Of a stretch of DNA of 64,000 bases, positions 1-64,000 are shown one piece after another. The translations under genes and the position numbers were made by a program. Each line of letters opens with the position of its first letter. The first letter of the stretch is position 1. The stretch is from Bradyrhizobium sp. ORS 285 (GTDB taxonomy: Bacteria > Pseudomonadota > Alphaproteobacteria > Rhizobiales > Xanthobacteraceae), in the NCBI RefSeq assembly GCF_900176205.1, contig NZ_LT859959.1, positions 6,933,001-6,997,000 of the forward strand, given 5' to 3'. Under the pieces are notes generated by a model that saw only the letters and a list, made by a program, of their open reading frames with translations, was not told the DNA's origin and did not search any database.

Positions 1-31
1 AGAACGGGTGACAACAACAGGAGGAAACCTC

Positions 32-841
32 ATGCTGAAGAACCTGTTTTCACTCGAGGGCCGCATCGCGCTCGTCACTGGCGGCTCGCGCGGCATCGGC
101 AAGATGATCGCGGCCGGCCTGCTCGCGCAAGGCGCGGCGCGGGTCTACATCACCGCCCGCAAGGCCGGTCCCTGCGAGGAGACGGCCAAGCAGCTGTCGG
201 CGGAGTATGGCGGCGAATGCATCGCGCTGCCGATCGACATCTCGACCATGGCCGGGATCGACATGCTCGCGGCCGAGATCAAGAAGCGCGAGCCCAAGCT
301 CGACATCCTCGTCAACAATGCGGGCGCCGCCTGGGGCGCCGACTTCGACGAATTCCCGGAGAGCGGCTGGGACAAGGTGATGAACCTCAACCTCAAGACG
401 CCGTTCTTCCTCACCAAGGCGCTGGCAGTGCCATTGCGCGCGGCCGCGAGCGCCGAGCGGCCGGCCAAGGTGATCAACATCGCCTCGATCGACGGCATCT
501 TCGTCAACCCGCTGGAGACGTATTCCTATGCGGCGAGCAAGTCCGGCCTGATCCATCTGACGCGGCGCATGGCGGCGAAGCTGATCAAGGACCACATCGT
601 GGTCACGGCGATCGCGCCGGGTCCGTTCAAGTCCGACATGAACAAGGCCGCCCGCGACAATGCCGACGAGGTCGCGACGCGCGTGCCCGCGGGACGCATC
701 GGCACCGACGAGGACATGGCGGGCACGGCGATCTTCCTCGCGTCACGCGCGGGGGACTATGTGGTGGGGAATACGATCGCCGTGGATGGCGGCATCGTGT
801 ACGCGAACCCCGGCATTCCGGGCGCAGGCTGGGATAGCTGA
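32..841 (+). CDS. SDR-family NAD(P)-dependent oxidoreductase
   Basis: A 269-residue short-chain dehydrogenase/reductase. The N-terminal cofactor motif TGGSRGIG is at residues 16-23, an NNAG motif follows the central strand, and the catalytic YAASK is present. A C-terminal VDGGI segment is typical of classical SDRs, which oxidise or reduce hydroxyl/keto groups with NAD(P). A GTG in the same frame lies at position 8, but the ATG at 32 has a clear AGGAGG seven bases upstream, so it is preferred. The substrate cannot be read from sequence. It lies beside the benzoyl-CoA genes but on the opposite strand and convergent with them, so a role in that pathway is only possible. Confidence 0.9.
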   Translation: MLKNLFSLEGRIALVTGGSRGIGKMIAAGLLAQGAARVYITARKAGPCEETAKQLSAEYGGECIALPIDISTMAGIDMLAAEIKKREPKLDILVNNAGAAWGADFDEFPESGWDKVMNLNLKTPFFLTKALAVPLRAAASAERPAKVINIASIDGIFVNPLETYSYAASKSGLIHLTRRMAAKLIKDHIVVTAIAPGPFKSDMNKAARDNADEVATRVPAGRIGTDEDMAGTAIFLASRAGDYVVGNTIAVDGGIVYANPGIPGAGWDS

Positions 842-863
842 GGCCGAGCGTTAGCGACACGAA

Positions 864-1102
864 AGGTGCGCTCCCTTTCCCGTTCTTCACGGGGAGAGGG
901 TCGGGGTGAGGGGCAGCGGAACGGGTGGTGCATCTCATCCGCAGCGAGATCGCCGGACTCCAACTCGTCTTCAGCGCGCTTACTATCAGGGCGACACCGG
1001 CGTGCCCGTCCGATGGACCACGACCTGAGCCGCTTATGTGCCATGCCCCTCACCCGGATTGCTGCGCAATCCGACCTCTCCCGCAAAGGGCGGGGAGAGG
1101 TT
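864..1102. repeat. paired GC-rich intergenic palindromes (CTCTCC/GAGAGG family)
   Basis: The region between the SDR gene and boxB has no gene. Two arms, 864-915 and 1045-1102, carry ctccc...gggag palindromes with the conserved phrases cccctcaccc and cctctcccgc. Similar units occur near 14.3, 32.4, 47.2, 52.4 and 63.1 kb, which makes this an interspersed repeat family. Hairpins here may also end transcripts of the convergent neighbours. Confidence 0.7.
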
Positions 1103-1124
1103 TGGAGAGGCCGGCGCTTGGAGC

Positions 1125-1197
1125 TAGCGAATAGCGAATAGCGAATAGCGAATAGCGAATAGCGAATAGCGAATAGCGAATAGCGAATAGCGAATAG
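1125..1197. repeat. 7-bp tandem repeat, ten full copies of tagcgaa
   Basis: Ten uninterrupted copies of tagcgaa run from 1125 to 1194, followed by tag. Just downstream, at 1207-1234, the reverse complement appears in degenerate form (cctattcgc, tactcgc), so the array could fold on itself. It lies between convergent genes, so it does not alter a protein. Perfect short tandem repeats like this may vary in copy number by slippage. Confidence 0.9.
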
Positions 1198-1242
1198 GCT
1201 GAGGTCCCTATTCGCTACTCGCAACTCCCTATTCGCCCCTCA

Positions 1243-2694
<1,452 letters not shown>

Positions 2695-2732
2695 GGCGTG
2701 CCTCCCTGAATTCGTTCGAGCTGCGTCGCTCG

Positions 2733-2764
2733 TGGATGGCCGGGGCGAGCCCGGCCATGACGGA
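2733..2764. repeat. half copy of the gtcatgcccggg palindromic element
   Basis: A single arm, ggatggccggg...cccggccatgacgg, sits between boxC and boxB. It matches the second arm of the complete elements at 5377, 14478, 30136 and 32232. Confidence 0.75.
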
Positions 2765-2770
2765 TGAGAA

Positions 2771-4459
<1,689 letters not shown>

Positions 4460-4497
4460 GAGCCACCCTTGCGTTGGAGTGCTTATCGTTGAGATGT

Positions 4498-4556
4498 AAA
4501 ATAATGCATGTTCTGACTGGCGTCTACGGCGAAAAGCTAAAACATGCATTTTATTT
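4498..4556 (-). promoter_or_regulatory. putative operator/promoter region for boxC-boxB
   Basis: The 96-bp gap between the hydrolase gene and boxC holds an AT-rich inverted repeat. The arm aaaataatgcatgtt at 4498-4512 pairs with aacatgcattttatt at 4541-4555, matching at 13 of 15 positions. Each arm contains TGCA. BoxR/BzdR-type regulators are known to bind TGCA-containing boxes, and a boxR gene lies about 3 kb away. Operator identity is inferred. Confidence 0.55.
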
Positions 4557-5359
4557 CATGTTTGTGATGCGCGGGGTGGCAGGGTCGCCGCGGCGAACTC
4601 CGCGATGACGCGCAAGGTGGCCTCGGGCGCCTCGCGATGCGGGGAATGGCCGGTCTTGGGCAACATCGTCACCTCAACCGGGCAGTAGCACTCCTGTTGG
4701 ATGATCTCGACTTGGCGGACGGTGCCGTACTGGTCGTCGACGCCCTGGATCACGGCCACGGGGACGCGGATGTAGGTGAGGTCGGCAGTGATGTCCCAGG
4801 CGCGGAAAGCCGGATCGAGCCAGGCGCCGTTCCAGCCATAGAAGGCGTTGTCGACGTCCTTATGCCAGCGCCCCAGCTTGGCGCGCAGCTCGGTGGTCTC
4901 GTAGGCGGTCTTGATGGCGGCGATGGATGTGACCGAGACATCCTCGACGACGACATGGGGTGCGATCAGCACGATGCCGTCGAGGCGGTGATCGGCATGG
5001 CTGCCGGCATAGATCGCCGCGATCGAGGCGCCGTCGGAATGGCCGACGAGCAGACCGCGCTGGAAGCCGATGGTCTGAAGCAGCTTAGGCAGCACGTCGC
5101 GCGCCTCGCGCTGCATGTAGTCGAGCGGGCGCGGCAGGGTCACCGGGGTGGAGGCGCCGTAGCCGGCACGGGAATAGGCGAACACGGAGGCGCCGGTGGC
5201 CGCTTGCAGTCTGTCGGGAAAGTCGCCCCACAGGCCGACCGATCCGAGGCCCTCATGCAGCAGCACGATGCACGGGGCGCCGGCGGGATGTGGCCCGATC
5301 AGGCGGTATTCGAGCTGGGCGGAGTCGACGGTGAGGAAGCCGTTAGCTTCGAGCGTCAT
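4556..5359 (-). CDS. alpha/beta hydrolase of the box cluster
   Basis: A 267-residue alpha/beta-hydrolase-fold protein. The nucleophile elbow is GHSDGAS with Ser108. The acid residue is probably in QGVDDQYG, and the catalytic His is in TGHSPHREAPE near the C-terminus. The oxyanion region is LHEGLGS near residue 36. No signal peptide is seen, so it is probably cytoplasmic. It sits between the benzoate-CoA ligase and boxC on the same strand. A role as a thioesterase or lactonase that drains or repairs CoA-thioester intermediates is an inference from context. The start has AAGGAG upstream. Confidence 0.88.
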   Translation of the reverse strand: MTLEANGFLTVDSAQLEYRLIGPHPAGAPCIVLLHEGLGSVGLWGDFPDRLQAATGASVFAYSRAGYGASTPVTLPRPLDYMQREARDVLPKLLQTIGFQRGLLVGHSDGASIAAIYAGSHADHRLDGIVLIAPHVVVEDVSVTSIAAIKTAYETTELRAKLGRWHKDVDNAFYGWNGAWLDPAFRAWDITADLTYIRVPVAVIQGVDDQYGTVRQVEIIQQECYCPVEVTMLPKTGHSPHREAPEATLRVIAEFAAATLPPRASQT

Positions 5360-5376
5360 GCGCTATTCTCTCCTTC

Positions 5377-5459
5377 GTCATGCCCGGGCTTGACCCGGGC
5401 ATCCACGTCTTTCTTTGTCGCGGGAAGATGGATGGCCGGGTCAAGCCCGGCCATGACGA
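5377..5459. repeat. palindromic element, gtcatgcccgggcttgaccc family (complete)
   Basis: Two inverted arms, gtcatgcccgggcttgaccc and gggtcaagcccggccatgac, surround a short variable centre. Each arm is itself a palindrome around cttgac or gtcaag. It fills most of the gap between the ligase and the hydrolase genes and could form an extended hairpin in the transcript. Other complete copies are at 14478, 30136 and 32232, and a coding copy is at 29139. Confidence 0.85.
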
Positions 5460-5497
5460 CAACTAACAGCGGGCCAACTCACGGGCAGGAAGACCAA

Positions 5498-7036
5498 CTA
5501 CTGACCCGCCCCCTCGCGCAGCTTGAAGCGCTGGATCTTGCCGGTCGCGGTCTTCGGCAAGGAATCCACCACCTCGATCCAGCGCGGATATTTCCACGGG
5601 CCGATCTTCTGCTTGACGTGATCCTTGAGCGCTTCGTGCAGCGTCTCGCGGTCGACGCTCGGGCGCAGCACGACGTAGGCCTTTGGCTTCAACAGCCCTT
5701 CCGGATCCGCGTCGGGCACGACGGCGGCTTCCAGCACCGAGGGATGGGTGATCAGCGCGCTTTCGACCTCGAACGGCGACACCCAGATGCCGGAGACCTT
5801 GAACATGTCGTCGGAGCGGCCGCAGAAGGTATAGCGGCCGTCGGCGTCGCGGACATATTTGTCGCCGGTGCGCGTCCAATAGCCCTCGAAGGTCGAGCGC
5901 GTCTTGTGGCGCTGATTCCAATAGCCTTCGCCGGCCGAGGGCGCGTGCACCAGCATCTCGCCGACCTCGCCGTCGGGCACGTCTTGCCCGGCCTCGTTGA
6001 CGAGCCGCACCTGATAGCCGGGCACCGGGCGGCCCGCGGAGCCATATTTGATGTCGCCGGGCGCGTTCGACAGGAAGATGTGCAACAGCTCGGTCGAGCC
6101 GACGCCGTCGAGAATGTCGACGCCGAAGCGCGCCTTCCAGGCATTGCCAACCGACTCCGGCAGCGCCTCGCCGGCCGAGGTGCAGATGCGCAAGGCGGAG
6201 CCCGCCTTCTCATGACGCAGCGACTCGTCGTGCAGCATCGCGGCGAACAAGGTCGGCACGCCGTAGAAGATGGTCGGGTTGTAGCGGTTCATCAGTTTGA
6301 ACATCAAAGCCGGCGTCGGGCGCTCGGAGTTGAGGATCGTGGTGGCGCCGACCGAGAGCGGGAAGGTCAGCGCATTGCCGAGGCCGTAGGCGAAGAACAG
6401 CTTTGCGGCGGAGAGGCAGACGTCGCTCTCGCGGATGCCGAGCACCTGGCTGGCATAGGTCTCGGCCGTGGCGGCGAGATTGCCGTGGAGATGGCGGACG
6501 CCCTTGGGCATGCCGGTCGAGCCAGAGGAGTAAAGCCAGAACGCCGGCTCGTCCTCATGCGTCGCGACCGTGTCGAACTGATCGCTCTCGCGCGCGATCT
6601 CGTCCGACAGCAGCTTGTGGCCGAACGCGTTCGCGCCTGAGACCACGACGCAGTCGAGATCGGGCATCCGCCCGACGATGTCCTTCACGACCGGATACAG
6701 CGCCTCCGAGACGAACAGCACGCGGGCGCGGCAGTCCGCCAGCACATAGGCATATTGCTCCGAGGTCAGCAGCGTGTTGAGCGGCACCGGGACGATGCCG
6801 GCGCGCATGCTGCCTAAGAACACCGCGGGGAAATCCACCGTGTCGAGCATGATCATCGCCACGCGCTCCTCGCGGCGGACGCCGAGGCGGCGCAGCAGGT
6901 TGGAAACGCGGCAGCTCTGCTGCTGCAGGCCGCGATAGGTCAGCTCGGAGACCGTGTCGGTGTAGGCGAGCTTGTCGCCGCGTCCGGCCTCGACATTGCG
7001 GTCAAGCAGCCATGACACCGCATTGTACGACTTCAC
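5498..7036 (-). CDS. bclA: benzoate-CoA ligase family protein
   Basis: A 512-residue adenylate-forming enzyme close to benzoate-CoA ligases. It should activate benzoate (or a related aromatic acid) with ATP and CoA to benzoyl-CoA, the substrate of BoxAB. The AMP-binding P-loop YSSGSTGMPKGVRH lies about one third along, TGDKYVRDADGRYTF contains the A8-type hinge Asp, and the catalytic Lys is in KTATGKIQRFKLRE at the C-terminus. The N-terminus (NAVSWLLDRNVEAGRGDKLA) is typical of the benzoate/4-hydroxybenzoate ligase group. It is divergent from boxR across 109 bp holding a perfect palindrome, and heads the minus-strand ligase-hydrolase-boxC-boxB run. Activity on substituted benzoates cannot be excluded. 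Confidence 0.92.
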   Translation of the reverse strand: MKSYNAVSWLLDRNVEAGRGDKLAYTDTVSELTYRGLQQQSCRVSNLLRRLGVRREERVAMIMLDTVDFPAVFLGSMRAGIVPVPLNTLLTSEQYAYVLADCRARVLFVSEALYPVVKDIVGRMPDLDCVVVSGANAFGHKLLSDEIARESDQFDTVATHEDEPAFWLYSSGSTGMPKGVRHLHGNLAATAETYASQVLGIRESDVCLSAAKLFFAYGLGNALTFPLSVGATTILNSERPTPALMFKLMNRYNPTIFYGVPTLFAAMLHDESLRHEKAGSALRICTSAGEALPESVGNAWKARFGVDILDGVGSTELLHIFLSNAPGDIKYGSAGRPVPGYQVRLVNEAGQDVPDGEVGEMLVHAPSAGEGYWNQRHKTRSTFEGYWTRTGDKYVRDADGRYTFCGRSDDMFKVSGIWVSPFEVESALITHPSVLEAAVVPDADPEGLLKPKAYVVLRPSVDRETLHEALKDHVKQKIGPWKYPRWIEVVDSLPKTATGKIQRFKLREGAGQ

Positions 7037-7056
7037 GGCGTTCCTCCCCCGATTTT

Positions 7057-7070
7057 TGAATTATAATTCA
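7057..7070. promoter_or_regulatory. perfect 14-bp palindrome in the bclA-boxR intergenic region
   Basis: The sequence tgaattataattca is a perfect palindrome lying 20 bp upstream of the bclA start and 75 bp upstream of boxR. Its AT-richness contrasts with the GC-rich surroundings. It may be a regulator binding site for both divergent genes, but it lacks the TGCA core seen at 4498-4556, so BoxR binding is not assured. Confidence 0.45.
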
Positions 7071-7145
7071 TAGAAGGCCACCAACATCGCTTGCTGTCAA
7101 TCCTCCTCGGCATTATGTTTCATAAACAAAGAGTGCCTCAGGGAT

Positions 7146-8066
7146 ATGACGCCACACAGCGACGCCCCGCGCGACGACGGCCAGTCCGCAGCCGAGACCG
7201 ATTTCCTCGACCAGCTGGGCCAGCGGGTGCGGCGGATGCGCGGCCTCGCCGGCATGTCGCGCAAGGTGCTGGCCGAGGTCTCCGGTATTTCCGAGCGCTA
7301 CATCGCCCAGCTCGAAAGCGGCAAGGGCAACGTGTCGATCGTGCTGCTGCGCCGCATCGCCAATGCGATCAACGCGCCGCTCGACGACATCATTCCCGGC
7401 GGCGAGCCGTCGCCGGACTGGCCGGTCATCCGCGACCTCCTGAAGAAGGCGAGCCCGAGCCAGATCGCGCAGGTCAAGGAGCTGCTCGCCGGCGGCGGCT
7501 CGGCGCCGTTGCGGCGCACCTTCTCCGGCATCGCGCTGATCGGCCTGCGCGGCGCCGGCAAATCGACGCTGGGCAGAATGCTCGCGGAGCGGATCGGCTG
7601 GAGCTTCGTCGAGCTCAACAAGGAGATCGAGCGGCAGAACGGACTCTCCGTCGCCGAGATCATCGCGCTCTACGGCCAGGAAGGCTTTCGCCGCATGGAG
7701 CAGGCCGCGCTGCTGCAACTGCTGGCGCGGAAAGAGCTGATGGTGCTGGCGACCGGCGGCGGCATCGTCTCCGAGCCGGTGACCTTCGATCTCATTCTGA
7801 ATGCGTTCTACACGATCTGGCTCAAGGCCGAGCCGGAGGAGCACATGGGGCGCGTGCGCAAGCAGGGCGACCTGCGCCCGATGGCCGACGACCGCTCGGC
7901 GATGGCCGAGCTGCGCAACATTCTCGCGAGCCGCGAGCCGCTGTATGCGCGAGCCAATGCGGTGGTCGATACGGCAGGGCTGACCGTGGATGCGGCGGCC
8001 ACGCGGCTCGGCGAGGCGGTGAAGCCGGTAATTGCGAACGAAGCGCGGATGTTTGCGCGGGGATGA
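7146..8066 (+). CDS. boxR: BoxR-type regulator: XRE domain fused to a shikimate-kinase-like domain
   Basis: A 306-residue two-domain regulator. Residues about 20-85 form an XRE helix-turn-helix (VLAEVSGISERYIAQLESGK). Residues about 130-300 are a shikimate-kinase-like P-loop domain with the Walker A GLRGAGKST and a shikimate-kinase-like LATGGGIV. In BoxR/BzdR proteins this domain senses benzoyl-CoA and relieves repression of benzoate genes. It is divergent from the ligase gene, which fits control of the whole minus-strand box run. The ribosome binding site before the ATG at 7146 is weak (aggga). Confidence 0.95.
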   Translation: MTPHSDAPRDDGQSAAETDFLDQLGQRVRRMRGLAGMSRKVLAEVSGISERYIAQLESGKGNVSIVLLRRIANAINAPLDDIIPGGEPSPDWPVIRDLLKKASPSQIAQVKELLAGGGSAPLRRTFSGIALIGLRGAGKSTLGRMLAERIGWSFVELNKEIERQNGLSVAEIIALYGQEGFRRMEQAALLQLLARKELMVLATGGGIVSEPVTFDLILNAFYTIWLKAEPEEHMGRVRKQGDLRPMADDRSAMAELRNILASREPLYARANAVVDTAGLTVDAAATRLGEAVKPVIANEARMFARG

Positions 8067-8067
8067 G

Positions 8068-8484
8068 CTAACCGCCGGTCGCGGCGATCGCGCGATCGTG
8101 GGCTTCGAGGATCGCCTTCAGTCTGTCCTTGGTGTCCTGAACGTCGGCGCCGGTCTTCTCGTCGAGCAGCAGGCCGTTGAGTGCGCTGTGAGTCAGCCTG
8201 TTGGCGACCCATTTGCGCTCGAAGCCGAGCTTGGACTGCACCGTCGAGATGATCGTGACGCAGAGCGACAGCACGGTCGCGACGGTCTTCGGGTCGAGGC
8301 CGACGATGGGACTGCCGATCTGCGACAGCACTGCGGCGGTCGCGCTGAACACCACGACGCAGACGGTGGAGCCGTGGTTGGCAAAGCTCCACCACTTCTG
8401 CCCGCGGCCGCTCCACCGCAGCGCGTCGTTCAACGTGCGCGCGACGAAATCCGCGCCCGCCTCCGGCCCATGCCCGTTCGCCAT
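8068..8484 (-). CDS. small two-helix membrane protein, unknown function
   Basis: A 138-residue protein that I do not recognise firmly. Two hydrophobic segments (about 24-44 and 52-72) are followed by a polar helix with FERKWVANRLTHSALN and a charged C-terminal tail. That layout resembles SLATT/DUF4231-type two-helix membrane proteins, but the similarity is by eye only. The start at 8484 has GGGGAGAG upstream; a longer frame to 8553 lacks support. It overlaps nothing, ends one base after boxR ends (convergent), and is separated from the upstream His-rich gene by a hairpin that probably ends that operon. Confidence 0.72.
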   Translation of the reverse strand: MANGHGPEAGADFVARTLNDALRWSGRGQKWWSFANHGSTVCVVVFSATAAVLSQIGSPIVGLDPKTVATVLSLCVTIISTVQSKLGFERKWVANRLTHSALNGLLLDEKTGADVQDTKDRLKAILEAHDRAIAATGG

Positions 8485-8535
8485 CGTTCTCTCCCCAGCC
8501 GGTTCGCTCCTTGATTGAGAGACGATCCAACGACA

Positions 8536-8566
8536 ACGGCCGGCTTCGCGCAAGCGGGCCGGCCGT
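8536..8566 (-). terminator. hairpin downstream of the His-rich gene
   Basis: The arms acggccggc (8536-8544) and gccggccgt (8558-8566) form a perfect 9-bp GC-rich stem. Read on the minus strand it is followed by ttgtcgttgg, which is only moderately T-rich. It lies 24 bp past the stop of the His-rich protein and plausibly ends the guanidine operon. Confidence 0.55.
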
Positions 8567-8589
8567 GTGGAACGAGAGGACGGAGAGGA

Positions 8590-9102
8590 TCAGCTGCGCG
8601 TCTCGATCTCCCGCAATTCCGCATAGGTGAGCGGCGTCAGGCCGGTGCCATCGAAATAGATGAAGCGCAGGCGGCGACGGCGGGAGATGAAGTTCGACGG
8701 CAAGGGGTCGTAGCGGAAGCTGCTGCCGCCGAGATGCGGCGTCAGGCTGCCGACATCGGTCAGCGCATCGATCTCGACGCGCAGCAGCTTCAGGCTCTCG
8801 CCCTCGCGCAGAATCTCGAACGGAATGCGCGCAAGCCGCAGGAAGCTGGTCGGATCGGGGGCTGCGATGAAGCCGTCGACGAAGGCGGCCTCGACCTTGT
8901 CGAGATCGGGCTCGACCACCGGCGCGGGCTTGGCTCCCTCGGGCTGATGCGGCGTCTGCCACTGCACGGGAGAGCGCCCGCCATGCGGATGGTTGTGGCC
9001 GGGGCCATGCGGCGGGTGATCGTGATCATGGTGATGATCATGATCGTGGGAATGACCATGATCGTGATGATGATGGCCGTGATGGTGGTGATGATGGCGC
9101 AT
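8590..9102 (-). CDS. His-rich protein of the guanidine cluster, candidate metal-binding partner
   Basis: A 170-residue protein. The first 42 residues contain 23 histidines with Asp, Gly and Pro (for example HDHDHHHDHDHPPHG), a pattern found in nickel- or zinc-storing chaperones such as HypB and UreE tails. The remaining 128 residues form an unrecognised domain with no P-loop, so it is not a HypB/GhaB GTPase, and it has no CXXC zinc motif like HypA. The ATG at 9102 lies 8 bp after the guanidine-hydrolase stop codon, so the two are almost certainly co-transcribed. Because GdmH enzymes need nickel delivered by chaperones, a metal-delivery or storage role is inferred. Confidence 0.85.
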   Translation of the reverse strand: MRHHHHHHGHHHHDHGHSHDHDHHHDHDHPPHGPGHNHPHGGRSPVQWQTPHQPEGAKPAPVVEPDLDKVEAAFVDGFIAAPDPTSFLRLARIPFEILREGESLKLLRVEIDALTDVGSLTPHLGGSSFRYDPLPSNFISRRRRLRFIYFDGTGLTPLTYAELREIETRS

Positions 9103-9110
9103 CGCGGACC

Positions 9111-10316
9111 TCAGAAGCTGACGGGCTTGTTGATGATATGCTTGTGGCTGCCGAGCTTGCCGTGGGCGACCATCGAGCCGAGCGCCTCGACGACCACGCG
9201 GACGCCGATCAGCGCGGTGATGTCCGAGGTGTCGTAGGGCGGCGAGACCTCGACCACCTCCAGCCCGCACAGGCCCTCGGCGGCGACGAGGCCGAGCAGC
9301 TTGAGCGCCTCGCGCGGCAGGAAGCCGCCGGGCTCGGGCCAGCCGGTGCCGGGCACGAAGCCGCAATCGATGGAGTCGACGTCGAACGAGATGTAGACGG
9401 CGTCGGCATCCTTCCAGGCCAGCTCCAGCGCGATCTCGGCGGTCTTCTCCAGGCCGATCTTCTCGATGTCGGCGATGGTCAGCACGTTGGTGTTGCGCTT
9501 GCGCGCGACCTCGACGCCCTCGCGCGGCACCTGCCAGCCGCCGATGCCGAGCTGCACCAGGTTGGTCGGCGACACATTCGGCAGGTTGGTCGCCCAATAC
9601 CAGGGCGTGGTGTGCATGCGCTCGTCGAGATCCTTTTCCTGGATGTCGATGTGACGGTCGAAATGGATGATGCCGATACGCTTGTCGGTGCACTGCGCGA
9701 TGCCGCGCACGCAAGGAAAGCCGATCGAGTGGTCGCCGCCGAGCATGATCGGCAGCGCGCCGGACGAGGCCACATGAGCGACGCCGCGGCTGATCTGGTC
9801 GAAGCTCTTTTCGAGATTCGCGGGGATGGTGAAAACGTCGCCGGCATCGCACAACGTCATCTGCTCGCGCAGATCGACGCCGAGCTCGTAGTTATAGGGC
9901 GTGTAGAGCGCGGAGATGCGGCGGATGCCCTGCGGCCCGAAGCGGGTGCCGGGGCGATAGGTGGTGCCGGAATCGAAGGGGATGCCGATCACGGCGGCAT
10001 CGTACTTGCCGACGTCGCGAACATTCTCGACATAGGGCGCCTTCATGAAGGTGTTGATCCCTGCGAAATGCGGCAGCTCGCCGCGCGCAAACGTCGGGAT
10101 GTCGCGATCGGTCAGCGTGTCGGCGCCGGGCAGGCCCATGTCGAGCGCCCATTGCCGCTCCTTGCGCCAGCCGTTGGTCGGCAGCTTGCCCTCGGCCTCC
10201 AACGCCTGCCAGCCCTGCGTGGCCATCTTGTCGAAATCCGGATGATGCCGGCGCGTGACCTGGCGTTGCGGCTGCAGGCCGGCACGGCGGGTGCGCCGCA
10301 TGGCGGGGAATGGCAT
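9111..10316 (-). CDS. gdmH: agmatinase-family ureohydrolase, probable Ni-dependent guanidine hydrolase
   Basis: A 401-residue ureohydrolase. Metal-ligand motifs of the arginase/agmatinase fold are visible: GGDH (H196), HFDRHID (D220, H222, D224) and SFDVD (D312, D314), followed by PGTGWPEPGG. The usual DAH is DRH here, and an approximately 80-residue N-terminal extension makes it longer than agmatinases (about 310). Both traits recall the cyanobacterial guanidine hydrolase GdmH, which hydrolyses guanidine to urea and ammonia with Ni2+. The context is strong: it is encoded downstream of an ABC transporter under a guanidine-I riboswitch. The start at 10316 has AAGGAG upstream. Agmatinase or guanidinobutyrase activity is the alternative. 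Confidence 0.87.
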   Translation of the reverse strand: MPFPAMRRTRRAGLQPQRQVTRRHHPDFDKMATQGWQALEAEGKLPTNGWRKERQWALDMGLPGADTLTDRDIPTFARGELPHFAGINTFMKAPYVENVRDVGKYDAAVIGIPFDSGTTYRPGTRFGPQGIRRISALYTPYNYELGVDLREQMTLCDAGDVFTIPANLEKSFDQISRGVAHVASSGALPIMLGGDHSIGFPCVRGIAQCTDKRIGIIHFDRHIDIQEKDLDERMHTTPWYWATNLPNVSPTNLVQLGIGGWQVPREGVEVARKRNTNVLTIADIEKIGLEKTAEIALELAWKDADAVYISFDVDSIDCGFVPGTGWPEPGGFLPREALKLLGLVAAEGLCGLEVVEVSPPYDTSDITALIGVRVVVEALGSMVAHGKLGSHKHIINKPVSF

Positions 10317-10343
10317 GGAGTTCTCCTTCGTTTCTTCTGGGTG

Positions 10344-11117
10344 TTATTGCGCCGCCTGCACGCTGGCGCGGATGAAGCCGAGCACGGGCACCGCGCTGTC
10401 GCGGGCGAGGTCGAGATCGTAGGTGATGCGCGCGCCAAAGCGCTCCGGCGCCTGCGGATCCTTGCGCGGACGGTCGAGTGCAATCAGCCGTGTCGCCAGG
10501 CCGAAGGCCTCCTTGATGTCGTGGGTGACCATCACGATGGTCATGTTGTGCTCGCGCCACAGCGGCTTGATCAGGGCATGCATCTGCGCGCGGGTCCCGG
10601 GGTCGAGCGCACCGAAGGGCTCGTCGAGCAGCAAGACGCGCGGCTGCTTGGCGAGCGCCTGCGCAATCGCCAGCCGCTGCTGCATGCCGCCCGACAGCGC
10701 GCTCGGATATTTGTCGGCGTGCGGCCCGAGGCCGACCGCCTCGATCAGCGCGCGGCTCTTCTCCACCGCGTCCTTACGCGCTGACCCGAACAGCCGCGCC
10801 GTGAGCGGGCTGGCCGCGAGTTCATAGCCGAGCAGCACGTTGCCGAGCACGGTCAGATGCGGGAACACCGAGTAGCGCTGAAAAACGATGCCACGGTCCG
10901 GGCCGGGCTCCGCCGGGAACGGCTGGCCGTCGAGCAGCACGGCACCCTGGCTCGGCCGTTCCTGGCCGAGGATCAGGCGCAGGAACGTGCTCTTGCCGGC
11001 GCCGGAGGGGCCGACGATCGAGAGGAACGTGCCGGAGGCGATCTCGAGATTGATGCGCTCGAGTACGACCTGATTGCCGTACTCGACCCAGACGTTGCGG
11101 AAGGACAGCGTGCTCAT
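10344..11117 (-). CDS. ABC transporter ATP-binding protein, putative guanidine uptake
   Basis: A 257-residue ATPase of the nitrate/sulfonate/taurine class. Walker A is GPSGAGKST near residue 40, the signature is LSGGMQQR and Walker B is VLLLDEPFGAL. The frame extends upstream to 11168, but the ATG at 11117 (MSTLSFRNVWVEYG) has AGGGAG upstream and overlaps the permease stop by one base (TGATG), which suggests translational coupling. It energises the permease encoded immediately upstream. The substrate is assigned from the guanidine riboswitch and the hydrolase gene 27 bp downstream. Confidence 0.92.
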   Translation of the reverse strand: MSTLSFRNVWVEYGNQVVLERINLEIASGTFLSIVGPSGAGKSTFLRLILGQERPSQGAVLLDGQPFPAEPGPDRGIVFQRYSVFPHLTVLGNVLLGYELAASPLTARLFGSARKDAVEKSRALIEAVGLGPHADKYPSALSGGMQQRLAIAQALAKQPRVLLLDEPFGALDPGTRAQMHALIKPLWREHNMTIVMVTHDIKEAFGLATRLIALDRPRKDPQAPERFGARITYDLDLARDSAVPVLGFIRASVQAAQ

Positions 11118-11938
11118 CAGCGGCTCCCTTGCGCATAGGCCCAGGGAAAGGCGCGCCGACCGAACCACACCAGAGCGTAGTCGAAGATGTAGGCAAGCAA
11201 GGTGATCCAGACGACGTAGGGCAGAATCACATCCATCGACAGATAGCGCCGGACCAGGAAGATGCGATAGCCGAGCCCGACGTCGGAGGCGATCGCTTCC
11301 GCGGAGATCAGGAACAGGAAGGCCGGGCCAATCATCAGCCTGAGACCCTGGATCAGCCGCGGCATGATCTGCGGCAGCACCACGCGGATCGCGACCTGCC
11401 AGGTCGAGGCACCCAGCGTCTGCGCCTTGATGAGCTGCTCGCGCGGCATGTTCTGCACTTCGAGAGAGAGATCGCGCACCAATGTCGGGGTGACGCCGAT
11501 GATGATCAGCACCACCTTGGACAATTCACCGAGGCCGAACACGATGAACAGCACCGGCAGCACCGCCATCGGCGGGATCATCGACAGCACCGCGACCAGC
11601 GTGCCAAAGCCGGCGCCGGCGATCGGAAGCAAACCGATGGCGAGGCCCAGCGTAAGGCCGATCGCGGCGGAGATGCCGAGCCCGAGCGCGAGCCGTTGCA
11701 GGCTCGCCGCCGTGTCCGACCACAGCACGTAGTCGCCGGAGCGCCGATCCGGCTCGGTGGCGAGTCGCTTCGACGTCGCGACCATCTCCGACACCGGCGG
11801 CAGCAGCTTGTCGTCGGGGTTGTCAGCCCGCCGCTGCGCCGAGCCGACCACGTAGATCAGCGCGATCAGCAGGAACGGCAGGAGAGCCAGGAGCAGCCGG
11901 CTGCCGCGGTTCGGAACGACGTTCATCGCACGCAGCAT
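11117..11938 (-). CDS. ABC transporter permease, putative guanidine uptake
   Basis: A 273-residue inner-membrane permease of the SsuC/NrtB type. It has an N-terminal helix (LLLALLPFLLIALIYVVG), a periplasmic loop and about five further hydrophobic segments. The EAA loop that contacts the ATPase is around KAQTLGASTWQVAIRVVLP. The start at 11938 has GGAG upstream; an internal ATG at 11926 is the alternative. A 221-bp gap with a palindromic repeat separates it from the binding-protein gene upstream, unusual inside such an operon and possibly a way to lower permease expression relative to the binding protein. Confidence 0.92.
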   Translation of the reverse strand: MLRAMNVVPNRGSRLLLALLPFLLIALIYVVGSAQRRADNPDDKLLPPVSEMVATSKRLATEPDRRSGDYVLWSDTAASLQRLALGLGISAAIGLTLGLAIGLLPIAGAGFGTLVAVLSMIPPMAVLPVLFIVFGLGELSKVVLIIIGVTPTLVRDLSLEVQNMPREQLIKAQTLGASTWQVAIRVVLPQIMPRLIQGLRLMIGPAFLFLISAEAIASDVGLGYRIFLVRRYLSMDVILPYVVWITLLAYIFDYALVWFGRRAFPWAYAQGSR

Positions 11939-12022
11939 CAGAAGGCTCCGTCATTCCTCGTCATGAACACGCCACTCATGCTGTACGCCGGGCATGCTGA
12001 AATGTGCAGCGCCGCCCTCGAC

Positions 12023-12135
12023 TCTCAACCCTTATGGTGAGGAGGCGCGTAGCGCCGTCTCGAACCATGAGGCCTGAGCTGGGGCCTCATCCTTCGAGAC
12101 GCTCGCTTGCGCGAGCTCCTCAGGATGAGGGTGGG
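12023..12135. repeat. palindromic element, ctcaaccctyatggtgagga family
   Basis: An inverted-repeat element with the phrases atggtgaggag, gtctcgaaccatgaggcc, cctcatccttcgagacgc and ctcctcaggatgagg. It matches the copy at 50281-50397 closely. It lies inside the guanidine operon, between the binding-protein and permease genes. Confidence 0.85.
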
Positions 12136-12159
12136 CAGCGCTGCACGGCGATGGATCGA

Positions 12160-13230
12160 TCAGAGCTTCCCGTCGGCCGCCATCTTCATGTAGGTGGGAT
12201 CGAAGCGCAGCTTCACGTTAGTCGTCGATCCCAGCGCCTTCGATGGCGTCGAGATGCCAACCGCGTCCTTCGACTTCACGTTCTCGCCGAGCAGATTGTG
12301 GTCGAAGCAGAAGGTGCGGACGTGGTCCATGATCTTCGGCAGCTCCGGCCCGGTCATGAAGGCGAGCGCGTCCTTCGGCTCGTAGTACATGAACGTGGTC
12401 TTGAGCTGGGTCTCGAAGCCCGCGAGATCCGTGCCGGAGAGCTTGGCCATGGCCTCGCGCGCGGCCTTGCCCTTCTCGCTCTGATCCTTCATCAGCGCGA
12501 TGGTCTCGTACCAGATGCCCGTCAGGGCCTTGCCGAGCTCCGGGTTATCCTTCAGCGTCTGCGTATTGACGACCAGCAGATCCTCGATCTCGGCCGGGAT
12601 CTTGCTGGAATCGAACACCAGGGTGGCGCCGGGCTCCGCCTTCACTTCGAGCAGTTGCGGATTCCAGGTGACGACCGCAGTCGTATCCGGCGACTTCGCC
12701 GCGGCGACGATGTCGGCGTCGGATGTGTTGACCGTCTTGATGTTCTTTTCGGAGAGCTTCACCGTCTCGAGCCCGCGCGCCAGCAGATAATGCGACACCG
12801 AGAGCTCGACGAGGTTGACCTTCTGGCCCTTGATGTCGGCCAGCGTCTTGCCCTTCTTCAGGACCACGCCGTCATTGCCGTTGGAATAGTCGCCCATGAT
12901 GATGGCTGACGTATCGACGCCACCCGCGGCGGGAATCGTCAGCGCATCCATGTTCGTGACGGTGACGCCGTCGAACTTGCCGGCGGTGTACTGGTTGATC
13001 GACTCGACGTAGTCGTTGATCTGCGTGACCTTGATCGAGATGCCGTATTTGTCGGCCCATTTCTTGACGATCCCGGACTCGGCGGCATAGGGCCACGGCA
13101 TCCAGCCGACATAGATCGTCCAGGCGATGTTGAATTCCTTCTTCTTCTCGGCGAGAGCCGGCGACAGCGAGGCAGTCGCCAGCGTGGATGCCGCGAGCAG
13201 GGCAACAAACAGATTTCGTGCTTTTCCCAT
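12160..13230 (-). CDS. periplasmic substrate-binding protein, guanidine/urea-carboxylase-associated type
   Basis: A 356-residue binding protein with a signal peptide (MGKARNLFVALLAASTLATA, cleavage after ALA). The mature start KKKEFNIAWTIYVGWMPWPY is typical of the NMT1/TauA-like family found next to urea (guanidine) carboxylase genes. It should bind the substrate in the periplasm and pass it to the permease. The ATG at 13230 has GAGGGA upstream; the frame stays open to 13404 but that stretch is the riboswitch. It is the first gene after the riboswitch, 76 bp downstream of the aptamer. Guanidine as ligand is inferred from that control. Confidence 0.92.
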   Translation of the reverse strand: MGKARNLFVALLAASTLATASLSPALAEKKKEFNIAWTIYVGWMPWPYAAESGIVKKWADKYGISIKVTQINDYVESINQYTAGKFDGVTVTNMDALTIPAAGGVDTSAIIMGDYSNGNDGVVLKKGKTLADIKGQKVNLVELSVSHYLLARGLETVKLSEKNIKTVNTSDADIVAAAKSPDTTAVVTWNPQLLEVKAEPGATLVFDSSKIPAEIEDLLVVNTQTLKDNPELGKALTGIWYETIALMKDQSEKGKAAREAMAKLSGTDLAGFETQLKTTFMYYEPKDALAFMTGPELPKIMDHVRTFCFDHNLLGENVKSKDAVGISTPSKALGSTTNVKLRFDPTYMKMAADGKL

Positions 13231-13306
13231 ATCCAGTCCCTCATCGGTTTTGTGACCTGCGGACTGGCAAAGACAACCTCGAGCCTGCCAAGCGCGGCCA
13301 CTGAGG

Positions 13307-13400
13307 TCTCCCGGGTTTTTATCCCGCCGTGCACCAGGGCTCTCCCCTGGCGGCTGCTCTCGGACCAGCATTCTCGTGAGGAGAACCGGAACCCTAGCTG
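13307..13400 (-). promoter_or_regulatory. guanidine-I (ykkC class) riboswitch
   Basis: Read on the minus strand the 94-nt segment has the conserved blocks of the guanidine-I aptamer in order: ctagggttccg near 13397, then a stem, then tggtccgagag, then a second stem (ccagggg...ccctgg), then acggcgggataaaaaccc and the terminal cccgggaga at 13315-13307. The spacing and sequence fit the ykkC consensus. The start codon of the transporter binding protein is 76 nt downstream. The expression platform is not obvious; no strong terminator with a T-run is seen. Ligand binding is known for the class, not tested here. Confidence 0.95.
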
Positions 13401-13628
13401 CCAACTCTAAGCAACGAGATCAGCAAGTGACGTGCCAGAGGAAAATGCTTGCGATTCAACGGAACGCACGGCAGCCTGTGCCCAAAAAGCTGGCAGGCCG
13501 AATTCTTCTTGGGCGGTGGGGCTGATCGCAGGGCAACGGCCATGCATCGATGGCATGAACCGGTTGACGCGCGCGGGCGACCTCATCACGCCGGCACAAC
13601 CGTGGCCGTGGTTTGGAGTCTCTACGTC

Positions 13629-13976
13629 ATGATCAAGTTGTCCGGGATCGCAGTAGCAAGCCTGTTGGCTGCGGGTCTGATGTCTGCAACGGCGCTGGCG
13701 CAAAGCGCCCCCGCGGCGGATACGCCAGCCCAGCCTGCGCCGGCCGCAACGCCCTCCCCGACGCCGAATGCCTCACCCGCCGCTGCACCGACAGCCACGA
13801 GCGACAAGCCCGCTGAGACGAAGCCGGCAGCCGACGCCGCCGCGCCGAAAAAGAAGAAGCGGACAAAGACCACCCGGCAGGAGGTCGAAGACTCCCTGCG
13901 CAGCGGCAAGGTGCCGTCGCGCTATCGAAGCCGGGTGCCCAAGGAGTACCAGAAGTACATCCCGTTCGATCGCTGA
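13629..13976 (+). CDS. small exported Ala/Pro-rich protein with basic C-terminus
   Basis: A 115-residue protein of unknown function. The N-terminus IKLSGIAVASLLAAGLMSAT followed by ALAQ is a signal peptide, so the product should be periplasmic or outer-membrane associated. Residues about 28-75 are low complexity (Ala, Pro, Thr), then a basic stretch KKKKRTKTTRQEVEDSLRSG and a C-terminus ending in a YQKYIPFDR-like sequence. The low-complexity section may be a flexible spacer, for example through the cell wall. The start at 13629 has TTGGAG upstream; a longer frame from 13449 has none. It is divergent from the riboswitch operon. Confidence 0.75.
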   Translation: MIKLSGIAVASLLAAGLMSATALAQSAPAADTPAQPAPAATPSPTPNASPAAAPTATSDKPAETKPAADAAAPKKKKRTKTTRQEVEDSLRSGKVPSRYRSRVPKEYQKYIPFDR

Positions 13977-13998
13977 GCTTTCGTGCGGTGATCGGCGG

Positions 13999-14151
13999 CT
14001 ACGTCGGCGGCGTCAGCTTGACGATGAATGCAACGATCAACATGAACGCAAGACACAGCGCGGTCTCGAGGTCGGAATGATCGGACCAGAAGCCGCGCAG
14101 GGTTGATGCGGCTTTTTGCGGTGCTCGGACTTTCAGATGGGGCGCACGCAT
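13999..14151 (-). CDS. possible 50-residue single-pass membrane peptide
   Basis: A short frame starting at ATG 14151 with GAAGG upstream. The N-terminal 28 residues are basic, and a hydrophobic helix (LCLAFMLIVAFIVKL) lies at the C-terminus. A TTG at 14181 could extend it by ten residues. Nothing indicates function and there is no operon partner, so this is a tentative gene. Confidence 0.35.
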   Translation of the reverse strand: MRAPHLKVRAPQKAASTLRGFWSDHSDLETALCLAFMLIVAFIVKLTPPT

Positions 14152-14307
14152 TTGCTCAACCTTCGATAAAAGGCAAGACAAAATACTACTTGAAAGAATA
14201 GCCCTCTATACGCCGCCCCTCAATGCGGAAATTCGGCTCACGTCAGCAGGACTGACGGACTTTGTGACATCAGGTCAGTTTGGCCACCCAACACGCGTCA
14301 GCGACGG

Positions 14308-14425
14308 TGCGCCCCTTTCCCGCTTGCGGGCAGGGCTGGGGAGGGGGCGCCACAGCGGCAGTCTTTCCGCAGCAGCCCCCACCCGCATCGCATATGACGA
14401 TGTGATGCGACCTCCCCGCACGCGG
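14308..14425. repeat. paired GC-rich palindromes, cccctttcccgcttgcggg type
   Basis: Part of a 475-bp gene-free stretch. It contains cgcccctttcccgcttgcgggcag and a related unit with gacctccccgcacgcgggcag, plus two copies of tcgcatatgac. These resemble the CTCTCC/GAGAGG interspersed family seen elsewhere in the window. Confidence 0.6.
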
Positions 14426-14477
14426 GCAGGGCTATCGCATATGACAAGGGAGGTTGTGCGCCATCTCTCTCCGCGTC

Positions 14478-14563
14478 GTCATGGCCGGGCTTGTCCCGGC
14501 CATCCACGTCGGTCGGCACGCTGAGGACGACGTGGATGCCCGGGACAAGCCCGGGCATGACGG
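14478..14563. repeat. palindromic element, gtcatgcccggg family (complete)
   Basis: Arms gtcatggccgggcttgtccc and gggacaagcccgggcatgac flank a centre with cacgtcggtcggcacg. It lies 63 bp downstream of the livF-like stop codon on the minus strand and may act as the 3-prime end structure of that transcript. Confidence 0.85.
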
Positions 14564-14626
14564 AGTAACTAAGTCCAATTTCGTTCGCGGCGACGACCGT
14601 GGCCTTTGGCGCGAGAGAACGACCGT

Positions 14627-15370
14627 TCAAATCCCGAGATAGCGGTGCTGCAACTCGGGCTCCGCCATCAGCTGCTCCGACGTGCCGCTCCACACCGTGC
14701 GGCCGCGCTCGATGATATAATGGCGGTCGCAGATGCGGGTGAGGTGCTCGACGTTCTTGTCGATCACCAGGATCGACTGCCCGCGCGATTTCAGCAGCGA
14801 CAGGCAGTTCCAGATCTCTTCGCGGATCAGCGGCGCCAGGCCCTCCGTCGCCTCGTCGAGGATGAGCAGTTTTGGATTGGTCATCAGCGCGCGGCCGATC
14901 GCCAGCATCTGCTGCTCGCCGCCGGAGAGCTGGTTGCCCATGTTGCCGCCGCGCTCGGCGAGCCGCGGAAACAGCGCGTGGATCTTGTCGAGCGTCCACG
15001 GATCGGAGGCGCCGAGCCGGTTGGTCGAGGCCGCCACGAGATTCTCGGTAACGGTGAGGTTCGGGAAGATCTGCCGGCCCTCCGGCACCAGGCCGATCCC
15101 GAGTTGCGCGATCCGGTAGGACGGCAGCTTGCGCGTCTCCTGGCCGCTGAAGCGGATCTGGCCGGCGCGCGCCTGGGTCAGGCCCATGATCGAGCGGATC
15201 GTGGTGGTCTTGCCCATGCCGTTGCGGCCCATCAGCGAGACCATCTCGCCGGGACGGATCGCCAGCGACAGGCCGAACAGGACCTGGCTGAGGCCGTAGC
15301 AGGTCTCGATGCCGTCGACGTCGAGCAGCATGCCGTTGTCTTTCTGATCAGACATTTTCTGATCAACCAT
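14627..15370 (-). CDS. livF: branched-chain-amino-acid-type ABC transporter ATP-binding protein LivF
   Basis: A LivF-class ATPase of about 247 residues. Walker A is GRNGMGKTT, the signature LSGGEQQ and Walker B LLILDEATEGL. The start is uncertain: ATG 15370 overlaps the livG stop by 8 bases and has a G-rich upstream region, while ATG 15355 has no visible ribosome binding site. It ends the livH-M-G-F run. Many HAAT-family transporters in this lineage carry aromatic acids rather than amino acids, and the P450 and ferredoxin genes upstream favour that here. Confidence 0.92.
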   Translation of the reverse strand: MVDQKMSDQKDNGMLLDVDGIETCYGLSQVLFGLSLAIRPGEMVSLMGRNGMGKTTTIRSIMGLTQARAGQIRFSGQETRKLPSYRIAQLGIGLVPEGRQIFPNLTVTENLVAASTNRLGASDPWTLDKIHALFPRLAERGGNMGNQLSGGEQQMLAIGRALMTNPKLLILDEATEGLAPLIREEIWNCLSLLKSRGQSILVIDKNVEHLTRICDRHYIIERGRTVWSGTSEQLMAEPELQHRYLGI

Positions 15371-16133
15371 GGCCGACCACCACGTGCTGATCGCCGAGAT
15401 AGGCGCGCTTGACCTCCTCGTTCTGCCGGATCTCGTCCGGCTTGCCCGAGGCGATGATGCGGCCATAGACCAGCACCGAAATGCGGTCGGCGAGCGCGAA
15501 TACCGCTTCCATGTCGTGCTCGACCAGCACGATCGAAACCTCGTTGCGCAACTCAGCGAGCAGCTTCACCATGCGCTGCGATTCCGTCACGCCGAGGCCG
15601 GCCATGGGCTCGTCGAGCAGCATGATTTGCGGCTTGGTCGCGAGCGCGACCGCGAGCTCGAGCTCGCGCTGCTCGCCGTGGCTGAGCTTCGACACCAGCA
15701 CGTCGGCGCGATGACCGAGGCCGACGCGCTCGAGCGCGGCGCGCGCGGCGTCGCGCAGCGGCTTCTCCCTGCGCGCATTGGCGAAGAAGCGGAACGAATG
15801 TTTGCCGTCATGCGCCTGCGCCGCCAGCGCGACGTTGTCGGCTGCGGTGAAATCCGTCAGCAGCGAGGTGATCTGGAACGAGCGCGCCAGCCCCAGCGCA
15901 CTACGCTTGTAGGCAGGGAAGGAGGAAATATCTCGACCACCGAGGAAGATGCGGCCGGCATGCGGCGCGAGATGGCCGGTGAGCTGGCTGATCAAGGTGG
16001 TCTTGCCGGCGCCGTTCGGGCCGATGATGGCGTGAATCTCGCCCTTGGAGACGTCGAGGCAGACGTGATCGGTGGCGATGATGCCGCCGAAGCGGCGCAC
16101 GAGATTGTCGACGCGGAGCAGCGGTTCAACCAC
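15363..16133 (-). CDS. livG: branched-chain-amino-acid-type ABC transporter ATP-binding protein LivG
   Basis: A 256-residue LivG-class ATPase with Walker A GPNGAGKTT near residue 37, signature LSHGEQRELE and Walker B IMLLDEPMAGL, followed by the switch His in VLVEHDME. It pairs with LivF as the heterodimeric motor of the transporter. It overlaps livM by 8 bp and livF by 8 bp, a tightly coupled operon arrangement. Confidence 0.94.
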   Translation of the reverse strand: MVEPLLRVDNLVRRFGGIIATDHVCLDVSKGEIHAIIGPNGAGKTTLISQLTGHLAPHAGRIFLGGRDISSFPAYKRSALGLARSFQITSLLTDFTAADNVALAAQAHDGKHSFRFFANARREKPLRDAARAALERVGLGHRADVLVSKLSHGEQRELELAVALATKPQIMLLDEPMAGLGVTESQRMVKLLAELRNEVSIVLVEHDMEAVFALADRISVLVYGRIIASGKPDEIRQNEEVKRAYLGDQHVVVGHG

Positions 16134-17073
16134 GGTTCAATCTCCCGAGCATGCCCATGATGCCGCCGCGCCCGAACAGCACGATCAGGAGCAGCAGCGG
16201 CCCCATGATCAGCGCCCAATATTCGGTGAGCTGCGACAGCACCTCTTCCAGCACCAGGAACACGACTGAGCCGACGACGGGACCCATCAGGGTGCCCATG
16301 CCGCCGAGGATGACCATCACCATGAGATCACCGGAACGGGTCCAGTACATGACGGCCGGGCTGACGAAATCGGTGTTGTTGGCAAGCAGCGCGCCCGACA
16401 GCCCGCACAGCATGCCGGCGATGACGAAGCAGGCGAGCTTGTAGCGCTTCGATGGGAAGCCGATCGCCTGCATGCGCTGTTCGTTGGAGCGCAGGCCCTG
16501 CAGCACCAGGCCGAAGCGGGAATTGACGATGCGCCAGACCAGCGCGACGACGGCGAGCAGGCAGAACAGGCAGAGATAATAGAACTGCACGCGGTTGCCG
16601 AGATTGATCAGGCCGCCGAAATCGCTGCGCTTGTAGACGGTGAGGCCGTCGTCGCCGCCGTACCGCGCAAGGCCGGAGGCGACATAGTAGGCCATCTGCG
16701 CGAACGCCAAGGTGATCATGATGAAGTAGACGCCGCGGGTGCGTAAGGACAGCGCACCGATCACCAGCGCATACAGCGCCGAGACCGCAATGGCGACGGC
16801 GAACTGCGCCCAGCCGGAGCCGATGCCCTCCTGCGCGAGGATGCCGACCGCGTAGCCGCCGATGCCGAGATAGGCGGCATGGCCGAAGCTCATCATGCCG
16901 CCATAGCCCATCAGAAGGTTCAGGCTGACGGCCGCCAGCGCCAGGATCACGATGCGGGTGAACAGCGTGAGGATGAAGATGTTGCCGGTGAGGTTCGAAT
17001 AGACCGGCAGCAGCACGAGGCCGGCCACGACCAGCGCGGCGACGAGGCTTGAGACGTTGAGCTTGGATGTCAT
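16126..17073 (-). CDS. livM: branched-chain-amino-acid-type ABC transporter permease LivM
   Basis: A 315-residue integral membrane protein with about nine hydrophobic segments and the LivM hallmark AVSLNLLMGYGGMMSFGHAA near residue 50. It forms the translocation channel with LivH. It overlaps livH by 4 bp at its start and livG by 8 bp at its end. Confidence 0.94.
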   Translation of the reverse strand: MTSKLNVSSLVAALVVAGLVLLPVYSNLTGNIFILTLFTRIVILALAAVSLNLLMGYGGMMSFGHAAYLGIGGYAVGILAQEGIGSGWAQFAVAIAVSALYALVIGALSLRTRGVYFIMITLAFAQMAYYVASGLARYGGDDGLTVYKRSDFGGLINLGNRVQFYYLCLFCLLAVVALVWRIVNSRFGLVLQGLRSNEQRMQAIGFPSKRYKLACFVIAGMLCGLSGALLANNTDFVSPAVMYWTRSGDLMVMVILGGMGTLMGPVVGSVVFLVLEEVLSQLTEYWALIMGPLLLLIVLFGRGGIMGMLGRLNRG

Positions 17074-17987
17074 CTGCGGTTGGCCGGAAACAGACCTTCA
17101 GGCCGCGCCACCAGCACGATCGCCATCAGGAGATAGATCAGCATCGAGGACAGCGCGGGCGCCGCGGTGGACGCCGATGCCGAATTCAGCACCTGGCGCA
17201 GCAGATTGGGCAGGAAGGCGCGGCCCATCGTGTCGATCAGGCCGATCATGATCGCGGCGATGAAGGCGCCGCGGATCGAGCCGATGCCGCCGATCACGAT
17301 CACGACGAAGGCGAGGATCAGGATGTTCTCGCCCATGCCGATCTGCACGGTCAGGATCGGCGCCTGCATCAGCCCGGCGAGGCCGGCGAGCGCGGCGCCC
17401 AGGCCGAACACCAAGGTGTAGAGCAGCTTGATGTTGATGCCGAGCGCGCCGATCATCTCGCGGTTGGACGCGCCGGCGCGGATCAGCATGCCGATGCGGG
17501 TGCGCATCACGCCGAGATAGAGCAGCAGCGCCACCAGCAGCGCGACGACGATGATCGCGAGGCGATAGGCCGGGTATTGGATCCCCGGCATGATTGTGAC
17601 CGGAAACGCCAGCCAGGACGGCAGCGGCAGCGCGAGCCCCGCCGGGCCCCAGATCAACCGAACGGCCTCGTTGAAGAACAGGATCAGGCCGAAGGTCGCC
17701 AGCACATGATCGAGATGGTCGCGCCCATAGAGATGGCGCAGTGCCGTGAATTCGAGCACGATGCCGAGCAGAAGCGTGGCACCGAGTGCCATGACGCCGC
17801 CGAGCACGAAGCTGCCGGTCCAGGCCACGAAGGTCGCCGCGAAATAGGCGCCCATCATGTAGAGCGAGCCATGCGCCAGGTTCACGAGGTCCATGATGCC
17901 GAACACCAGCGTCAGGCCGGCAGCCAGCAGGAATAGCAGCAGTCCGAACTGCAGCCCGTTCAGGAATTGTTCGACGACGAGAAGCAT
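17070..17987 (-). CDS. livH: branched-chain-amino-acid-type ABC transporter permease LivH
   Basis: A 305-residue permease with about eight hydrophobic segments. The LivH pattern is seen in LTLVFGIMDLVNLAHGSLYM near the N-terminus. The start is taken at ATG 17987 preceded by GTGAGGGG; an upstream in-frame GTG at 17996 is possible. It is the first membrane component of the transporter, 144 bp downstream of the binding-protein gene at 18132. Confidence 0.93.
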   Translation of the reverse strand: MLLVVEQFLNGLQFGLLLFLLAAGLTLVFGIMDLVNLAHGSLYMMGAYFAATFVAWTGSFVLGGVMALGATLLLGIVLEFTALRHLYGRDHLDHVLATFGLILFFNEAVRLIWGPAGLALPLPSWLAFPVTIMPGIQYPAYRLAIIVVALLVALLLYLGVMRTRIGMLIRAGASNREMIGALGINIKLLYTLVFGLGAALAGLAGLMQAPILTVQIGMGENILILAFVVIVIGGIGSIRGAFIAAIMIGLIDTMGRAFLPNLLRQVLNSASASTAAPALSSMLIYLLMAIVLVARPEGLFPANRR

Positions 17988-18131
17988 GCCCCTCACTTCA
18001 CGCTCAAAAAGACGGCGGCAGAACCGTTGCAGGCGCTGCCGCCATGTCCGTCCCGATCTTAGGCCGGAGATGTTTTAAGCTTCAAGCAAATTCCAGGCCG
18101 GACCGGGCCGGCCGGGGAAATTTCTTGATCG

Positions 18132-19304
18132 CTACTTCATCGGGCACTTGTCGTGGAAGCGGTCCTGGTCGTTCTCGACGATGGTCGCGACCGTCTTCAG
18201 CGACAGCTGGCCGTCGGCGTCCTTGACCACGTCCTGGAGGTAGAAGCTCTGGATCGGGATGTGGTTGTTGCCGAACTTGAAGGCGCCGCGCAGCGACTTG
18301 AAGTTGGCCTTCTCCATCTCGGCCTTCATCGCGTCCTTCTTGGACGTGTCGCCCTTGACCGCGACGACCGCGCTGTTGATCAGCTGCGCCGCGTCATAGG
18401 CCTGGGCGCCGTAATAGGTCGGGCGCAGGCCGGTGTACTTCTTGCGGTAGTCGGCGACGAAGGTCTTGTTCTGCTCGTTCGGCAGGTCGTTGACCCATTC
18501 CTGAGCCCCGGGCACGCCGATCGCGTTGTCCTTCTGCAGCGGCAGCGACAACTCGTCGACCGTGAACGCCGTGTAGAGCGGCATCTTCTCCTTGAGGCCG
18601 GCCTGCGCGTATTGATTCAGGAACTGGACGCCGGCTGCGCCCGGATAGAACACGAAGATCGACTCGGCGCCGGAGGCGCGGGCCTTGGAGAGCTCGGCGG
18701 AGAAGTCGAGCTGGCTCGGCCACACCGTATATTCCTCGCCGACCACCTGGCCCTTGAAGGTGCTCTTGACGCCCGCCAGCATGTCCTTGCCGGCCGCATA
18801 GTTCGGGCCGATCAGGAACACCGACTTGACGCCCTTCTGGTTCATATAAAGGCCCATCGCGGCAGGCGTCTGGTCATTCTGCCACGAAGTCGAGAACACG
18901 TAGGGCGAGCACAATTCGCCGGCGAGTTGCGACGGGCCGGCATTGGCGGAGATCAGGAAGGTCTGGGAATCGACCGCGGTCTTCAGCGAGGCCAAGAGCA
19001 CGTTCGACCAGATGTAGCCGACGATGAAGTCGACCTTGTCGGACTGCACCAGCTTCTCGGTCTTCTGCTTGCCGACGTCAGGCTTCTGCTGGTCGTCCTC
19101 GTAGATCACCTCGACCGGCTTGCCGTTCATCTTGCGGCCGAGATGGTCGAGCGCGAGCTCGAACGAGTTGCGCATGTCGTTGCCGATCACCGCGGTCGGA
19201 CCGCTGAAGGTCGAGACGAAGCCGATCTTGATGGTGTCGCCGGCAAAGGCCGTGCTCGAAAACAGCAGCGCCGCCGCGCCTGCCAGCCAGAAGCTCGTCT
19301 TCAT
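18132..19304 (-). CDS. ABC transporter substrate-binding protein (HAAT/LivK type), first of two
   Basis: A 390-residue periplasmic binding protein of the LivK/Peripla_BP_6 type. A signal peptide (MKTSFWLAGAAALLFSSTAF) is followed by the mature start GDTIKIGFVSTFSGPTAVIG. The ATG at 19304 has GGGGAGG upstream. It directly precedes livH and is the likely cognate binding protein of the LivHMGF transporter. Relatives in Rhodopseudomonas bind aromatic acids, which fits the P450 neighbour, but the ligand cannot be deduced from sequence. Confidence 0.93.
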   Translation of the reverse strand: MKTSFWLAGAAALLFSSTAFAGDTIKIGFVSTFSGPTAVIGNDMRNSFELALDHLGRKMNGKPVEVIYEDDQQKPDVGKQKTEKLVQSDKVDFIVGYIWSNVLLASLKTAVDSQTFLISANAGPSQLAGELCSPYVFSTSWQNDQTPAAMGLYMNQKGVKSVFLIGPNYAAGKDMLAGVKSTFKGQVVGEEYTVWPSQLDFSAELSKARASGAESIFVFYPGAAGVQFLNQYAQAGLKEKMPLYTAFTVDELSLPLQKDNAIGVPGAQEWVNDLPNEQNKTFVADYRKKYTGLRPTYYGAQAYDAAQLINSAVVAVKGDTSKKDAMKAEMEKANFKSLRGAFKFGNNHIPIQSFYLQDVVKDADGQLSLKTVATIVENDQDRFHDKCPMK

Positions 19305-19506
19305 GGTCGTCCCTCCCCTGATCACGCTCAGTTCTTATCGTTGTTTTGTCACCGGCACGCAGCAGCACGCGGCACGGCGGCGTTTCGCCGCATCAGGCCG
19401 TCGCGCGACTGATATTCCGCGCGCCATCAACCCATGCACCATAATTCCCAGAAATGGGCAAAGGCAAGAACTATAGTGCCTGTTAAGGATACTGCAGCAC
19501 AGCAGA

Positions 19507-19537
19507 AGCGGGCCGCGTCAATGTGACAGGGCCCGCT
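19507..19537 (-). terminator. hairpin downstream of the second substrate-binding protein
   Basis: The arms agcgggcc (19507-19514) and ggcccgct (19530-19537) form a perfect 8-bp stem with a 15-base loop. On the minus strand it is followed by tctgctg, a weak T-tract. It lies 29 bp past the stop codon at 19566 and may separate the P450-ferredoxin-binding-protein transcript from the liv genes. Confidence 0.5.
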
Positions 19538-19565
19538 CTCGTTCATGCCTAGCATCTGGACGGCG

Positions 19566-20786
19566 TTACTTCACCAGCGCACAACCGCCGTCAGCCACCG
19601 GCCGAAATGCCTGCTCGGCCGGGATCGTCGAGACCAGCCGATAGTAGTCATAGGCGTACTTCGACTCCTCCGGCTTCTTCACCTCGAACAGATACATCGG
19701 ATGCACGACGCGGCCGTCGGCGCGGATGGTGACGTCGCCGAACAATTTGTCCTTGCCCTTCACCGTCTTCATCTGCGGCACGACATCCTTGGCATCGTCG
19801 CTCCCCGTCGCCGCGACCGCGTTGAGGTAGGCGAGCGTCGAGGCATAGACACCGGCCTGGTTGCCGCTCGGCATCTTGCCGTTCATGCCGGGGCGCGCCG
19901 CAAAGCGCCTGGCGAAGGCGCGGGTGTCGTCGTCCATGTCCCAGTAGAACGCCTCCAGCAATTGCAGCCCCTGCGCGGCCTTCAGCCCCATGCCGTGGAT
20001 GTCGTTGATGAACAGCAGGAACGCGACCAGCGACTGGCCGCCCTGCTGGATGCCGAACTCCGCGGCCTGCTTGACGGCGTTGATAGTGTCACCGCCGGCA
20101 TTGGCGAGCCCGATCACCTTGGCCTTGGAGCCCTGCGCCTGCAGCAGGAACGACGCAAAGTCGGTCGTGCCGAGCGGATGCTTGGCCGAGCCCAGCACCT
20201 TGCCGCCGTGCTTCTCGATGTAGTTGGTGGCCTCCGCTTCGATGCCCTGGCCGAGCGCGTAGTTGACCGTGATGAAGTACCAGTCTTTGCCGCCGCGCCC
20301 CATCATCGCCGCTGCCGTGGTGTTGCCGGTCGCCCAGGCATCGTTGACCCATTGGATGGTGTTGGGCGAGCAGGCCTTGCCGGTGAGATCGGAGCTTGCC
20401 GTGGACGAGGCCAGGAACGTCATGCGGCTGTTGCGCAACAGCTCGTTGATCGTGAGGCCCACGGACGAATTCGGCACGTCGACGATGGCATCGACCTTGT
20501 CGACCTCGAGCCATTTGCGCGCGATCGCCGAGCCGACATCGGCCTTGTTCTGGTGGTCGGCATAGACGATCTCGACTTTGATGCCCTTAGCCCCGCCGTT
20601 GAAATCCTCCGCGGCCATGCGCGCGGCCTCGACCGAGCCCATGCCGTTGGTGTCCTGGAAGATGCCGGAGATGTCGTTGAGCACGCCGACGCGTACGACA
20701 TTGTCCGAGATCTCGCCGGCGGTCGCCGTGGCCGACACGCCCAATGACGCGGCCAGCGCCAGCGCGCAGGCATTGAGTTGCTTCAT
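19566..20786 (-). CDS. ABC transporter substrate-binding protein (HAAT type), P450-linked
   Basis: A 406-residue binding protein of the LivK/Peripla_BP_6 type, only distantly like the one at 18132. The signal peptide is KQLNACALALAASLGVSATA, with the mature chain near EISDNVVRVGVLNDISG. The start at ATG 20786 has GGGGAGG six bases upstream. It lies 45 bp downstream of the ferredoxin gene and in the same direction, so it is probably co-transcribed with the CYP199A-like P450. Binding of a para-substituted benzoate, delivered to the LivHMGF permease, is the inferred role. Confidence 0.92.
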   Translation of the reverse strand: MKQLNACALALAASLGVSATATAGEISDNVVRVGVLNDISGIFQDTNGMGSVEAARMAAEDFNGGAKGIKVEIVYADHQNKADVGSAIARKWLEVDKVDAIVDVPNSSVGLTINELLRNSRMTFLASSTASSDLTGKACSPNTIQWVNDAWATGNTTAAAMMGRGGKDWYFITVNYALGQGIEAEATNYIEKHGGKVLGSAKHPLGTTDFASFLLQAQGSKAKVIGLANAGGDTINAVKQAAEFGIQQGGQSLVAFLLFINDIHGMGLKAAQGLQLLEAFYWDMDDDTRAFARRFAARPGMNGKMPSGNQAGVYASTLAYLNAVAATGSDDAKDVVPQMKTVKGKDKLFGDVTIRADGRVVHPMYLFEVKKPEESKYAYDYYRLVSTIPAEQAFRPVADGGCALVK

Positions 20787-20831
20787 GATGTTCCTCCCCA
20801 TGGTTTGCTTGTTTTGATTGTTGTCGAGCCG

Positions 20832-21155
20832 TCAGCTCTGCCGATCGGGAATGCGGACCACCAGTCCGGCGAGCGCAGGCTGAACCTTGATCTGGCAGGA
20901 CAGCCGGCTGTTCGGCAGCCGCTCGGCGGCGGTGCCGTCGAGCAGCGCATCCTCGTCGTCGGAGACCGGATCGAGCTTCGATGCCCAGGCCTCGTCGACA
21001 TAGACATGGCAGGTCGCGCAGACAGCGTTGCCGCCGCATTCGGCGGTGATGCCGTCGACGCCGTGGGTGAGCGCGGCGAGCATGAGGCTGTCGCCGTCGG
21101 CGGCGTCCACGGCCTGGCTGCGGTTGTCGGAATGGATGAAGGTGATGCTTGTCAT
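20832..21155 (-). CDS. [2Fe-2S] ferredoxin, electron donor of the adjacent P450
   Basis: A 107-residue adrenodoxin/putidaredoxin-type ferredoxin. The cluster ligands are in CGGNAVCATC (C-x5-C-x2-C) with the fourth Cys in LSCQIK near residue 87. It corresponds to palustrisredoxin (HaPux), which passes electrons from a flavin reductase to CYP199A enzymes. The frame continues upstream through the P450 gene, but the ATG at 21155 (MTSITFIHSDN) is the natural start. It lies 8 bp after the P450 stop. No ferredoxin reductase gene is in the window. Confidence 0.94.
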   Translation of the reverse strand: MTSITFIHSDNRSQAVDAADGDSLMLAALTHGVDGITAECGGNAVCATCHVYVDEAWASKLDPVSDDEDALLDGTAAERLPNSRLSCQIKVQPALAGLVVRIPDRQS

Positions 21156-21163
21156 GATGTCGC

Positions 21164-22387
21164 TCAGGCTGGGGTGAAGGTGACCGGCAGGCTCTCCAGC
21201 CCGCGCAGCGTGTTGTTGTAGCGACGCTTCGGCGCGCCGCTCATCGTGATGCTGCCGACCTTGCGCGCGAGCGCGGTCAGCACCGCCTCGCCTTCGAGCC
21301 GGGCGACGAGCTGGCCGACGCACATGTGGATGCCGGAGCCGAAGCCGACATGGCCGGAGACTTTGCGCGTGATGTCGTAAGCATCCGGCTGCTCCCAGCG
21401 GCGCGGATCGCGATTGGCGGCACCGAGAAACATCAGCACCTTCTCGCCTTCAGGGATGGTGACGCCGCCGAGGTCGACCTCGCGTGTCGTGGTGCGGAAG
21501 AAGGTCTGCACCGGGCTCTCGAACCGCACCGCCTCCTCGAAGGCGTTGCGCGCCAGCGACGGATCGGCGCGCAGCCGTGCAAACTGATCCGGAAAGCGCG
21601 CCAGGCAAGACACTGCCGCGCCGATGCCATAGACGGTGGTGTCGAGGCCCGCCGACAGCAGCGAGCGCACCAGCAAAGGTGCCTCAGTCGGCGTGATCTC
21701 GCCGCTGTCGCTGAAGGCATGGATGCAGGCGCCGAAGCCGCCGGGCGCGAGATTGTCGCGCTGACATTGTTCGGTGACATAGGCCTGGTGCGGCGCCGAG
21801 CGCTCGATCGCCTGCTGGCGCAGCTCGTTCGGCGGACCGAACGCGTTGAACACCAGGCTCGCATAGGGGATGAGGTGATCGCGCCCCTCCGCCTTGAGCC
21901 CGAGCGCATCGGGGAACACCGACAGCGGATAGGCCTCGGCGAGATCGGGGATCGCATCGAACGAGCCGCGCGCCACGAGCTCGTCGACCTTGGCCTCGGC
22001 GGCGGCCAGGAAGCCGTCGCGCAGCCGCTTCATGACCGCCGGCGACAGCACCTTGCTCAGCACCGCACGCGTCCGCGTATGATCAGGCGGATCGGCCTCC
22101 AGGATCAGGCTTGGCGGCCGCCACGGCTTCTCCTTGGCGAAGTCGCTGAGGCCGACGCCGCGGCTGGAACAGAATGTCTGGGGATCGTTGAAGACGGCAT
22201 AGACCTCGGCGTAACGGGCGACGCCATAGACGTTCCACTGATCGAGATAGACCACGGGCCCGGCCTCGCGCATCTCCTCGTGCGCCGGATAGGGATCGTC
22301 GAAGAAGCCGTAGGAGAACGGGTCGATCGCGAGATGCGGGATATCAGGCGCCATGCCGGCATTTGGGGAATGAGTTGTTGGGTTCAC
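21164..22387 (-). CDS. CYP199A-like cytochrome P450 (para-substituted benzoate monooxygenase)
   Basis: A 407-residue class I bacterial P450. The I-helix motif is LLSAGLDTT, the ExxR motif EAVR, and the heme loop FGSGIHMCVGQ has the thiolate Cys356. The N-terminal part (PHLAIDPFSYGFFDDPYP) and the segment CSSRGVGLSDF closely match Rhodopseudomonas CYP199A enzymes, which O-demethylate 4-methoxybenzoate to 4-hydroxybenzoate. The preferred start is GTG 22387 with AGGAG six bases upstream; a longer frame to 22450 overlaps the putative operator. It heads the P450-ferredoxin-binding protein run and is divergent from a MarR regulator. Confidence 0.94.
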   Translation of the reverse strand: MNPTTHSPNAGMAPDIPHLAIDPFSYGFFDDPYPAHEEMREAGPVVYLDQWNVYGVARYAEVYAVFNDPQTFCSSRGVGLSDFAKEKPWRPPSLILEADPPDHTRTRAVLSKVLSPAVMKRLRDGFLAAAEAKVDELVARGSFDAIPDLAEAYPLSVFPDALGLKAEGRDHLIPYASLVFNAFGPPNELRQQAIERSAPHQAYVTEQCQRDNLAPGGFGACIHAFSDSGEITPTEAPLLVRSLLSAGLDTTVYGIGAAVSCLARFPDQFARLRADPSLARNAFEEAVRFESPVQTFFRTTTREVDLGGVTIPEGEKVLMFLGAANRDPRRWEQPDAYDITRKVSGHVGFGSGIHMCVGQLVARLEGEAVLTALARKVGSITMSGAPKRRYNNTLRGLESLPVTFTPA

Positions 22388-22413
22388 GCTGAACTCCTGA
22401 AGTTTGACCTTGT

Positions 22414-22437
22414 CATGCGGCTTTTCGTATCCGTATG
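22414..22437. promoter_or_regulatory. putative MarR operator between the P450 and marR genes
   Basis: An imperfect inverted repeat, catgcgg at 22414-22420 and ccgtatg at 22431-22437 separated by 10 bp, lies in the 77-bp gap between the divergent genes. MarR repressors commonly bind such palindromes in their own divergent promoter. This assignment is by position and symmetry only. Confidence 0.4.
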
Positions 22438-22464
22438 AGTGGCGATGCATGGATGCTGGGGATC

Positions 22465-22983
22465 ATGAGCGAGACCAAGGGGACGCCGCGCAAGGCACCG
22501 CCGCGCGAGATTGAGGGTCAAGATCGGGCCCACGGCCTCACGCTCGATCTCGACCGCTACGTGCCGGCCTTCATCACCTTCATCGCCAACAAGCTGTCGA
22601 ACAGCGCGACCGCGTTCTATCAGCGCAATTTCGGCGTCAACGTCACGGAATGGCGGATCATGTCGTTGCTGGCGATCGAGCCGGGCATTCCGGCCTCGCG
22701 CATCTGCAGCGTGATCGGCTTCGACAAGGGGCCGGTCAGCCGTACGCTCGCCTTGATGAAGAGCCGCGGCCTGATCGCCATCCGCAATGATCCAGAGGAC
22801 GGCCGCAGCCACTCGATCTCGCTGACCGCCAAGGGCCGCGCGACCCACGACAAGGTCATCATTGCCGCGCTGGAACGCGAGCAGCGCCTGCTGGCCTGCC
22901 TCGACAAAGCAGAACAGGAAGTGCTGATCACCCTGCTCCGCCGTATCCACGACAATCTCGACGCCGTCACCGGCGCGAGCTGA
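22465..22983 (+). CDS. MarR-family transcriptional regulator
   Basis: A 172-residue MarR protein. A winged helix-turn-helix spans about residues 65-135, with the recognition-helix region PASRICSVIGFDKGPVSRTL and the wing sequence NDPEDGRSHSISLT. Long helices at both ends should form the dimer interface. MarR regulators near aromatic genes usually respond to phenolic or benzoate-like acids. Divergent transcription from the P450 gene makes it the likely controller of that operon. ATG 22465 is chosen (ctgggg upstream) over ATG 22435, which would overlap the inverted repeat. Confidence 0.9.
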   Translation: MSETKGTPRKAPPREIEGQDRAHGLTLDLDRYVPAFITFIANKLSNSATAFYQRNFGVNVTEWRIMSLLAIEPGIPASRICSVIGFDKGPVSRTLALMKSRGLIAIRNDPEDGRSHSISLTAKGRATHDKVIIAALEREQRLLACLDKAEQEVLITLLRRIHDNLDAVTGAS

Positions 22984-23553
22984 GTCGAGGCTGCGCGATC
23001 CCCAGAACGGCTGATGATGTCGACGTGACCGCGTGCTTGCGCGCGCGCAAGCGGCCGCGCCTGCCGCAAGCAGGCTGCCCATAGCGTTTCCATCCCAGCG
23101 AGGCGCAAGCCATCCTGCGCCTTCATCCTTGATGAAACGATCGTTCCATAGATTAGTTGCTTTGGCAACCATAAATCGGCCGCGCGTCTTCGGGCGCGGG
23201 CGGCTCGCCGCGCACGACCTCGACCTCAGCCTTGGCGCGCCGTCCGGCGAACGACGCTTTGGCGCAGGCCGTGGTAACGGGACCTTCCAGCAGTCACCCG
23301 CCTTGCTTCGCCAGCCGCCAGCTTGCGTGCCTACAAATCAGGCAAATTGCTGAGCAGTTCAACGCCCAGCTCCCGCAGCGCTCGGCAAATCGCGACCCAA
23401 GCCTCTGATATGCAATATTTTTCGGTCACAGCGCCGCGCGTCCGGCGTGTACACAATGGCATGTGCCTTGCTACATCAGCAGCAGATCGGCCAAGCGGAG
23501 CGCGTGGACATGGCAACCCAGACATCAGGCTCAGGACAGATCCGGAGCGCTGC
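22984..23553. other. 570-bp gene-free region upstream of the allophanate hydrolase gene
   Basis: No convincing gene is seen. It contains a perfect 10-bp palindrome aacgatcgtt at 23136-23145, a small hairpin gttgctttggcaac just after it, and a perfect gtgtacac palindrome at 23447-23454, about 100 bp before the start of the next gene. The last could be a GntR-type operator. The upstream half is GC-rich and the rest is slightly more AT-rich, consistent with a promoter region. Confidence 0.5.
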
Positions 23554-25344
23554 GTGACCGAGACCGTCGCCGAGATCGTTGCCGCCCATCGGGCCGGCCT
23601 GATGACGCCGAAGCAGACCGTCGCGCGAACGTTCGACCGCATCCGCGCCCACGGCGACCCTGCCATCTTCATCAGCCTGCGCGACGAGGCGGATGCGCTC
23701 GCAGAGGCCGAGGCGCTCGCGGGCAAGGATCCCGCGGCCCTGCCGCTGTATGGCGTGCCGATCGCGGTCAAAGACAATATCGACGTGGCTGGCCTGCCGA
23801 CGACGGCTGCCTGTCCGGCCTTCGCCTATACGTCGACGCGGGACTCGATCGCCGTGGCGCGGCTGCGCGCGGCCGGAGCCATCGTCATCGGCAAGACCAA
23901 TCTCGATCAGTTCGCGACCGGCCTCGTCGGCGTGCGCTCGCCCTATGGCATTCCGAAGAATCCGGTTCATGGCGATCTCGTGCCGGGCGGATCGAGCTCC
24001 GGCTCGGCGGTCGCGGTCTCGGCCGGTCTCGTGCCGTTGTCGTTGGGGACGGATACCGCGGGCTCCGGCCGCGTGCCGGCGATGCTCAACAACATCGTCG
24101 GGCTGAAGCCGAGCCTCGGCATGATCTCGACCACAGGCCTCGTGCCGGCCTGCCGGACGCTCGACTGCATCTCGGTGTTCTCGCTCACGGTCGATGACGC
24201 CATCACCGCACTTTCGGTGATGGCCGCGCCCGATCCGCTCGATGCATTTTCGCGCGACCGGCCGTTGGAGGCAGTGACCGCGTTTCCCAAGGGGGTGAAG
24301 CTCGGCATTCCCCGCTCCGGACAACTGATCTTCTTCGGCGACAAAGCGGCAGAGGCGGCCTATGGCGCCGCCGTCGCGCGCTTCGTCAAGCTCGGCGCAG
24401 AACTCGTCGAGTTCGACCTCGAGCCGTTCTACGAGACGGCACGGCTGCTCTATGAAGGCCCGTGGGTCGCCGAGCGCTACCTCGTGATCCGCGACCTCCT
24501 CGCCTCCGATCCCGATGCGATCCATCCGGTGACGCGCGAGATCACCATCGGCGGGGCGCGCGGCAGCGCCGCCGACACCTTCGGCGCGCTGTATCGCCTG
24601 CAGGCGCTGCGCAAGGTGGCCGAGCGCACTTTCGGCGCGATCGACGCGATGCTGCTGCCGACGGCGCCGACGGCCTACACGACCGCAGACGTGCTCGCCG
24701 ATCCGATCCTGCTCAACAGCCGGCTCGGCACCTACACCAACTTCGTCAATCTGCTCGACATGTGCGGACTGGCGGTGCCGGCCGCGATGCGCAGCGACGG
24801 CATTCCGTTCGGCATCACGCTGCTGGCGCCCGCGGGGCACGATGCTGCCCTCGCCAGCCTCGGCCGCGCGTTCCATGCCGACACGGCGCTGCCGGTCGGC
24901 GCGAAATCGACCGCGCAGCCACCGCTGGCGCCGGTGTCATCCTCGTTGCACGGCGACGAGATCGCCATCGTGGTCGTCGGCGCGCATCTTTCCGGCATGG
25001 CGCTGAATTACGAACTAACGGGTCTCGGCGGCCGGCTGCTGGAAGCGACGAGCACCGCGCCGGATTACAAGCTCTACGCGCTGTCGACGACGCCACCGAA
25101 GCCCGGCATGCTGCGGGTCGAAGAAGGCAAGGGCACTGCAATGGCGGTCGAGCTCTGGGCGTTGTCGGCCGCCAGTTTCGGAAAGTTCGTCAACCTCATC
25201 CCGCCGCCACTGTCGATCGGCACGATCAGGCTGCAGGACGGCCGCAGCGCCAAGGGATTCCTGGTTGAGCCGGCCGCGCTCGACGGCGCGCGCGACATCT
25301 CGGAGTTCGGCGGCTGGCGCGCCTATATGGCGCAGAAGGACTGA
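23554..25344 (+). CDS. atzF: allophanate hydrolase (AtzF-type)
   Basis: A 596-residue protein matching allophanate hydrolase in length and layout: an amidase-signature domain (about 1-440) followed by a smaller C-terminal domain (about 460-590) specific to AtzF/DUR1,2 enzymes. The Ser-cisSer-Lys triad is K73, S147 and S171, with family-typical spacing. The enzyme converts allophanate to ammonia and carbon dioxide. The start is GTG 23554 with GGAG six bases upstream; the upstream open frame has no family similarity. No urea (guanidine) carboxylase gene is adjacent, so allophanate may come from a carboxylase encoded elsewhere or from the AtzE-type reaction of the convergent operon. Confidence 0.93.
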   Translation: MTETVAEIVAAHRAGLMTPKQTVARTFDRIRAHGDPAIFISLRDEADALAEAEALAGKDPAALPLYGVPIAVKDNIDVAGLPTTAACPAFAYTSTRDSIAVARLRAAGAIVIGKTNLDQFATGLVGVRSPYGIPKNPVHGDLVPGGSSSGSAVAVSAGLVPLSLGTDTAGSGRVPAMLNNIVGLKPSLGMISTTGLVPACRTLDCISVFSLTVDDAITALSVMAAPDPLDAFSRDRPLEAVTAFPKGVKLGIPRSGQLIFFGDKAAEAAYGAAVARFVKLGAELVEFDLEPFYETARLLYEGPWVAERYLVIRDLLASDPDAIHPVTREITIGGARGSAADTFGALYRLQALRKVAERTFGAIDAMLLPTAPTAYTTADVLADPILLNSRLGTYTNFVNLLDMCGLAVPAAMRSDGIPFGITLLAPAGHDAALASLGRAFHADTALPVGAKSTAQPPLAPVSSSLHGDEIAIVVVGAHLSGMALNYELTGLGGRLLEATSTAPDYKLYALSTTPPKPGMLRVEEGKGTAMAVELWALSAASFGKFVNLIPPPLSIGTIRLQDGRSAKGFLVEPAALDGARDISEFGGWRAYMAQKD

Positions 25345-25362
25345 TCGGTTCGGGCGCGCTGC

Positions 25363-25502
25363 GGTAGGGTGGGCAAAGGCGCAGCCTTGCTGCCGCCACA
25401 TACAAGATCGCGGTGGCGCCGTGCCCACCATCTTGCTGACGAGTTCGCTGATCGACGGTGGGCACGCGACCGCCTGACGGCGGGCGCTTTGCCCACCCTA
25501 CC
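25363..25502. repeat. palindromic element, gtagggtgggcaaag family
   Basis: The left arm gtagggtgggcaaaggcgcag and the right arm gcgctttgcccaccctac form a long inverted repeat with an internal gtgcccaccatct/gacggtgggcac pair. It lies between the convergent allophanate hydrolase and GntR genes and may act as a bidirectional terminator. The same family occurs at 62883-62971. Confidence 0.85.
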
Positions 25503-25516
25503 GCTCAAACCACAAC

Positions 25517-26248
25517 CTACACCGACACCGCGTAGATCTCGTACTCCCCGCGTACCAGCTCGATATGGGCTTTCATGGCGCTCGCCGCACCGGCCTTATC
25601 GCCGCGGAGGATGGCGACGACGACGCGGTCGTGCTCGGCATGCGACTTGGCGAGACGGCCGAGGTTGCGGAACTGGGCGCGGCGGAACGGCTGCACGCGC
25701 ACGCGCGTCGCCAGTGTGATCTCGGCGATGTAGGCGTTGTGAGCGCCGGCATAGATCGCATTGTGGAAACGCTCGTTGACCTCGTGGAAACGCTCGGGAT
25801 TGCCGGCGTGGCTGAGGTTGCGCAGCTCATCATGGATCGCTTCGAGCCGCTGCCGCTCCACTGGAGTCATCCGCTGCGCGGCGAGGCCGGCGCAGAGGCC
25901 TTCGAGCTCGGCCATCGCCTCGAACATGCCGGTGAGGCGATCGACCGAGGGACGCGCCACCACGGCGCCGCGATGCGCGCGCGCCTCGATCAGGCCGGAG
26001 GCGGCGAGCTGGCGCAGCGCCTCGCGCACCGGCGTGCGCGAAACATTGAAGCGCTTGGCAATCTCTGTCTCGTCCAACGATGCGCCCGGCGCCAACGTGC
26101 CGCGCACGATGTCGTCGGCCAGCTGGAGCCGCAATTCCTCGGCGCGCGTGATCTTCGCCACGGCGGGCGGCGCACGATCGGTGCGCGGCATCTCGGAAGC
26201 GCGCGTGAGCCGCTGATGCGTGCGCGGCGGAAGATCGTCCAGGCTCAT
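25517..26248 (-). CDS. GntR-family (FCD) transcriptional regulator
   Basis: A 243-residue FadR/FCD-type GntR regulator. The winged helix-turn-helix is near residues 40-100 (DETEIAKRFNVSRTPVREAL), and the C-terminal FCD ligand-binding domain spans about 110-235 with the metal-binding His residues of this class (for example in NERFHNAIYAGAHN). FCD proteins usually repress catabolic operons and are released by small acids. ATG 26248 lies 2 bp after the atzH stop, so the regulator is the last gene of the atzG-E-H run and probably controls it. Confidence 0.92.
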   Translation of the reverse strand: MSLDDLPPRTHQRLTRASEMPRTDRAPPAVAKITRAEELRLQLADDIVRGTLAPGASLDETEIAKRFNVSRTPVREALRQLAASGLIEARAHRGAVVARPSVDRLTGMFEAMAELEGLCAGLAAQRMTPVERQRLEAIHDELRNLSHAGNPERFHEVNERFHNAIYAGAHNAYIAEITLATRVRVQPFRRAQFRNLGRLAKSHAEHDRVVVAILRGDKAGAASAMKAHIELVRGEYEIYAVSV

Positions 26249-26252
26249 GACT

Positions 26253-26645
26253 TCAGCCGCCCTTTGCTTCGTCGATGACGCTGACATGGGCGGCGACGAT
26301 TCTCCAGCCTTCCGGAAACCGCACCCAGGTCTGCATCTGGCGCCCGACCTTGCCGGGCGCGCTGTCGCGGTAGAACAGCGTCGAGGCGACCGCCGTGTCG
26401 CGGCCATAGGTGGTGATCACGGTGCGCGCGGTGCGCCGCATCAGTCCGACCGGCGAGCGCGCGGAGCGAAACGCTGAGATCTCGCCATAGCCGTAGAGAT
26501 TCTCACCGATGCCGTAGCGCAGCGTGCGCGAGTCCTGCTTGAACAGCTCATCGAGCACGGCGACGTCGTTGCTGACCAGCGCCTGTTCGTAGCGTTGGAA
26601 CTGCGCGGTGACCTCGGCCACGACGTCAGGCAGATCGACTTCCAT
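26253..26645 (-). CDS. atzH: AtzH-like protein (DUF3225, SnoaL/NTF2 fold)
   Basis: A 130-residue cone-shaped NTF2-like protein matching the AtzH/DUF3225 family. Characteristic segments are ALVSNDVAVLDELFKQDSRT, YGIGENLYGYGEISAFR and WRIVAAHVSVID. AtzH of the cyanuric acid pathway has been proposed as an accessory amidase-linked enzyme. The true start is ATG 26645, which overlaps the atzE stop by 20 bp and has AGGAG upstream; a longer frame from 26903 is an out-of-frame copy of atzE sequence. Coupling to atzE supports a joint function. Confidence 0.88.
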   Translation of the reverse strand: MEVDLPDVVAEVTAQFQRYEQALVSNDVAVLDELFKQDSRTLRYGIGENLYGYGEISAFRSARSPVGLMRRTARTVITTYGRDTAVASTLFYRDSAPGKVGRQMQTWVRFPEGWRIVAAHVSVIDEAKGG

Positions 26646-28053
26646 TCTCCAGAACTCCTCTCGGGGCCGGCGCAGCGGCGACGCCAAGCTGTTGCAAGGC
26701 GTGGGCCACACGCAATGCGACATGTTCGCACCAGGGCGCGGCGATGATCTGCACGCCGATGGGCATCGGCTCCAGCGGAATCGGCACGGCGACGACGGGA
26801 AGTCCGATAAAGGAGATCGGCTGCGTGTGAATGCCGATATTGGCGCGCACCGGCAGCTCGACGCCGTCGAGCACGAACGTCGCCTGTCCGAGCTTCGGTG
26901 CAATGCAGGGCGTCGCCGGCGCGATCAGCACGTCGACCGACTTGAACAGCTCGAGAACCTGCGCGCGATACCAGCGGCGGAATTTCTGCGCGCGGTCAAC
27001 CATCGGCGCCGGGATCATCGCTCCCGCAATCAGACGATCGCGCACCGCCGGATCGAAATCCTGCGGCTGCTTGCGCAGGCGATCGAGATGCAGCGAGGCG
27101 CCTTCCGTCGTGCTGATGACGTAGGCTGCGGCGCGGGCGCGCGCGGCTTCGGGGACTTCGATAACCTGAGTTACTTTCAGCGCGCCGGCGACGCGGCTGA
27201 CGGCGTCGGCCGCTTCGGGAAACAGGTTTTTCTGGAAGTGACCGCCGGCCAGGGCGATCCTGAGATCACCGATGCCTTGCGACAGCAAGCTCGACACCGG
27301 CTCTGGCGCACGCGCGGTACACGCCGCATCGTCCGAATCGGGCCCCTGCATCACGTCGTAAGCGAGCGCGAGATCATCGACCGAGCGTGCGAACGGACCG
27401 AGATGATCCAGACTCATCACGAATGGAAACGAGCGCGCGCGCGACAGCCGGCCATAGGTCGGCTTCAGCCCGAAGATGCCGCAGAACGATGAGGGGACGC
27501 GGATCGAGCCGTTGGTGTCCGAGCCGAGCGCGATCGGCACCAGGCCGCCGCCGACGGCGCTGCCCGACCCGCCCGACGAGCCGCCGCTCATTCGCGAGGG
27601 ATCATGCGGATTGCGCGACGGGCCGTCATGCACGTTCTCGCCGGTGAAGTCGTAGGCGTATTCGCCCATGTTGAGCGCGCCGACGAGGACGGCGCCGGCC
27701 GATTCCATGCGCTCGATCAGCGTCGCGTCGCGGCTGGCGGGCGCTCGGTCACGATTGATCTTGGAGCCGGCACGGGTCGGCAGCCCCTCGACGTCGAACA
27801 GGTTCTTCACCGCGAACGGCACGCCGGCAAGCGGGCCGACGGGCTTGCCCGCGGCAATGTCGGCATCCACGGCCCGCGCCTTTGTGCGCGCCCGCTCGAC
27901 CGTGATGTCGGTAAAGGAATTGAGTACGCCATCGCGCGCGGCGATCCGCGCCAATGCGGCGTCAGTCGCTTCGACGGCGGAGAGCTTGCGGGTGGCAACC
28001 GCAGCGGCGATGGCGCCTGCGGTCATGTCGGCGGGATCAAGCGGTGAAGACAC
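26626..28053 (-). CDS. atzE: AtzE-family amidase (1-carboxybiuret hydrolase-like)
   Basis: An amidase-signature enzyme of about 475 residues. The Ser-cisSer-Lys triad is K83, S159 and S183 (motifs AVKNLFDVEGLP, GGSSGG, SDTNGSIRVPS). It matches AtzE, which deaminates 1-carboxybiuret together with the small subunit AtzG. Here atzG lies immediately upstream and overlaps it. The start is uncertain: GTG 28053 is taken, but TTG 28077 is in frame and neither has a good ribosome binding site, consistent with translational coupling to atzG. No cyanuric acid hydrolase is nearby, so the natural substrate may be another small amide or ureide. Confidence 0.9.
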   Translation of the reverse strand: MSSPLDPADMTAGAIAAAVATRKLSAVEATDAALARIAARDGVLNSFTDITVERARTKARAVDADIAAGKPVGPLAGVPFAVKNLFDVEGLPTRAGSKINRDRAPASRDATLIERMESAGAVLVGALNMGEYAYDFTGENVHDGPSRNPHDPSRMSGGSSGGSGSAVGGGLVPIALGSDTNGSIRVPSSFCGIFGLKPTYGRLSRARSFPFVMSLDHLGPFARSVDDLALAYDVMQGPDSDDAACTARAPEPVSSLLSQGIGDLRIALAGGHFQKNLFPEAADAVSRVAGALKVTQVIEVPEAARARAAAYVISTTEGASLHLDRLRKQPQDFDPAVRDRLIAGAMIPAPMVDRAQKFRRWYRAQVLELFKSVDVLIAPATPCIAPKLGQATFVLDGVELPVRANIGIHTQPISFIGLPVVAVPIPLEPMPIGVQIIAAPWCEHVALRVAHALQQLGVAAAPAPRGVLENGSRSA

Positions 28054-28216
28054 TGGCAGGCTCGGCTTCGTCAGCAAGGGAGAATTCGTCGACCAGCTTC
28101 GCCATCTTCAGCGAGACCTCGAGATTGGCGCGGACGGCAGGACGCCAGGAATCCTCGATCGGCAGGCTAAGTGCGCGCCCGACGGCATCGATGTAGTCGT
28201 CCAATGGCTCGGCCAT
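28037..28216 (-). CDS. atzG: AtzG-like small subunit (DUF4089)
   Basis: A 59-residue protein, beginning MAEPLDDYIDAVGRALSLPI, that fits AtzG/DUF4089: a small helical protein wrapping AtzE and needed for its stability, as in GatC-GatA. A conserved PIEDSWRPAVRANLE-type segment is seen in the middle. ATG 28216 has GGAAGAG upstream. It ends inside the beginning of atzE and starts 27 bp after the ABC ATPase gene. Because it is so short it is easily missed in automatic annotation, but position and sequence both support it. Confidence 0.88.
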   Translation of the reverse strand: MAEPLDDYIDAVGRALSLPIEDSWRPAVRANLEVSLKMAKLVDEFSLADEAEPASVFTA

Positions 28217-28243
28217 CAGCTCTTCCTTTCCAAAGCCTGCCTC

Positions 28244-30112
28244 TCAATGCGCCGGCAGCGGCGGATGCGGGATCGCCGTCAGCAGCTCGCGCGTATAGGC
28301 GTCCTGCGGATCACCTAGCACACGTTCCGACGTGCCTTCCTCGACGATTCGCCCCGACCGCATCACGATCACACGATCGCACAACAGCCGCACCACATTC
28401 AAATCATGGGAGACGAACAGATAGCTCATACCTAACTGTTGCTTCAGATCCTGCAGCAGATTGAGCACGACAGCCTGCACGGAGACGTCGAGCGCCGCCG
28501 TCGGCTCGTCGAGGATGACGAGCTTCGGGTGCAGTGCGATCGCGCGTGCGATGCCGACGCGGGCCTTCTGCCCGCCCGACAATTGGTGCGGAAAGCGGTC
28601 GAGCAGGTTCAGCGGCAGGCCGACCATGGTCGCCAGCTCCTCGCAACGCGCGCGCAGTGCGTTGCGGCCCTTGATGTCGCCGAGTTGCAGGATCGGATCG
28701 GCAATGGCGCGCGCGGCGGTGAAGCGGGGATTGAGGCTGTCGGTCGGATCCTGGAAGACCATCTGGATGTGGCTGCGCTGCGGCAGGCGCGCAAAGGCCT
28801 GCGGCAGGATGTTGCCGATCTCCTCGCCGTCGAAACTGATGCGACCCGATGTCTGGTCGAGCAACCGCATCACCATCATCGATGTCGTCGACTTGCCGCA
28901 GCCGGACTCGCCGACCAGCCCGACGCTCTCGCCATGACCGACCGTGAAGCTGATGCCATCGACCGCCCGGAAGACCTCCGGCTCGATGGCCGGCTTGCGG
29001 CCGAACAGTTTTGACAACGTCGCGGAGGCGCCCTGGCGGGGATATTCCTTGACGAGTTTGTCGACGAGGAGGAGCGGACGAATGCTGCTCGTATTCCGCT
29101 GGCCCCCCGCACTCACCTCGTCACTCGCACTCCGCTCGTCACCCCCGGGCTTGACCCGGGGGTCCATCACCTCGATCGGCTCTTTCGAAGAGGGATGGAT
29201 GGCCGGGCCTTCGCCGCGCCGAAGGGGCTCCGGCCCCGCAGGCGGGTCAAGCCCGGCCATGACGGAAAGAGTGTGTGGCGGGGACGCCTCTTCCTCCGAC
29301 AGCAAATCCCGCAACGACACGCCGAGCCGCGGCGTCGCGCGCATCAGTTTGCGGGTGTAGGGATGCTGCGGATTGGCGAAGATGTCGGCGGCCTTGGCGG
29401 TCTCGACCACCCGGCCCTTCTCCATGACGACGACGCGGTCGCAATAGGCGGCCGCCAAACCCAGATCATGGGTGATCAGGATCGTCGACATGCCCCTGCT
29501 CTTGGTGAGCTCGACGACGAGATCCATCACCGCCTTCTGCGTGGTGACGTCGAGGCCCGTCGTCGGCTCGTCGGCGATCAGGAGTTGCGGATTACAGGCG
29601 AGCGCCAGTGCGATGACGACGCGCTGGCACATGCCACCGGACAGTTCGAACGGATAGGCATGATAACGCTCGCGCGGACGCGCGATCTTGACCTGCTCGA
29701 GCGCGGCGATCGCCTTTTCGGCGCGATCGCTCGCGGCGGCCTGGGCGTGCTGCTTCAGCACGTCCTCGATCTGCTGGCCGACTTTGCGGATCGGATTGAG
29801 CGCCGCGCGCGGGTTCTGGAAGATCATCGAGATCTCGCGTCCGCGCAGGTCGCGCATCGCGCTTTCCTCGGCGGCCTTGACGTCGACGCCGGAGAACATC
29901 ACCGAGCCTTCGGCGATGCGGCCGGCGCGGTCGAGGATGCGCATGACGGCGTAGGACGTCACCGACTTGCCGGAGCCGGATTCGCCGACGATCGCGAGCG
30001 TCTCGCCCTTGGCGACGGAGATGTCGACATGCTGCACCGCCTTGACGATGCCGCGGCGGGTGGAGAATTCGACCGTGAGATCGCGAACGTCGAGCAGCGG
30101 CTGGGCGGTCAT
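28244..30112 (-). CDS. fused double ATP-binding protein of an oligopeptide/dipeptide-type ABC transporter
   Basis: A 622-residue protein with two complete ATPase domains, equivalent to OppD and OppF fused (as in GsiA). The first Walker A is GESGSGKS near residue 43 and the second GESGCGKST near residue 390; both signatures (LSGGMCQR and LSGGQKAR) and Walker B motifs (LLIADEPTTGLD, LVILDEPTAALD) are intact. The linker, residues about 283-325, is encoded by a copy of the gtcatgcccggg palindromic repeat inserted in frame. ATG 30112 has TTGGAG upstream. It energises the two permeases encoded upstream and is followed by atzG. Confidence 0.93.
   Translation of the reverse strand: MTAQPLLDVRDLTVEFSTRRGIVKAVQHVDISVAKGETLAIVGESGSGKSVTSYAVMRILDRAGRIAEGSVMFSGVDVKAAEESAMRDLRGREISMIFQNPRAALNPIRKVGQQIEDVLKQHAQAAASDRAEKAIAALEQVKIARPRERYHAYPFELSGGMCQRVVIALALACNPQLLIADEPTTGLDVTTQKAVMDLVVELTKSRGMSTILITHDLGLAAAYCDRVVVMEKGRVVETAKAADIFANPQHPYTRKLMRATPRLGVSLRDLLSEEEASPPHTLSVMAGLDPPAGPEPLRRGEGPAIHPSSKEPIEVMDPRVKPGGDERSASDEVSAGGQRNTSSIRPLLLVDKLVKEYPRQGASATLSKLFGRKPAIEPEVFRAVDGISFTVGHGESVGLVGESGCGKSTTSMMVMRLLDQTSGRISFDGEEIGNILPQAFARLPQRSHIQMVFQDPTDSLNPRFTAARAIADPILQLGDIKGRNALRARCEELATMVGLPLNLLDRFPHQLSGGQKARVGIARAIALHPKLVILDEPTAALDVSVQAVVLNLLQDLKQQLGMSYLFVSHDLNVVRLLCDRVIVMRSGRIVEEGTSERVLGDPQDAYTRELLTAIPHPPLPAH
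29139..29265. repeat. palindromic element inserted in frame inside the ABC ATPase gene
   Basis: Arms gtcacccccgggcttgaccc and gggtcaagcccggccatgac surround a longer centre with a second palindrome (gccgaaggggctccggcccc). It is the same family as the intergenic copies at 5377, 14478, 30136 and 32232. On the minus strand it is read through as protein, including the tell-tale peptides SVMAGLDPPAGP and MDPRVKPGGDE. The flanking codons are in frame and both ATPase domains are intact. Confidence 0.9.
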
Positions 30113-30135
30113 CGATAGCTCCAATAGCCCCACTC

Positions 30136-30224
30136 GTCATGCGCGGGCTTGACCCGCGCATCCATCACACCAACAAGGGCTTGCTTGGACGGATGGATTG
30201 CCGGGTCAAGCCCGGCAATGACGG
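30136..30224. repeat. palindromic element, gtcatgcccggg family (complete)
   Basis: Arms gtcatgcgcgggcttgaccc and gggtcaagcccggcaatgac lie in the 138-bp gap between the permease and ATPase genes of the operon. Only about 900 bp away a further copy of the same element is inside the ATPase coding sequence. Confidence 0.85.
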
Positions 30225-30250
30225 AGTTTTGGTGTGGGCCGCTCATCGCC

Positions 30251-31147
30251 TCACGTCCTGCGCTGCGGGTCGACGATGTCGCGCAGGCCGTCGCCGAGCA
30301 GGTTGAAGCAGAACACCGCGATCATCAGTGCGAGGCCGGGAAACAGCGCGATCCACCATTCGCCCGACACCATGAAGGACGCGCCCTCGGCGACCATGAT
30401 GCCCCACTCCGCCGTCGGCGGCCGGACGCCGAGGCCGATGAAGGACAAGCCGGCGGCATTGAGAATCGCGTAGCCCATGGTCAGCGACATCTGCACGATC
30501 ATGATCGGCATGATGTTCGGCAGGATGTGGCCGAGCAGGATGCGAAACTCGCTGTTGCCCGAGAGGCGCGCGGCCTGCACGAAACCGGCATTGCGGCGGA
30601 CATTCGCTTCGGCACGCGCGACGCGGGCGTAGAGCGGGAAGTTCACGATCGCGGTCGCGATGATGATGTTCTGCACGGTGTTGCCGAGTGCTGCGACGAT
30701 CCCCATCGCCAGCACGAACAGCGGGAACGCCATGATCGTATCGGCGATGCGGCCGACGATGCGATCGGTCCAGCCGCCGAAGAAGCCGGCGGCAACGCCC
30801 GCGAGGCCGCCCATGAAGAACACCAGCGCGACCGAGGCGACCGCGATGAAGGTATCGAGCCGGGTCGCGACCACGACGCGGCTGAAGATGTCGCGGCCGA
30901 GCTGATCGGTGCCGAACCAATGCGCCGCCGACGGCGGCTTCAGCGCGGAAGCGGTGTTGCTGGCGAGCGGATCATACGGCACGATCCACGGCCCGAAGAT
31001 CGCCGCGAACAGAATGATCACCAGCAGCCCGAAGGCAAAGCCCGTGACCTTGTTCTCGGCGAGCACATAGCGCGTGTGCCCGATCAGGGCCATCAGGCCG
31101 GACGTGCTGTTGGCGGCAGGTTCGAGGGTCGGCGCGACAGTGCTCAT
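30251..31147 (-). CDS. ABC transporter permease, DppC/OppC type
   Basis: A 298-residue permease of the dipeptide/nickel class. After an N-terminal helix (GFAFGLLVIILFAAIFGPWIV) comes the DppC-type segment HWFGTDQLGRDIFSRVV, then about five hydrophobic segments; the EAA loop is around AARLSGNSEFRILLGHILPN. ATG 31147 overlaps the upstream permease stop by 4 bp (ATGA) with GGAAGG before it. It forms the channel with the DppB-type partner. Confidence 0.93.
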   Translation of the reverse strand: MSTVAPTLEPAANSTSGLMALIGHTRYVLAENKVTGFAFGLLVIILFAAIFGPWIVPYDPLASNTASALKPPSAAHWFGTDQLGRDIFSRVVVATRLDTFIAVASVALVFFMGGLAGVAAGFFGGWTDRIVGRIADTIMAFPLFVLAMGIVAALGNTVQNIIIATAIVNFPLYARVARAEANVRRNAGFVQAARLSGNSEFRILLGHILPNIMPIMIVQMSLTMGYAILNAAGLSFIGLGVRPPTAEWGIMVAEGASFMVSGEWWIALFPGLALMIAVFCFNLLGDGLRDIVDPQRRT

Positions 31148-32157
31148 CCTTCCAGCCTCACACGGGGATCGATGACGCCATAGAGAATGTCGATGACGAG
31201 GTTGAGGATCACGTACATGACCGCCATCGTCAGCACGAAGCCCTGCACCGGCGCGAAGTCGGAGGCGATCAGCGCCTCCACCGCGTAGGAGCCGATGCCC
31301 GGCCAAGCGAACACCTTCTCCACCAGCACGTTGGCGCCGAGCAGGAAGGAGAACACCATCGACAGCGTGGTGATGACCGGCAACATCGCGTTGCGGAACG
31401 CGTAGGTGACGGTGACCGTCGCGGGCGACAGGCCGGAGGCGCGCGCGGTGCGGACGAACTCCGACGACAGCACCGACAGCATGGAGGCGCGTGTCATGCG
31501 CGCGATCGGCGCCAGCGAGAAGATCGCGAGCGTTGCCGCCGGCAGGATCAGCTGGCTCAGCGCCGAGCGGAACGCCTCGCCGTCACCCGCGATCAGCGTG
31601 TCGACCAGGTAGAACCCGGTCACGTTGTTCGGCGCGCTATAGAACACGTCGAGGCGGCCGAGCGGCGCCGGCGACCAGCCGAGCCGGAAGTAGAACACGT
31701 AGACCAGCACCAAGCCGGTAAAGAACACCGGCAGCGACACGCCCGCCGTGGTGACGACGCGGCAGGTGTGATCGATCCACGATCCCGGCCGCGTCGCGGC
31801 GAGCACGCCGAGCGGCAGCGCAATCGCGACGGACACTAACAGGCCGAGCAAGGTGAGCTCGGCCGAGGCCGGCAAGCGGTTGCGGATCTCGGTCGCGACC
31901 GGCTGGCCCGTCGTCAACGAGCTGCCGAGATCGCCATGGGCGAGATCGACGGTGTAGCGGAAGAACTGCTCGACCAGCGGCTTGTCGAAGCCGAGCTTCT
32001 TGCGGATCTGCTCGACGGCTTCCTTGGTCGCTGCGGGACCGGCGAAGTAGGCGGCGGGGTCGCCGGGCAGCGCACGGGTAAGCAGGAAGGTGACGATCAC
32101 GACCCCGATCAGCGAGGGAATGGCAAAGGCGAGGCGCTTGGCGATGAGGCTCAGCAT
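31144..32157 (-). CDS. ABC transporter permease, DppB/OppB type
   Basis: A 337-residue permease of the dipeptide/oligopeptide class. The N-terminus (LIAKRLAFAIPSLIGVVIVT) and the ALPGDPAAYFAG motif are typical of DppB. About six hydrophobic segments follow, with the EAA loop around ARASGLSPATVTVTYAFRN. The start at ATG 32157 has GGGAGG upstream; the frame remains open to 32220 without support. A 346-bp gap with repeats separates it from the binding-protein gene. Confidence 0.93.
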   Translation of the reverse strand: MLSLIAKRLAFAIPSLIGVVIVTFLLTRALPGDPAAYFAGPAATKEAVEQIRKKLGFDKPLVEQFFRYTVDLAHGDLGSSLTTGQPVATEIRNRLPASAELTLLGLLVSVAIALPLGVLAATRPGSWIDHTCRVVTTAGVSLPVFFTGLVLVYVFYFRLGWSPAPLGRLDVFYSAPNNVTGFYLVDTLIAGDGEAFRSALSQLILPAATLAIFSLAPIARMTRASMLSVLSSEFVRTARASGLSPATVTVTYAFRNAMLPVITTLSMVFSFLLGANVLVEKVFAWPGIGSYAVEALIASDFAPVQGFVLTMAVMYVILNLVIDILYGVIDPRVRLEG

Positions 32158-32231
32158 GGGAGAGGCCTCCCCCAATCTGCTCCCGATCTCACTCCAGGGC
32201 GCGGCGAACGATCCCACCACTCTGTCGCTCG

Positions 32232-32318
32232 GTCATGCCCGGGCTCGTCCCGGACATCCACGTCGCTCCTCGGATGCCGGCCGACGTGGATGGCCGGGAC
32301 AGGCCCGGCCATGACGAC
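32232..32318. repeat. palindromic element, gtcatgcccggg family (complete)
   Basis: Arms gtcatgcccgggctcgtccc and gggacaggcccggccatgac lie in the gap between the binding-protein gene and the first permease gene. In the mRNA it would fold as a strong hairpin, which may reduce read-through into the permease genes. Confidence 0.85.
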
Positions 32319-32420
32319 TTCGAGACAGGCGAGCGTAAGACTGCGATCACCGGATGCGCTTGCGCTGCCCTTGTTGCGGAGGAGCGCGGTGGGGGATGAG
32401 CCGAGACGGCGGTGGGTGTG

Positions 32421-32460
32421 GCTACCCCCCTCCCCGCCCCTCCCCCACAAGGGGGGAGGG
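32421..32460. repeat. short ccctcccc/ggggaggg palindrome
   Basis: The sequence around cccctcccccacaagggggg is a near-perfect inverted repeat of the CTCTCC/GAGAGG family. It lies about 45 bp past the binding-protein stop codon on the minus strand. Confidence 0.6.
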
Positions 32461-32503
32461 AGCGAGAGAGCTGGGCTCACCTCACTCGTTCCGATCACGA
32501 CCA

Positions 32504-34126
32504 TCATCCCTTCACCAGCGCGCGGTAATCCAGCCGGCGGTGGAACCAGTACTGATAGCCCGAGATGTTCTTCTGCATCGCGACGTTGACGAACGGCTGA
32601 TACAGCGGGATGCGCGGCACATCGGCGAAGGCAAGATCCACAAAACCCTTCACGTCGGCATCGTACGCCGCCTTGTCCCCCGTCGCGGCGGCATCGCGGG
32701 CGCCGTTGATGAGCTTGTCCATCTCCGGCGACTTGTAGCTCATCGTGTTGAACACGGAATTGTTGCCGTGATAGCACCAGTAGAAGAAGTACTCGGGGTA
32801 ATCGAGCCAGCCCGAGAAGATGTTGGTGAAGAGCGGCATCTCCTTCTTGTTCAACTCGGTGCGCCAATTGGCGCCGGGCACCTTGTTGATCGTGGTCTTG
32901 ATGCCGAGCTGGGCGAGGCTCTCCTGCACCAGCACACACAAGGGCTCGTTGACCTGCGCGAAGTTGAGATCGAACGAGATCGTGGTCTCGAAGCCCTGGG
33001 CGTAACCGGCCTCGGCCAGCAGCGCCTTCGCCTTCTCCATGTCGGTCGAGTACTTCGTCGGCTGCGGCCAGGCCACCTCGGTGGCCTTGTCGGCCGGCGC
33101 GCCGAACATCGGGTTGGCGAGGCCGAACATCACGGCGTCGATGATCTTCTGATACGGCATCGCATAAGCGAGCGCCTGCCGCACCTTCGGATTGTCGAAT
33201 GGCGGCTTGGTCACGTTCATGCCGATGTACTGGATGCCGTTCGAGATCGGCAGCGAGATCACGGTGTGCTTGCCGTTCGACTTCATCTCCTGGAAGTCCT
33301 TGTTCGGCAGCTCATAGGAGATGTCGGCATCGCCGCGCTCCAGCAGCGCCCTGCGGTTGCCGGCCTGCGGCACCATGCGCCAGATCACGCGCTTGATCTT
33401 CGGCAGCGGACCGCACACCCAGTCGTCATTGCGCTCCATGATCACTTCGGTGCCGGCGGTCCACTTCGTCACCTTGTAGGCGCCGGAGCCCGCGGTCTGC
33501 TGCTTGGTGTATTCGAGCCCCCAGGGGTCCTTCTCGGTAGCGTTCTTCTTCACAAGCTCGGAATTGACGACGCAGGGCACGATGACGGCCAAATCAGGGA
33601 TCGTCAGCCTGTCCTTCTTCAGGAAGTCGACGCGGACCGTGTAGTCATCGACGATGACGAACTGCTCCGGCTTGGTCAGCGAGCCAGCGCTCATCTGGAA
33701 GGTCGGGAAGCCGCCGACGCTGACGGCGCGGTCGAGCGACCATTTCACGTCCTTGGCGGTGACCGGCGTGCCGTCGTGGAATTTGGCGTTCTTGCGCAAC
33801 TTGAAGGTCGCGGACATGTCGCCGATCGCCATGTCCTCGGCGAGTTCAGGCTTGAACTTGTCGCGATCGTAATACGGCACCCCGCCGGGGCCGCTCTTCA
33901 TCTCGTGACTGATGAGGCGGTCGTAGCAATTCCAGGAGACCTCATAGCCCGGCACATTGGTGCCGACGCCGTGGATATCGAGATTGTTGGGCCCGCCCTC
34001 GGAGACGATCAGCAGCGTCTCGGACCGCGCATCGGCCTTGGCGGACGACATCACCGTCGGCGCCATCGGCAGCGCGGCGCCTGCGGCCAGACCAGAGACG
34101 GATTTCAGAAAATCGCGACGCTTCAT
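32504..34126 (-). CDS. ABC transporter substrate-binding protein, oligopeptide/dipeptide type (Tat-exported)
   Basis: A 540-residue family 5 (SBP_bac_5) binding protein. The N-terminus MKRRDFLKSVSGLAAGAALP has a twin-arginine signal and the mature protein begins near ARSETLLIVSEGG. The family motif KFHDGTPVTAKDVKWSLDRA is present. ATG 34126 has GGGAG upstream; the longer frame to 34282 is unsupported. It is the first gene of the run binding protein, two permeases, ATPase, atzG, atzE, atzH, gntR, which makes it the sensor of whatever amide the AtzE-type amidase degrades. Peptide binding is the default alternative. Confidence 0.93.
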   Translation of the reverse strand: MKRRDFLKSVSGLAAGAALPMAPTVMSSAKADARSETLLIVSEGGPNNLDIHGVGTNVPGYEVSWNCYDRLISHEMKSGPGGVPYYDRDKFKPELAEDMAIGDMSATFKLRKNAKFHDGTPVTAKDVKWSLDRAVSVGGFPTFQMSAGSLTKPEQFVIVDDYTVRVDFLKKDRLTIPDLAVIVPCVVNSELVKKNATEKDPWGLEYTKQQTAGSGAYKVTKWTAGTEVIMERNDDWVCGPLPKIKRVIWRMVPQAGNRRALLERGDADISYELPNKDFQEMKSNGKHTVISLPISNGIQYIGMNVTKPPFDNPKVRQALAYAMPYQKIIDAVMFGLANPMFGAPADKATEVAWPQPTKYSTDMEKAKALLAEAGYAQGFETTISFDLNFAQVNEPLCVLVQESLAQLGIKTTINKVPGANWRTELNKKEMPLFTNIFSGWLDYPEYFFYWCYHGNNSVFNTMSYKSPEMDKLINGARDAAATGDKAAYDADVKGFVDLAFADVPRIPLYQPFVNVAMQKNISGYQYWFHRRLDYRALVKG

Positions 34127-34352
34127 CAAATGCTCCCACGGAATACGACCAGCGGGAACAGTGATCGCAAGCTTCGTGCCAATCCTCGCCCAACCGCTAA
34201 GCCATTGAAAACTTCGCAAGAACTTGATCGGGGCGGCAGCCGAACCGTCAGGGATTGCATACAGAGGCGGGATCTTGCACAAAATTTAGACTGATGCCGG
34301 ACTATGCGACCGATTTACGCAGGCCGCACGACCGGATGCGCGCTTGTCGCGC

Positions 34353-35306
34353 TCAAGCCGGCCAGACCAACGCCTGCAGCTCATCGAAGCTGCGGACTCT
34401 GGACGGCCAGTCCGGAATGCAGATGTGACGAACGGGATCGCTGGCCCGGTGCAACAGCATCAGCGCGAGCAGCCGGCGCTTGAGCTGCCAGGTGATCTCG
34501 CTGGGCGTCAGGCCATAGCCTTCGAACAGAGCGCGCACGCGGCCGGGATGGCCGGCGGCCATGAACGCGCTCGGGCCGAGCAGGTCGTAGTGGCCGAACC
34601 CGGTCATGACGTCGCCGAAGTCGAACAGCCCGCTCAAGCGCCAGCCGTCACCGTCGCGGGAGACAAGGAAATTCTCCGGAATGTATTCGCCGGTCAGGAT
34701 GACCCGTTGCGGATCACGCGGCAGCAGGACGGCCGCCTCCTGCAGCAGATCATCAAGCTGGTCCAGCAGCGACGCCGGCAGTCCGAGCCGCTGATGGCGC
34801 TCGCGACACCCCGCGAATTGCGCCTGCAGGACATCGGACCAGCCGGGACCAAGCTCCAGCAGGCTCGCCGGCGGCACCCGCTGCACATCGGCGATCACGC
34901 TACCGAGCTGCCGGAGCAGGTCCTCCTTGTCCGGCTCCGCCAGCTGCGGCCAGATCTCGGATGCAGCAATGCCGTCGAGCCGCGTCATGATCAGATAGGA
35001 CCACCCGTCGCGCTCGCCTTCGTGCAGCAATTCGGGGGTGGCGACGTCGGCGAGGCGTCGGAAAACCACCGGCAACGTCGCCCGCTCGGACAAGAACTGA
35101 CCACGCAGGAAAGCAGGAAACATCTTCAGGATCGCGTCGTCGCCGAGCGAGGCGACCAGATTGGTGCCGGCCCCGAATGGCACGAGCCGCGCCGCGCCAT
35201 AGCCATGGGACCTGACGATGTCTGACGCGGCCGGCAGCCAGCTTGCCGGATCAGAACGCAGGCGCCGCAACTGCGCGGCATCGGCGACATCAGGCAACCC
35301 AGCCAT
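34353..35306 (-). CDS. APH-fold phosphotransferase-like protein with altered catalytic loop
   Basis: A 317-residue protein of the aminoglycoside phosphotransferase/choline kinase fold. K61 (ILKMF) is at the position of the ATP-binding Lys, and LFDFGDV near D229 fits the DFG-like metal site. The catalytic loop, HGDxxxxN in active members, reads LTGEYIPEN here: His is Thr and the catalytic Asp is Glu207, while Asn212 is kept. It may therefore be a weak kinase or a binding protein. Its ATG overlaps the stop of the upstream UgpB-like gene by one base (TGATG), so the two are translated together. The phosphorylated substrate, if any, is unknown. Confidence 0.85.
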   Translation of the reverse strand: MAGLPDVADAAQLRRLRSDPASWLPAASDIVRSHGYGAARLVPFGAGTNLVASLGDDAILKMFPAFLRGQFLSERATLPVVFRRLADVATPELLHEGERDGWSYLIMTRLDGIAASEIWPQLAEPDKEDLLRQLGSVIADVQRVPPASLLELGPGWSDVLQAQFAGCRERHQRLGLPASLLDQLDDLLQEAAVLLPRDPQRVILTGEYIPENFLVSRDGDGWRLSGLFDFGDVMTGFGHYDLLGPSAFMAAGHPGRVRALFEGYGLTPSEITWQLKRRLLALMLLHRASDPVRHICIPDWPSRVRSFDELQALVWPA

Positions 35307-36619
35307 CAGCGATCCGGACTTGCCCGCTCGAACTGCCGCAGCAGGCGATTGCCGCGTTCAGCCGCAGCGTCGAGCGCCGCCTGCGCCGGCTTGCGGCCGC
35401 TGAAGGCCTGCTCCATCTCGTCCTCAATCGCATCGCGGATCAGCACGAACGAGCCGAGCCGCAGCCCGCGTGAATTTTCCGTCGGCGGATGCAGCGTCAC
35501 CTGTTCGATCGAAATCGCCGTCCCGGGATTGCGATCGTAGAAGCCTTGCGCACGGGTCAGGTCGAACGCCGCCTGGGTGATCGGCAGATAGCCCGTGTTC
35601 TGATGCCAGGCCGCCTGGATGTCGGGCCGCGACAGATAGGCGAAGAACTTTGCGACGCCCTTGTACTCGGCGGCAGGACGGTCGCGCAGCACCCACAACG
35701 TGGCGCCGCCGATGATCGAATTCTGCGGAGCGCCCGTGACGTCGGGCCAATAGGGCATCATGCCGTAGCCGACCTCGAACTTCGAGTTCGCCTTGATGTC
35801 GGCGCGCGTTGCCGACGATCCGATGAAGATCCCGCACTCGCCCTTCTGGAAACGCGGCTCGGCGGTCTGCCCGCGGCCAGCATAGTCGAAGACCTTGCTC
35901 TTCTGCCACGCCGCCAACTGAGCGATGTGACGCGTGACCAACGGATTGTTGAAGCTCAGCACGGCGTCGAGCCCGGCAAAGCCGTTGGCCCGCGTCGCGA
36001 TCGGCAGATTGTGGAAGGCGGAGAAGTTCTCGATGTTGACCCAGGACGGCCAGGATGTCGTAAAGCCGCATGCGACTCCATGGTCGCGCAACCGCTTGGC
36101 GGCCTGGCCGAGCTCCGGCCAGGTCTTCGGCGCAATCGCCGGGTCGAGTCCCGCAGCACGGAACTGATCCTTGTTGTAGTAAAGGATCGGCGTCGATGCG
36201 TTGAACGGGAACGACAGCATGTTGCCGTCGGCGTCGGCATAGTAGCCGGTGACGGCCGGCAGATAGGCCGACGGCGAGAAGCTCTCCTGCTCGTCCCGCA
36301 TCAGCTCGTAGACCGGATACATCGCGCCCTTCGCCGCCGTCATCGTCGCGGTCGCGATCTCGTTGACCTGCACGATGGCGGGCTGGCTGCGCGAGCGGAA
36401 CGCGAAGATCGCGGCCGTCACGGTCTCCGTGTAGCTGCCTTTGTAGCTCGGCACGATTCGATAATCGGACTGTGACGCATTGAAATCCGCAGCCAGCCGC
36501 TCGACCTGGCGACCGAGCTCGCCGGACATCGCATGCCACCACATGATTTCGGTCGTGGCCCGGGCCGGCAGCGTCGTGCCGACGAGGAGCGCGATCGAAA
36601 GGCAACGCAGGAAGACCAT
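35306..36619 (-). CDS. orphan UgpB-like ABC substrate-binding protein
   Basis: A 437-residue SBP_bac_1-type protein with clear similarity to glycerol-3-phosphate-binding UgpB (segments EIMWWHAMSGELGRQVE, NASTPILYYNKDQFRAAGLD and KGECGIFIGSSATRADIK). A signal peptide (VFLRCLSIALLVGTTLPARA) directs it to the periplasm. No permease or ATPase genes accompany it. Instead it overlaps an APH-fold gene and is divergent from a membrane histidine kinase. Start 36619 is chosen because the signal peptide begins there; the frame is open to 36673. A sensory rather than transport role is inferred. Confidence 0.9.
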   Translation of the reverse strand: MVFLRCLSIALLVGTTLPARATTEIMWWHAMSGELGRQVERLAADFNASQSDYRIVPSYKGSYTETVTAAIFAFRSRSQPAIVQVNEIATATMTAAKGAMYPVYELMRDEQESFSPSAYLPAVTGYYADADGNMLSFPFNASTPILYYNKDQFRAAGLDPAIAPKTWPELGQAAKRLRDHGVACGFTTSWPSWVNIENFSAFHNLPIATRANGFAGLDAVLSFNNPLVTRHIAQLAAWQKSKVFDYAGRGQTAEPRFQKGECGIFIGSSATRADIKANSKFEVGYGMMPYWPDVTGAPQNSIIGGATLWVLRDRPAAEYKGVAKFFAYLSRPDIQAAWHQNTGYLPITQAAFDLTRAQGFYDRNPGTAISIEQVTLHPPTENSRGLRLGSFVLIRDAIEDEMEQAFSGRKPAQAALDAAAERGNRLLRQFERASPDR

Positions 36620-37057
36620 CACCGGGCCGTCTCCAGAAATCGATGAAAGAATTCGTCTGGGCTGAAATCGCAATCGGACCGCCTATATGATCCGGCAACC
36701 CATGGCTGCAACAACTTTGAGGCAAACCATTGACGCGTATCGCTTTGGCGTCAGAATAGCCTTATAGCACCTGACTGGGATTGCGTTGAACCTTTTCGTT
36801 TCCGGGCCGACCTCATCATCAAGGGGAAAGTTGTTGCCTGTGTACCGCGCCCGTCTTTCGTCGATGTCGAGAGTGGACGCCACGCCGGTGCTGACGCAGG
36901 CCGTGGCAGGCGTCGGATGCCGCTCGCCATTGTCGTGCTGTTCAAGCCTCGCCGCGGGATCCTCGGCGGGGTTCGATGCGTTGCAATATGCGGGTCGGGC
37001 TGCGCGCGATGGCGCGCGCGCCGGACGGTTCCCTGCCTCGGTCTCGAGGTAGCGAAC
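36620..37057. other. 438-bp divergent intergenic region between the binding-protein and kinase genes
   Basis: No gene is seen. This region should hold the promoters of both the minus-strand binding-protein/APH pair and the plus-strand kinase operon. No clear palindrome or repeat of the interspersed families is present. The kinase start codon is taken as GTG 37058 with GAGG eight bases upstream. Confidence 0.5.
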
Positions 37058-39139
37058 GTGGCGGGATCCAAGCAGCGCGGATCCATCAGGCGGCCGTTGA
37101 GCCTGGCTACACTCGGCCGGGCGCGGATCGTCCGCGTCCTGCGGGCGGTGCCGATCCGCTGGCGCATCCTGTCGATTGCCGCGCTCAACTCCGCCGTCGT
37201 GATCGTACTCGCCGCGCTGATCTGGAACGGCGCGACAGTGCTGGGCACGGCGTGGGATGACGTCCGCCAGGTGCGCGAGTCCGACAAGGTGCTGGCGCTC
37301 TTGGAAAGCGAGACCAGCCGGCTGCAGAACCTGATCCACCGCTACATCAATCAGCCGAGCCCGGAGCTGTTCGCCGAGATCCTGCTGCTGCGCGAGGCCG
37401 TGCTCGGCACGCTGACGACGCGGGCCTCGACCGATCCGATGCTGTCGGGATCGGTCGAGGAGCTGGAACGCGTCACCGTGCGCTTCCTCGACGGCTTCGG
37501 CGAGCTGCGCGGACTGCAGGCGACGATCTCCAAGACCTACCAAGAGGAAGTGCTCGGCCCCGCCCGCGACATTGCCGGCCTCTATTCGGTGATCGAGGGC
37601 GCGACCGGCCATCGCGACGCGGAGATCTGGCCCTCGCTCGGCAAGTCGCGCGAGGCGTTCACGGCGATGCTGGTGGCGGCGAACTCCTATTATCTGTCGC
37701 TGGCCCCCGCCTCCGCGGATGATGCCCGCCGCAACATCGAGACCATCGAGACAACCATTCCGGTGATGTCGGGGCTCGCCGACAATGATCTGCAACGCAT
37801 GGCGCTGCAGCGGTTGTCGGCGCGAACCGCAGCGCTGCGCGCCGGCTTCTCGAAGCTGACCGATCAGCTCACCAACCGCACCGAGCTGCTGCGTAACACC
37901 ATCGACGCGAGCCAAGCCGAAACCATTGCCGCGATCGACGGGCTGTCGGTGAAGATGCGCCAGCATGAGCAGAAGGCGCAGGCGACCTTCGACAAGACGC
38001 TGCGCGACATCTCCCGGCGGGTGCTCTCGATTGCAGTGATCTTCCTCGGCGTCATCCTGTCCGCCGGTGTGCTGATCGCTCTGTCGATCCGGCTGCCGCT
38101 GCAGCAGATCATGGCTTCGATGCGCGCGATCATGCTCGGCGACTATGACCGGGAGGTCCAGGGCACCGAAGCGCGCGACGAAGTCGGCGCGATGGCTCGC
38201 GCGGTCGAGACCTTCCGCGAGAACGCGATCGCCAAGCGCGAGGCCGAGGACGAGTTGCGCACGGCGAAGGAAAAGGCCGAGAGCGCGCTGCTCGAGCTCA
38301 ATGCCGCGCAGCGCAATCTCATTGATGCCGAACGGCTGGCGGCGCTCGGCGGCCTCGTGGCCGGCGTCGCGCATGAGGTCAACAATCCGATCGGCATCAG
38401 CCTGACGGTCGCGTCCAGCTTCGCGCGCCGGGTCGAGATGTTCGAGGCGGCGCTGCGCTCGCCCGAGGGCGGCCTGCGCCGGTCGCAGCTCGAGGAGTTC
38501 GTGCGCTCCTCGCGCGACGCCTCCGAGCAGCTGGTCGCCAACCTGCAGCGCGCCGGCGAGCTGATTCAGTCGTTCAAGCAGGTCGCCGTCGACCGCTCGC
38601 ATGCGGAGCGGCGGACCTTCCTCCTGGGCGAGGCCACCGACCAGATCATCACCAGCCTCAAGCCGGTGCTCAAGCGCGCCCCGATCACGCTTGCGGTCGA
38701 TGTCCCCGAAGGCCTTTTCATCGACGGTTATCCCGGCTTCTACGGCCAGATCCTGACCAACCTGTTCCTGAATGCCGTCAACCATGCCTTTGCCGACGGC
38801 CGCGCGGGCACCATCTCGATCACGGCACGGGCGCGCGGCGCGGATGACATCGAGATCATTTTCGCCGATAACGGCGCCGGCATGACCCCGGACGTGCAGC
38901 GTCAGGCCTTCGACCCGTTCTTTACGACGCGGCGCAATGAGGGCGGGACGGGATTGGGGCTGCATATCGTCTACAATCTCGTGACGCAGCAGCTCGGCGG
39001 CCGCATGATGCTGGAATCCCGCGAGGGACAAGGCACCACCTTTCGGATTATCATGCCCCGGGTCGCCAAGGGCGGCGCCGAGACAGCAATGGGTGACGGA
39101 ACGACGCAATGGCCGAACAGGACGATGTCCTCCACCTGA
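37058..39139 (+). CDS. TorS-like membrane sensor histidine kinase
   Basis: A 693-residue sensor kinase. A membrane helix (RILSIAALNSAVVIVLAALI) near residue 35 is followed by a long, mostly helical periplasmic region (about 60-325) like the TorS sensor bundle. A second helix (VLSIAVIFLGVILSAGVLIA) near 335 leads to a HAMP segment, a coiled coil and the HisKA domain with the phospho-acceptor His439 (GVAHEVNNP). The ATPase domain has the N box LTNLFLNAVNHAF, G1 DNGAGM and G2 GGTGLGLHIV. It overlaps the next gene by 31 bp. Pairing with the divergent UgpB-like protein as extracytoplasmic sensor is inferred. Confidence 0.9.
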   Translation: MAGSKQRGSIRRPLSLATLGRARIVRVLRAVPIRWRILSIAALNSAVVIVLAALIWNGATVLGTAWDDVRQVRESDKVLALLESETSRLQNLIHRYINQPSPELFAEILLLREAVLGTLTTRASTDPMLSGSVEELERVTVRFLDGFGELRGLQATISKTYQEEVLGPARDIAGLYSVIEGATGHRDAEIWPSLGKSREAFTAMLVAANSYYLSLAPASADDARRNIETIETTIPVMSGLADNDLQRMALQRLSARTAALRAGFSKLTDQLTNRTELLRNTIDASQAETIAAIDGLSVKMRQHEQKAQATFDKTLRDISRRVLSIAVIFLGVILSAGVLIALSIRLPLQQIMASMRAIMLGDYDREVQGTEARDEVGAMARAVETFRENAIAKREAEDELRTAKEKAESALLELNAAQRNLIDAERLAALGGLVAGVAHEVNNPIGISLTVASSFARRVEMFEAALRSPEGGLRRSQLEEFVRSSRDASEQLVANLQRAGELIQSFKQVAVDRSHAERRTFLLGEATDQIITSLKPVLKRAPITLAVDVPEGLFIDGYPGFYGQILTNLFLNAVNHAFADGRAGTISITARARGADDIEIIFADNGAGMTPDVQRQAFDPFFTTRRNEGGTGLGLHIVYNLVTQQLGGRMMLESREGQGTTFRIIMPRVAKGGAETAMGDGTTQWPNRTMSST

Positions 39140-40854
39140 TCGACGACACAGGCTTCGACGAGGACGCCCAACCGGCCCGGAAATGGAAGATCGCCGTCAT
39201 CGACGACGATCACGCCGTGCATGAGGGCACGCGCTTTGCGCTGTCGGATTACAGCCTGAACGGCCAGGGGCTCGAGATCCTCTCGGCCTATTCGGCGGCC
39301 GAGGGCCGCACCTTGATGCGCGAGCACGGCGACATCGCCGCGGTGCTGCTCGACGTCATCATGGAGACGGATGTCGCCGGCCTCGAACTCGTCGAATACA
39401 TCCGCAACGAGATCAAGAACGAGACCGTCCGCATCATCCTGCGCACCGGCCAGCCGGGTCAGGCGCCGGAGCGGCGCGTCATCGTCCAGTACGACATCAA
39501 CGACTACAAGGCCAAGACCGAGCTCACCGCCGACAAGCTGTTCACCTCGCTCACCGCGGCACTGCGCAGCTATCAGCAGCTCGAGCGCATGGTGCAGACC
39601 AGGCGCGGCCTCGAGATCATCATCGACGCCGCCTCGACGCTGTACGACTTCAAGTCGATGCAGCGGCTCGCCGAGGGCGTGCTGACGCAGATCGCGTCGC
39701 TGCTGAATGTCGATTGCGCCGGGATTCTCGTGCTGCGCGACGACGGCAGCCAGACCGAGGATTTTTCGGTGCTGGCCGGCTCCGGCTGCTACAGCCGCTT
39801 CTCCGGCTCCGTCACCTCGCGCTCGCTCGATCCTGACTTGCGCGACATGGTCGAGGCCGCTTTCAGGCAGCGCAGTAACGAATTCGCCGACCACAAGACG
39901 GTGCTGTATCTGCGGACCGGCTCCGGCCGCGAGGTCGTGGTGCTCCTGCAGGCGGAGCGGCCGCTGTCGGAGACTGACCGCTCGCTGGTCGAGATCTTCT
40001 CCAGCCGGCTGTCGATCGCCTTCGACAATGTGATCCTGTATCAGCAGCTGCATGAGGCCAACACCCAGCTCGAGGACCGCGTCGCCCAGCGCACCCGCGC
40101 GCTGATGCAGGCCAACCGGCGGCTGTCGGCGCAGTGGCTGCGGCTGCAGCGCGCCAACGGCTTCAAGAACGAGATCCTGGGCACGGTCGCGCACGACCTG
40201 AAAAATCCGCTCGGCGTGATTCTCGGCCGCACGGAAATGCTGACCGAGCTGATCGCGACTGGGGCTTCCGCCGAGGGCATCACGAGCCAGATCGGCCATA
40301 TCAGGGATGCCGCCAAGCGATTGACCTCGATGGTCGACCATCTGATCTCGGATGCGATGGCCGATGCGTTCGACATCACCATTCGACGCGAGCCGGTCGA
40401 TGTCGCCGCCCTGATCCATGAGGTGGTCGAGGCCAACCAGCCGCTGGCGCTCAACAAGCAGCAGGTCATTGCGGTGTCGGCGCCGCCGCAGCTCTCCACC
40501 ATGTGCGACATCGACCGCATCCGAGAGGCGATCGACAATCTGCTCAGCAACGCCATCAAGTACAGCCCGATCGGCGGTCGGATCAGCGTCCATGTCGGCG
40601 GAGACGGCGACAACACGACCATCGGCATTACCGACCAGGGCGCCGGGCTGTCGCCGGAGGATCTCGGCCGGCTGTTCGGCCGCTTCCAGCGGCTCTCGGC
40701 AAAACCGACCGCGGGCGAGAGCTCGACCGGGCTCGGCCTGTCGATTGTCAAACGCATCGTCGACATGCATGGTGGCGAGGTGACGGCCAAGAGCGATGGG
40801 CCGGGATCGGGGTCAACCTTCACCATCACACTGCCGGCGGCCGAGTTGTCATGA
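39109..40854 (+). CDS. receiver-DUF3369-histidine kinase protein
   Basis: A 581-residue soluble signalling protein. Residues about 25-150 form a receiver domain with phospho-acceptor Asp82 (VLLDVIMETD). Residues about 170-330 match DUF3369, a GAF-like domain found after receivers. A coiled linker then leads to a HisKA domain with His362 (VAHDLKNPLG) and an ATPase domain (DNLLSNAIKYS, TDQGAGLS, STGLGLSIVKR). It can thus receive a phosphoryl group from the upstream kinase and pass signals to the next gene product. It overlaps its upstream partner by 31 bp and the downstream regulator by 4 bp. Confidence 0.92.
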   Translation: MAEQDDVLHLIDDTGFDEDAQPARKWKIAVIDDDHAVHEGTRFALSDYSLNGQGLEILSAYSAAEGRTLMREHGDIAAVLLDVIMETDVAGLELVEYIRNEIKNETVRIILRTGQPGQAPERRVIVQYDINDYKAKTELTADKLFTSLTAALRSYQQLERMVQTRRGLEIIIDAASTLYDFKSMQRLAEGVLTQIASLLNVDCAGILVLRDDGSQTEDFSVLAGSGCYSRFSGSVTSRSLDPDLRDMVEAAFRQRSNEFADHKTVLYLRTGSGREVVVLLQAERPLSETDRSLVEIFSSRLSIAFDNVILYQQLHEANTQLEDRVAQRTRALMQANRRLSAQWLRLQRANGFKNEILGTVAHDLKNPLGVILGRTEMLTELIATGASAEGITSQIGHIRDAAKRLTSMVDHLISDAMADAFDITIRREPVDVAALIHEVVEANQPLALNKQQVIAVSAPPQLSTMCDIDRIREAIDNLLSNAIKYSPIGGRISVHVGGDGDNTTIGITDQGAGLSPEDLGRLFGRFQRLSAKPTAGESSTGLGLSIVKRIVDMHGGEVTAKSDGPGSGSTFTITLPAAELS

Positions 40855-41600
40855 GTCAGAGCCAGCACATCATCATCGTCGACGATGAGGCCCCCGCCCG
40901 CGAGATGGTGGGTGATTACCTCAAGATGCACGGCTTCACCGTGACCTTGTGTGACGGCGGCAAGAGCCTGCGCAGCGCCATCGAGACCGGCCCGGCCGAT
41001 CTCGTCGTGCTCGACCTCAACATGCCCGAGGAGGATGGCCTTTCCATCATCCGCGACCTCAAGGGCCGCACCAATATCCCGGTCATCATGCTGACGGCGA
41101 CCGCCAGTCCGATCGACCGGGTCGTCGGGCTCGAACTTGGTGCGGACGATTATGTCGCCAAACCCTGCGAATTGCGCGAGCTCATGGCCCGCATCCGCTC
41201 CGTGCTGCGCCGCAGTGTCCCGGCCAAGGCCGCCGCCGTGGCGGCTGTCGCGGAGCCCGCTCCGGCCAAGGCCCCGGACCCGCAGCTGGTGCGGTTCGGT
41301 ACCAAATGGCTCGATCTTGATGCCCAGGCGCTGCGCGACGACGAAGGCAACGAGCATCCGCTGACCGCATCCGAATTCGGCCTGCTCAAAGTGTTCGCCG
41401 CAAACCCGAAGCGGGTGCTGTCGCGGGAGCGGCTGCTGGAGCTCGCCAATGCTCGCGACGCGGAGGCCTTCGACCGTGCCGTGGACCTCCGGATCATGCG
41501 CATCCGCCGCAAGATCGAGCCGGACCCGACGAAACCGGCGGTGATCCGCACCATTCGTGGCGGCGGGTACCTGTTTTCCCCAGCCGGCGAGAAGGCCTGA
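40851..41600 (+). CDS. OmpR/TorR-type response regulator
   Basis: A 249-residue two-domain regulator. The receiver domain has the acidic pocket VDDEAP, phospho-acceptor Asp55 (VVLDLNMPEEDG) and the conserved Lys in AKPCEL. An Ala/Pro-rich linker near residues 120-140 joins it to a winged-helix DNA-binding domain with FDRAVDLRIMRIRRKI and TIRGGGYLF. The ATG overlaps the kinase stop (ATGA). It is the output of the three-gene phosphorelay; targets may include the divergent binding-protein operon, but no repeated motif was identified. Confidence 0.94.
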   Translation: MSQSQHIIIVDDEAPAREMVGDYLKMHGFTVTLCDGGKSLRSAIETGPADLVVLDLNMPEEDGLSIIRDLKGRTNIPVIMLTATASPIDRVVGLELGADDYVAKPCELRELMARIRSVLRRSVPAKAAAVAAVAEPAPAKAPDPQLVRFGTKWLDLDAQALRDDEGNEHPLTASEFGLLKVFAANPKRVLSRERLLELANARDAEAFDRAVDLRIMRIRRKIEPDPTKPAVIRTIRGGGYLFSPAGEKA

Positions 41601-41716
41601 ACGACCTTCCCGACAGGGCTTGCGGACCGGCCGGAGGCGCGTTTGCCGCTGATTTAGTTCCGCATTTTGGAATAAGGCACAATTCCGCCACGACTGTTTC
41701 GCGATGTGCGGTGCGA

Positions 41717-41808
41717 CGAAACATTTCTGCAGTCCCACGAAACCATTTTCCAGGTTTGGTGCAGACGTCCCGAAACGGGCACTCCGTAACAATCCCACCC
41801 GTCGAAAC
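41717..41808. promoter_or_regulatory. four spaced cgaaac motifs upstream of the ECF sigma gene
   Basis: The hexamer cgaaac occurs on the plus strand at 41717, 41738, 41771 and 41803, the last 38 bp before the sigma-factor start. A ggaat/attcc inverted repeat lies just upstream at 41669-41686. ECF sigma factors often recognise GAAAC-like -35 elements, so one or more of these may be an autoregulated promoter. No matching -10 element was confirmed. Confidence 0.4.
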
Positions 41809-41840
41809 GCCGCAAGGGGGCGGCGGAACGGGAGAGTGCC

Positions 41841-42452
41841 ATGCAAAACGTCGTTGCCATCAATTCCGGAGCCAGCCAGGGCATCATCGCTGCCCAGGCG
41901 ACCACGGACGACATGCTCCTGGAGAGCATTTCCGATGGCGATCGCACCGCGATGCACACGCTTTATGCACGCCACAATGTGCGGGTCTATCGCTTCATCC
42001 TGCGCATCGTCCGCGACACCACCATCGCCGAGGACCTCGTCAGCCAGGTGTTCCTGGACGTGTGGCGCACTGCCAAGCAGTTCGAAGGCCGCTCGCAGGT
42101 CTCGACTTGGCTGCTCTCGATCGCCCGCTTCAAGGCGCTGACCGCGCTGCGCCAGCGCCGCTTCGAGGACATCGACCAGGACGAGGTGCGCGAGATCGCC
42201 GATGACAGCGACACGCCGGAGACCTCGCTGGAGCGTTCCACCACCAGCGCCATCCTGCGCGCCTGCGTCGCCAAGCTGTCGCCGGCGCACCGCGAGATCA
42301 TCACGCTGATCTACTACCACGAGAAGTCCGTGGAGGAGGTCGGCCAGATCATCGGCATCCCGCAGAGCACGGTAAAGACCCGCATGTTCTATGCCCGCAA
42401 GCACCTCGCGGAACTCCTGCGCGGCGCCGGCGTTCATAGCCTGGCGGCCTGA
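41841..42452 (+). CDS. ECF RNA polymerase sigma factor
   Basis: A 203-residue ECF-type sigma-70 factor. Region 2 covers about residues 30-100 (DLVSQVFLDVWRTAKQFEGR) and region 4 about 135-195 (SVEEVGQIIGIPQSTVKTRM). The ATG has GGGAGAG upstream. The first 22 residues are an extra N-terminal tail. No gene for an anti-sigma factor lies next to it: the upstream gene is a response regulator and the downstream genes are cytochrome bd. Control may therefore be transcriptional, perhaps by the preceding phosphorelay. Confidence 0.93.
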   Translation: MQNVVAINSGASQGIIAAQATTDDMLLESISDGDRTAMHTLYARHNVRVYRFILRIVRDTTIAEDLVSQVFLDVWRTAKQFEGRSQVSTWLLSIARFKALTALRQRRFEDIDQDEVREIADDSDTPETSLERSTTSAILRACVAKLSPAHREIITLIYYHEKSVEEVGQIIGIPQSTVKTRMFYARKHLAELLRGAGVHSLAA

Positions 42453-42512
42453 TTGCCACCCTTCCTCGCTGGGACCGGTGTCCCGGCGGGTTCCACGAGA
42501 CGACGCACAAAA

Positions 42513-42546
42513 TTCGCCGAATGAAACAATTGAAACGATCGGCGAA
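42513..42546. other. stem-loop with two tgaaac repeats downstream of the sigma gene
   Basis: The arms ttcgccga (42513-42520) and tcggcgaa (42539-42546) are a perfect 8-bp inverted repeat. The 18-base loop has two direct copies of tgaaac (atgaaacaattgaaacg). It is 60 bp beyond the sigma-factor stop codon and may be an RNA structure or a promoter/operator site. It has no T-tract and so does not look like a terminator. Confidence 0.45.
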
Positions 42547-42653
42547 ATCACCCCGAAAACTTCGACTTCTATAACTCCCCCCATCAACTGAGCCTCAGTC
42601 CCCCAGCTGACCTCAGTTTCGAGCGAGCAAATTCCACCTCCAAGGTTGCTCCG

Positions 42654-42691
42654 AAGACCCGGCGGATGCCCCCGCCGGGTCTTCGTCTTTT
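42654..42691 (+). terminator. strong Rho-independent terminator
   Basis: A perfect 12-bp stem, aagacccggcgg (42654-42665) and ccgccgggtctt (42672-42683), with a 6-base loop is followed by cgtctttt. It lies 200 bp after the sigma-factor stop, so either the sigma mRNA has a long 3-prime tail or a separate small RNA ends here. The cytochrome bd genes start about 110 bp downstream and would need their own promoter. Confidence 0.85.
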
Positions 42692-42803
42692 GTGAAGCCC
42701 ACCGCAGCGCCGTAGGGCGATTTGACCATTTGATATCGCCCATTGCGGGTGCGATTGTCCGCGCAACAGGGGCCAAGTGCCCCGCAATGACGGACGGTTT
42801 CGG

Positions 42804-44207
42804 ATGTTCGGTTTGGATGCGGTGGAGCTGGCGCGCGCGCAGTTCGCCTTCACGGTCACCTTCCACATCATCTTCCCCGCCTTCTCGATCGGGCTCGCCT
42901 CCTACCTCGCGGTGCTGGAAGCGCTGTGGCTGTGGACGGGGCGCGACGTCTTCCTCAACGTCTTCAACTACTGGCTCAAGATCTTCGCCATCGCGTTCGC
43001 GATGGGCGTCGTCTCCGGCATCGTGATGTCCTACCAGTTCGGCACCAACTGGTCGGTCTATTCCGACAAGGTCGGACCGGTCATCGGCCCGCTTATGGCC
43101 TATGAGGTGCTGACCGCGTTCTTCCTCGAAGCGGGCTTTCTCGGCGTCATGCTGTTCGGCCTGAAGCGCGTCGGACCGAAGCTGCATTTCCTCGCCACCT
43201 TGATGGTCGCCGTGGGCACGTTGATCTCGGCGTTCTGGATTCTCTCCGCAAATTCCTGGATGCAGACGCCGGCCGGTTACGCGGTGAACGCGGACGGACA
43301 GTTCGTCTCGGTCGACTGGCTGAAGGTGATCTTCAACCCGTCGTTCCCGTATCGCCTCGTCCACATGGTGCTCGCGGCCTATCTCACGACCTCGCTCGTG
43401 GTCGGCGCCGTCGGCGCCTGGCACCTGCTGCGCAATCCGCATCTGCCGGGCCCGCGCGTGATGTTCTCGATGGCGATGTGGATGGCGGCGCTGGTCGCGC
43501 CGCTGCAAATCATGGTCGGCGATGCGCATGGCCTGAACACGCTCGAACACCAGCCGGTGAAGATCATGGCCATGGAAGGCCATTTCGAGAGCCACAAGGA
43601 CGGCGCGCCGCTTTATCTGTTCGGCTGGCCCGACCAGGAGAAGGGCGAGCTGAAATATGCGCTCGGCATTCCCAAATTCGGCTCGCTGATCCTCAAGCAC
43701 CAGATCGACGCTCCGATGGCCGGGCTCGACACCGTGCCGCGGCAGGACTGGCCGCCGGTGCCGATCACCTTCTGGTCGTTCCGCATCATGGTCGGGCTGG
43801 GCATGCTGATGCTGGCGCTCGGCCTGTTCAGCCTGTGGGAGCGCTGGCGCGGCCGGCTGTACATCAACCGCGGCCTGCACCGCTTCGCGATCGCGATGGG
43901 CCCGGCCGGCTTCATCGCCGTCATTGCCGGCTGGGTCACGACCGAGACCGGCCGCCAGCCCTTCACCGTGTACGGCCTGCTGCGCACCTCCGATTCCGTG
44001 TCGCCGCTGGCGGCGCCCGCGGTCGGCACCTCCCTGCTCGCCTTCATCATCGTGTATTTCATCATCTTCGCCGCCGGGGTGATGTACATCCTGCGCCTGA
44101 TGGCCGAGCCGCCGCATCCCGGTGAGCCCGGCCCGAGCAGCGAGCAGCCGGTGCGTACCGCCGGCATCACGCCGGCCGCCGGCGTTGTGCAGGGAGCGGG
44201 ATCATGA
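42804..44207 (+). CDS. cydA: cytochrome bd-type ubiquinol oxidase subunit I (cyanide-insensitive type)
   Basis: A 467-residue membrane protein with about nine hydrophobic segments, subunit I of the bd oxidase that reduces oxygen to water with quinol electrons. H21 (FHIIFPAFSIG) is the heme b595/d ligand position, VHMVLAAY carries the b558 His, and the acidic residues in MAYEVLTAFFLEAGFLG are conserved. The Q loop is short, as in the CioA branch. ATG 42804 (MFGLDAVELARAQF) is preferred; a GTG at 42777 has a better ribosome binding site but adds nine non-conserved residues. It overlaps cydB by 4 bp. Confidence 0.93.
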   Translation: MFGLDAVELARAQFAFTVTFHIIFPAFSIGLASYLAVLEALWLWTGRDVFLNVFNYWLKIFAIAFAMGVVSGIVMSYQFGTNWSVYSDKVGPVIGPLMAYEVLTAFFLEAGFLGVMLFGLKRVGPKLHFLATLMVAVGTLISAFWILSANSWMQTPAGYAVNADGQFVSVDWLKVIFNPSFPYRLVHMVLAAYLTTSLVVGAVGAWHLLRNPHLPGPRVMFSMAMWMAALVAPLQIMVGDAHGLNTLEHQPVKIMAMEGHFESHKDGAPLYLFGWPDQEKGELKYALGIPKFGSLILKHQIDAPMAGLDTVPRQDWPPVPITFWSFRIMVGLGMLMLALGLFSLWERWRGRLYINRGLHRFAIAMGPAGFIAVIAGWVTTETGRQPFTVYGLLRTSDSVSPLAAPAVGTSLLAFIIVYFIIFAAGVMYILRLMAEPPHPGEPGPSSEQPVRTAGITPAAGVVQGAGS

Positions 44208-45214
44208 CCGTCGCCGTCGATCTTGCCACGCTCTGGGCGTTCATCATCGCGCTCGCCGTGTTCATCTATGTCGTGATGGACGGCTTCGACCTCGGCCTCG
44301 GCATCCTCTTCCCGCTGTTTCCGGGCAAGCACGACCGCGACGTCATCACCAACACCGTCGCGCCGGTGTGGGACGGCAACGAGACCTGGCTGGTGCTCGG
44401 CGGCGGCGGGCTGATGGCCGCGTTTCCGCTCGCCTATTCCATCCTGCTGCCGGCGCTGTATGCGCCGCTGATCGCGATGCTGGTCGGGCTGATCTTCCGC
44501 GGCGTCGCCTTCGAATTCCGCTGGCGCACGCGCGCCACACGCAATCTCTGGGACATCGCCTTCGCCGGCGGCTCCTGGGTCGCGGCGCTGGCGCAGGGCA
44601 TCGCGCTCGGCGCCATCCTGCAGGGCGTGCATGTCGAGGGCCGCCACTATGCCGGCGGCTGGTGGGACTGGCTGACGCCGTTTTCCATCCTCACCGGCGT
44701 GTCGCTGGTCGCAGGCTACGCGCTGCTCGGCGCCACCTGGCTGATCCTGAAGACCGAGGGCGATCTGCGCGACAAGGCCTACCGCATCGCCTGGGTGCTC
44801 CTGTTCATGATGCTGCTCGCGATCGCCGCCGTGAGCCTGGCGACGCCGCTGCTGACCATCCAATATGCCCAGCGCTGGTTCAGCTGGCCCGCGATCGTGT
44901 TGACCGCACCGGTGCCGCTCGCCGTCGTCGGCGTCACCGTGCTGCTGATGAAGAACCTCGCCCAGAAGCATGACGGCTGGCCGTTCTTTCTCGCGCTCGC
45001 GCTGTTCTTCCTCTCCTACGCGGGCCTCGGCATCAGCATGTATCCCTACATCGTGCCGCAGAGCGTCACGATCTGGCAGGCGGCGGCGCCCGAGCGCAGC
45101 CAGCTGATAATGCTGCCCGGCGTGCTGGTGCTGGTGCCGCTGATTCTCGGCTACACCGCATGGGCCTATTGGGTGTTTCGCGGCAAGGTCGGCCACGACG
45201 CCGGCTATCATTGA
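44204..45214 (+). CDS. cydB: cytochrome bd-type ubiquinol oxidase subunit II (cyanide-insensitive type)
   Basis: A 336-residue subunit II with about eight membrane segments. Family segments are FIYVVMDGFDLGLGILFPL near the N-terminus, VWDGNETWLVLGGGGLMAAFP and the late SYAGLGISMYPYIVP. It pairs with subunit I as a heterodimer. Its ATG overlaps the subunit I stop (ATGA) and its stop overlaps the start of a 41-residue peptide (TGATG), so all three are translationally coupled. Confidence 0.95.
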   Translation: MTVAVDLATLWAFIIALAVFIYVVMDGFDLGLGILFPLFPGKHDRDVITNTVAPVWDGNETWLVLGGGGLMAAFPLAYSILLPALYAPLIAMLVGLIFRGVAFEFRWRTRATRNLWDIAFAGGSWVAALAQGIALGAILQGVHVEGRHYAGGWWDWLTPFSILTGVSLVAGYALLGATWLILKTEGDLRDKAYRIAWVLLFMMLLAIAAVSLATPLLTIQYAQRWFSWPAIVLTAPVPLAVVGVTVLLMKNLAQKHDGWPFFLALALFFLSYAGLGISMYPYIVPQSVTIWQAAAPERSQLIMLPGVLVLVPLILGYTAWAYWVFRGKVGHDAGYH

Positions 45215-45339
45215 TGGCCACGGAGCAACCTGCCCCGCTCGCGAAACGTCTCGCCTGGTTTGTCGTGCTGTGGCTGGCCGGCGTCGCGACGGTCGGGACA
45301 GTCGCCTTCCTGTTGCGGCTCTGGATGAAGCTCGGATGA
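45214..45339 (+). CDS. 41-residue DUF2474-type accessory peptide of cytochrome bd
   Basis: A short protein, MATEQPAPLAKRLAWFVVLW followed by the rest of one membrane helix and a basic C-terminus. Size, position directly after subunit II and the single helix fit DUF2474 proteins, the probable CydX-like third subunit in the cyanide-insensitive branch. It is too short for most automatic gene finders. ATG 45214 overlaps the subunit II stop. Confidence 0.85.
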   Translation: MATEQPAPLAKRLAWFVVLWLAGVATVGTVAFLLRLWMKLG

Positions 45340-45448
45340 CAGCGGACGACCTGCGCTCAGCTTGACTTTGCCACGAATATGCCCCTGAAATTTGGCGGGT
45401 GGATTTGATCGGGCAAGCTTCGCAGGGGTCCGTTGAGGAGAGCTTTGA

Positions 45449-46042
45449 ATGCCGAGTTTCCGTCGCCTGCTGTGTGCCACCAGCGCCATCATCGCGCTGG
45501 CGCTGTCCACATCGCACAGCTTCGCCCAGTCCGAGGACCCGGGCGATCAGCCCGGTCTCGTCGCCGATGACGGCTACGAGCTCGATCCCGAGTGGCGCAA
45601 GCAGGTCGTCTATTTCCGCACCAACGAGCCGCCCGGGACGATCATCGTGTCCACCGCCGAGCGCCACCTCTATCTGGTGCAGCCGGGCGGCCGCGCCATC
45701 CGCTACGGCATCGGCGTCGGCCGTGACGGCTTCCAGTGGCAGGGACTGCTCGCGATCACCAAGAAGGCGGAGTGGCCGGACTGGACGCCGCCGCCGGAGA
45801 TGATCCAGCGCCAGCCTTATCTGCCGCGCTTCATGGCCGGCGGCCCCGGTAATCCCTTGGGCGCGCGCGCCATGTATCTGGGCACCACCGTGTACCGCAT
45901 CCACGGCACCAATCAGCCCTGGACCATCGGCAGCAAGATTTCCTCCGGCTGCTTCCGCCTGGTGAATGCCGATGTCGCCGACCTCTACGACCGTGTGCCC
46001 GTCGGCACCAAGGTCGTGGTGCGGCAGAAGCCGGAACTGTGA
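45449..46042 (+). CDS. L,D-transpeptidase (YkuD domain)
   Basis: A 197-residue exported enzyme. The signal peptide is PSFRRLLCATSAIIALALST, and the YkuD domain covers about residues 64-195 with the active-site His152 (IHGTN) and Cys168 (SSGCFRLVNADVADLYDRV). Such enzymes make 3-3 cross-links in peptidoglycan or attach lipoproteins to it, in the periplasm. GGAGAG lies upstream of the ATG. It is monocistronic, with no clear link to its neighbours. Confidence 0.93.
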   Translation: MPSFRRLLCATSAIIALALSTSHSFAQSEDPGDQPGLVADDGYELDPEWRKQVVYFRTNEPPGTIIVSTAERHLYLVQPGGRAIRYGIGVGRDGFQWQGLLAITKKAEWPDWTPPPEMIQRQPYLPRFMAGGPGNPLGARAMYLGTTVYRIHGTNQPWTIGSKISSGCFRLVNADVADLYDRVPVGTKVVVRQKPEL

Positions 46043-46108
46043 CGGCGGCGATTGCCGCCGGACATTCAGACATCGCTTTGTCCTGACATTTTCTGAAAGA
46101 GATTCACC

Positions 46109-47146
46109 ATGCGCACTTTCCGAGGCGGCCTGCTGATCGGGCTCGCCGTTGCCGTGCTCGTCGCGGCGCTCGCCGTCACCTATGAGATGTACGACACCCG
46201 CACGCTGAAGCGCACCGTCCGCCGCGGCGAGGTGCTGTGCGGCGTCAATGCCGGCCTGCCCGGCTTCTCGATTCCCGACGACAAGGGCAACTGGACCGGA
46301 TTCGACGTCGACTTCTGCCGCGCGGTCGCCGCGGCGATCTTCGACGATCCGAAGAAGGCGAAGTTCGTGCCGCTCGACGCCAATGAGCGCTTCAAGGAGC
46401 TGCAGAGCCGCAAGGTCGACATCCTCTCGCGCAACACCACCTGGTCGATGGCGCGCGAGCAGAACTACGACCTGTATTTCCCGGCGGTCGCCTATTACGA
46501 CGGCCAGGGCTTCATGGTGCCGCGCTCGCGCAAGCTGGAGACCGCGCTCGACCTCAACGGCAGCAAGGTCTGCGTGCAGGACTCGACCACCAACGCGCTC
46601 AACGTGTCCGACTACTTCCGCGCCAACAACATGAAGTACGAGGAGGTCAAGCTGCCGAAGCTCGACGACGTCCTCAAGGCCTATGACAGCGGCAAGTGCG
46701 ACACCTTCACCGCCGACGTCTCGCAGCTCTACGCGCTGCGGCTGGTGCTGACAAAGCCGGGCGATCACGACATCCTGCCCGACCTGATCTCCAAGGAGCC
46801 GCTCGCGCCGGTGGTCCGCCAGCGCGATGACGACTGGATGATGATCGTGAAGTGGACGCTGTACGCGATGATCAATGCCGAGGAGCTCGGCATCACCTCC
46901 AAGAACATCGACGAGGCGTTGAAGTCGAAGAAGCCGGACCTGATGCGGCTGGTCGGCAATGAGGGCACCTACGGCCAGGATCTCGGCCTGTCGAAGGACT
47001 GGGCGGCACGCATCATCCGCCACGTCGGCAATTACGGCGAAGTCTATGAGCGCAACGTCGGCAGCGAGTCGAAGCTGAAGATCCCGCGCGGCATGAACCA
47101 GCTGTGGAACGCCGGCGGCATCCAGTATGCGCCACCGATCAGGTGA
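46109..47146 (+). CDS. AapJ-like amino-acid ABC substrate-binding protein, orphan
   Basis: A 345-residue SBP_bac_3 protein similar to the general L-amino-acid binding protein AapJ/BztA (LCGVNAGLPGFSIPDDKGNW, ILSRNTTWSMAREQ, TFTADVSQLYALR). The N-terminal helix (GLLIGLAVAVLVAALAVTYE) lacks an obvious cleavage site, so it may be membrane anchored. The usual permease and ATPase genes aapQMP are not adjacent. It may serve a transporter encoded elsewhere. The ATG has AAGAGA upstream. Confidence 0.9.
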   Translation: MRTFRGGLLIGLAVAVLVAALAVTYEMYDTRTLKRTVRRGEVLCGVNAGLPGFSIPDDKGNWTGFDVDFCRAVAAAIFDDPKKAKFVPLDANERFKELQSRKVDILSRNTTWSMAREQNYDLYFPAVAYYDGQGFMVPRSRKLETALDLNGSKVCVQDSTTNALNVSDYFRANNMKYEEVKLPKLDDVLKAYDSGKCDTFTADVSQLYALRLVLTKPGDHDILPDLISKEPLAPVVRQRDDDWMMIVKWTLYAMINAEELGITSKNIDEALKSKKPDLMRLVGNEGTYGQDLGLSKDWAARIIRHVGNYGEVYERNVGSESKLKIPRGMNQLWNAGGIQYAPPIR

Positions 47147-47206
47147 CGGACTACGGCGTTGTCTGAGATCATGGACGTGATTCGGCATCATAAGCGGCTG
47201 GCTCGG

Positions 47207-47376
47207 TGTACCTCGCCCCGCTTGCGGGGTCGCGACGAGCTTCGCTCGCACTGAGAGGTCGGATTGCATCGCAAGATGCAATCCGGGTGAGGGGGTACAG
47301 GTCTCACCACGAACACTTCCCGTGCGTCTGCCCCTCACCCCAACCCTCTCCCCGTAAGAACGGGGCGAGGGAGCGC
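47207..47376. repeat. paired GC-rich palindromes (CTCTCC/GAGAGG family)
   Basis: The left arm has cctcgccccgcttgcggggt and gagaggtcggattgc, and the right arm has gcaatccgggtgagggg and ctctccccgtaagaacgggg. It is part of a 1,007-bp gene-free region between the AapJ-like gene and the fasciclin gene. Confidence 0.75.
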
Positions 47377-47481
47377 ACCGTTCACTGCGCGAGAGCTCGA
47401 ATCTCGACATGAACGACATTGATCTCGCGACGCTCCGTGCGTCCGAGCTTTGGCAAATTCTCCGCCCTCTTCAAATCGAGG

Positions 47482-47588
47482 GCGCAGGGAAGGCCAGGTG
47501 CCGACTGGCACCTGCGGCCCGCCTGCGAAAAAAAATGCAGGCGGCAGGAACCACAGGCTCAGCCGCATCGACCCGGCCTTCCCTGCGC
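47482..47588. other. structured multi-stem element (three-stem junction)
   Basis: A closing stem of 14 perfect base pairs (gcgcagggaaggcc at 47482-47495 with ggccttccctgcgc at 47575-47588) encloses two further perfect hairpins: aggtgcc/ggcacct at 47496-47513 with a 4-base loop, and cgcctgc/gcaggcg at 47520-47543 with an A-rich loop. The rest of the interior (47544-47574) is unpaired or weakly paired. The remaining sequence to 48153 holds no gene I trust; a 208-codon frame through it lacks codon bias, a ribosome binding site and recognisable domains. This is a candidate RNA structure or cruciform. Confidence 0.6.
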
Positions 47589-48153
47589 GATGGGCTTAAC
47601 GGTTATGGCGCGCTCTCCTCGGTGTCCGGCTGTTTAGCCACCGTCGCCCGCGCGATGCGCCAACATCGTCGCGAGCTTGACGCCAGCTTCGGGGCGCCAG
47701 GACCACGCGCTTTCACGTCCGCACCGGTGTCGTTCGTCGGCATGATCTCTCACGCTGCGACCCGATGCGGCCATCGCATCATCAGCCCGACACTCGTGAC
47801 GACCGCGAAGCGTCCCTCTTGTGGGCCAAGACGCGCGGAGTGTGCGGCTGATTTGCCCGACGACACAACGCCCGTCGGATTGCGACAAAATGGCACGACG
47901 GGCAGCGCGCCTGCGAATACCGCGCAATTAGTTCAGCGGATTCATGCGCCTCGCGCGGCCCACTTGAAGACCGGCATTCGACCCTCACGAGTTCGTGAAC
48001 GCGTTCTCAAATCCATCCGATCACGGCGGTCGTAACGACCTCGACCAATCCGGTCGGGGCGATGCGACCCTGGACCACAGGGGAGAACAAGGGCCGCAAA
48101 TCCTTTTTGCGCATCAGCCAACTCATCAGTTCAGTTCACAAGGAAAAACTCGA

Positions 48154-48666
48154 ATGACGCTGGGATTCCGTTCGTTCGTTGCCGGCGCGTTGATGCTGGG
48201 CGCGCTCTCCATCTCCGCTACCGCCGCTCGCGCTGCCGATATCGTCGATACCGCCGTTGGCGCCGGCCAGTTCAAGACGCTGGTCGCCGCCGCGAAGGCT
48301 GCGGGTGTCGTGCCGGTGCTGAAGAGCAAGGGTCCGTTCACCGTGTTCGCGCCGACCGACGCGGCGTTCGCTGCGCTGCCGCCGGGCACGGTCGAGGATC
48401 TCCTCAAGCCGAAGAACAGGGGCAAGCTCGCCGCCATCCTGAAGTATCACGTGATCCCGGGCGCGGTGAAGGCGGGCGACGTCGCCGGCAAGAAGCTCAG
48501 CGTCAAGACCGCGCAGGGCCAGAAGGTCGACGTCGACGGCACGATGTTCGGCGTGCAGGTCAACGACGCGCACGTCGTGCAGGCCGACATCGTGGCTTCG
48601 AACGGCGTCATCCACGTCATCGACAAGGTGCTGCTGCCGCCGGCCAAGGCGCCGAAGCATCACTGA
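48154..48666 (+). CDS. secreted fasciclin-domain protein
   Basis: A 170-residue protein with a signal peptide (TLGFRSFVAGALMLGALSIS, cleavage after ARA) and one FAS1 domain (about 30-165). The FAS1 boxes are visible: FTVFAPTDAAFAALPPGT (H1-type) and the C-terminal IVASNGVIHVIDKVLLPP. FAS1 proteins mediate adhesion at the cell surface; rhizobial homologues such as Nex18 are linked to host interaction. ATG 48154 has AAGGA upstream; the upstream open frame is unsupported. Confidence 0.92.
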   Translation: MTLGFRSFVAGALMLGALSISATAARAADIVDTAVGAGQFKTLVAAAKAAGVVPVLKSKGPFTVFAPTDAAFAALPPGTVEDLLKPKNRGKLAAILKYHVIPGAVKAGDVAGKKLSVKTAQGQKVDVDGTMFGVQVNDAHVVQADIVASNGVIHVIDKVLLPPAKAPKHH

Positions 48667-48690
48667 TCAGACGAGAGCATTGAGATATCG

Positions 48691-48724
48691 AGAGCGCGCC
48701 GTTGATGACGGCGCGCTCTTTGTT
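48691..48724 (+). terminator. Rho-independent terminator of the fasciclin gene
   Basis: The arms agagcgcgccgt (48691-48702) and acggcgcgctct (48708-48719) form a perfect 12-bp stem with a 5-base loop followed by ttgtt. It lies 25 bp after the stop codon. Confidence 0.85.
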
Positions 48725-48806
48725 CGTGAGCTCCGAGGTCGCGACGTTCAAGATCGCAGGGACGCAACTGGCCTATGAGGGCCGATACCGTCGCAACAAG
48801 AACGGT

Positions 48807-48930
48807 GTCGTCCCGGCCTTTGAGCCGGGACCCATAACCACCGTCTGGAGTTTGGCGAACGCTGGAGCTACCAGCGCACGTCGCCACATCCCCCTGTGGT
48901 TATGGGTCCCGGCGTTCGCCGGGACGACAG
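48807..48930. repeat. palindromic element, gtcccggcgttcgccgggac family
   Basis: The left arm cgtcccggcctttgagccgggacccataacca and the right arm tggttatgggtcccggcgttcgccgggacgacag are inverted copies, each with an internal palindrome. The same family is at 56087 and 61287. Part of a 443-bp gene-free region. Confidence 0.85.
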
Positions 48931-48972
48931 CGGTGAGTGTGGCGCCACCTGGGCCGACACACAAAGACTATC

Positions 48973-49065
48973 GTACCCCGCGAAGGCGGGGTACCCAATA
49001 CGCCGCGGCCCCTCGATTGATCACTGCGGTCTCGGCGTACTAGATCGTCCGCCTTCGCGGACGAT
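48973..49065. repeat. two short gaaggc-loop palindromes
   Basis: gtaccccgcgaaggcggggtac (48973-48994) and atcgtccgccttcgcggacgat (49044-49065) are hairpins with related loops in opposite orientation, and so look like the two arms of one element of a further palindromic family. Confidence 0.65.
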
Positions 49066-49109
49066 GACAGTGGAGAGTGGAGCCAGAGCGAGGCCGACAA
49101 CGAGGTGGC

Positions 49110-50249
49110 TTAGTAGCCCCTCAGCTCCGCCAGCTGCGCCGCGTGGTAGTTCGCATCCCCCAGCAGCTCCTCGCACACCCGCGCGCGCTTCATGAAGAAG
49201 CCGATGTCGAACTGGTCGGTCATGCCCATGCCGCCATGCATCTGCACGCCCTCCTGCACCGCACGGGTGGCGGTGGCGCCGGCGCGGGCTTTGGCCACGG
49301 CGACGGCGGCGGCCGCACCCGCAGGATCCGCATCGAGCGCCTGCAGCGCTTTGAGCACGGCGGCGCGCGTAATCTCGATCTCGATGTAGAGCTGGGCGGC
49401 GCGGTGCTGCAGCGCCTGGAATTCGCCGATCGCCTTGCCGAACTGCTTGCGCTCCTTGAGATAGGCGACCGTGCGGCCGAACACCTCCTCGCTCAGGCCG
49501 ACCATCTCGGAGGCGACGGCACCGCGCCCGAGATCAAGCACGCTGCCGAGCACGGCCGCGCCGCCATCAACCTCGCCCAGCACGTGATCGGCGGTGACCT
49601 CGACATTGTCGAAGGTGATGCGCGCGGCGTTGTGCGCGTCGACCATGATGGTGCGCTCGATTGCCACGCCCTTGGCCCTGGGATCGACCAGGAACAGCGC
49701 CAGGCCGTCGCGCTCGCCCGGCGCGCCGGCGCTGCGCGCGACGACCAGCAGCAGATCGGCGACATGGCCATCGACCACCATCGCCTTGGCACCGCTGAGC
49801 TTGAAACCGTTGCCGGAGCGCACGGCCTGAAGCGACGTGTGCAGCGGGCGATGCTTGGCGCCTTCATCGAGCGCGAGCGCCGCGAGCAGCTTGCCGCTGG
49901 CGATCTTCGGCAGATACTCCGATTTCTGCGCCGCCGAGCCGGCGCGGGCCAGCGCCGACGCCGACAGCACCGCCGTCGCCAGGAACGGCGACGGCATCAA
50001 GGTGCGGCCGATCTCCTCCATCACGACACCGGCCTCGACCGCGCCGAGCCCGGAGCCGCCGTGCTCCTCCGGCACGAGCAGGCCGGCAAAGCCCATCTCG
50101 GCGAAGGTCGCCCAGAGCTCCCGGGAGAAGCCGGTCTCGTCTCTGGTGTCGCGCAGCTTGCGCAGATGCGCCACCGGCGCGTGATCGGAGATCAGACCGC
50201 GCGCGCTGTCGCGCAGCATGGATTGTTCTTCGGTGAGGAGGAGAGGCAT
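49110..50249 (-). CDS. acyl-CoA dehydrogenase, small-subunit type
   Basis: A 379-residue FAD-dependent acyl-CoA dehydrogenase. N-terminal helical domain to about 115, a beta domain, then the C-terminal helical domain with KERKQFGKAIGEFQALQH and MHGGMGMTDQFDIGFFMKRA. It introduces a 2,3 double bond into an acyl-CoA and passes electrons to ETF. It is the downstream member of a pair with the 399-residue dehydrogenase at 50404, separated by 154 bp with a repeat. Such pairs (as in pimeloyl-CoA degradation) often form heteromers. The acyl substrate is not known. Confidence 0.92.
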   Translation of the reverse strand: MPLLLTEEQSMLRDSARGLISDHAPVAHLRKLRDTRDETGFSRELWATFAEMGFAGLLVPEEHGGSGLGAVEAGVVMEEIGRTLMPSPFLATAVLSASALARAGSAAQKSEYLPKIASGKLLAALALDEGAKHRPLHTSLQAVRSGNGFKLSGAKAMVVDGHVADLLLVVARSAGAPGERDGLALFLVDPRAKGVAIERTIMVDAHNAARITFDNVEVTADHVLGEVDGGAAVLGSVLDLGRGAVASEMVGLSEEVFGRTVAYLKERKQFGKAIGEFQALQHRAAQLYIEIEITRAAVLKALQALDADPAGAAAAVAVAKARAGATATRAVQEGVQMHGGMGMTDQFDIGFFMKRARVCEELLGDANYHAAQLAELRGY

Positions 50250-50280
50250 GGCGTTTCCTGAATTTCTTCTGAAGTTTCGC

Positions 50281-50397
50281 TCTCAACCCTCATGGTGAGG
50301 AGTGCGCCTCTCGGCGCACGTCTCGAACCATGAGGCCATTGTCGGGCCTCATCCTTCGAGACGCGCGCCAAGAGGCACGCTCCTCAGGATGAGGGGA
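50281..50397. repeat. palindromic element, ctcaaccctyatggtgagga family
   Basis: The second copy of the element at 12023-12135, with atggtgaggag, gtctcgaaccatgaggcc, ctcatccttcgagacgcg and gctcctcaggatgagg in the same order. It lies between the two acyl-CoA dehydrogenase genes. Confidence 0.87.
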
Positions 50398-50403
50398 AAC
50401 TGG

Positions 50404-51603
50404 TTACGCCCCCGGGAGATCGAGGATGCGCTTGGCGACGATGCCGAGCATGACCTCGGAGGTGCCGCCTTCGATGGAGTTCGCTTTCGTGCGCAGCCAC
50501 GCGCGGGGCCGGGCGCCCTCGTGCGAGCGCGCGCTCTCCCATTCCAGCGCGTCGATGCCGCCCGATGACATCAGGAGCTCGTGGCGGCGCTTGTTGAGCT
50601 CGGTGCCGTAATACTTCATCGCCGACGAGAACGCCGGGTGACCCTGCCCGGCCTTGGCGAGATCGACCATGCGCTCGGCGGCCGCGGCGAGCGCGGCCTC
50701 GTCAACATCGAAGGTTGCGATCTCGGCGCGCAGCAGCGCATCGTCGAGCCGGCCCTGCGCATCGCTGCCGACGGAGTCAGCCGCGACCTGGCCGAGCGGA
50801 CGGCTGCCGCCGCGCTCGCCCATGCCGGAGATCATCGCGCGCTCGTGCTGCAGCAGATATTTGGCGACGTCCCAGCCGCGGTTGACGGTGCCGAGCACAT
50901 TAACCTTGGGCACGCGGACATTGTCGAAGAAGGTTTCGCAGAACGGCGAGCGGCCGGAGATCAGGAGGATCGGCTTGGTCGACACGCCCTTCGAGGTCAT
51001 ATCGAACAGGATGAAGCTGATGCCGTCATGCTTCTTCGCCGCGGGATCGGTGCGCACCAGGCAGAAGATCCAATCGGCGTAGTTGGCGTAGGACGTCCAG
51101 ATCTTCTGGCCGTTGATGATGTAGTCGTCGCCGTCGCTCTCCGCGCGCGTCTGCAGCGAGGCGAGATCGGAGCCGGCGTTCGGCTCGGAATAGCCCTGGC
51201 ACCAGCGAATGAGACCGGCGGTGATCTTGGGCAGATGCTCGCGCTTCTGCGCGTCGGTGCCGTATTTCAGCAGCGCCGGTCCGAGCATCGAGATGCCGAA
51301 CGAGGTGATCGGCGCACGCGCGCCGATCGCGGCCATCTCCTGGCGCACGATCTTGGCCTCCTCGCCATCGAGGCCGCCGCCGCCATATTCTTTCGGCCAG
51401 TGCGGAACGGTCCAGCCCTTGTCGCGCATGCGCTCGAACCAGATGCGCTGCGGCTCGGAGGAGAATTTCGCGTTGCGGCCGCCCCAGAACGTGTCCTCGT
51501 CCGAGGTCATCGGCCGGCGCATTTCGGGCGGGCAGTTCGCCTCCAGCCAAGCCCGCGTTTCGCGGCGGAATGTGTCGAGATCGGCCATCTTTGAATAGAC
51601 CAT
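50404..51603 (-). CDS. acyl-CoA dehydrogenase, large-subunit type
   Basis: A 399-residue acyl-CoA dehydrogenase. Typical segments are GWTVPHWPKEYGGGGLDGEE, RWCQGYSEPNAGSDLASLQT (FAD/substrate contact) and a C-terminal SIEGGTSEVMLGIVAKRIL. ATG 51603 has GAGG seven bases upstream; another ATG at 51588 is close behind, and an open frame to 52143 is unsupported. It belongs with the gene at 49110 as a likely heteromeric dehydrogenase of CoA-thioester catabolism, possibly of dicarboxylic or alicyclic acids. Confidence 0.92.
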   Translation of the reverse strand: MVYSKMADLDTFRRETRAWLEANCPPEMRRPMTSDEDTFWGGRNAKFSSEPQRIWFERMRDKGWTVPHWPKEYGGGGLDGEEAKIVRQEMAAIGARAPITSFGISMLGPALLKYGTDAQKREHLPKITAGLIRWCQGYSEPNAGSDLASLQTRAESDGDDYIINGQKIWTSYANYADWIFCLVRTDPAAKKHDGISFILFDMTSKGVSTKPILLISGRSPFCETFFDNVRVPKVNVLGTVNRGWDVAKYLLQHERAMISGMGERGGSRPLGQVAADSVGSDAQGRLDDALLRAEIATFDVDEAALAAAAERMVDLAKAGQGHPAFSSAMKYYGTELNKRRHELLMSSGGIDALEWESARSHEGARPRAWLRTKANSIEGGTSEVMLGIVAKRILDLPGA

Positions 51604-51756
51604 GCCCAGTCCTCGCGCGTTTCCATGTTTGCTGTCGTTGGAACGACCTAACCTCAGCACGTCAGGGAATTCAATATCGATGTCACCGCGGCCGGCTCGC
51701 CTTGCCAGCCGATCTATGGTCATGATGCCGCCGCGTGAAAATACGAGGAAACGACC

Positions 51757-52302
51757 ATGCGCCTGAAACTTCTTTCGCCTGGCGAAATGAGCGCTGACCA
51801 GCGCCAGACCTATGACGAATCGATCGCCAGCAAGCGCGGCTCGCCGCCGCCGCCGATGATGGCCTGGCTCAACAGCCCGGAGATGGCGCGGCATGCGACC
51901 CGGCTCGGCGCCTTCCTGCGCTATGACACGGTGTTTCCGGCTGCGCTGTCGGAGATCGCGATCCTGGTGACGGCACGGCATTGGACCGCGCATTACGAAT
52001 GGTACGCGCATAAGCGGCTGGCGCTGGCGGGCGGTTTGGACATCAAGATCATCGACGACATCCGCGACCGCCGCACGCCGGCGTTTTCCGATGCCAAGGC
52101 GCAGATGATCTACGATGTCGCGAAGTCGCTGCATGAGGGACATGGGCTGACGGATGCGCTCTATGCCGAGGCGATCGCCACGCTCGGCGAACGCGGCCTG
52201 GTCGAGATCATCGGCCTGTGCGGCTACTACACGATGGTCTCGATGACGCTGAACGCGTTCGAGTTCGATCTGCCGGAGGGCGAGGTGTCGGAGTTGAAGT
52301 AG
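51757..52302 (+). CDS. carboxymuconolactone decarboxylase family protein
   Basis: A 181-residue all-helical AhpD/CMD-family protein. The region FPAALSEIAILVTARHWTAH fits the family core, but the redox CXXC of AhpD is missing, so a CMD-like or unknown role is more likely than peroxidase. It is divergent from the acyl-CoA dehydrogenase pair across 153 bp and may be part of the same catabolic regulon. The ATG is preceded by gaggaa. Confidence 0.85.
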   Translation: MRLKLLSPGEMSADQRQTYDESIASKRGSPPPPMMAWLNSPEMARHATRLGAFLRYDTVFPAALSEIAILVTARHWTAHYEWYAHKRLALAGGLDIKIIDDIRDRRTPAFSDAKAQMIYDVAKSLHEGHGLTDALYAEAIATLGERGLVEIIGLCGYYTMVSMTLNAFEFDLPEGEVSELK

Positions 52303-52349
52303 TCAGGAGCACGACAGCGCTCCCGCCGCTACGGTGCCCATGACTGCGC

Positions 52350-52510
52350 CCTCTCCCCTTGTGGGAGAGGGCTACACCGCGGGCAGCTACAAACTCACTC
52401 CGGTGAGGGGTTCGTGCCGCATACTCAGGCCGTCGCCCGGGGCAACCCCTCACCCGGTTTCGATGCTTCGCATCGAAACCACCCTCTCCCACAAGGGGAG
52501 AGGGTACACC
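52350..52510. repeat. paired palindromes, ctctccccttgtgggagagg family
   Basis: The left arm ccctctccccttgtgggagaggg and the right arm ccctctcccacaaggggagaggg are inverted copies, with a gggtttcgatgcttcgcatcgaaacc-like hairpin between. It separates the convergent CMD-family and MFS genes and may stop transcription in both directions. Confidence 0.8.
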
Positions 52511-52558
52511 GCCCGATCCGCTCGACGGGTGAGCCTATTTGTTGCGTGCGAGCTCTTT

Positions 52559-53779
52559 TTATCCCTGCTCCGCCGCCACCCGCCGCTTCGACGACCACAC
52601 CAGCGCGAGCACGCACAGCCCCAGCAGCACCGGCGGGAATACCACCATGTTCACCGCCGACCAGCCGAAATGCGCGAGCAGCTGGCCCGACGAGAACGAG
52701 CCCAGCGCCATCAGGCCGAAGATCAGGAAATCGTTGAACGCCTGCACCTTGTTGCGCTCGGCCGAGGTATGCGTCTCCAGCACCAGCGCGGAGGCGCCGA
52801 CGAAGCCGAAATTCCACCCCACCCCGAGCGCCACGAGCGTGGCCCAGAAGTGCATCGCGGTCAGCCCCGACAGTCCGATGATCGCAGCGACGGCTTCCAG
52901 CGCCAGCCCGACGGCAACGATGACCGGAGCGCCGAAGCGGGCGATCAGCGAGCCGGTGAAGAAGCTCGGGCCATACATCGCGACGATGTGCCATTGCAGG
53001 CCGAAATTGGAATCCGACACCGTGAGCCCGCACATCTGCATCGCGAGCGGCGCGGAGGTCATCACCAGGTTCATCACGGGATAGGCGATGGTGCCGCACA
53101 GCGCCGCTGCGATGAAGCGCGGCTGGCGCACGATCTCGAACAGCGGCCGGCCGACATGCAGATCGGCGGCCGCGGGCTTCGGCAGATCGACGCCGGCGAC
53201 GATGCCCATCGCGATCAGCGCCACCGCGGCCTGGATCAGATAGCTGAAGGCGAACAGATAAGGCTGCCAGACGTCCATGGTCCATTGCACGAGCTGCGGA
53301 CCGAGCAGGCCGGCGAAGATGCCGCCGGCCATCACCCACGACACCGCCTTCGGCCGGAACGCGGCGCTGGCGCCATCCGCAGCCGCGAAGCGATAGGACT
53401 GCGCGACGGCGCCGTAGAGGCCGCCGAGGAAGGTCGCGAGGCAGAACAGTGCGAACGAGCCGCGCAGGATGGCGAGGCAGCCGAGCACGCCGGTGACGGC
53501 GCCGCAGCCGGTGCCGATCAGGAACGCCGCGCGGCGGCCGTAGCGGCGGGAGATCGCGCCGGTCGGCAAGGTGCCGGCCGCGAGGCCGACGACGTACATC
53601 GAGATCGGCACGGTCGCGAGCCCGATGTTCGGGGCGATGGTGACGCCGACGATTGCGCCGGTGGCGAAGATCACCGCCGAGTTGGCGCCGGTCAGCGCCT
53701 GAGCGGCAGCGAGGCGGGCGACATTACGGCGCGCGCGGGCATCATCGGAAGTGTCTTCGGTCACGGTCACGTCGATCAT
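52559..53779 (-). CDS. MFS transporter
   Basis: A 406-residue major facilitator protein with about twelve hydrophobic segments and a cytoplasmic loop in the middle (PAAADLHVGRPLFEIV). A loop 2-3 motif GAISRRYGRRAAFLIG is typical of MFS antiporters. ATG 53779 is chosen; another at 53815 would add twelve residues and neither has a strong ribosome binding site. It is divergent from the peptidase gene. The substrate is not predictable. Confidence 0.87.
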   Translation of the reverse strand: MIDVTVTEDTSDDARARRNVARLAAAQALTGANSAVIFATGAIVGVTIAPNIGLATVPISMYVVGLAAGTLPTGAISRRYGRRAAFLIGTGCGAVTGVLGCLAILRGSFALFCLATFLGGLYGAVAQSYRFAAADGASAAFRPKAVSWVMAGGIFAGLLGPQLVQWTMDVWQPYLFAFSYLIQAAVALIAMGIVAGVDLPKPAAADLHVGRPLFEIVRQPRFIAAALCGTIAYPVMNLVMTSAPLAMQMCGLTVSDSNFGLQWHIVAMYGPSFFTGSLIARFGAPVIVAVGLALEAVAAIIGLSGLTAMHFWATLVALGVGWNFGFVGASALVLETHTSAERNKVQAFNDFLIFGLMALGSFSSGQLLAHFGWSAVNMVVFPPVLLGLCVLALVWSSKRRVAAEQG

Positions 53780-53974
53780 GGGTTGTCCGGACGGCGCTGG
53801 CCCGCGCTGCCTCATTGCTCGGCTGTCGCGGCACTATTGCGGGAAGCCCGCGATCGAGGCAACCGGCCGCAACGGAAACAAGCCATGCGCGATGCGTGAT
53901 TCGACAGGCCAAGCCGGCCCGGCTAATCCAGCCGGCGGTATTCTCGCGTCAAAGGCGGCTGCGGAGCTTGAGCC

Positions 53975-56041
53975 ATGTCAATCGACGATCGTCCCACCGT
54001 CGCGGCACCCGACGACGATCCGCATCTGTGGCTCGAGGACGTCGAGGGTGAGCGCCCGCTCGCCTTCGTCGCGGCACAGAACCAGCGCACACTCGCGGCG
54101 TTCGGCGGCGCGGGCTTCGAACGCGATCGCGACACGCTGGCGGCGATCTTCGATCGGCCGGACAACATCCCGTTCGTCAGCCGGCGCGGCGGGCGCCTCT
54201 ACAATCAATGGAAGGACGCGGCGCACCCGCGCGGGCTGTGGCGCCGGACCAGACTGGACGAGTTCCGCAAAGCGGAGCCGAAATGGGACGTGCTGCTCGA
54301 CATCGACCGTCTCGCCGCCGACGAAGGCGAGGACTGGGCGTTGAACTGGGTCTCGACCCTGCCGCCGATTCATGAGCGCGCGATCCTGTCACTGTCGCGC
54401 GGCGGCAGCGACGCGGTGGTGCTGCGCGAATTCGATCTCAGCACCAAGCGCTTCGTCGAGGGTGGCTTCACGCTCACCGAGGCCAAGGGCAGCGTCGATT
54501 GGCTCGACCAGGACACGCTGCTGCTGTCGAGCGCGTTCGGCGAGGGCATGGCGACGCCGTCGGGTTATGCGCGCACGGTGCGGCTGTGGCGGCGGGGCGA
54601 GCCGGTCGACGCAGCGAAGGTGATCTTCACCGCCGAGAACGACCAGTCGGTCTGGGTGCGCGCCGATGTCGATCGCGGTGTCACGCCGGCACGGGTGTGG
54701 TTCACCGAGGGGCTCGACTTCTTCAACCATCATCTCTGGCTCGGCGACGCCCAGGGCGCACGCACCAGGCTCGATCTGCCGACCGATTGCTGGATGACCG
54801 CGGATGGCGACTGGATGGCGGTGAAGCTGCGTCAGCCGTGGACAGTCGGCGAGACTGCCTATCCCGCCGATGTCGTGTTGGGCATCCGGCTGTCGGCGTT
54901 TCTGGCCGGCTCGCGCGACTTCGTTCGCCTGTTCGAGCCGGGCCCACGCCGCGCGCTGCAGGGCCTGTATTGGGCCGGTGGCCGGCTGGTGCTGTCGATC
55001 CTCGACGAGCTCCGGCCGCAATTCGAGCTGTGGACGCCGTCACCGCAGGGATGGAATTGCGAGCGGCTGCCGGGCTTGCCGGAGATTGCGACCGTGGACG
55101 TCTGGCGGTTCGACATCGAGGACACCGAGAGCAATGGCGACCTGCTCGCCAATGTCCAGGATCCGCTGACGCCGCCGTCGCTCCAGCTCATCGAGGGCTT
55201 TGGTGCGCCCGTCATCCTCAAGCGGGCGCCCCGCACCTTCACCGCCGAGGGCTATGTGGTGTCGCGACACGAGGCGGTCTCGGTCGACGGCACCAGCATT
55301 CCCTACACGCTGACCGGACCGGCCGAGCAGACCGGCGATGCGCCGGTGTATATGAGCGCCTATGGCGGCTTCGGCCATACCATTCGCCCCAGTTACAATG
55401 CTGCGCTCGGCAAGCTGTGGCTGGAGCGCGGCGGCAGCCTGGTCGAAGCCAACATCCGCGGCGGCGGCGAGTTCGGCACCGCCTGGCACGATGCCGGCCG
55501 CTATGCCGGCAAGCGGCTCGCGCATGATGATTTCGCTGCTGTTGCCGCCGATCTGGTCCGGCGCGGCGTCACCGTGCCGAAGCGCATCGGCGCGCAGGGC
55601 GGCTCGAATGGCGGCATCCTGATCACCAACATGCTGGTGCGCTATCCCGAGCGCTTCGGCGCGCTGTTCTGCACCATCCCGCTGATCGACATGCGCCGCT
55701 ACACCAAGCTGCTCGCCGGCGCGAGCTGGATCGCGGAGTATGGCGATCCGGACAAGGCCGAGGAGTGGGGCTGGCTACAGACCTATTCGGCCTATCACAC
55801 CGCCAAGCCCGGCCAGCCTTATCCGCCGATCCTGATCGCCACGACCCGGCGCGACGATCGCGTGCATCCCGGCCACGCGCGCAAGATGACGGCCAAGCTG
55901 CAGGCGATGGGCTACGACAGCTGGTTCTACGAGCCCGCCGCCGGCGGCCATGGCTACGGCACCGACAACCGCGAGCGCGCCAGCTTCATCACGCTGGGTG
56001 TGCGGTTTCTGGCCCGGCATGTGGGATTGGAGATGGGATAG
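53975..56041 (+). CDS. prolyl-oligopeptidase family serine peptidase (S9A)
   Basis: A 688-residue protein with a beta-propeller N-terminal part and a C-terminal alpha/beta-hydrolase domain. The nucleophile is Ser544 (AQGGSNGG), the Asp is in TTRRDDRVHPGHA and the His in AAGGHGYGTDNRE. The first residues (DDDPHLWLEDVEGERPLAFV) are those of the S9 family. No signal peptide is seen, so it is probably cytoplasmic and cleaves short proline-containing peptides. It is monocistronic. Confidence 0.92.
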   Translation: MSIDDRPTVAAPDDDPHLWLEDVEGERPLAFVAAQNQRTLAAFGGAGFERDRDTLAAIFDRPDNIPFVSRRGGRLYNQWKDAAHPRGLWRRTRLDEFRKAEPKWDVLLDIDRLAADEGEDWALNWVSTLPPIHERAILSLSRGGSDAVVLREFDLSTKRFVEGGFTLTEAKGSVDWLDQDTLLLSSAFGEGMATPSGYARTVRLWRRGEPVDAAKVIFTAENDQSVWVRADVDRGVTPARVWFTEGLDFFNHHLWLGDAQGARTRLDLPTDCWMTADGDWMAVKLRQPWTVGETAYPADVVLGIRLSAFLAGSRDFVRLFEPGPRRALQGLYWAGGRLVLSILDELRPQFELWTPSPQGWNCERLPGLPEIATVDVWRFDIEDTESNGDLLANVQDPLTPPSLQLIEGFGAPVILKRAPRTFTAEGYVVSRHEAVSVDGTSIPYTLTGPAEQTGDAPVYMSAYGGFGHTIRPSYNAALGKLWLERGGSLVEANIRGGGEFGTAWHDAGRYAGKRLAHDDFAAVAADLVRRGVTVPKRIGAQGGSNGGILITNMLVRYPERFGALFCTIPLIDMRRYTKLLAGASWIAEYGDPDKAEEWGWLQTYSAYHTAKPGQPYPPILIATTRRDDRVHPGHARKMTAKLQAMGYDSWFYEPAAGGHGYGTDNRERASFITLGVRFLARHVGLEMG

Positions 56042-56086
56042 CGTCTAAGCTTCGTTGCAGACGGCGCAGCCTGCCCCACCCACCGC

Positions 56087-56214
56087 CGTCGTCCCGGCGA
56101 ACGCCGGGACCATAACCACAGGGTCCAGTTGTCGCGCGAGATCTGCGTGGCATCTCTCCGCGCGACCAACTGCTGCCGCGGAGTATGGGTCCCGGCTCAA
56201 GGCCGGGACGACAG
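56087..56214. repeat. palindromic element, gtcccggcgttcgccgggac family
   Basis: Inverted arms cgtcgtcccggcgaacgccgggaccataacca and tatgggtcccggctcaaggccgggacgacag lie between the convergent peptidase and methyltransferase genes. Confidence 0.85.
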
Positions 56215-56263
56215 CGGCGGCTGGCGATGCGCCGTTCGTAAGTCGCGCAGAGCCGTCGACAAC

Positions 56264-56941
56264 TCACGCAATTCGCGCGAACACCAGGATCATGTTGTTA
56301 GCGGGCATCTCCACCGTTTCGCGCAAGACGAGGCCATTGCGCGCGCCGAGCGCGTCGAGGTCGGTGATGTCGCGGACACCCCACTCCGGGTTGCCTTCGC
56401 GCAGAGACGTATCGAACACGGCGTTGCTGACGGCGGTGTGCTTGCCGGCGCGCTTGAACGGGCCATAGAGCATCAGCAGCCCGCCCGGCGACAGCACCTC
56501 GCCTGCTCCCGCGAACAATCCCTCCGCCACGGCCCACGGCGCGATATGGATGACGTTAGCGCAGAAGATCGCGGCGAGCTGCGCCGGTCCGCCGGCGGCC
56601 CGGAATGCGCCGACCCAGGCCGGATCGGACAGGTCGAGACGCTGGGCGTCGCGGATGTTGGAGAGACCGGCGTGCGTACGCCAGGCGGCGATGCTGGCGA
56701 GGTGATTGTCGTTGTAATCGCTCGGCCACCAAATGAGATCGGGCCGCTGCGCGGCGAAATGCACGATGTGCTGGCCGGTGCCGCTGCCGGCCTCCAGGAC
56801 GTCGCCGGAGCGGCCGTCGAGCAGCCGCGCCAGCACGGCCCAGATCGGCTGGTGGTTGCGGTGGAACGCAGCCGCATCCAGCCGCCCGTCCGGTTCCACG
56901 CGCCGGCCATCCCGGCCGAACTCCACGACATACTCCGCCAT
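56264..56941 (-). CDS. DUF938 SAM-dependent methyltransferase-like protein
   Basis: A 225-residue class I methyltransferase-fold protein of the DUF938 family. The SAM-binding glycine loop is LEAGSGTGQHIVHFA near residue 50, and the family segment LIWWPSDYNDNHLASI follows. A later ANVIHIAPWAVAEGLFAGAG is also characteristic. The substrate is unknown. It is divergent from soxX across about 150 bp, which may hold promoters for both. Confidence 0.87.
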   Translation of the reverse strand: MAEYVVEFGRDGRRVEPDGRLDAAAFHRNHQPIWAVLARLLDGRSGDVLEAGSGTGQHIVHFAAQRPDLIWWPSDYNDNHLASIAAWRTHAGLSNIRDAQRLDLSDPAWVGAFRAAGGPAQLAAIFCANVIHIAPWAVAEGLFAGAGEVLSPGGLLMLYGPFKRAGKHTAVSNAVFDTSLREGNPEWGVRDITDLDALGARNGLVLRETVEMPANNMILVFARIA

Positions 56942-57092
56942 CCGATACTCCCGGCCGCCGACGAACGGCCCTCATTAACCGCGTTGCGCCGGCCACCATA
57001 GCCGCATTGTCAGCCGATGGTCTTTATGCTTTGCAGCCCCTATATTGCTGACATCACCGAGACGTCGGAACCTCACCTTGATCACATCCGTC

Positions 57093-57434
57093 ATGCGTAC
57101 CGCCCTGGCGCTCGGGCTTTCGCTCGCCATGTCTCCTGTTGCGATGTCCGCGGCTCACGCCCAGTCCGGCGCTGCCGAGGGCCAGAAGCTGGCTTTCGAC
57201 CGCGGCAAGGGCAATTGCCTGACCTGCCACGAGATCAAGGGCGGCGATCTGCCGGGCTCGATCGGGCCGAAGCTCGAGAACCTCACAGGCCGGTATGACC
57301 GTGCCGAGCTGACCGCAATCCTCAACGACGAGACGGTCCGCAACCCGCTGACGGTGATGCCGCCGTTCGGCCGCAACCGCATCCTGACCGAGCAGGAAAT
57401 CAGCGCCATCGTCGATTTCCTGCAGACCCTCTGA
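57093..57434 (+). CDS. soxX: sulfur-oxidising c-type cytochrome SoxX
   Basis: A 113-residue monoheme cytochrome c with signal peptide (RTALALGLSLAMSPVAMSAA, cleavage near AHA). The heme motif is C42-LT-C45-H46, and a Met in TVMPPFGRNR is the likely distal ligand. With SoxA it couples thiosulfate oxidatively to SoxY. ATG 57093 is chosen; an in-frame TTG at 57078 is possible. It is the first gene of the sox run and lies 19 bp upstream of soxY. Confidence 0.93.
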   Translation: MRTALALGLSLAMSPVAMSAAHAQSGAAEGQKLAFDRGKGNCLTCHEIKGGDLPGSIGPKLENLTGRYDRAELTAILNDETVRNPLTVMPPFGRNRILTEQEISAIVDFLQTL

Positions 57435-57453
57435 TTCCGTTTGGAGACACTGA

Positions 57454-57948
57454 ATGACTGCCTCGTTCGGCCCAGTGACCAGCCGCCGCCTGATCCTGAA
57501 GGGCGCCGGCCTCGTCGCGCTGATCGGCCTCGGCAATGCCGTGCTGCACGCAACGCCGGTATTCGCCGCCACCAACGACAACAAATATCCCGAAGACGCC
57601 TTCAAGCAGAAGAACGCGGGCGACGCGATCAAGGCGCTGTACGGCCGCGACCACGAGGCATCCGACAAGATCAAGCTGGATGCGCCTGAGATCGCCGAGA
57701 ACGGCGGCGTGGTGCCGATCGCGGTAACGACGTCGCTGCCGAACGTCACCTCGATTTCATTCATCGTCGCCGAGAACCCGAACGCGCTCGCGGCATCCTA
57801 CAAGATCCCCGAAGGCACCGTGCCGGCGGTGGCGAACCGGCTGAAGATGGCCAAGACCTCCAGCGTGATCGCGCTCGTCGAATCCGGCGGCAAGCTCTAC
57901 AGCGCGACGAAGGAAGTGAAGGTCACCGTCGGCGGCTGCGGCGGCTAA
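57454..57948 (+). CDS. soxY: thiosulfate oxidation carrier protein SoxY
   Basis: A 164-residue carrier protein whose C-terminal GGCGG bears the Cys to which sulfur intermediates are bound. A Tat-type signal (TSRRLILKGAGLVALIGLGN) exports it, presumably as a folded complex with SoxZ. GGAG lies before the ATG. It is followed 14 bp later by soxZ. Confidence 0.95.
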   Translation: MTASFGPVTSRRLILKGAGLVALIGLGNAVLHATPVFAATNDNKYPEDAFKQKNAGDAIKALYGRDHEASDKIKLDAPEIAENGGVVPIAVTTSLPNVTSISFIVAENPNALAASYKIPEGTVPAVANRLKMAKTSSVIALVESGGKLYSATKEVKVTVGGCGG

Positions 57949-57962
57949 GGGGGAGAGCGACC

Positions 57963-58274
57963 ATGGCATCGAGCATTCGCGTCCGCGCGATCCTGAACGG
58001 CGACATCACCGAGGTGCAGACCCTGATCCAGCACCCGATGGATACTGGCCTGGTCAAGGACGCCAAGGGCGAGATCATTCCGGCGCACTACATCCAGCAG
58101 CTCACCTTCACGCACAAGGACAAGACCGTGTTCCTGGCCGATTGGGGCACCGCGGTCTCCAAGGATCCCTACGTCAAGTTCGGCTTCAAGGGCGCGGCGA
58201 AGGGCGACGAGCTGAAAGTGAGCTGGGTCGACAACAAGGGCGCGACCGACAGCCTGACGGCGACGATCCAATGA
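57963..58274 (+). CDS. soxZ: thiosulfate oxidation carrier complex protein SoxZ
   Basis: A 103-residue immunoglobulin-fold-like protein without a signal peptide, as usual for SoxZ, which leaves the cell bound to SoxY. Family segments are LIQHPMDTGLVKDAKGEIIP and a core VSKDPYVKFGFKG. GGGGGAGAG lies before the ATG. Its stop overlaps the soxA start (ATGA). Confidence 0.95.
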   Translation: MASSIRVRAILNGDITEVQTLIQHPMDTGLVKDAKGEIIPAHYIQQLTFTHKDKTVFLADWGTAVSKDPYVKFGFKGAAKGDELKVSWVDNKGATDSLTATIQ

Positions 58275-59116
58275 GCGCACTGCGCCTGCTCCTCGCTGTA
58301 GCGGCGGCGTGCGGTCTCTGCGCATCCGCGGTTGCCGCGGACAAGCCCGATCCGGCTGCCGACGCGAAGGCGTTCCAGGACTACTTCGTCAAGAAGTTCC
58401 CGAAGGTGGCGTTCGACGACTTCGTCAACGGCCCCTATTCGATGAACGCCGACATGCGCCGGCAGTGGGAGGAGAAGGAGCAATTCCCTCCTTACGAGTT
58501 CGCGCTCGAGGCCGGCAAGGAGATGTTCGCCAAGCCGTTCAAGAACGGCAAGACCTACGCCGACTGCTTCCCGAATGGCGGCATCGGCATCCGCCAGAAC
58601 TATCCGTATTTCGACGACAAGGAAGGCAAGGTCATCACGCTCGAGCTTGCGCTGAACCGTTGCCGCGAGGCCAATGGCGAGCCGCCCTATTCCTACGTCA
58701 AGGACGAGATGGCCTCGCTGACCGCCTACATGGCGTTCACCTCGCGCGGCAAGCGCTTCGACATCAAGATCCCCGATGATCCGCGCGCGCTGGACGCCTA
58801 TGAGAAGGGCAAGGAATATTTCTACACCCGCCGCGGCCAGCTGAACTTCTCCTGCGCGAGCTGCCACGTGCAGAGCCCGGGCGAGCGCATCCGCGCCGAG
58901 ATCCTGGCACCTGCGCTCGGCATTCTCAACGCGATGCCGATCTACCGCTCCGAATGGAGCGGCATGGGCGCGATCAGCCGCCGCTTCGTCACCTGCAACA
59001 GCCAGACGCGCGCCGTGCCGCTGGAGCCGCAATCGGACGAGTATCGCAACCTCGAATACTATCTGTCCTACGTGTCGAACGGCCTGCCGGTTTCAGGACC
59101 GGGAGCGCGGCCATGA
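58271..59116 (+). CDS. soxA: sulfur-oxidising c-type cytochrome SoxA, single CXXCH
   Basis: A 281-residue protein with signal peptide (SALRLLLAVAAACGLCASAV). One heme motif, C195-AS-C198-H199, is present; the N-terminal CXXCH of diheme SoxA proteins is missing, with C99 and C131 possibly forming a disulfide. Cys242 (TCNSQTRA) is the active-site heme ligand. SoxA with SoxX catalyses the first oxidative step on thiosulfate. It overlaps soxZ and the next gene by 4 bp each. Confidence 0.94.
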   Translation: MSALRLLLAVAAACGLCASAVAADKPDPAADAKAFQDYFVKKFPKVAFDDFVNGPYSMNADMRRQWEEKEQFPPYEFALEAGKEMFAKPFKNGKTYADCFPNGGIGIRQNYPYFDDKEGKVITLELALNRCREANGEPPYSYVKDEMASLTAYMAFTSRGKRFDIKIPDDPRALDAYEKGKEYFYTRRGQLNFSCASCHVQSPGERIRAEILAPALGILNAMPIYRSEWSGMGAISRRFVTCNSQTRAVPLEPQSDEYRNLEYYLSYVSNGLPVSGPGARP

Positions 59117-59454
59117 GAAATTTTCCAGGACATATCGCAACAACAAACGTCATGAAAAAGATCGTGTTCGCCATGATGGTGTCGGCGGTCTGCGCCGGCT
59201 CCGCGCGGGCCGCGTCGGAAGCCGACTACGTCGCGGCTGTCGCGGCGGCCGAGAGCGCCAACAAGGAAGCCGGACGTCTGCGCAACCAATGGACCGTGAC
59301 CCAGGCCGCACTGAATGCTGCAAAGAAGGCGGCGGAGTCCGGCAATTTCGACCAGGCGCTGAAATCGGCGCAGGAGGCCGAGGCGCTCGCCAAGGCCTCG
59401 ATCGTCCAGGCCACCAGCGAGAAGCAGCGCTGGAAGGACCTGGAGATCCGCTAG
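59113..59454 (+). CDS. soxK: SoxXA-binding protein SoxK
   Basis: A 113-residue exported, mostly helical protein of the SoxXA-binding (SAXB) type, which stimulates SoxXA activity. The signal peptide is MKKIVFAMMVSAVCAGSARA, starting at residue 14; ATG 59113 is chosen because it overlaps the soxA stop and has GGGAG upstream, while ATG 59152 has none. The mature helix region AKKAAESGNFDQALKSAQEA is typical. Confidence 0.88.
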   Translation: MRNFPGHIATTNVMKKIVFAMMVSAVCAGSARAASEADYVAAVAAAESANKEAGRLRNQWTVTQAALNAAKKAAESGNFDQALKSAQEAEALAKASIVQATSEKQRWKDLEIR

Positions 59455-59464
59455 GACGCGAGCG

Positions 59465-61213
59465 ATGATGCGGCGCCGGGATCTTCTCAAAATATCAGGT
59501 GCCGCCGTGCTTGCCGCGCCGGCGCTGCTGCGCAACGCCCATGCCGCCGAGACCGTCAGCCTCTACGACATCGAGAAGTTCGGCAATGCGCGCATCCTGC
59601 ACATCACCGACACGCATGCGCAGCTGCGGCCGGTGTATTTCCGCGAGCCCAGCGTCAATCTCGGCATCGGCGAGATGTGGGGCAAGCCGCCGCATCTGGT
59701 CGAGCGCGCCTTCCTCGACCGCTACGGCATCCGCCCCGATAGCGCCGAGGCCTATGCCTTCACCTCCTTCGAGTTCGAGAAATTTGCCGTCCGCTTCGGC
59801 AAGATGGGCGGCTTCGCGCATCTGAAGACGCTGATCGACAAGCTGCGCGCGGACGCCGGCGATCATCGCTCGCTGCTGCTCGACGGCGGCGATCTCTGGC
59901 AGGGCACCGGGCTCGCCAATGCGATGCGCGGCGCCGACATGGTGAGCGCCGCCAATCTGCTCGGCATCGACGCAATGACCGGGCATTGGGAGTTCACCTA
60001 TGGCGAGGAGGCGCTGCGCGCCAATCTCGCGCGCTTCAAGGGCGAGTTCCTGGCGCAGAACGTGTTCCTGACCGAGGAGGCCGCGTTCAACGACGCCAAG
60101 GCGTTCGATCGTGGCTCGGGCCGCGTGTTCAAGCCGGCCATGATCAAGGAGATCGGCGGCGCGCGCATCGCCGTGATCGGCCAGGCCTTCCCCTACGTGC
60201 CGATCGCCCATCCGCGCCGCTTCACGCCGGACTGGACCTTCGGCATCCGCGAGGAGGAACTGCAGAAGCTGGTCGATGCCTTGCGCGGCGCCGATAAGGT
60301 CGATGCGGTGATCCTGCTGTCGCACAACGGCATGGATGTCGATCTCAAGCTCGCGAGCCGCGTCACCGGCATCGACGTCATCCTCGGCGGCCACACCCAT
60401 GACGCGATCCCGCAGCCGGTCGCGGTCAGCAACGCCAAGGGCGCCACCCTCGTCACCAATGCCGGCTCCAACGGCAAATTCGTCGGCGTGCTCGATCTCG
60501 ACGTCGGCAAGGGCCGCGTCGCCGATGCGCGCTACCGGCTGCTGCCGGTCTATTCGGAGCTCCTGAAGCCGGATGCCGCGATGCAGGCGCTGATCGACCA
60601 GACGCAGCAGCCGCAGGTCGCCGCCTGGAGCGAGAAGCTCGCGACCTCGGACCGGCTGCTGTATCGCCGCGGCAATTTCGAAGGCACCACCGACGATCTG
60701 ATCTGCGCGGCGCTGCGCCGCGAGCTCGATGCCGAGCTTGCGCTGTCGCCGGGTTTCCGCTGGGGCCCCTCCGTGCTCGCCGGCCAGTCGATCATGCTGG
60801 AGGACGTGCTCGCGCAGACCGCAATCACTTACCCGGAAACCTATGTGCAGCGGATGACCGGGGCTGACATCAAGGCCGTGCTCGAGGACGTCTGCGACAA
60901 CCTCTTCAACGCCGATCCCTATCTGCAGCAGGGCGGCGACATGGTGCGCACCGGCGGCTTCTCCTATCGCTGCACGCCGTCGGAGCCGATCGGCCGCCGC
61001 ATCACCGACCTCACACGCGACGACGGGCATCCCTTGGAAGCCCACAAGACCTACAAGGTCGCCGGCTGGGCTTCGATGAACGCGCAGGACGGCAAGCCGG
61101 TGTGGGACATCGTCGCCAACCACCTGCGCAACGGCCAGTTGGTGCTGACGGGAACCAACAAGGTCACGCTCTCGGGCGTCGACGGCAATCCGGGATTTGC
61201 GTCGCAGTCGTGA
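59465..61213 (+). CDS. soxB: thiosulfohydrolase SoxB
   Basis: A 582-residue dinuclear-manganese enzyme of the 5-prime-nucleotidase superfamily that releases sulfate from SoxY-bound thiosulfonate. Metal-binding motifs are HITDTHAQLRPVY near residue 48, DGGDLWQGTG, MTGHWEFTYGE and ILGGHTHD. A Tat signal (MMRRRDLLKISGAAVLAAPA) exports it. It ends the soxXYZAKB run. No soxCD sulfane dehydrogenase follows, so complete oxidation to sulfate would need soxCD elsewhere or storage of sulfane sulfur. Confidence 0.95.
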   Translation: MMRRRDLLKISGAAVLAAPALLRNAHAAETVSLYDIEKFGNARILHITDTHAQLRPVYFREPSVNLGIGEMWGKPPHLVERAFLDRYGIRPDSAEAYAFTSFEFEKFAVRFGKMGGFAHLKTLIDKLRADAGDHRSLLLDGGDLWQGTGLANAMRGADMVSAANLLGIDAMTGHWEFTYGEEALRANLARFKGEFLAQNVFLTEEAAFNDAKAFDRGSGRVFKPAMIKEIGGARIAVIGQAFPYVPIAHPRRFTPDWTFGIREEELQKLVDALRGADKVDAVILLSHNGMDVDLKLASRVTGIDVILGGHTHDAIPQPVAVSNAKGATLVTNAGSNGKFVGVLDLDVGKGRVADARYRLLPVYSELLKPDAAMQALIDQTQQPQVAAWSEKLATSDRLLYRRGNFEGTTDDLICAALRRELDAELALSPGFRWGPSVLAGQSIMLEDVLAQTAITYPETYVQRMTGADIKAVLEDVCDNLFNADPYLQQGGDMVRTGGFSYRCTPSEPIGRRITDLTRDDGHPLEAHKTYKVAGWASMNAQDGKPVWDIVANHLRNGQLVLTGTNKVTLSGVDGNPGFASQS

Positions 61214-61286
61214 GGGGGGCCTGGGCCGACCTCATCCTGGTGGCGCGTCGCACTCCGTTATAGTCCGGGTCGGCACGTCATACGCC

Positions 61287-61414
61287 GCTGTCGTCTCAGC
61301 GGACACGGGGACCCATAGACACCGCTGGCGCTGCCCGAGCGCGCTGGAGCGGCATCGCGTGTTGCCACGGGCGACGGTGGTTATGGGTCCCCGCGTTAGC
61401 GGGGACGACACTGG
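61287..61414. repeat. palindromic element, gtcccggcgttcgccgggac family (diverged)
   Basis: The arms gtcgtctcagcggacacggggacccatagac and ttatgggtccccgcgttagcggggacgacac are inverted and diverged from the copies at 48807 and 56087. It lies in a 438-bp gene-free region between soxB and the MFS gene. Confidence 0.78.
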
Positions 61415-61651
61415 TGGATGAGGCGCCACTGTGAGTCCCATGCACACGGCCGAATGGCTGACCGCAGCATCGCCGCGGCCTACCCCGCCGGCCACCGCGC
61501 GCAGGTGCCATGCGCCTGCGTTCATGGACAATGAACCGCAATCCGATAGTGTGGCGATGTGTCGCGCGCCCTCATTGCGGGAGCCTCGGCGGTTTGCCGG
61601 CAACGCGCCCTCCAGTTTCATCACTGACGCCCGGAGCCACACGGATCGAGC

Positions 61652-62875
61652 ATGGCTGACGTTCTCGCCGCATCGCAACACACCGCCGCTCCGGTCCGGG
61701 CACCCTCTTCGCTGCGCACCTTGGCGCTGGTCTCGCTGGCGCATTGGGTCAGCCACCTGCACATGCTGGTGCTGCCGATGCTGTTTCCCTACCTGAAGGA
61801 GAAGCTCGGCGTCGGCTATGTCGAACTCGGCTTTCCGCTCACATTGTTCGCCGTGGTCTCGGCGCTGACCCAGGCCCCGGTCGGCTATCTCGTCGACCGC
61901 GCCGGCGCCCGCCGCATCCTGCTGCTCGGCCTGACGCTCGGCGGCCTGTCGCTGGCGATGCTCGGGGTCTACCTGACCTATACCAGCCTGGTCGTCTCGG
62001 CGGTGCTGCTCGGCCTTGCGAACGCGGTCTATCACCCGTCCGACTACGCGCTGCTGTCGGCGCATATGGAAGAGAGCCGGATGGGCCGCGCCTTCGGCGT
62101 GCACACTTTTGCCGGCTATCTCGGCGGCGCAGTCGCGCCGGCCGTCATGGCCGCGCTGGTCACCACCGTCGGCGGCTCCGGCGCGCTGATCGCGGCGGGC
62201 CTGGTCGGGCCTCTGGCGGCGCTGCTGCTGCTCGTCGGCAACGTGCCGGAGGTGCCGCCGCATCCGCATGCCACCAAGGCTGATGGCACCAAGGTCAAGC
62301 AGCCGGGCCTGCTGACGCCGATGCTGATGCTGCTGACCGTGTTCTTCATGCTGCTCAGCCTGTCCAACGCCGGCATCTCCAGCTTCGGCGTGGTCGCCTT
62401 CATGAACGGCTATGGCATCTCGTTCTCGACCGCCAACATTGCGCTCACCGCCTTCCTCGGCGCCAGCGCCGTCGGCGTGCTCGCCGGGGGCCAGCTCGCC
62501 GACCGCATCCGCCATCACAACCTGGTCGCGGCGGTGGCCTATGCCATCAATGCCGTGCTCGTGCTGATCATCACCTTCGTCAGCCTGCATCCCGTGCTGC
62601 TGGTCGCGATCATGCTGACCGCAGGCTTCATGAGCGGCGTCATCGCGCCGTCGCGCGACATGCTGGTCCGCAACGCCGCTCCCGCCGGCGCCGCCGGCCG
62701 CGCCTTCGGCATCGTCTCCACCGGCTTCAACTTCGCCGGCGTCGTCAGCCCGCTGCTGTTCGGCTGGATCATGGACATGAACGCCCCACGCTGGGTGTTC
62801 GGCACCTCGGTGGTGTTCATGCTGCTGACCATCGTGCTGGCGTTCTTCACCGAGCCGAAGAAGAAGACGGCGTAG
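61652..62875 (+). CDS. MFS transporter, fosmidomycin-resistance-protein-like
   Basis: A 407-residue major facilitator protein with about twelve hydrophobic segments. Its early HWVSHLHMLVLPMLFPYLKE and LGLANAVYHPSDYALL resemble the Fsr/CynX group of exporters. A His-containing N-terminal helix and the motif GGQLADRIRHHNLVAA are also typical. Whether it exports a drug or a metabolite is unknown. It is monocistronic. Confidence 0.9.
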   Translation: MADVLAASQHTAAPVRAPSSLRTLALVSLAHWVSHLHMLVLPMLFPYLKEKLGVGYVELGFPLTLFAVVSALTQAPVGYLVDRAGARRILLLGLTLGGLSLAMLGVYLTYTSLVVSAVLLGLANAVYHPSDYALLSAHMEESRMGRAFGVHTFAGYLGGAVAPAVMAALVTTVGGSGALIAAGLVGPLAALLLLVGNVPEVPPHPHATKADGTKVKQPGLLTPMLMLLTVFFMLLSLSNAGISSFGVVAFMNGYGISFSTANIALTAFLGASAVGVLAGGQLADRIRHHNLVAAVAYAINAVLVLIITFVSLHPVLLVAIMLTAGFMSGVIAPSRDMLVRNAAPAGAAGRAFGIVSTGFNFAGVVSPLLFGWIMDMNAPRWVFGTSVVFMLLTIVLAFFTEPKKKTA

Positions 62876-62882
62876 TTGTCGT

Positions 62883-62971
62883 CGTAGGGTGGGCAAAGCG
62901 CAGCGTGCCCACCATTGCAACTAAGACCGCCGCCGTAAACGGTGGGCACGCTTCGCTTTGCCCACCCTACG
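62883..62971. repeat. palindromic element, gtagggtgggcaaag family
   Basis: The arms gtagggtgggcaaagcgcag and cttcgctttgcccaccctac form a perfect-looking inverted repeat with an inner gtgcccacc/ggtgggcac pair. Same family as 25363-25502. Confidence 0.88.
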
Positions 62972-63009
62972 GACAGCCGATTGTTAGTTCGTCAGCGCTG
63001 CCAGATGCA

Positions 63010-63196
63010 GCGCCCTCTCCCCCCAAGGCGAAGCAGAGCTTCGCCAGGGCGGGAGAGGGCATCACCGGCTCATCCACTTGCGCAATCGGGTGAGGGGTAT
63101 CTATCCGCTTGCGGCGCTCGTGGAGACATACCCCTCACCCAAGCGAGCTTGCCGATCCCTCATACATGCCCTCTCCCGCAAGGGGAGAGGGCGCAG
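63010..63196. repeat. paired palindromes, ctctccccc/gggagaggg family
   Basis: Left arm ccctctccccccaaggcgaagc with an inner hairpin, right arm ccctctcccgcaaggggagaggg, and a caatcgggtgaggggtatc/gatacccctcaccc-like pair between. The 456-bp gap before the amidohydrolase gene holds only this and the preceding repeat. Confidence 0.75.
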
Positions 63197-63331
63197 TGAT
63201 GGGCACCGCGATGGCTGCGGCTTACTCCATCGGCTGCTGTCGCAACGCTGCCCTCACCTCCCGCATGTTGACATCATCGCCCGCTGGCCGATGATGCCCC
63301 CACAACAACAAACATCCGGGGAAGACACGCC

Positions 63332-64000
63332 ATGACGCAGCCAGATCTCGTGATCCGCGGCGGGACCGTTGCCGATGGTTCGGGCGGCGAGCTTTATGAG
63401 GCCGATGTCGCGATCGCGGACGGCCGCATCGTCGCCGTCGGCAAGGTCGCCGCGTCAGGCCGCGAGGAGATCGACGCGCGCGGCAAGCTGGTCACGCCCG
63501 GCTTCGTCGACGTCCACACTCATTACGACGGCCAGGTCACCTGGAGCCACGACATCTCGCCGTCATCGCAGAATGGCGTCACCACCGCGATCATGGGCAA
63601 TTGCGGCGTCGGCTTCGCGCCATGCCGGCCGGCCGACCACCAGCGCCTGATCCAGCTGATGGAAGGCGTCGAGGACATTCCCGAGCCGGTGCTCGAAGCC
63701 GGCATTCCCTGGGAATGGGAGAGCTTTCCCGACTACATGGAATGGCTGGCAAAACGCTCCTTCGATCTCGACATCGGCGCGCAACTGCCGCATGCGGCGC
63801 TGCGCGTCTATGTGATGGGCGAGCGCGGCGCGCGGCGCGATCCGGCCACGGCCGACGACAACCGCGCGATGGCGGCGCTCGCGCGCGACGCGGTCAAGGC
63901 CGGAGCGCTCGGCTTTTCGACCTCGCGCACGCTCAACCATCGCACCTCGACCGGCGACTACACGCCGACACTGAAGGCCGGCGAGGATGAGCTGACGACG
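63332..64000 (+). CDS. D-aminoacylase/N-acyl-D-amino-acid deacylase family amidohydrolase (partial, right edge)
   Basis: The first 223 residues of an amidohydrolase-superfamily enzyme cut by the window end. The metal-binding HxH is in [13 protein letters not shown] near residue 62, and [20 protein letters not shown] is the family mark of D-aminoacylase/dihydroorotase-like proteins. It should hydrolyse an N-acyl bond or a related amide. ATG 63332 has GGGGAAG upstream. The C-terminal half and stop codon are outside the window. Confidence 0.88.

Follow-up and report, generated by a model that had tools for sequence, protein, structure and literature searches.

We consider it very likely that the 64,000-nucleotide stretch of DNA analyzed here (the window) encodes a guanidine-assimilation operon, whose histidine-rich protein is a candidate nickel helper. 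Five ORFs on the minus strand code, in this order, for an ABC substrate-binding protein (SBP), a permease, an ATPase, a 401-amino-acid ureohydrolase and the His-rich protein. All five lie behind a guanidine-I riboswitch aptamer on the same strand, in agreement with a preliminary description of this DNA. Guanidine-assimilation operons are already known from Synechocystis, and the His-rich protein is the new part. The features of the locus are as follows.

13306..13408, minus strand: guanidine-I (ykkC) riboswitch aptamer (RF00442, full length, 90.5 bits, gathering score 63)
13230..13305, minus strand: leader from the aptamer to the SBP start, with two alternative hairpins; probable expression platform
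12160..13230, minus strand: ABC substrate-binding protein, 356 aa, presumed to bind guanidine (TIGR03427; Pfam NMT1)
12088..12127, minus strand: palindromic element in the gap between the SBP and permease genes (sequence pattern)
11117..11938, minus strand: ABC permease, 273 aa (Pfam BPD_transp_1, 64.5 bits)
10344..11117, minus strand: ABC ATPase, 257 aa (Pfam ABC_tran, 111.3 bits)
9111..10316, minus strand: GdmH-type guanidinase, 401 aa (PDB scores, identity to GdmH, tree)
8590..9102, minus strand: His-rich protein, 170 aa, candidate nickel chaperone or reservoir (ATG at 9102)

The RF00442 model aligns to positions 13408-13306 of the minus strand over its positions 1-107 (E 5.6e-15), and this is the only guanidine-I match both in the window and in the 7.80-Mb genome. 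The preliminary description had placed a near-consensus aptamer at the head of the cluster and proposed a covariance-model search of the region, and the full-length match well above threshold bears this out. The ends of the match differ by 1-8 nt from the 13400-13307 given there. With a model built from 22 aptamers, 77 of 80 loci from relatives show an aptamer upstream of the guanidinase gene (gdmH) and on its strand, although 21 of the 22 come from these same loci and so match by construction. This recurrence indicates that the window aptamer is not a chance match. Among the three loci without one, L013 and L081 start within the permease gene or shortly ahead of it, and L062 gave no aptamer match upstream of gdmH despite room for one. 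Judging from the aptamer class, we infer that the RNA binds guanidine and switches expression.

The leader that follows the aptamer is the probable expression platform. Its two alternative hairpins (TTGGCA/TGCCAG and CCAGTCC/GGACTGG) can form in the window and in most of nine relatives, and the L018 leader carries one compensated pair, judged by eye. The RNAalifold consensus of the leaders is limited to the upstream hairpin plus an extension, and 1 of its 13 pairs is compensated. Of 27 leaders, 2 have runs of at least five T nucleotides in the 200 nt that follow the aptamer. Control may be translational or transcriptional: a translational switch that sequesters the Shine-Dalgarno (SD) sequence gains no clear support from the single compensated pair or from the SD occlusion, which is unremarkable against 100 shuffles per leader in 10 of 10 leaders. 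None of the ten had five or fewer equally occluded shuffles; in the window leader 89 of 100 shuffles were as occluded or more, and in the nine others the counts were 92, 87, 6, 80, 52, 25, 18, 78 and 23.

The His-rich gene tightly co-occurs with gdmH. The two genes adjoin in 79 of the 80 loci from relatives, and in the exception (L026) the contig ends 98 nt past gdmH. Random draws of genomes gave the same picture, with a His-rich match in 7 of 7 gdmH genomes among 398 drawn from the phylum, in 11 of 11 genomes with gdmH of at least 74% identity among 385 drawn from the class, and in 4 of 4 gdmH genomes among 146 drawn from the genus. When the draws are pooled, all 19 distinct genomes whose gdmH is at least 74% identical have a His-rich match, located on the same contig and strand as gdmH and either overlapping it or at most 350 nt away. 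Three distant ureohydrolases from the class draw (G547, G559 and G498; 52-56% identity) were without a His-rich match. Two of these lie at contig ends; G559 has room for a neighboring gene, and its specificity Trp is replaced by Thr. A further 11 distinct genomes were matched by the His-rich query and had no gdmH match. Eight of these matches consist only or mostly of the tail (G087, G238, G285, G409, G634, G698, G782 and G910; for G087 the gdmH search covered a 3-kb locus only), and three extend into the domain: the matched stretches of G600 and G941 both contain a stop, and in G818 a truncated SBP continues into the His-rich domain.

The His-rich protein was only listed in the preliminary description and is the least known part of the operon. 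It carries 25 His among 170 residues and is composed of a tail (approximately residues 1-40), a linker with GHN and QWQTPH motifs, and a conserved domain of 109 residues (62-170). The family alignment comprises 47 of 52 cluster representatives, derived from 82 extracted proteins plus that of the window. Left out were L070, L083 and L085, whose starts are uncertain, as well as L109 and L114; L020, L026 and L052 were without a usable His-rich protein. No Pfam or NCBIfam model matches the window protein above cut-off, and a Pfam search with the 47 family members returned two chance-level matches, neither of them Hyp. A weak resemblance to the zinc-uptake protein ZrgA (E 0.017) was seen for one of the 47. 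The family profile found no match among PDB sequences, and none of these searches showed similarity to HypA or HypB. Predicted structures of the full-length protein and of the domain have no clear relative in the PDB, a lack that does not amount to a new fold, and the full-length prediction has none in a viral library. Seven database entries of unusual length or form were checked as possible fusions of GdmH with the His-rich protein. P0156 seems to run on into the His-rich gene after a frame shift, and P0135 seems to be a run-on that starts in the ATPase; we count neither as evidence for a fusion.

We think it probable that the His-rich protein is the guanidinase's own nickel chaperone or reservoir. 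According to the available text of the sources, GdmH activation requires GhaAB (PMC11271267) and the Synechocystis gdmH operon encodes Ni-delivery proteins (PMC12186494). In the 80 related loci HypA was not found, and HypB-like matches numbered two, both weak. A HupE/UreJ nickel permease gene is present in 45 of the 80, in 36 of these directly downstream of the His-rich gene. No HupE gene was found in the window, and given its absence here and in 35 of the 80 loci, what ties this operon to nickel is its enzyme family together with the His tail. A nearby chaperone is also not universal for such enzymes. The available text of PMC11410670 reports that comammox genomes showed no obvious nickel loader, and that the N. 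inopinata guanidinase made in Escherichia coli is active with one nickel and one manganese. Likewise, Hyp and His-rich matches are both absent within 6 kb in the actinobacterial relatives that have the Thr/Trp site (L110-L112). With somewhat less confidence, we favor a model where alphaproteobacterial guanidinases in general are loaded by a dedicated metallochaperone of an undescribed family, possibly of an undescribed fold, that replaces HypA/HypB non-orthologously and is often accompanied by a HupE-type permease.

A less likely but serious possibility is that the protein does not transfer metal as a chaperone would, but is a nickel store or a metal-protection factor, or serves GdmH as a structural or regulatory partner. 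Its tail is similar to the His-rich stretch in the HypB encoded by the same genome, and stretches of this kind have storage roles and also bind other metals. In addition, the domain has no chaperone similarity, with no PDB sequence match and no Pfam model above cut-off. However, a general-purpose store would not have to accompany a single enzyme in 19 of 19 genomes, and conservation is higher in the domain than over the whole protein (mean column identity of 61% versus 46%).

With the His-rich protein as nickel helper, the operon would most likely function as follows. Guanidine would bind the aptamer and turn the operon on, and the ABC transporter would bring guanidine into the cell. The GdmH-type hydrolase, presumably nickel-dependent, would convert guanidine to urea and ammonium, as its orthology and active-site residues suggest, and a urease encoded elsewhere in the genome would complete the breakdown. 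The disordered His tail would bind Ni2+ and the conserved domain would pass it to GdmH, thus filling the role of the HypA/HypB-like GhaAB of Synechocystis. The genome contains two full-strength urease alpha matches and no urea/guanidine carboxylase above cut-off. The presence of this urease, together with the importer genes in the window, argues against guanidine detoxification rather than nitrogen supply as the purpose of the operon. We regard detoxification as improbable, even though most Ancylobacter loci have a minimal arrangement of riboswitch, gdmH and His-rich gene without an adjacent transporter.

Gene context leads us to infer that the ABC transporter imports guanidine. The permease gene adjoins gdmH in most related loci, and the permease and ATPase genes of the window share a stop/start overlap (TGATG). 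The exact pattern of the palindromic element between the SBP and permease genes occurs among 168 loci otherwise only in L003, the locus from the genome itself. The SBP scores 553 bits against NCBIfam TIGR03427 (cut-off 333.9) and also matches Pfam NMT1. Since TIGR03427 is named as a 'putative urea' ABC transporter SBP, the transporter might carry urea or another compound, leaving only the hydrolase to handle guanidine. We find this quite unlikely. The name given to the family is itself predicted, most of the 80 loci have transporter genes and gdmH together behind a single guanidine aptamer, and ABC import of guanidine in Synechocystis is stated in the available text of PMC12186494.

Judged by its sequence, the ureohydrolase is a guanidinase (GdmH) orthologue. 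It scores 257.4 bits against the arginase-family model PF00491 and contains GGDHS, DRHID and SFDVDSID, which we take to be the metal motifs of that family. The PDB guanidinases 7esr/7oi1 (548.7 bits) and 9fek (526.6 bits) far outscore any other PDB sequence (176.3 bits at most), with metformin and dimethylguanidine hydrolases at 131.6-135.9 bits. Of 356 residues aligned with Synechocystis GdmH, 232 are identical (65%), and T119 and W326 correspond to its Thr97 and Trp305, assuming a two-residue chain offset. The importance of these two residues for guanidinase specificity is described in the available text of PMC11410670. A tree places the window enzyme in a clade with GdmH and 9fek (bootstrap 97), inside a wider group that is separated from other characterized enzymes (bootstrap 100). 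The phylogeny proposed in the preliminary description thus yielded the expected grouping with guanidinases; the tree holds no agmatinase sequence, so agmatinases are compared by score only (at most 137.7 bits in the PDB versus 549). Together with the aptamer, these data support its proposal of guanidine uptake and hydrolysis rather than an agmatine pathway, and its forecast of automatic naming as agmatinase matches the names of relatives in databases. Those names, and one relative's operon with a dioxygenase gene and a companion resembling methylguanidine demethylation genes, would suit an enzyme whose substrate is agmatine, a methylated guanidine or some other guanidino compound, but we consider this very improbable because both specificity residues are retained, guanidinase scores are three times that of any other PDB ureohydrolase, the NCBIfam agmatinase model TIGR01230 reaches 161.6 bits against a cut-off of 174.3, and a guanidine-I aptamer lies upstream.

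Literature searches and the available text of PMC12186494, PMC11410670, PMC11399263, PMC11271267, PMC12508155 and PMC8390497 showed nothing on the His-rich family, although an earlier mention is possible, for example in Supplementary Data 3 of PMC8390497. Our reading would carry the guanidinase pathway over to numerous Alphaproteobacteria that live in soil or in association with plants and in which the genes are listed as agmatinase, urea transporter and hypothetical protein. A single gene family, for which databases hold 1378 matches, can now be named as the likely nickel loader, and the question of where guanidinases without HypA/HypB obtain nickel becomes testable.

The HypB of the genome's own hydrogenase cluster has a His-rich tail before a folded domain, as does the His-rich protein. 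The HypB domain is a GTPase, and sequence searches (NCBIfam, Pfam, PDB) gave no link between it and the His-rich domain. In the operons for metformin and dimethylguanidine hydrolases, too, genes for nickel-dependent ureohydrolases stand beside nickel accessory genes and HupE (available text of PMC11399263), but these enzymes are heteromeric, act on another substrate and are accompanied by HypA/HypB rather than a His-rich protein. The Nitrospira inopinata locus likewise carries the aptamer and an orthologous guanidinase (526.6 bits), with an APC permease in place of the ABC transporter of the window and no dedicated nickel loader found (available text of PMC11410670). The gdmH (sll1077) operon of Synechocystis sp. 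PCC 6803 has the same guanidine-I aptamer, ABC transporter genes, and an orthologous hydrolase with the same two specificity residues. It uses the HypA/HypB-like GhaAB (available text of PMC8390497, PMC12186494 and PMC11271267), whereas the window operon, which has no Hyp genes, carries the His-rich protein.

The operon on the minus strand is headed by a guanidine-I aptamer at 13408-13306, for which a full-length covariance-model match scored 90.5 bits (gathering score, 63). This is the single match within the window and within the whole 7.80-Mb genome. The preliminary description had called such an aptamer upstream of genes for a binding protein, a permease, an ATPase, a 401-aa ureohydrolase and a His-rich protein, and the aptamer as well as the shared strand and order of these five genes stand. 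The substrate-binding protein (SBP) is encoded at 12160-13230, the ureohydrolase, which is of GdmH type, at 9111-10316 and the His-rich protein, of 170 aa, at 8590-9102. Near the SBP start, the leader could form either of two hairpins that exclude each other, a putative expression platform, and a T-run of 5 or more was not found in 25 of 27 leaders. We compared the operon with 80 gdmH loci from named genomes, which are the best 80 of 587 confirmed relatives and, being the closest, do not form a random sample. An aptamer lies 5′ of gdmH in 77 of these 80 loci, as judged by our own model made from 22 aptamers, 21 of them taken from the related loci themselves. In the locus L016 it is located 7.4 kb upstream of gdmH, and in most Ancylobacter loci it directly precedes gdmH with no adjacent transporter.

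Among all PDB sequences, the window enzyme best matches Synechocystis GdmH (7esr/7oi1; 548.7 bits, 232 of 356 aligned residues identical) and the Nitrospira inopinata guanidinase (9fek; 526.6 bits), whereas the third-best match, a guanidinobutyrase, reaches 176.3 bits. The proposal that the enzyme belongs with guanidinases is borne out by a maximum-likelihood tree of 18 sequences (no agmatinase included), where it groups with these two enzymes at bootstrap 97 and five other ureohydrolase-type enzymes are set apart at bootstrap 100. The branch joining it to GdmH alone has low support (60). Its score with the NCBIfam agmatinase model, 161.6, is below the cut-off of 174.3. Residues Thr97 and Trp305, described as needed for the guanidine specificity of GdmH (PMC11410670), align with T119 and W326 if the numbering of the 392-residue chain is taken to be shifted by two residues. 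All five other aligned enzymes (guanidinobutyrase, guanidinopropionase, proclavaminate amidinohydrolase, arginase and the genome's own arginase-like protein) carry Thr at the Trp position. The genome holds one further arginase-family match to the enzyme query, an arginase by PDB score. As anticipated, automatic naming favors agmatinase: four annotated plasmid records label the relative 'agmatinase family protein', three further records carry no annotation at that place, and the database names listed for relatives are agmatinase-type.

In two GdmH-like ureohydrolases of 53-56% identity (L153, 7247-8416; L113, 6001-7173), Thr replaces the specificity Trp, and a His-rich neighbor is absent. Enzymes of this type possibly form a group that acts on a different substrate.

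With TIGR03427, which NCBIfam names 'putative urea ABC transporter substrate-binding protein', the SBP scores above the cut-off. A search of the genome for urease alpha gave two matches of full strength, and no urea/guanidine carboxylase reaches the cut-off there; the 16 matches are pieces, mostly of biotin-carboxylase type, including three adjacent ones (C1:5129839-5133040) that jointly span model positions 3-1081. The route from guanidine via urea to ammonia is therefore the one consistent with the gene content of this genome.

In 79 of the best 80 loci the His-rich gene lies just 3′ of gdmH, and in the one exception (L026) the contig stops 98 nt past gdmH. Random genome draws agree with this pairing. 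Both genes occur in the same 7 of 398 genomes of a phylum draw and in 4 genomes each of a genus draw of 146. In a class draw of 385 genomes, all 11 with a gdmH of at least 74% identity carry the His-rich gene, and three more distant gdmH relatives have no His-rich match. Because the draws overlap, they yield 19 distinct genomes with both genes; in all 19 the matches are on one contig and one strand, at most 350 nt apart or overlapping (G785). In a family draw of 100 genomes, where gdmH was sought beside the His-rich matches, 5 of 5 full matches adjoin it. Eleven further genomes have a His-rich match and no gdmH match; eight of these matches are tail-only or mostly tail, and three (G600, G941 and G818) extend into the domain, yet are broken or remnant. 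No His-rich gene was found within 6 kb in the Actinomycetota relatives L110-L113.

On the genus draw, gdmH is patchy in Bradyrhizobium (4 of 146 genomes). Its closest named relatives among the matches listed include Bradyrhizobium sp. BTAi1 and STM 3843, which we take to be photosynthetic strains.

A mechanical listing gave the His-rich gene as a longer GTG ORF (8590-9852), which we rejected in favor of the ATG at 9102. With residues 44-170 as query, 1378 proteins match at E 0.001 or better. Among the 120 listed, none has a precomputed Pfam domain, and the named ones are hypothetical or uncharacterized. An alignment of 47 members has thirteen invariant columns, a GHN motif in 44 and a QWQ..H motif in 45; their tails lack Cys and, at a median length of 56 residues, contain a median of 17 His. 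AlphaFold models the tail of the full-length protein with low confidence and the domain, about residue 71 to 170, confidently (domain alone: pLDDT 87, pTM 0.71). Fold recognition with these predicted structures, run against the PDB and, for the full-length model, also a viral library, matched no known fold.

In L151 (about 8092-8500), the His stretch of a His-rich-family domain stands at the C-terminus, and the domain itself continues, in a different frame, an SBP that is truncated. The arrangement is an operon remnant or an assembly artefact.

A HupE/UreJ-family gene (PF04955, 189.2 bits for the single member tested) occurs in 45 of the best 80 loci. It is located 3′ of the His-rich gene in 36 loci, with 46-155 nt between matches, and 5′ of gdmH and the riboswitch in 9 loci of the Ancylobacter/Xanthobacteraceae group; it was not found in the window or in the other 35 loci. 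Since the loci are concentrated in few genera (Mesorhizobium, Ancylobacter, Sinorhizobium), such counts are not independent events. The genome's own HypA and HypB genes cluster with hydrogenase-like ones, at a large distance from the gdmH operon. Used as queries, which distant Hyp proteins may escape, HypA has no match in the 80 loci and HypB two weak ones on the opposite strand (L033 and L051, 28-30% identity). The His-rich protein is a candidate nickel chaperone or reservoir for GdmH, mainly because genes of its family share a cluster with those of a nickel enzyme and a nickel permease.

Other features lie in or beside the operon:

8068-8553, minus strand: SLATT/DUF4231-like protein, directly 3′ of the His-rich gene on the same strand (DUF4231, 25.6 bits against a cut-off of 24.7; SLATT_1, 31.4 against 41)
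12088-12127: long palindromic element in the SBP-permease gap, its exact pattern not found in any other genome's locus examined
within 5498-8066, minus strand: benzoate-CoA-ligase-family gene
within 5498-8066, plus strand: benzoate-type transcriptional regulator gene with a shikimate-kinase-like part

The same SBP-permease interval carries an IS110-family transposase gene in Bradyrhizobium sp. BTAi1 (L011, 7013-8047, minus strand). In Chthonobacter albigriseus (L050, 6573-8359) it holds a 2-OG/Fe(II) dioxygenase gene (PF14226, PF03171) accompanied by a gene for a 242-aa protein with no Pfam match. By description, this pair resembles mgdH/mgdL, which a published account links to methylguanidine demethylation alongside guanidine carboxylase (PMC12508155).

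In Synechocystis, the available text of two reports places a guanidine-I aptamer, an ABC transporter, gdmH and hypA/hypB-type genes in one operon (PMC8390497, PMC12186494), and such genes are reported across a wide range of microorganisms (PMC8390497). The window operon, sharing the aptamer, ABC transporter and gdmH, adds an alphaproteobacterial case. For comammox genomes it is reported that no obvious dedicated nickel loader could be detected (PMC11410670), so the same gap exists elsewhere. In the literature searched, we found no mention of the His-rich family as a constant gdmH neighbor, often with HupE and without HypA/HypB. This makes the operon a variant of the Synechocystis type rather than a mere copy.
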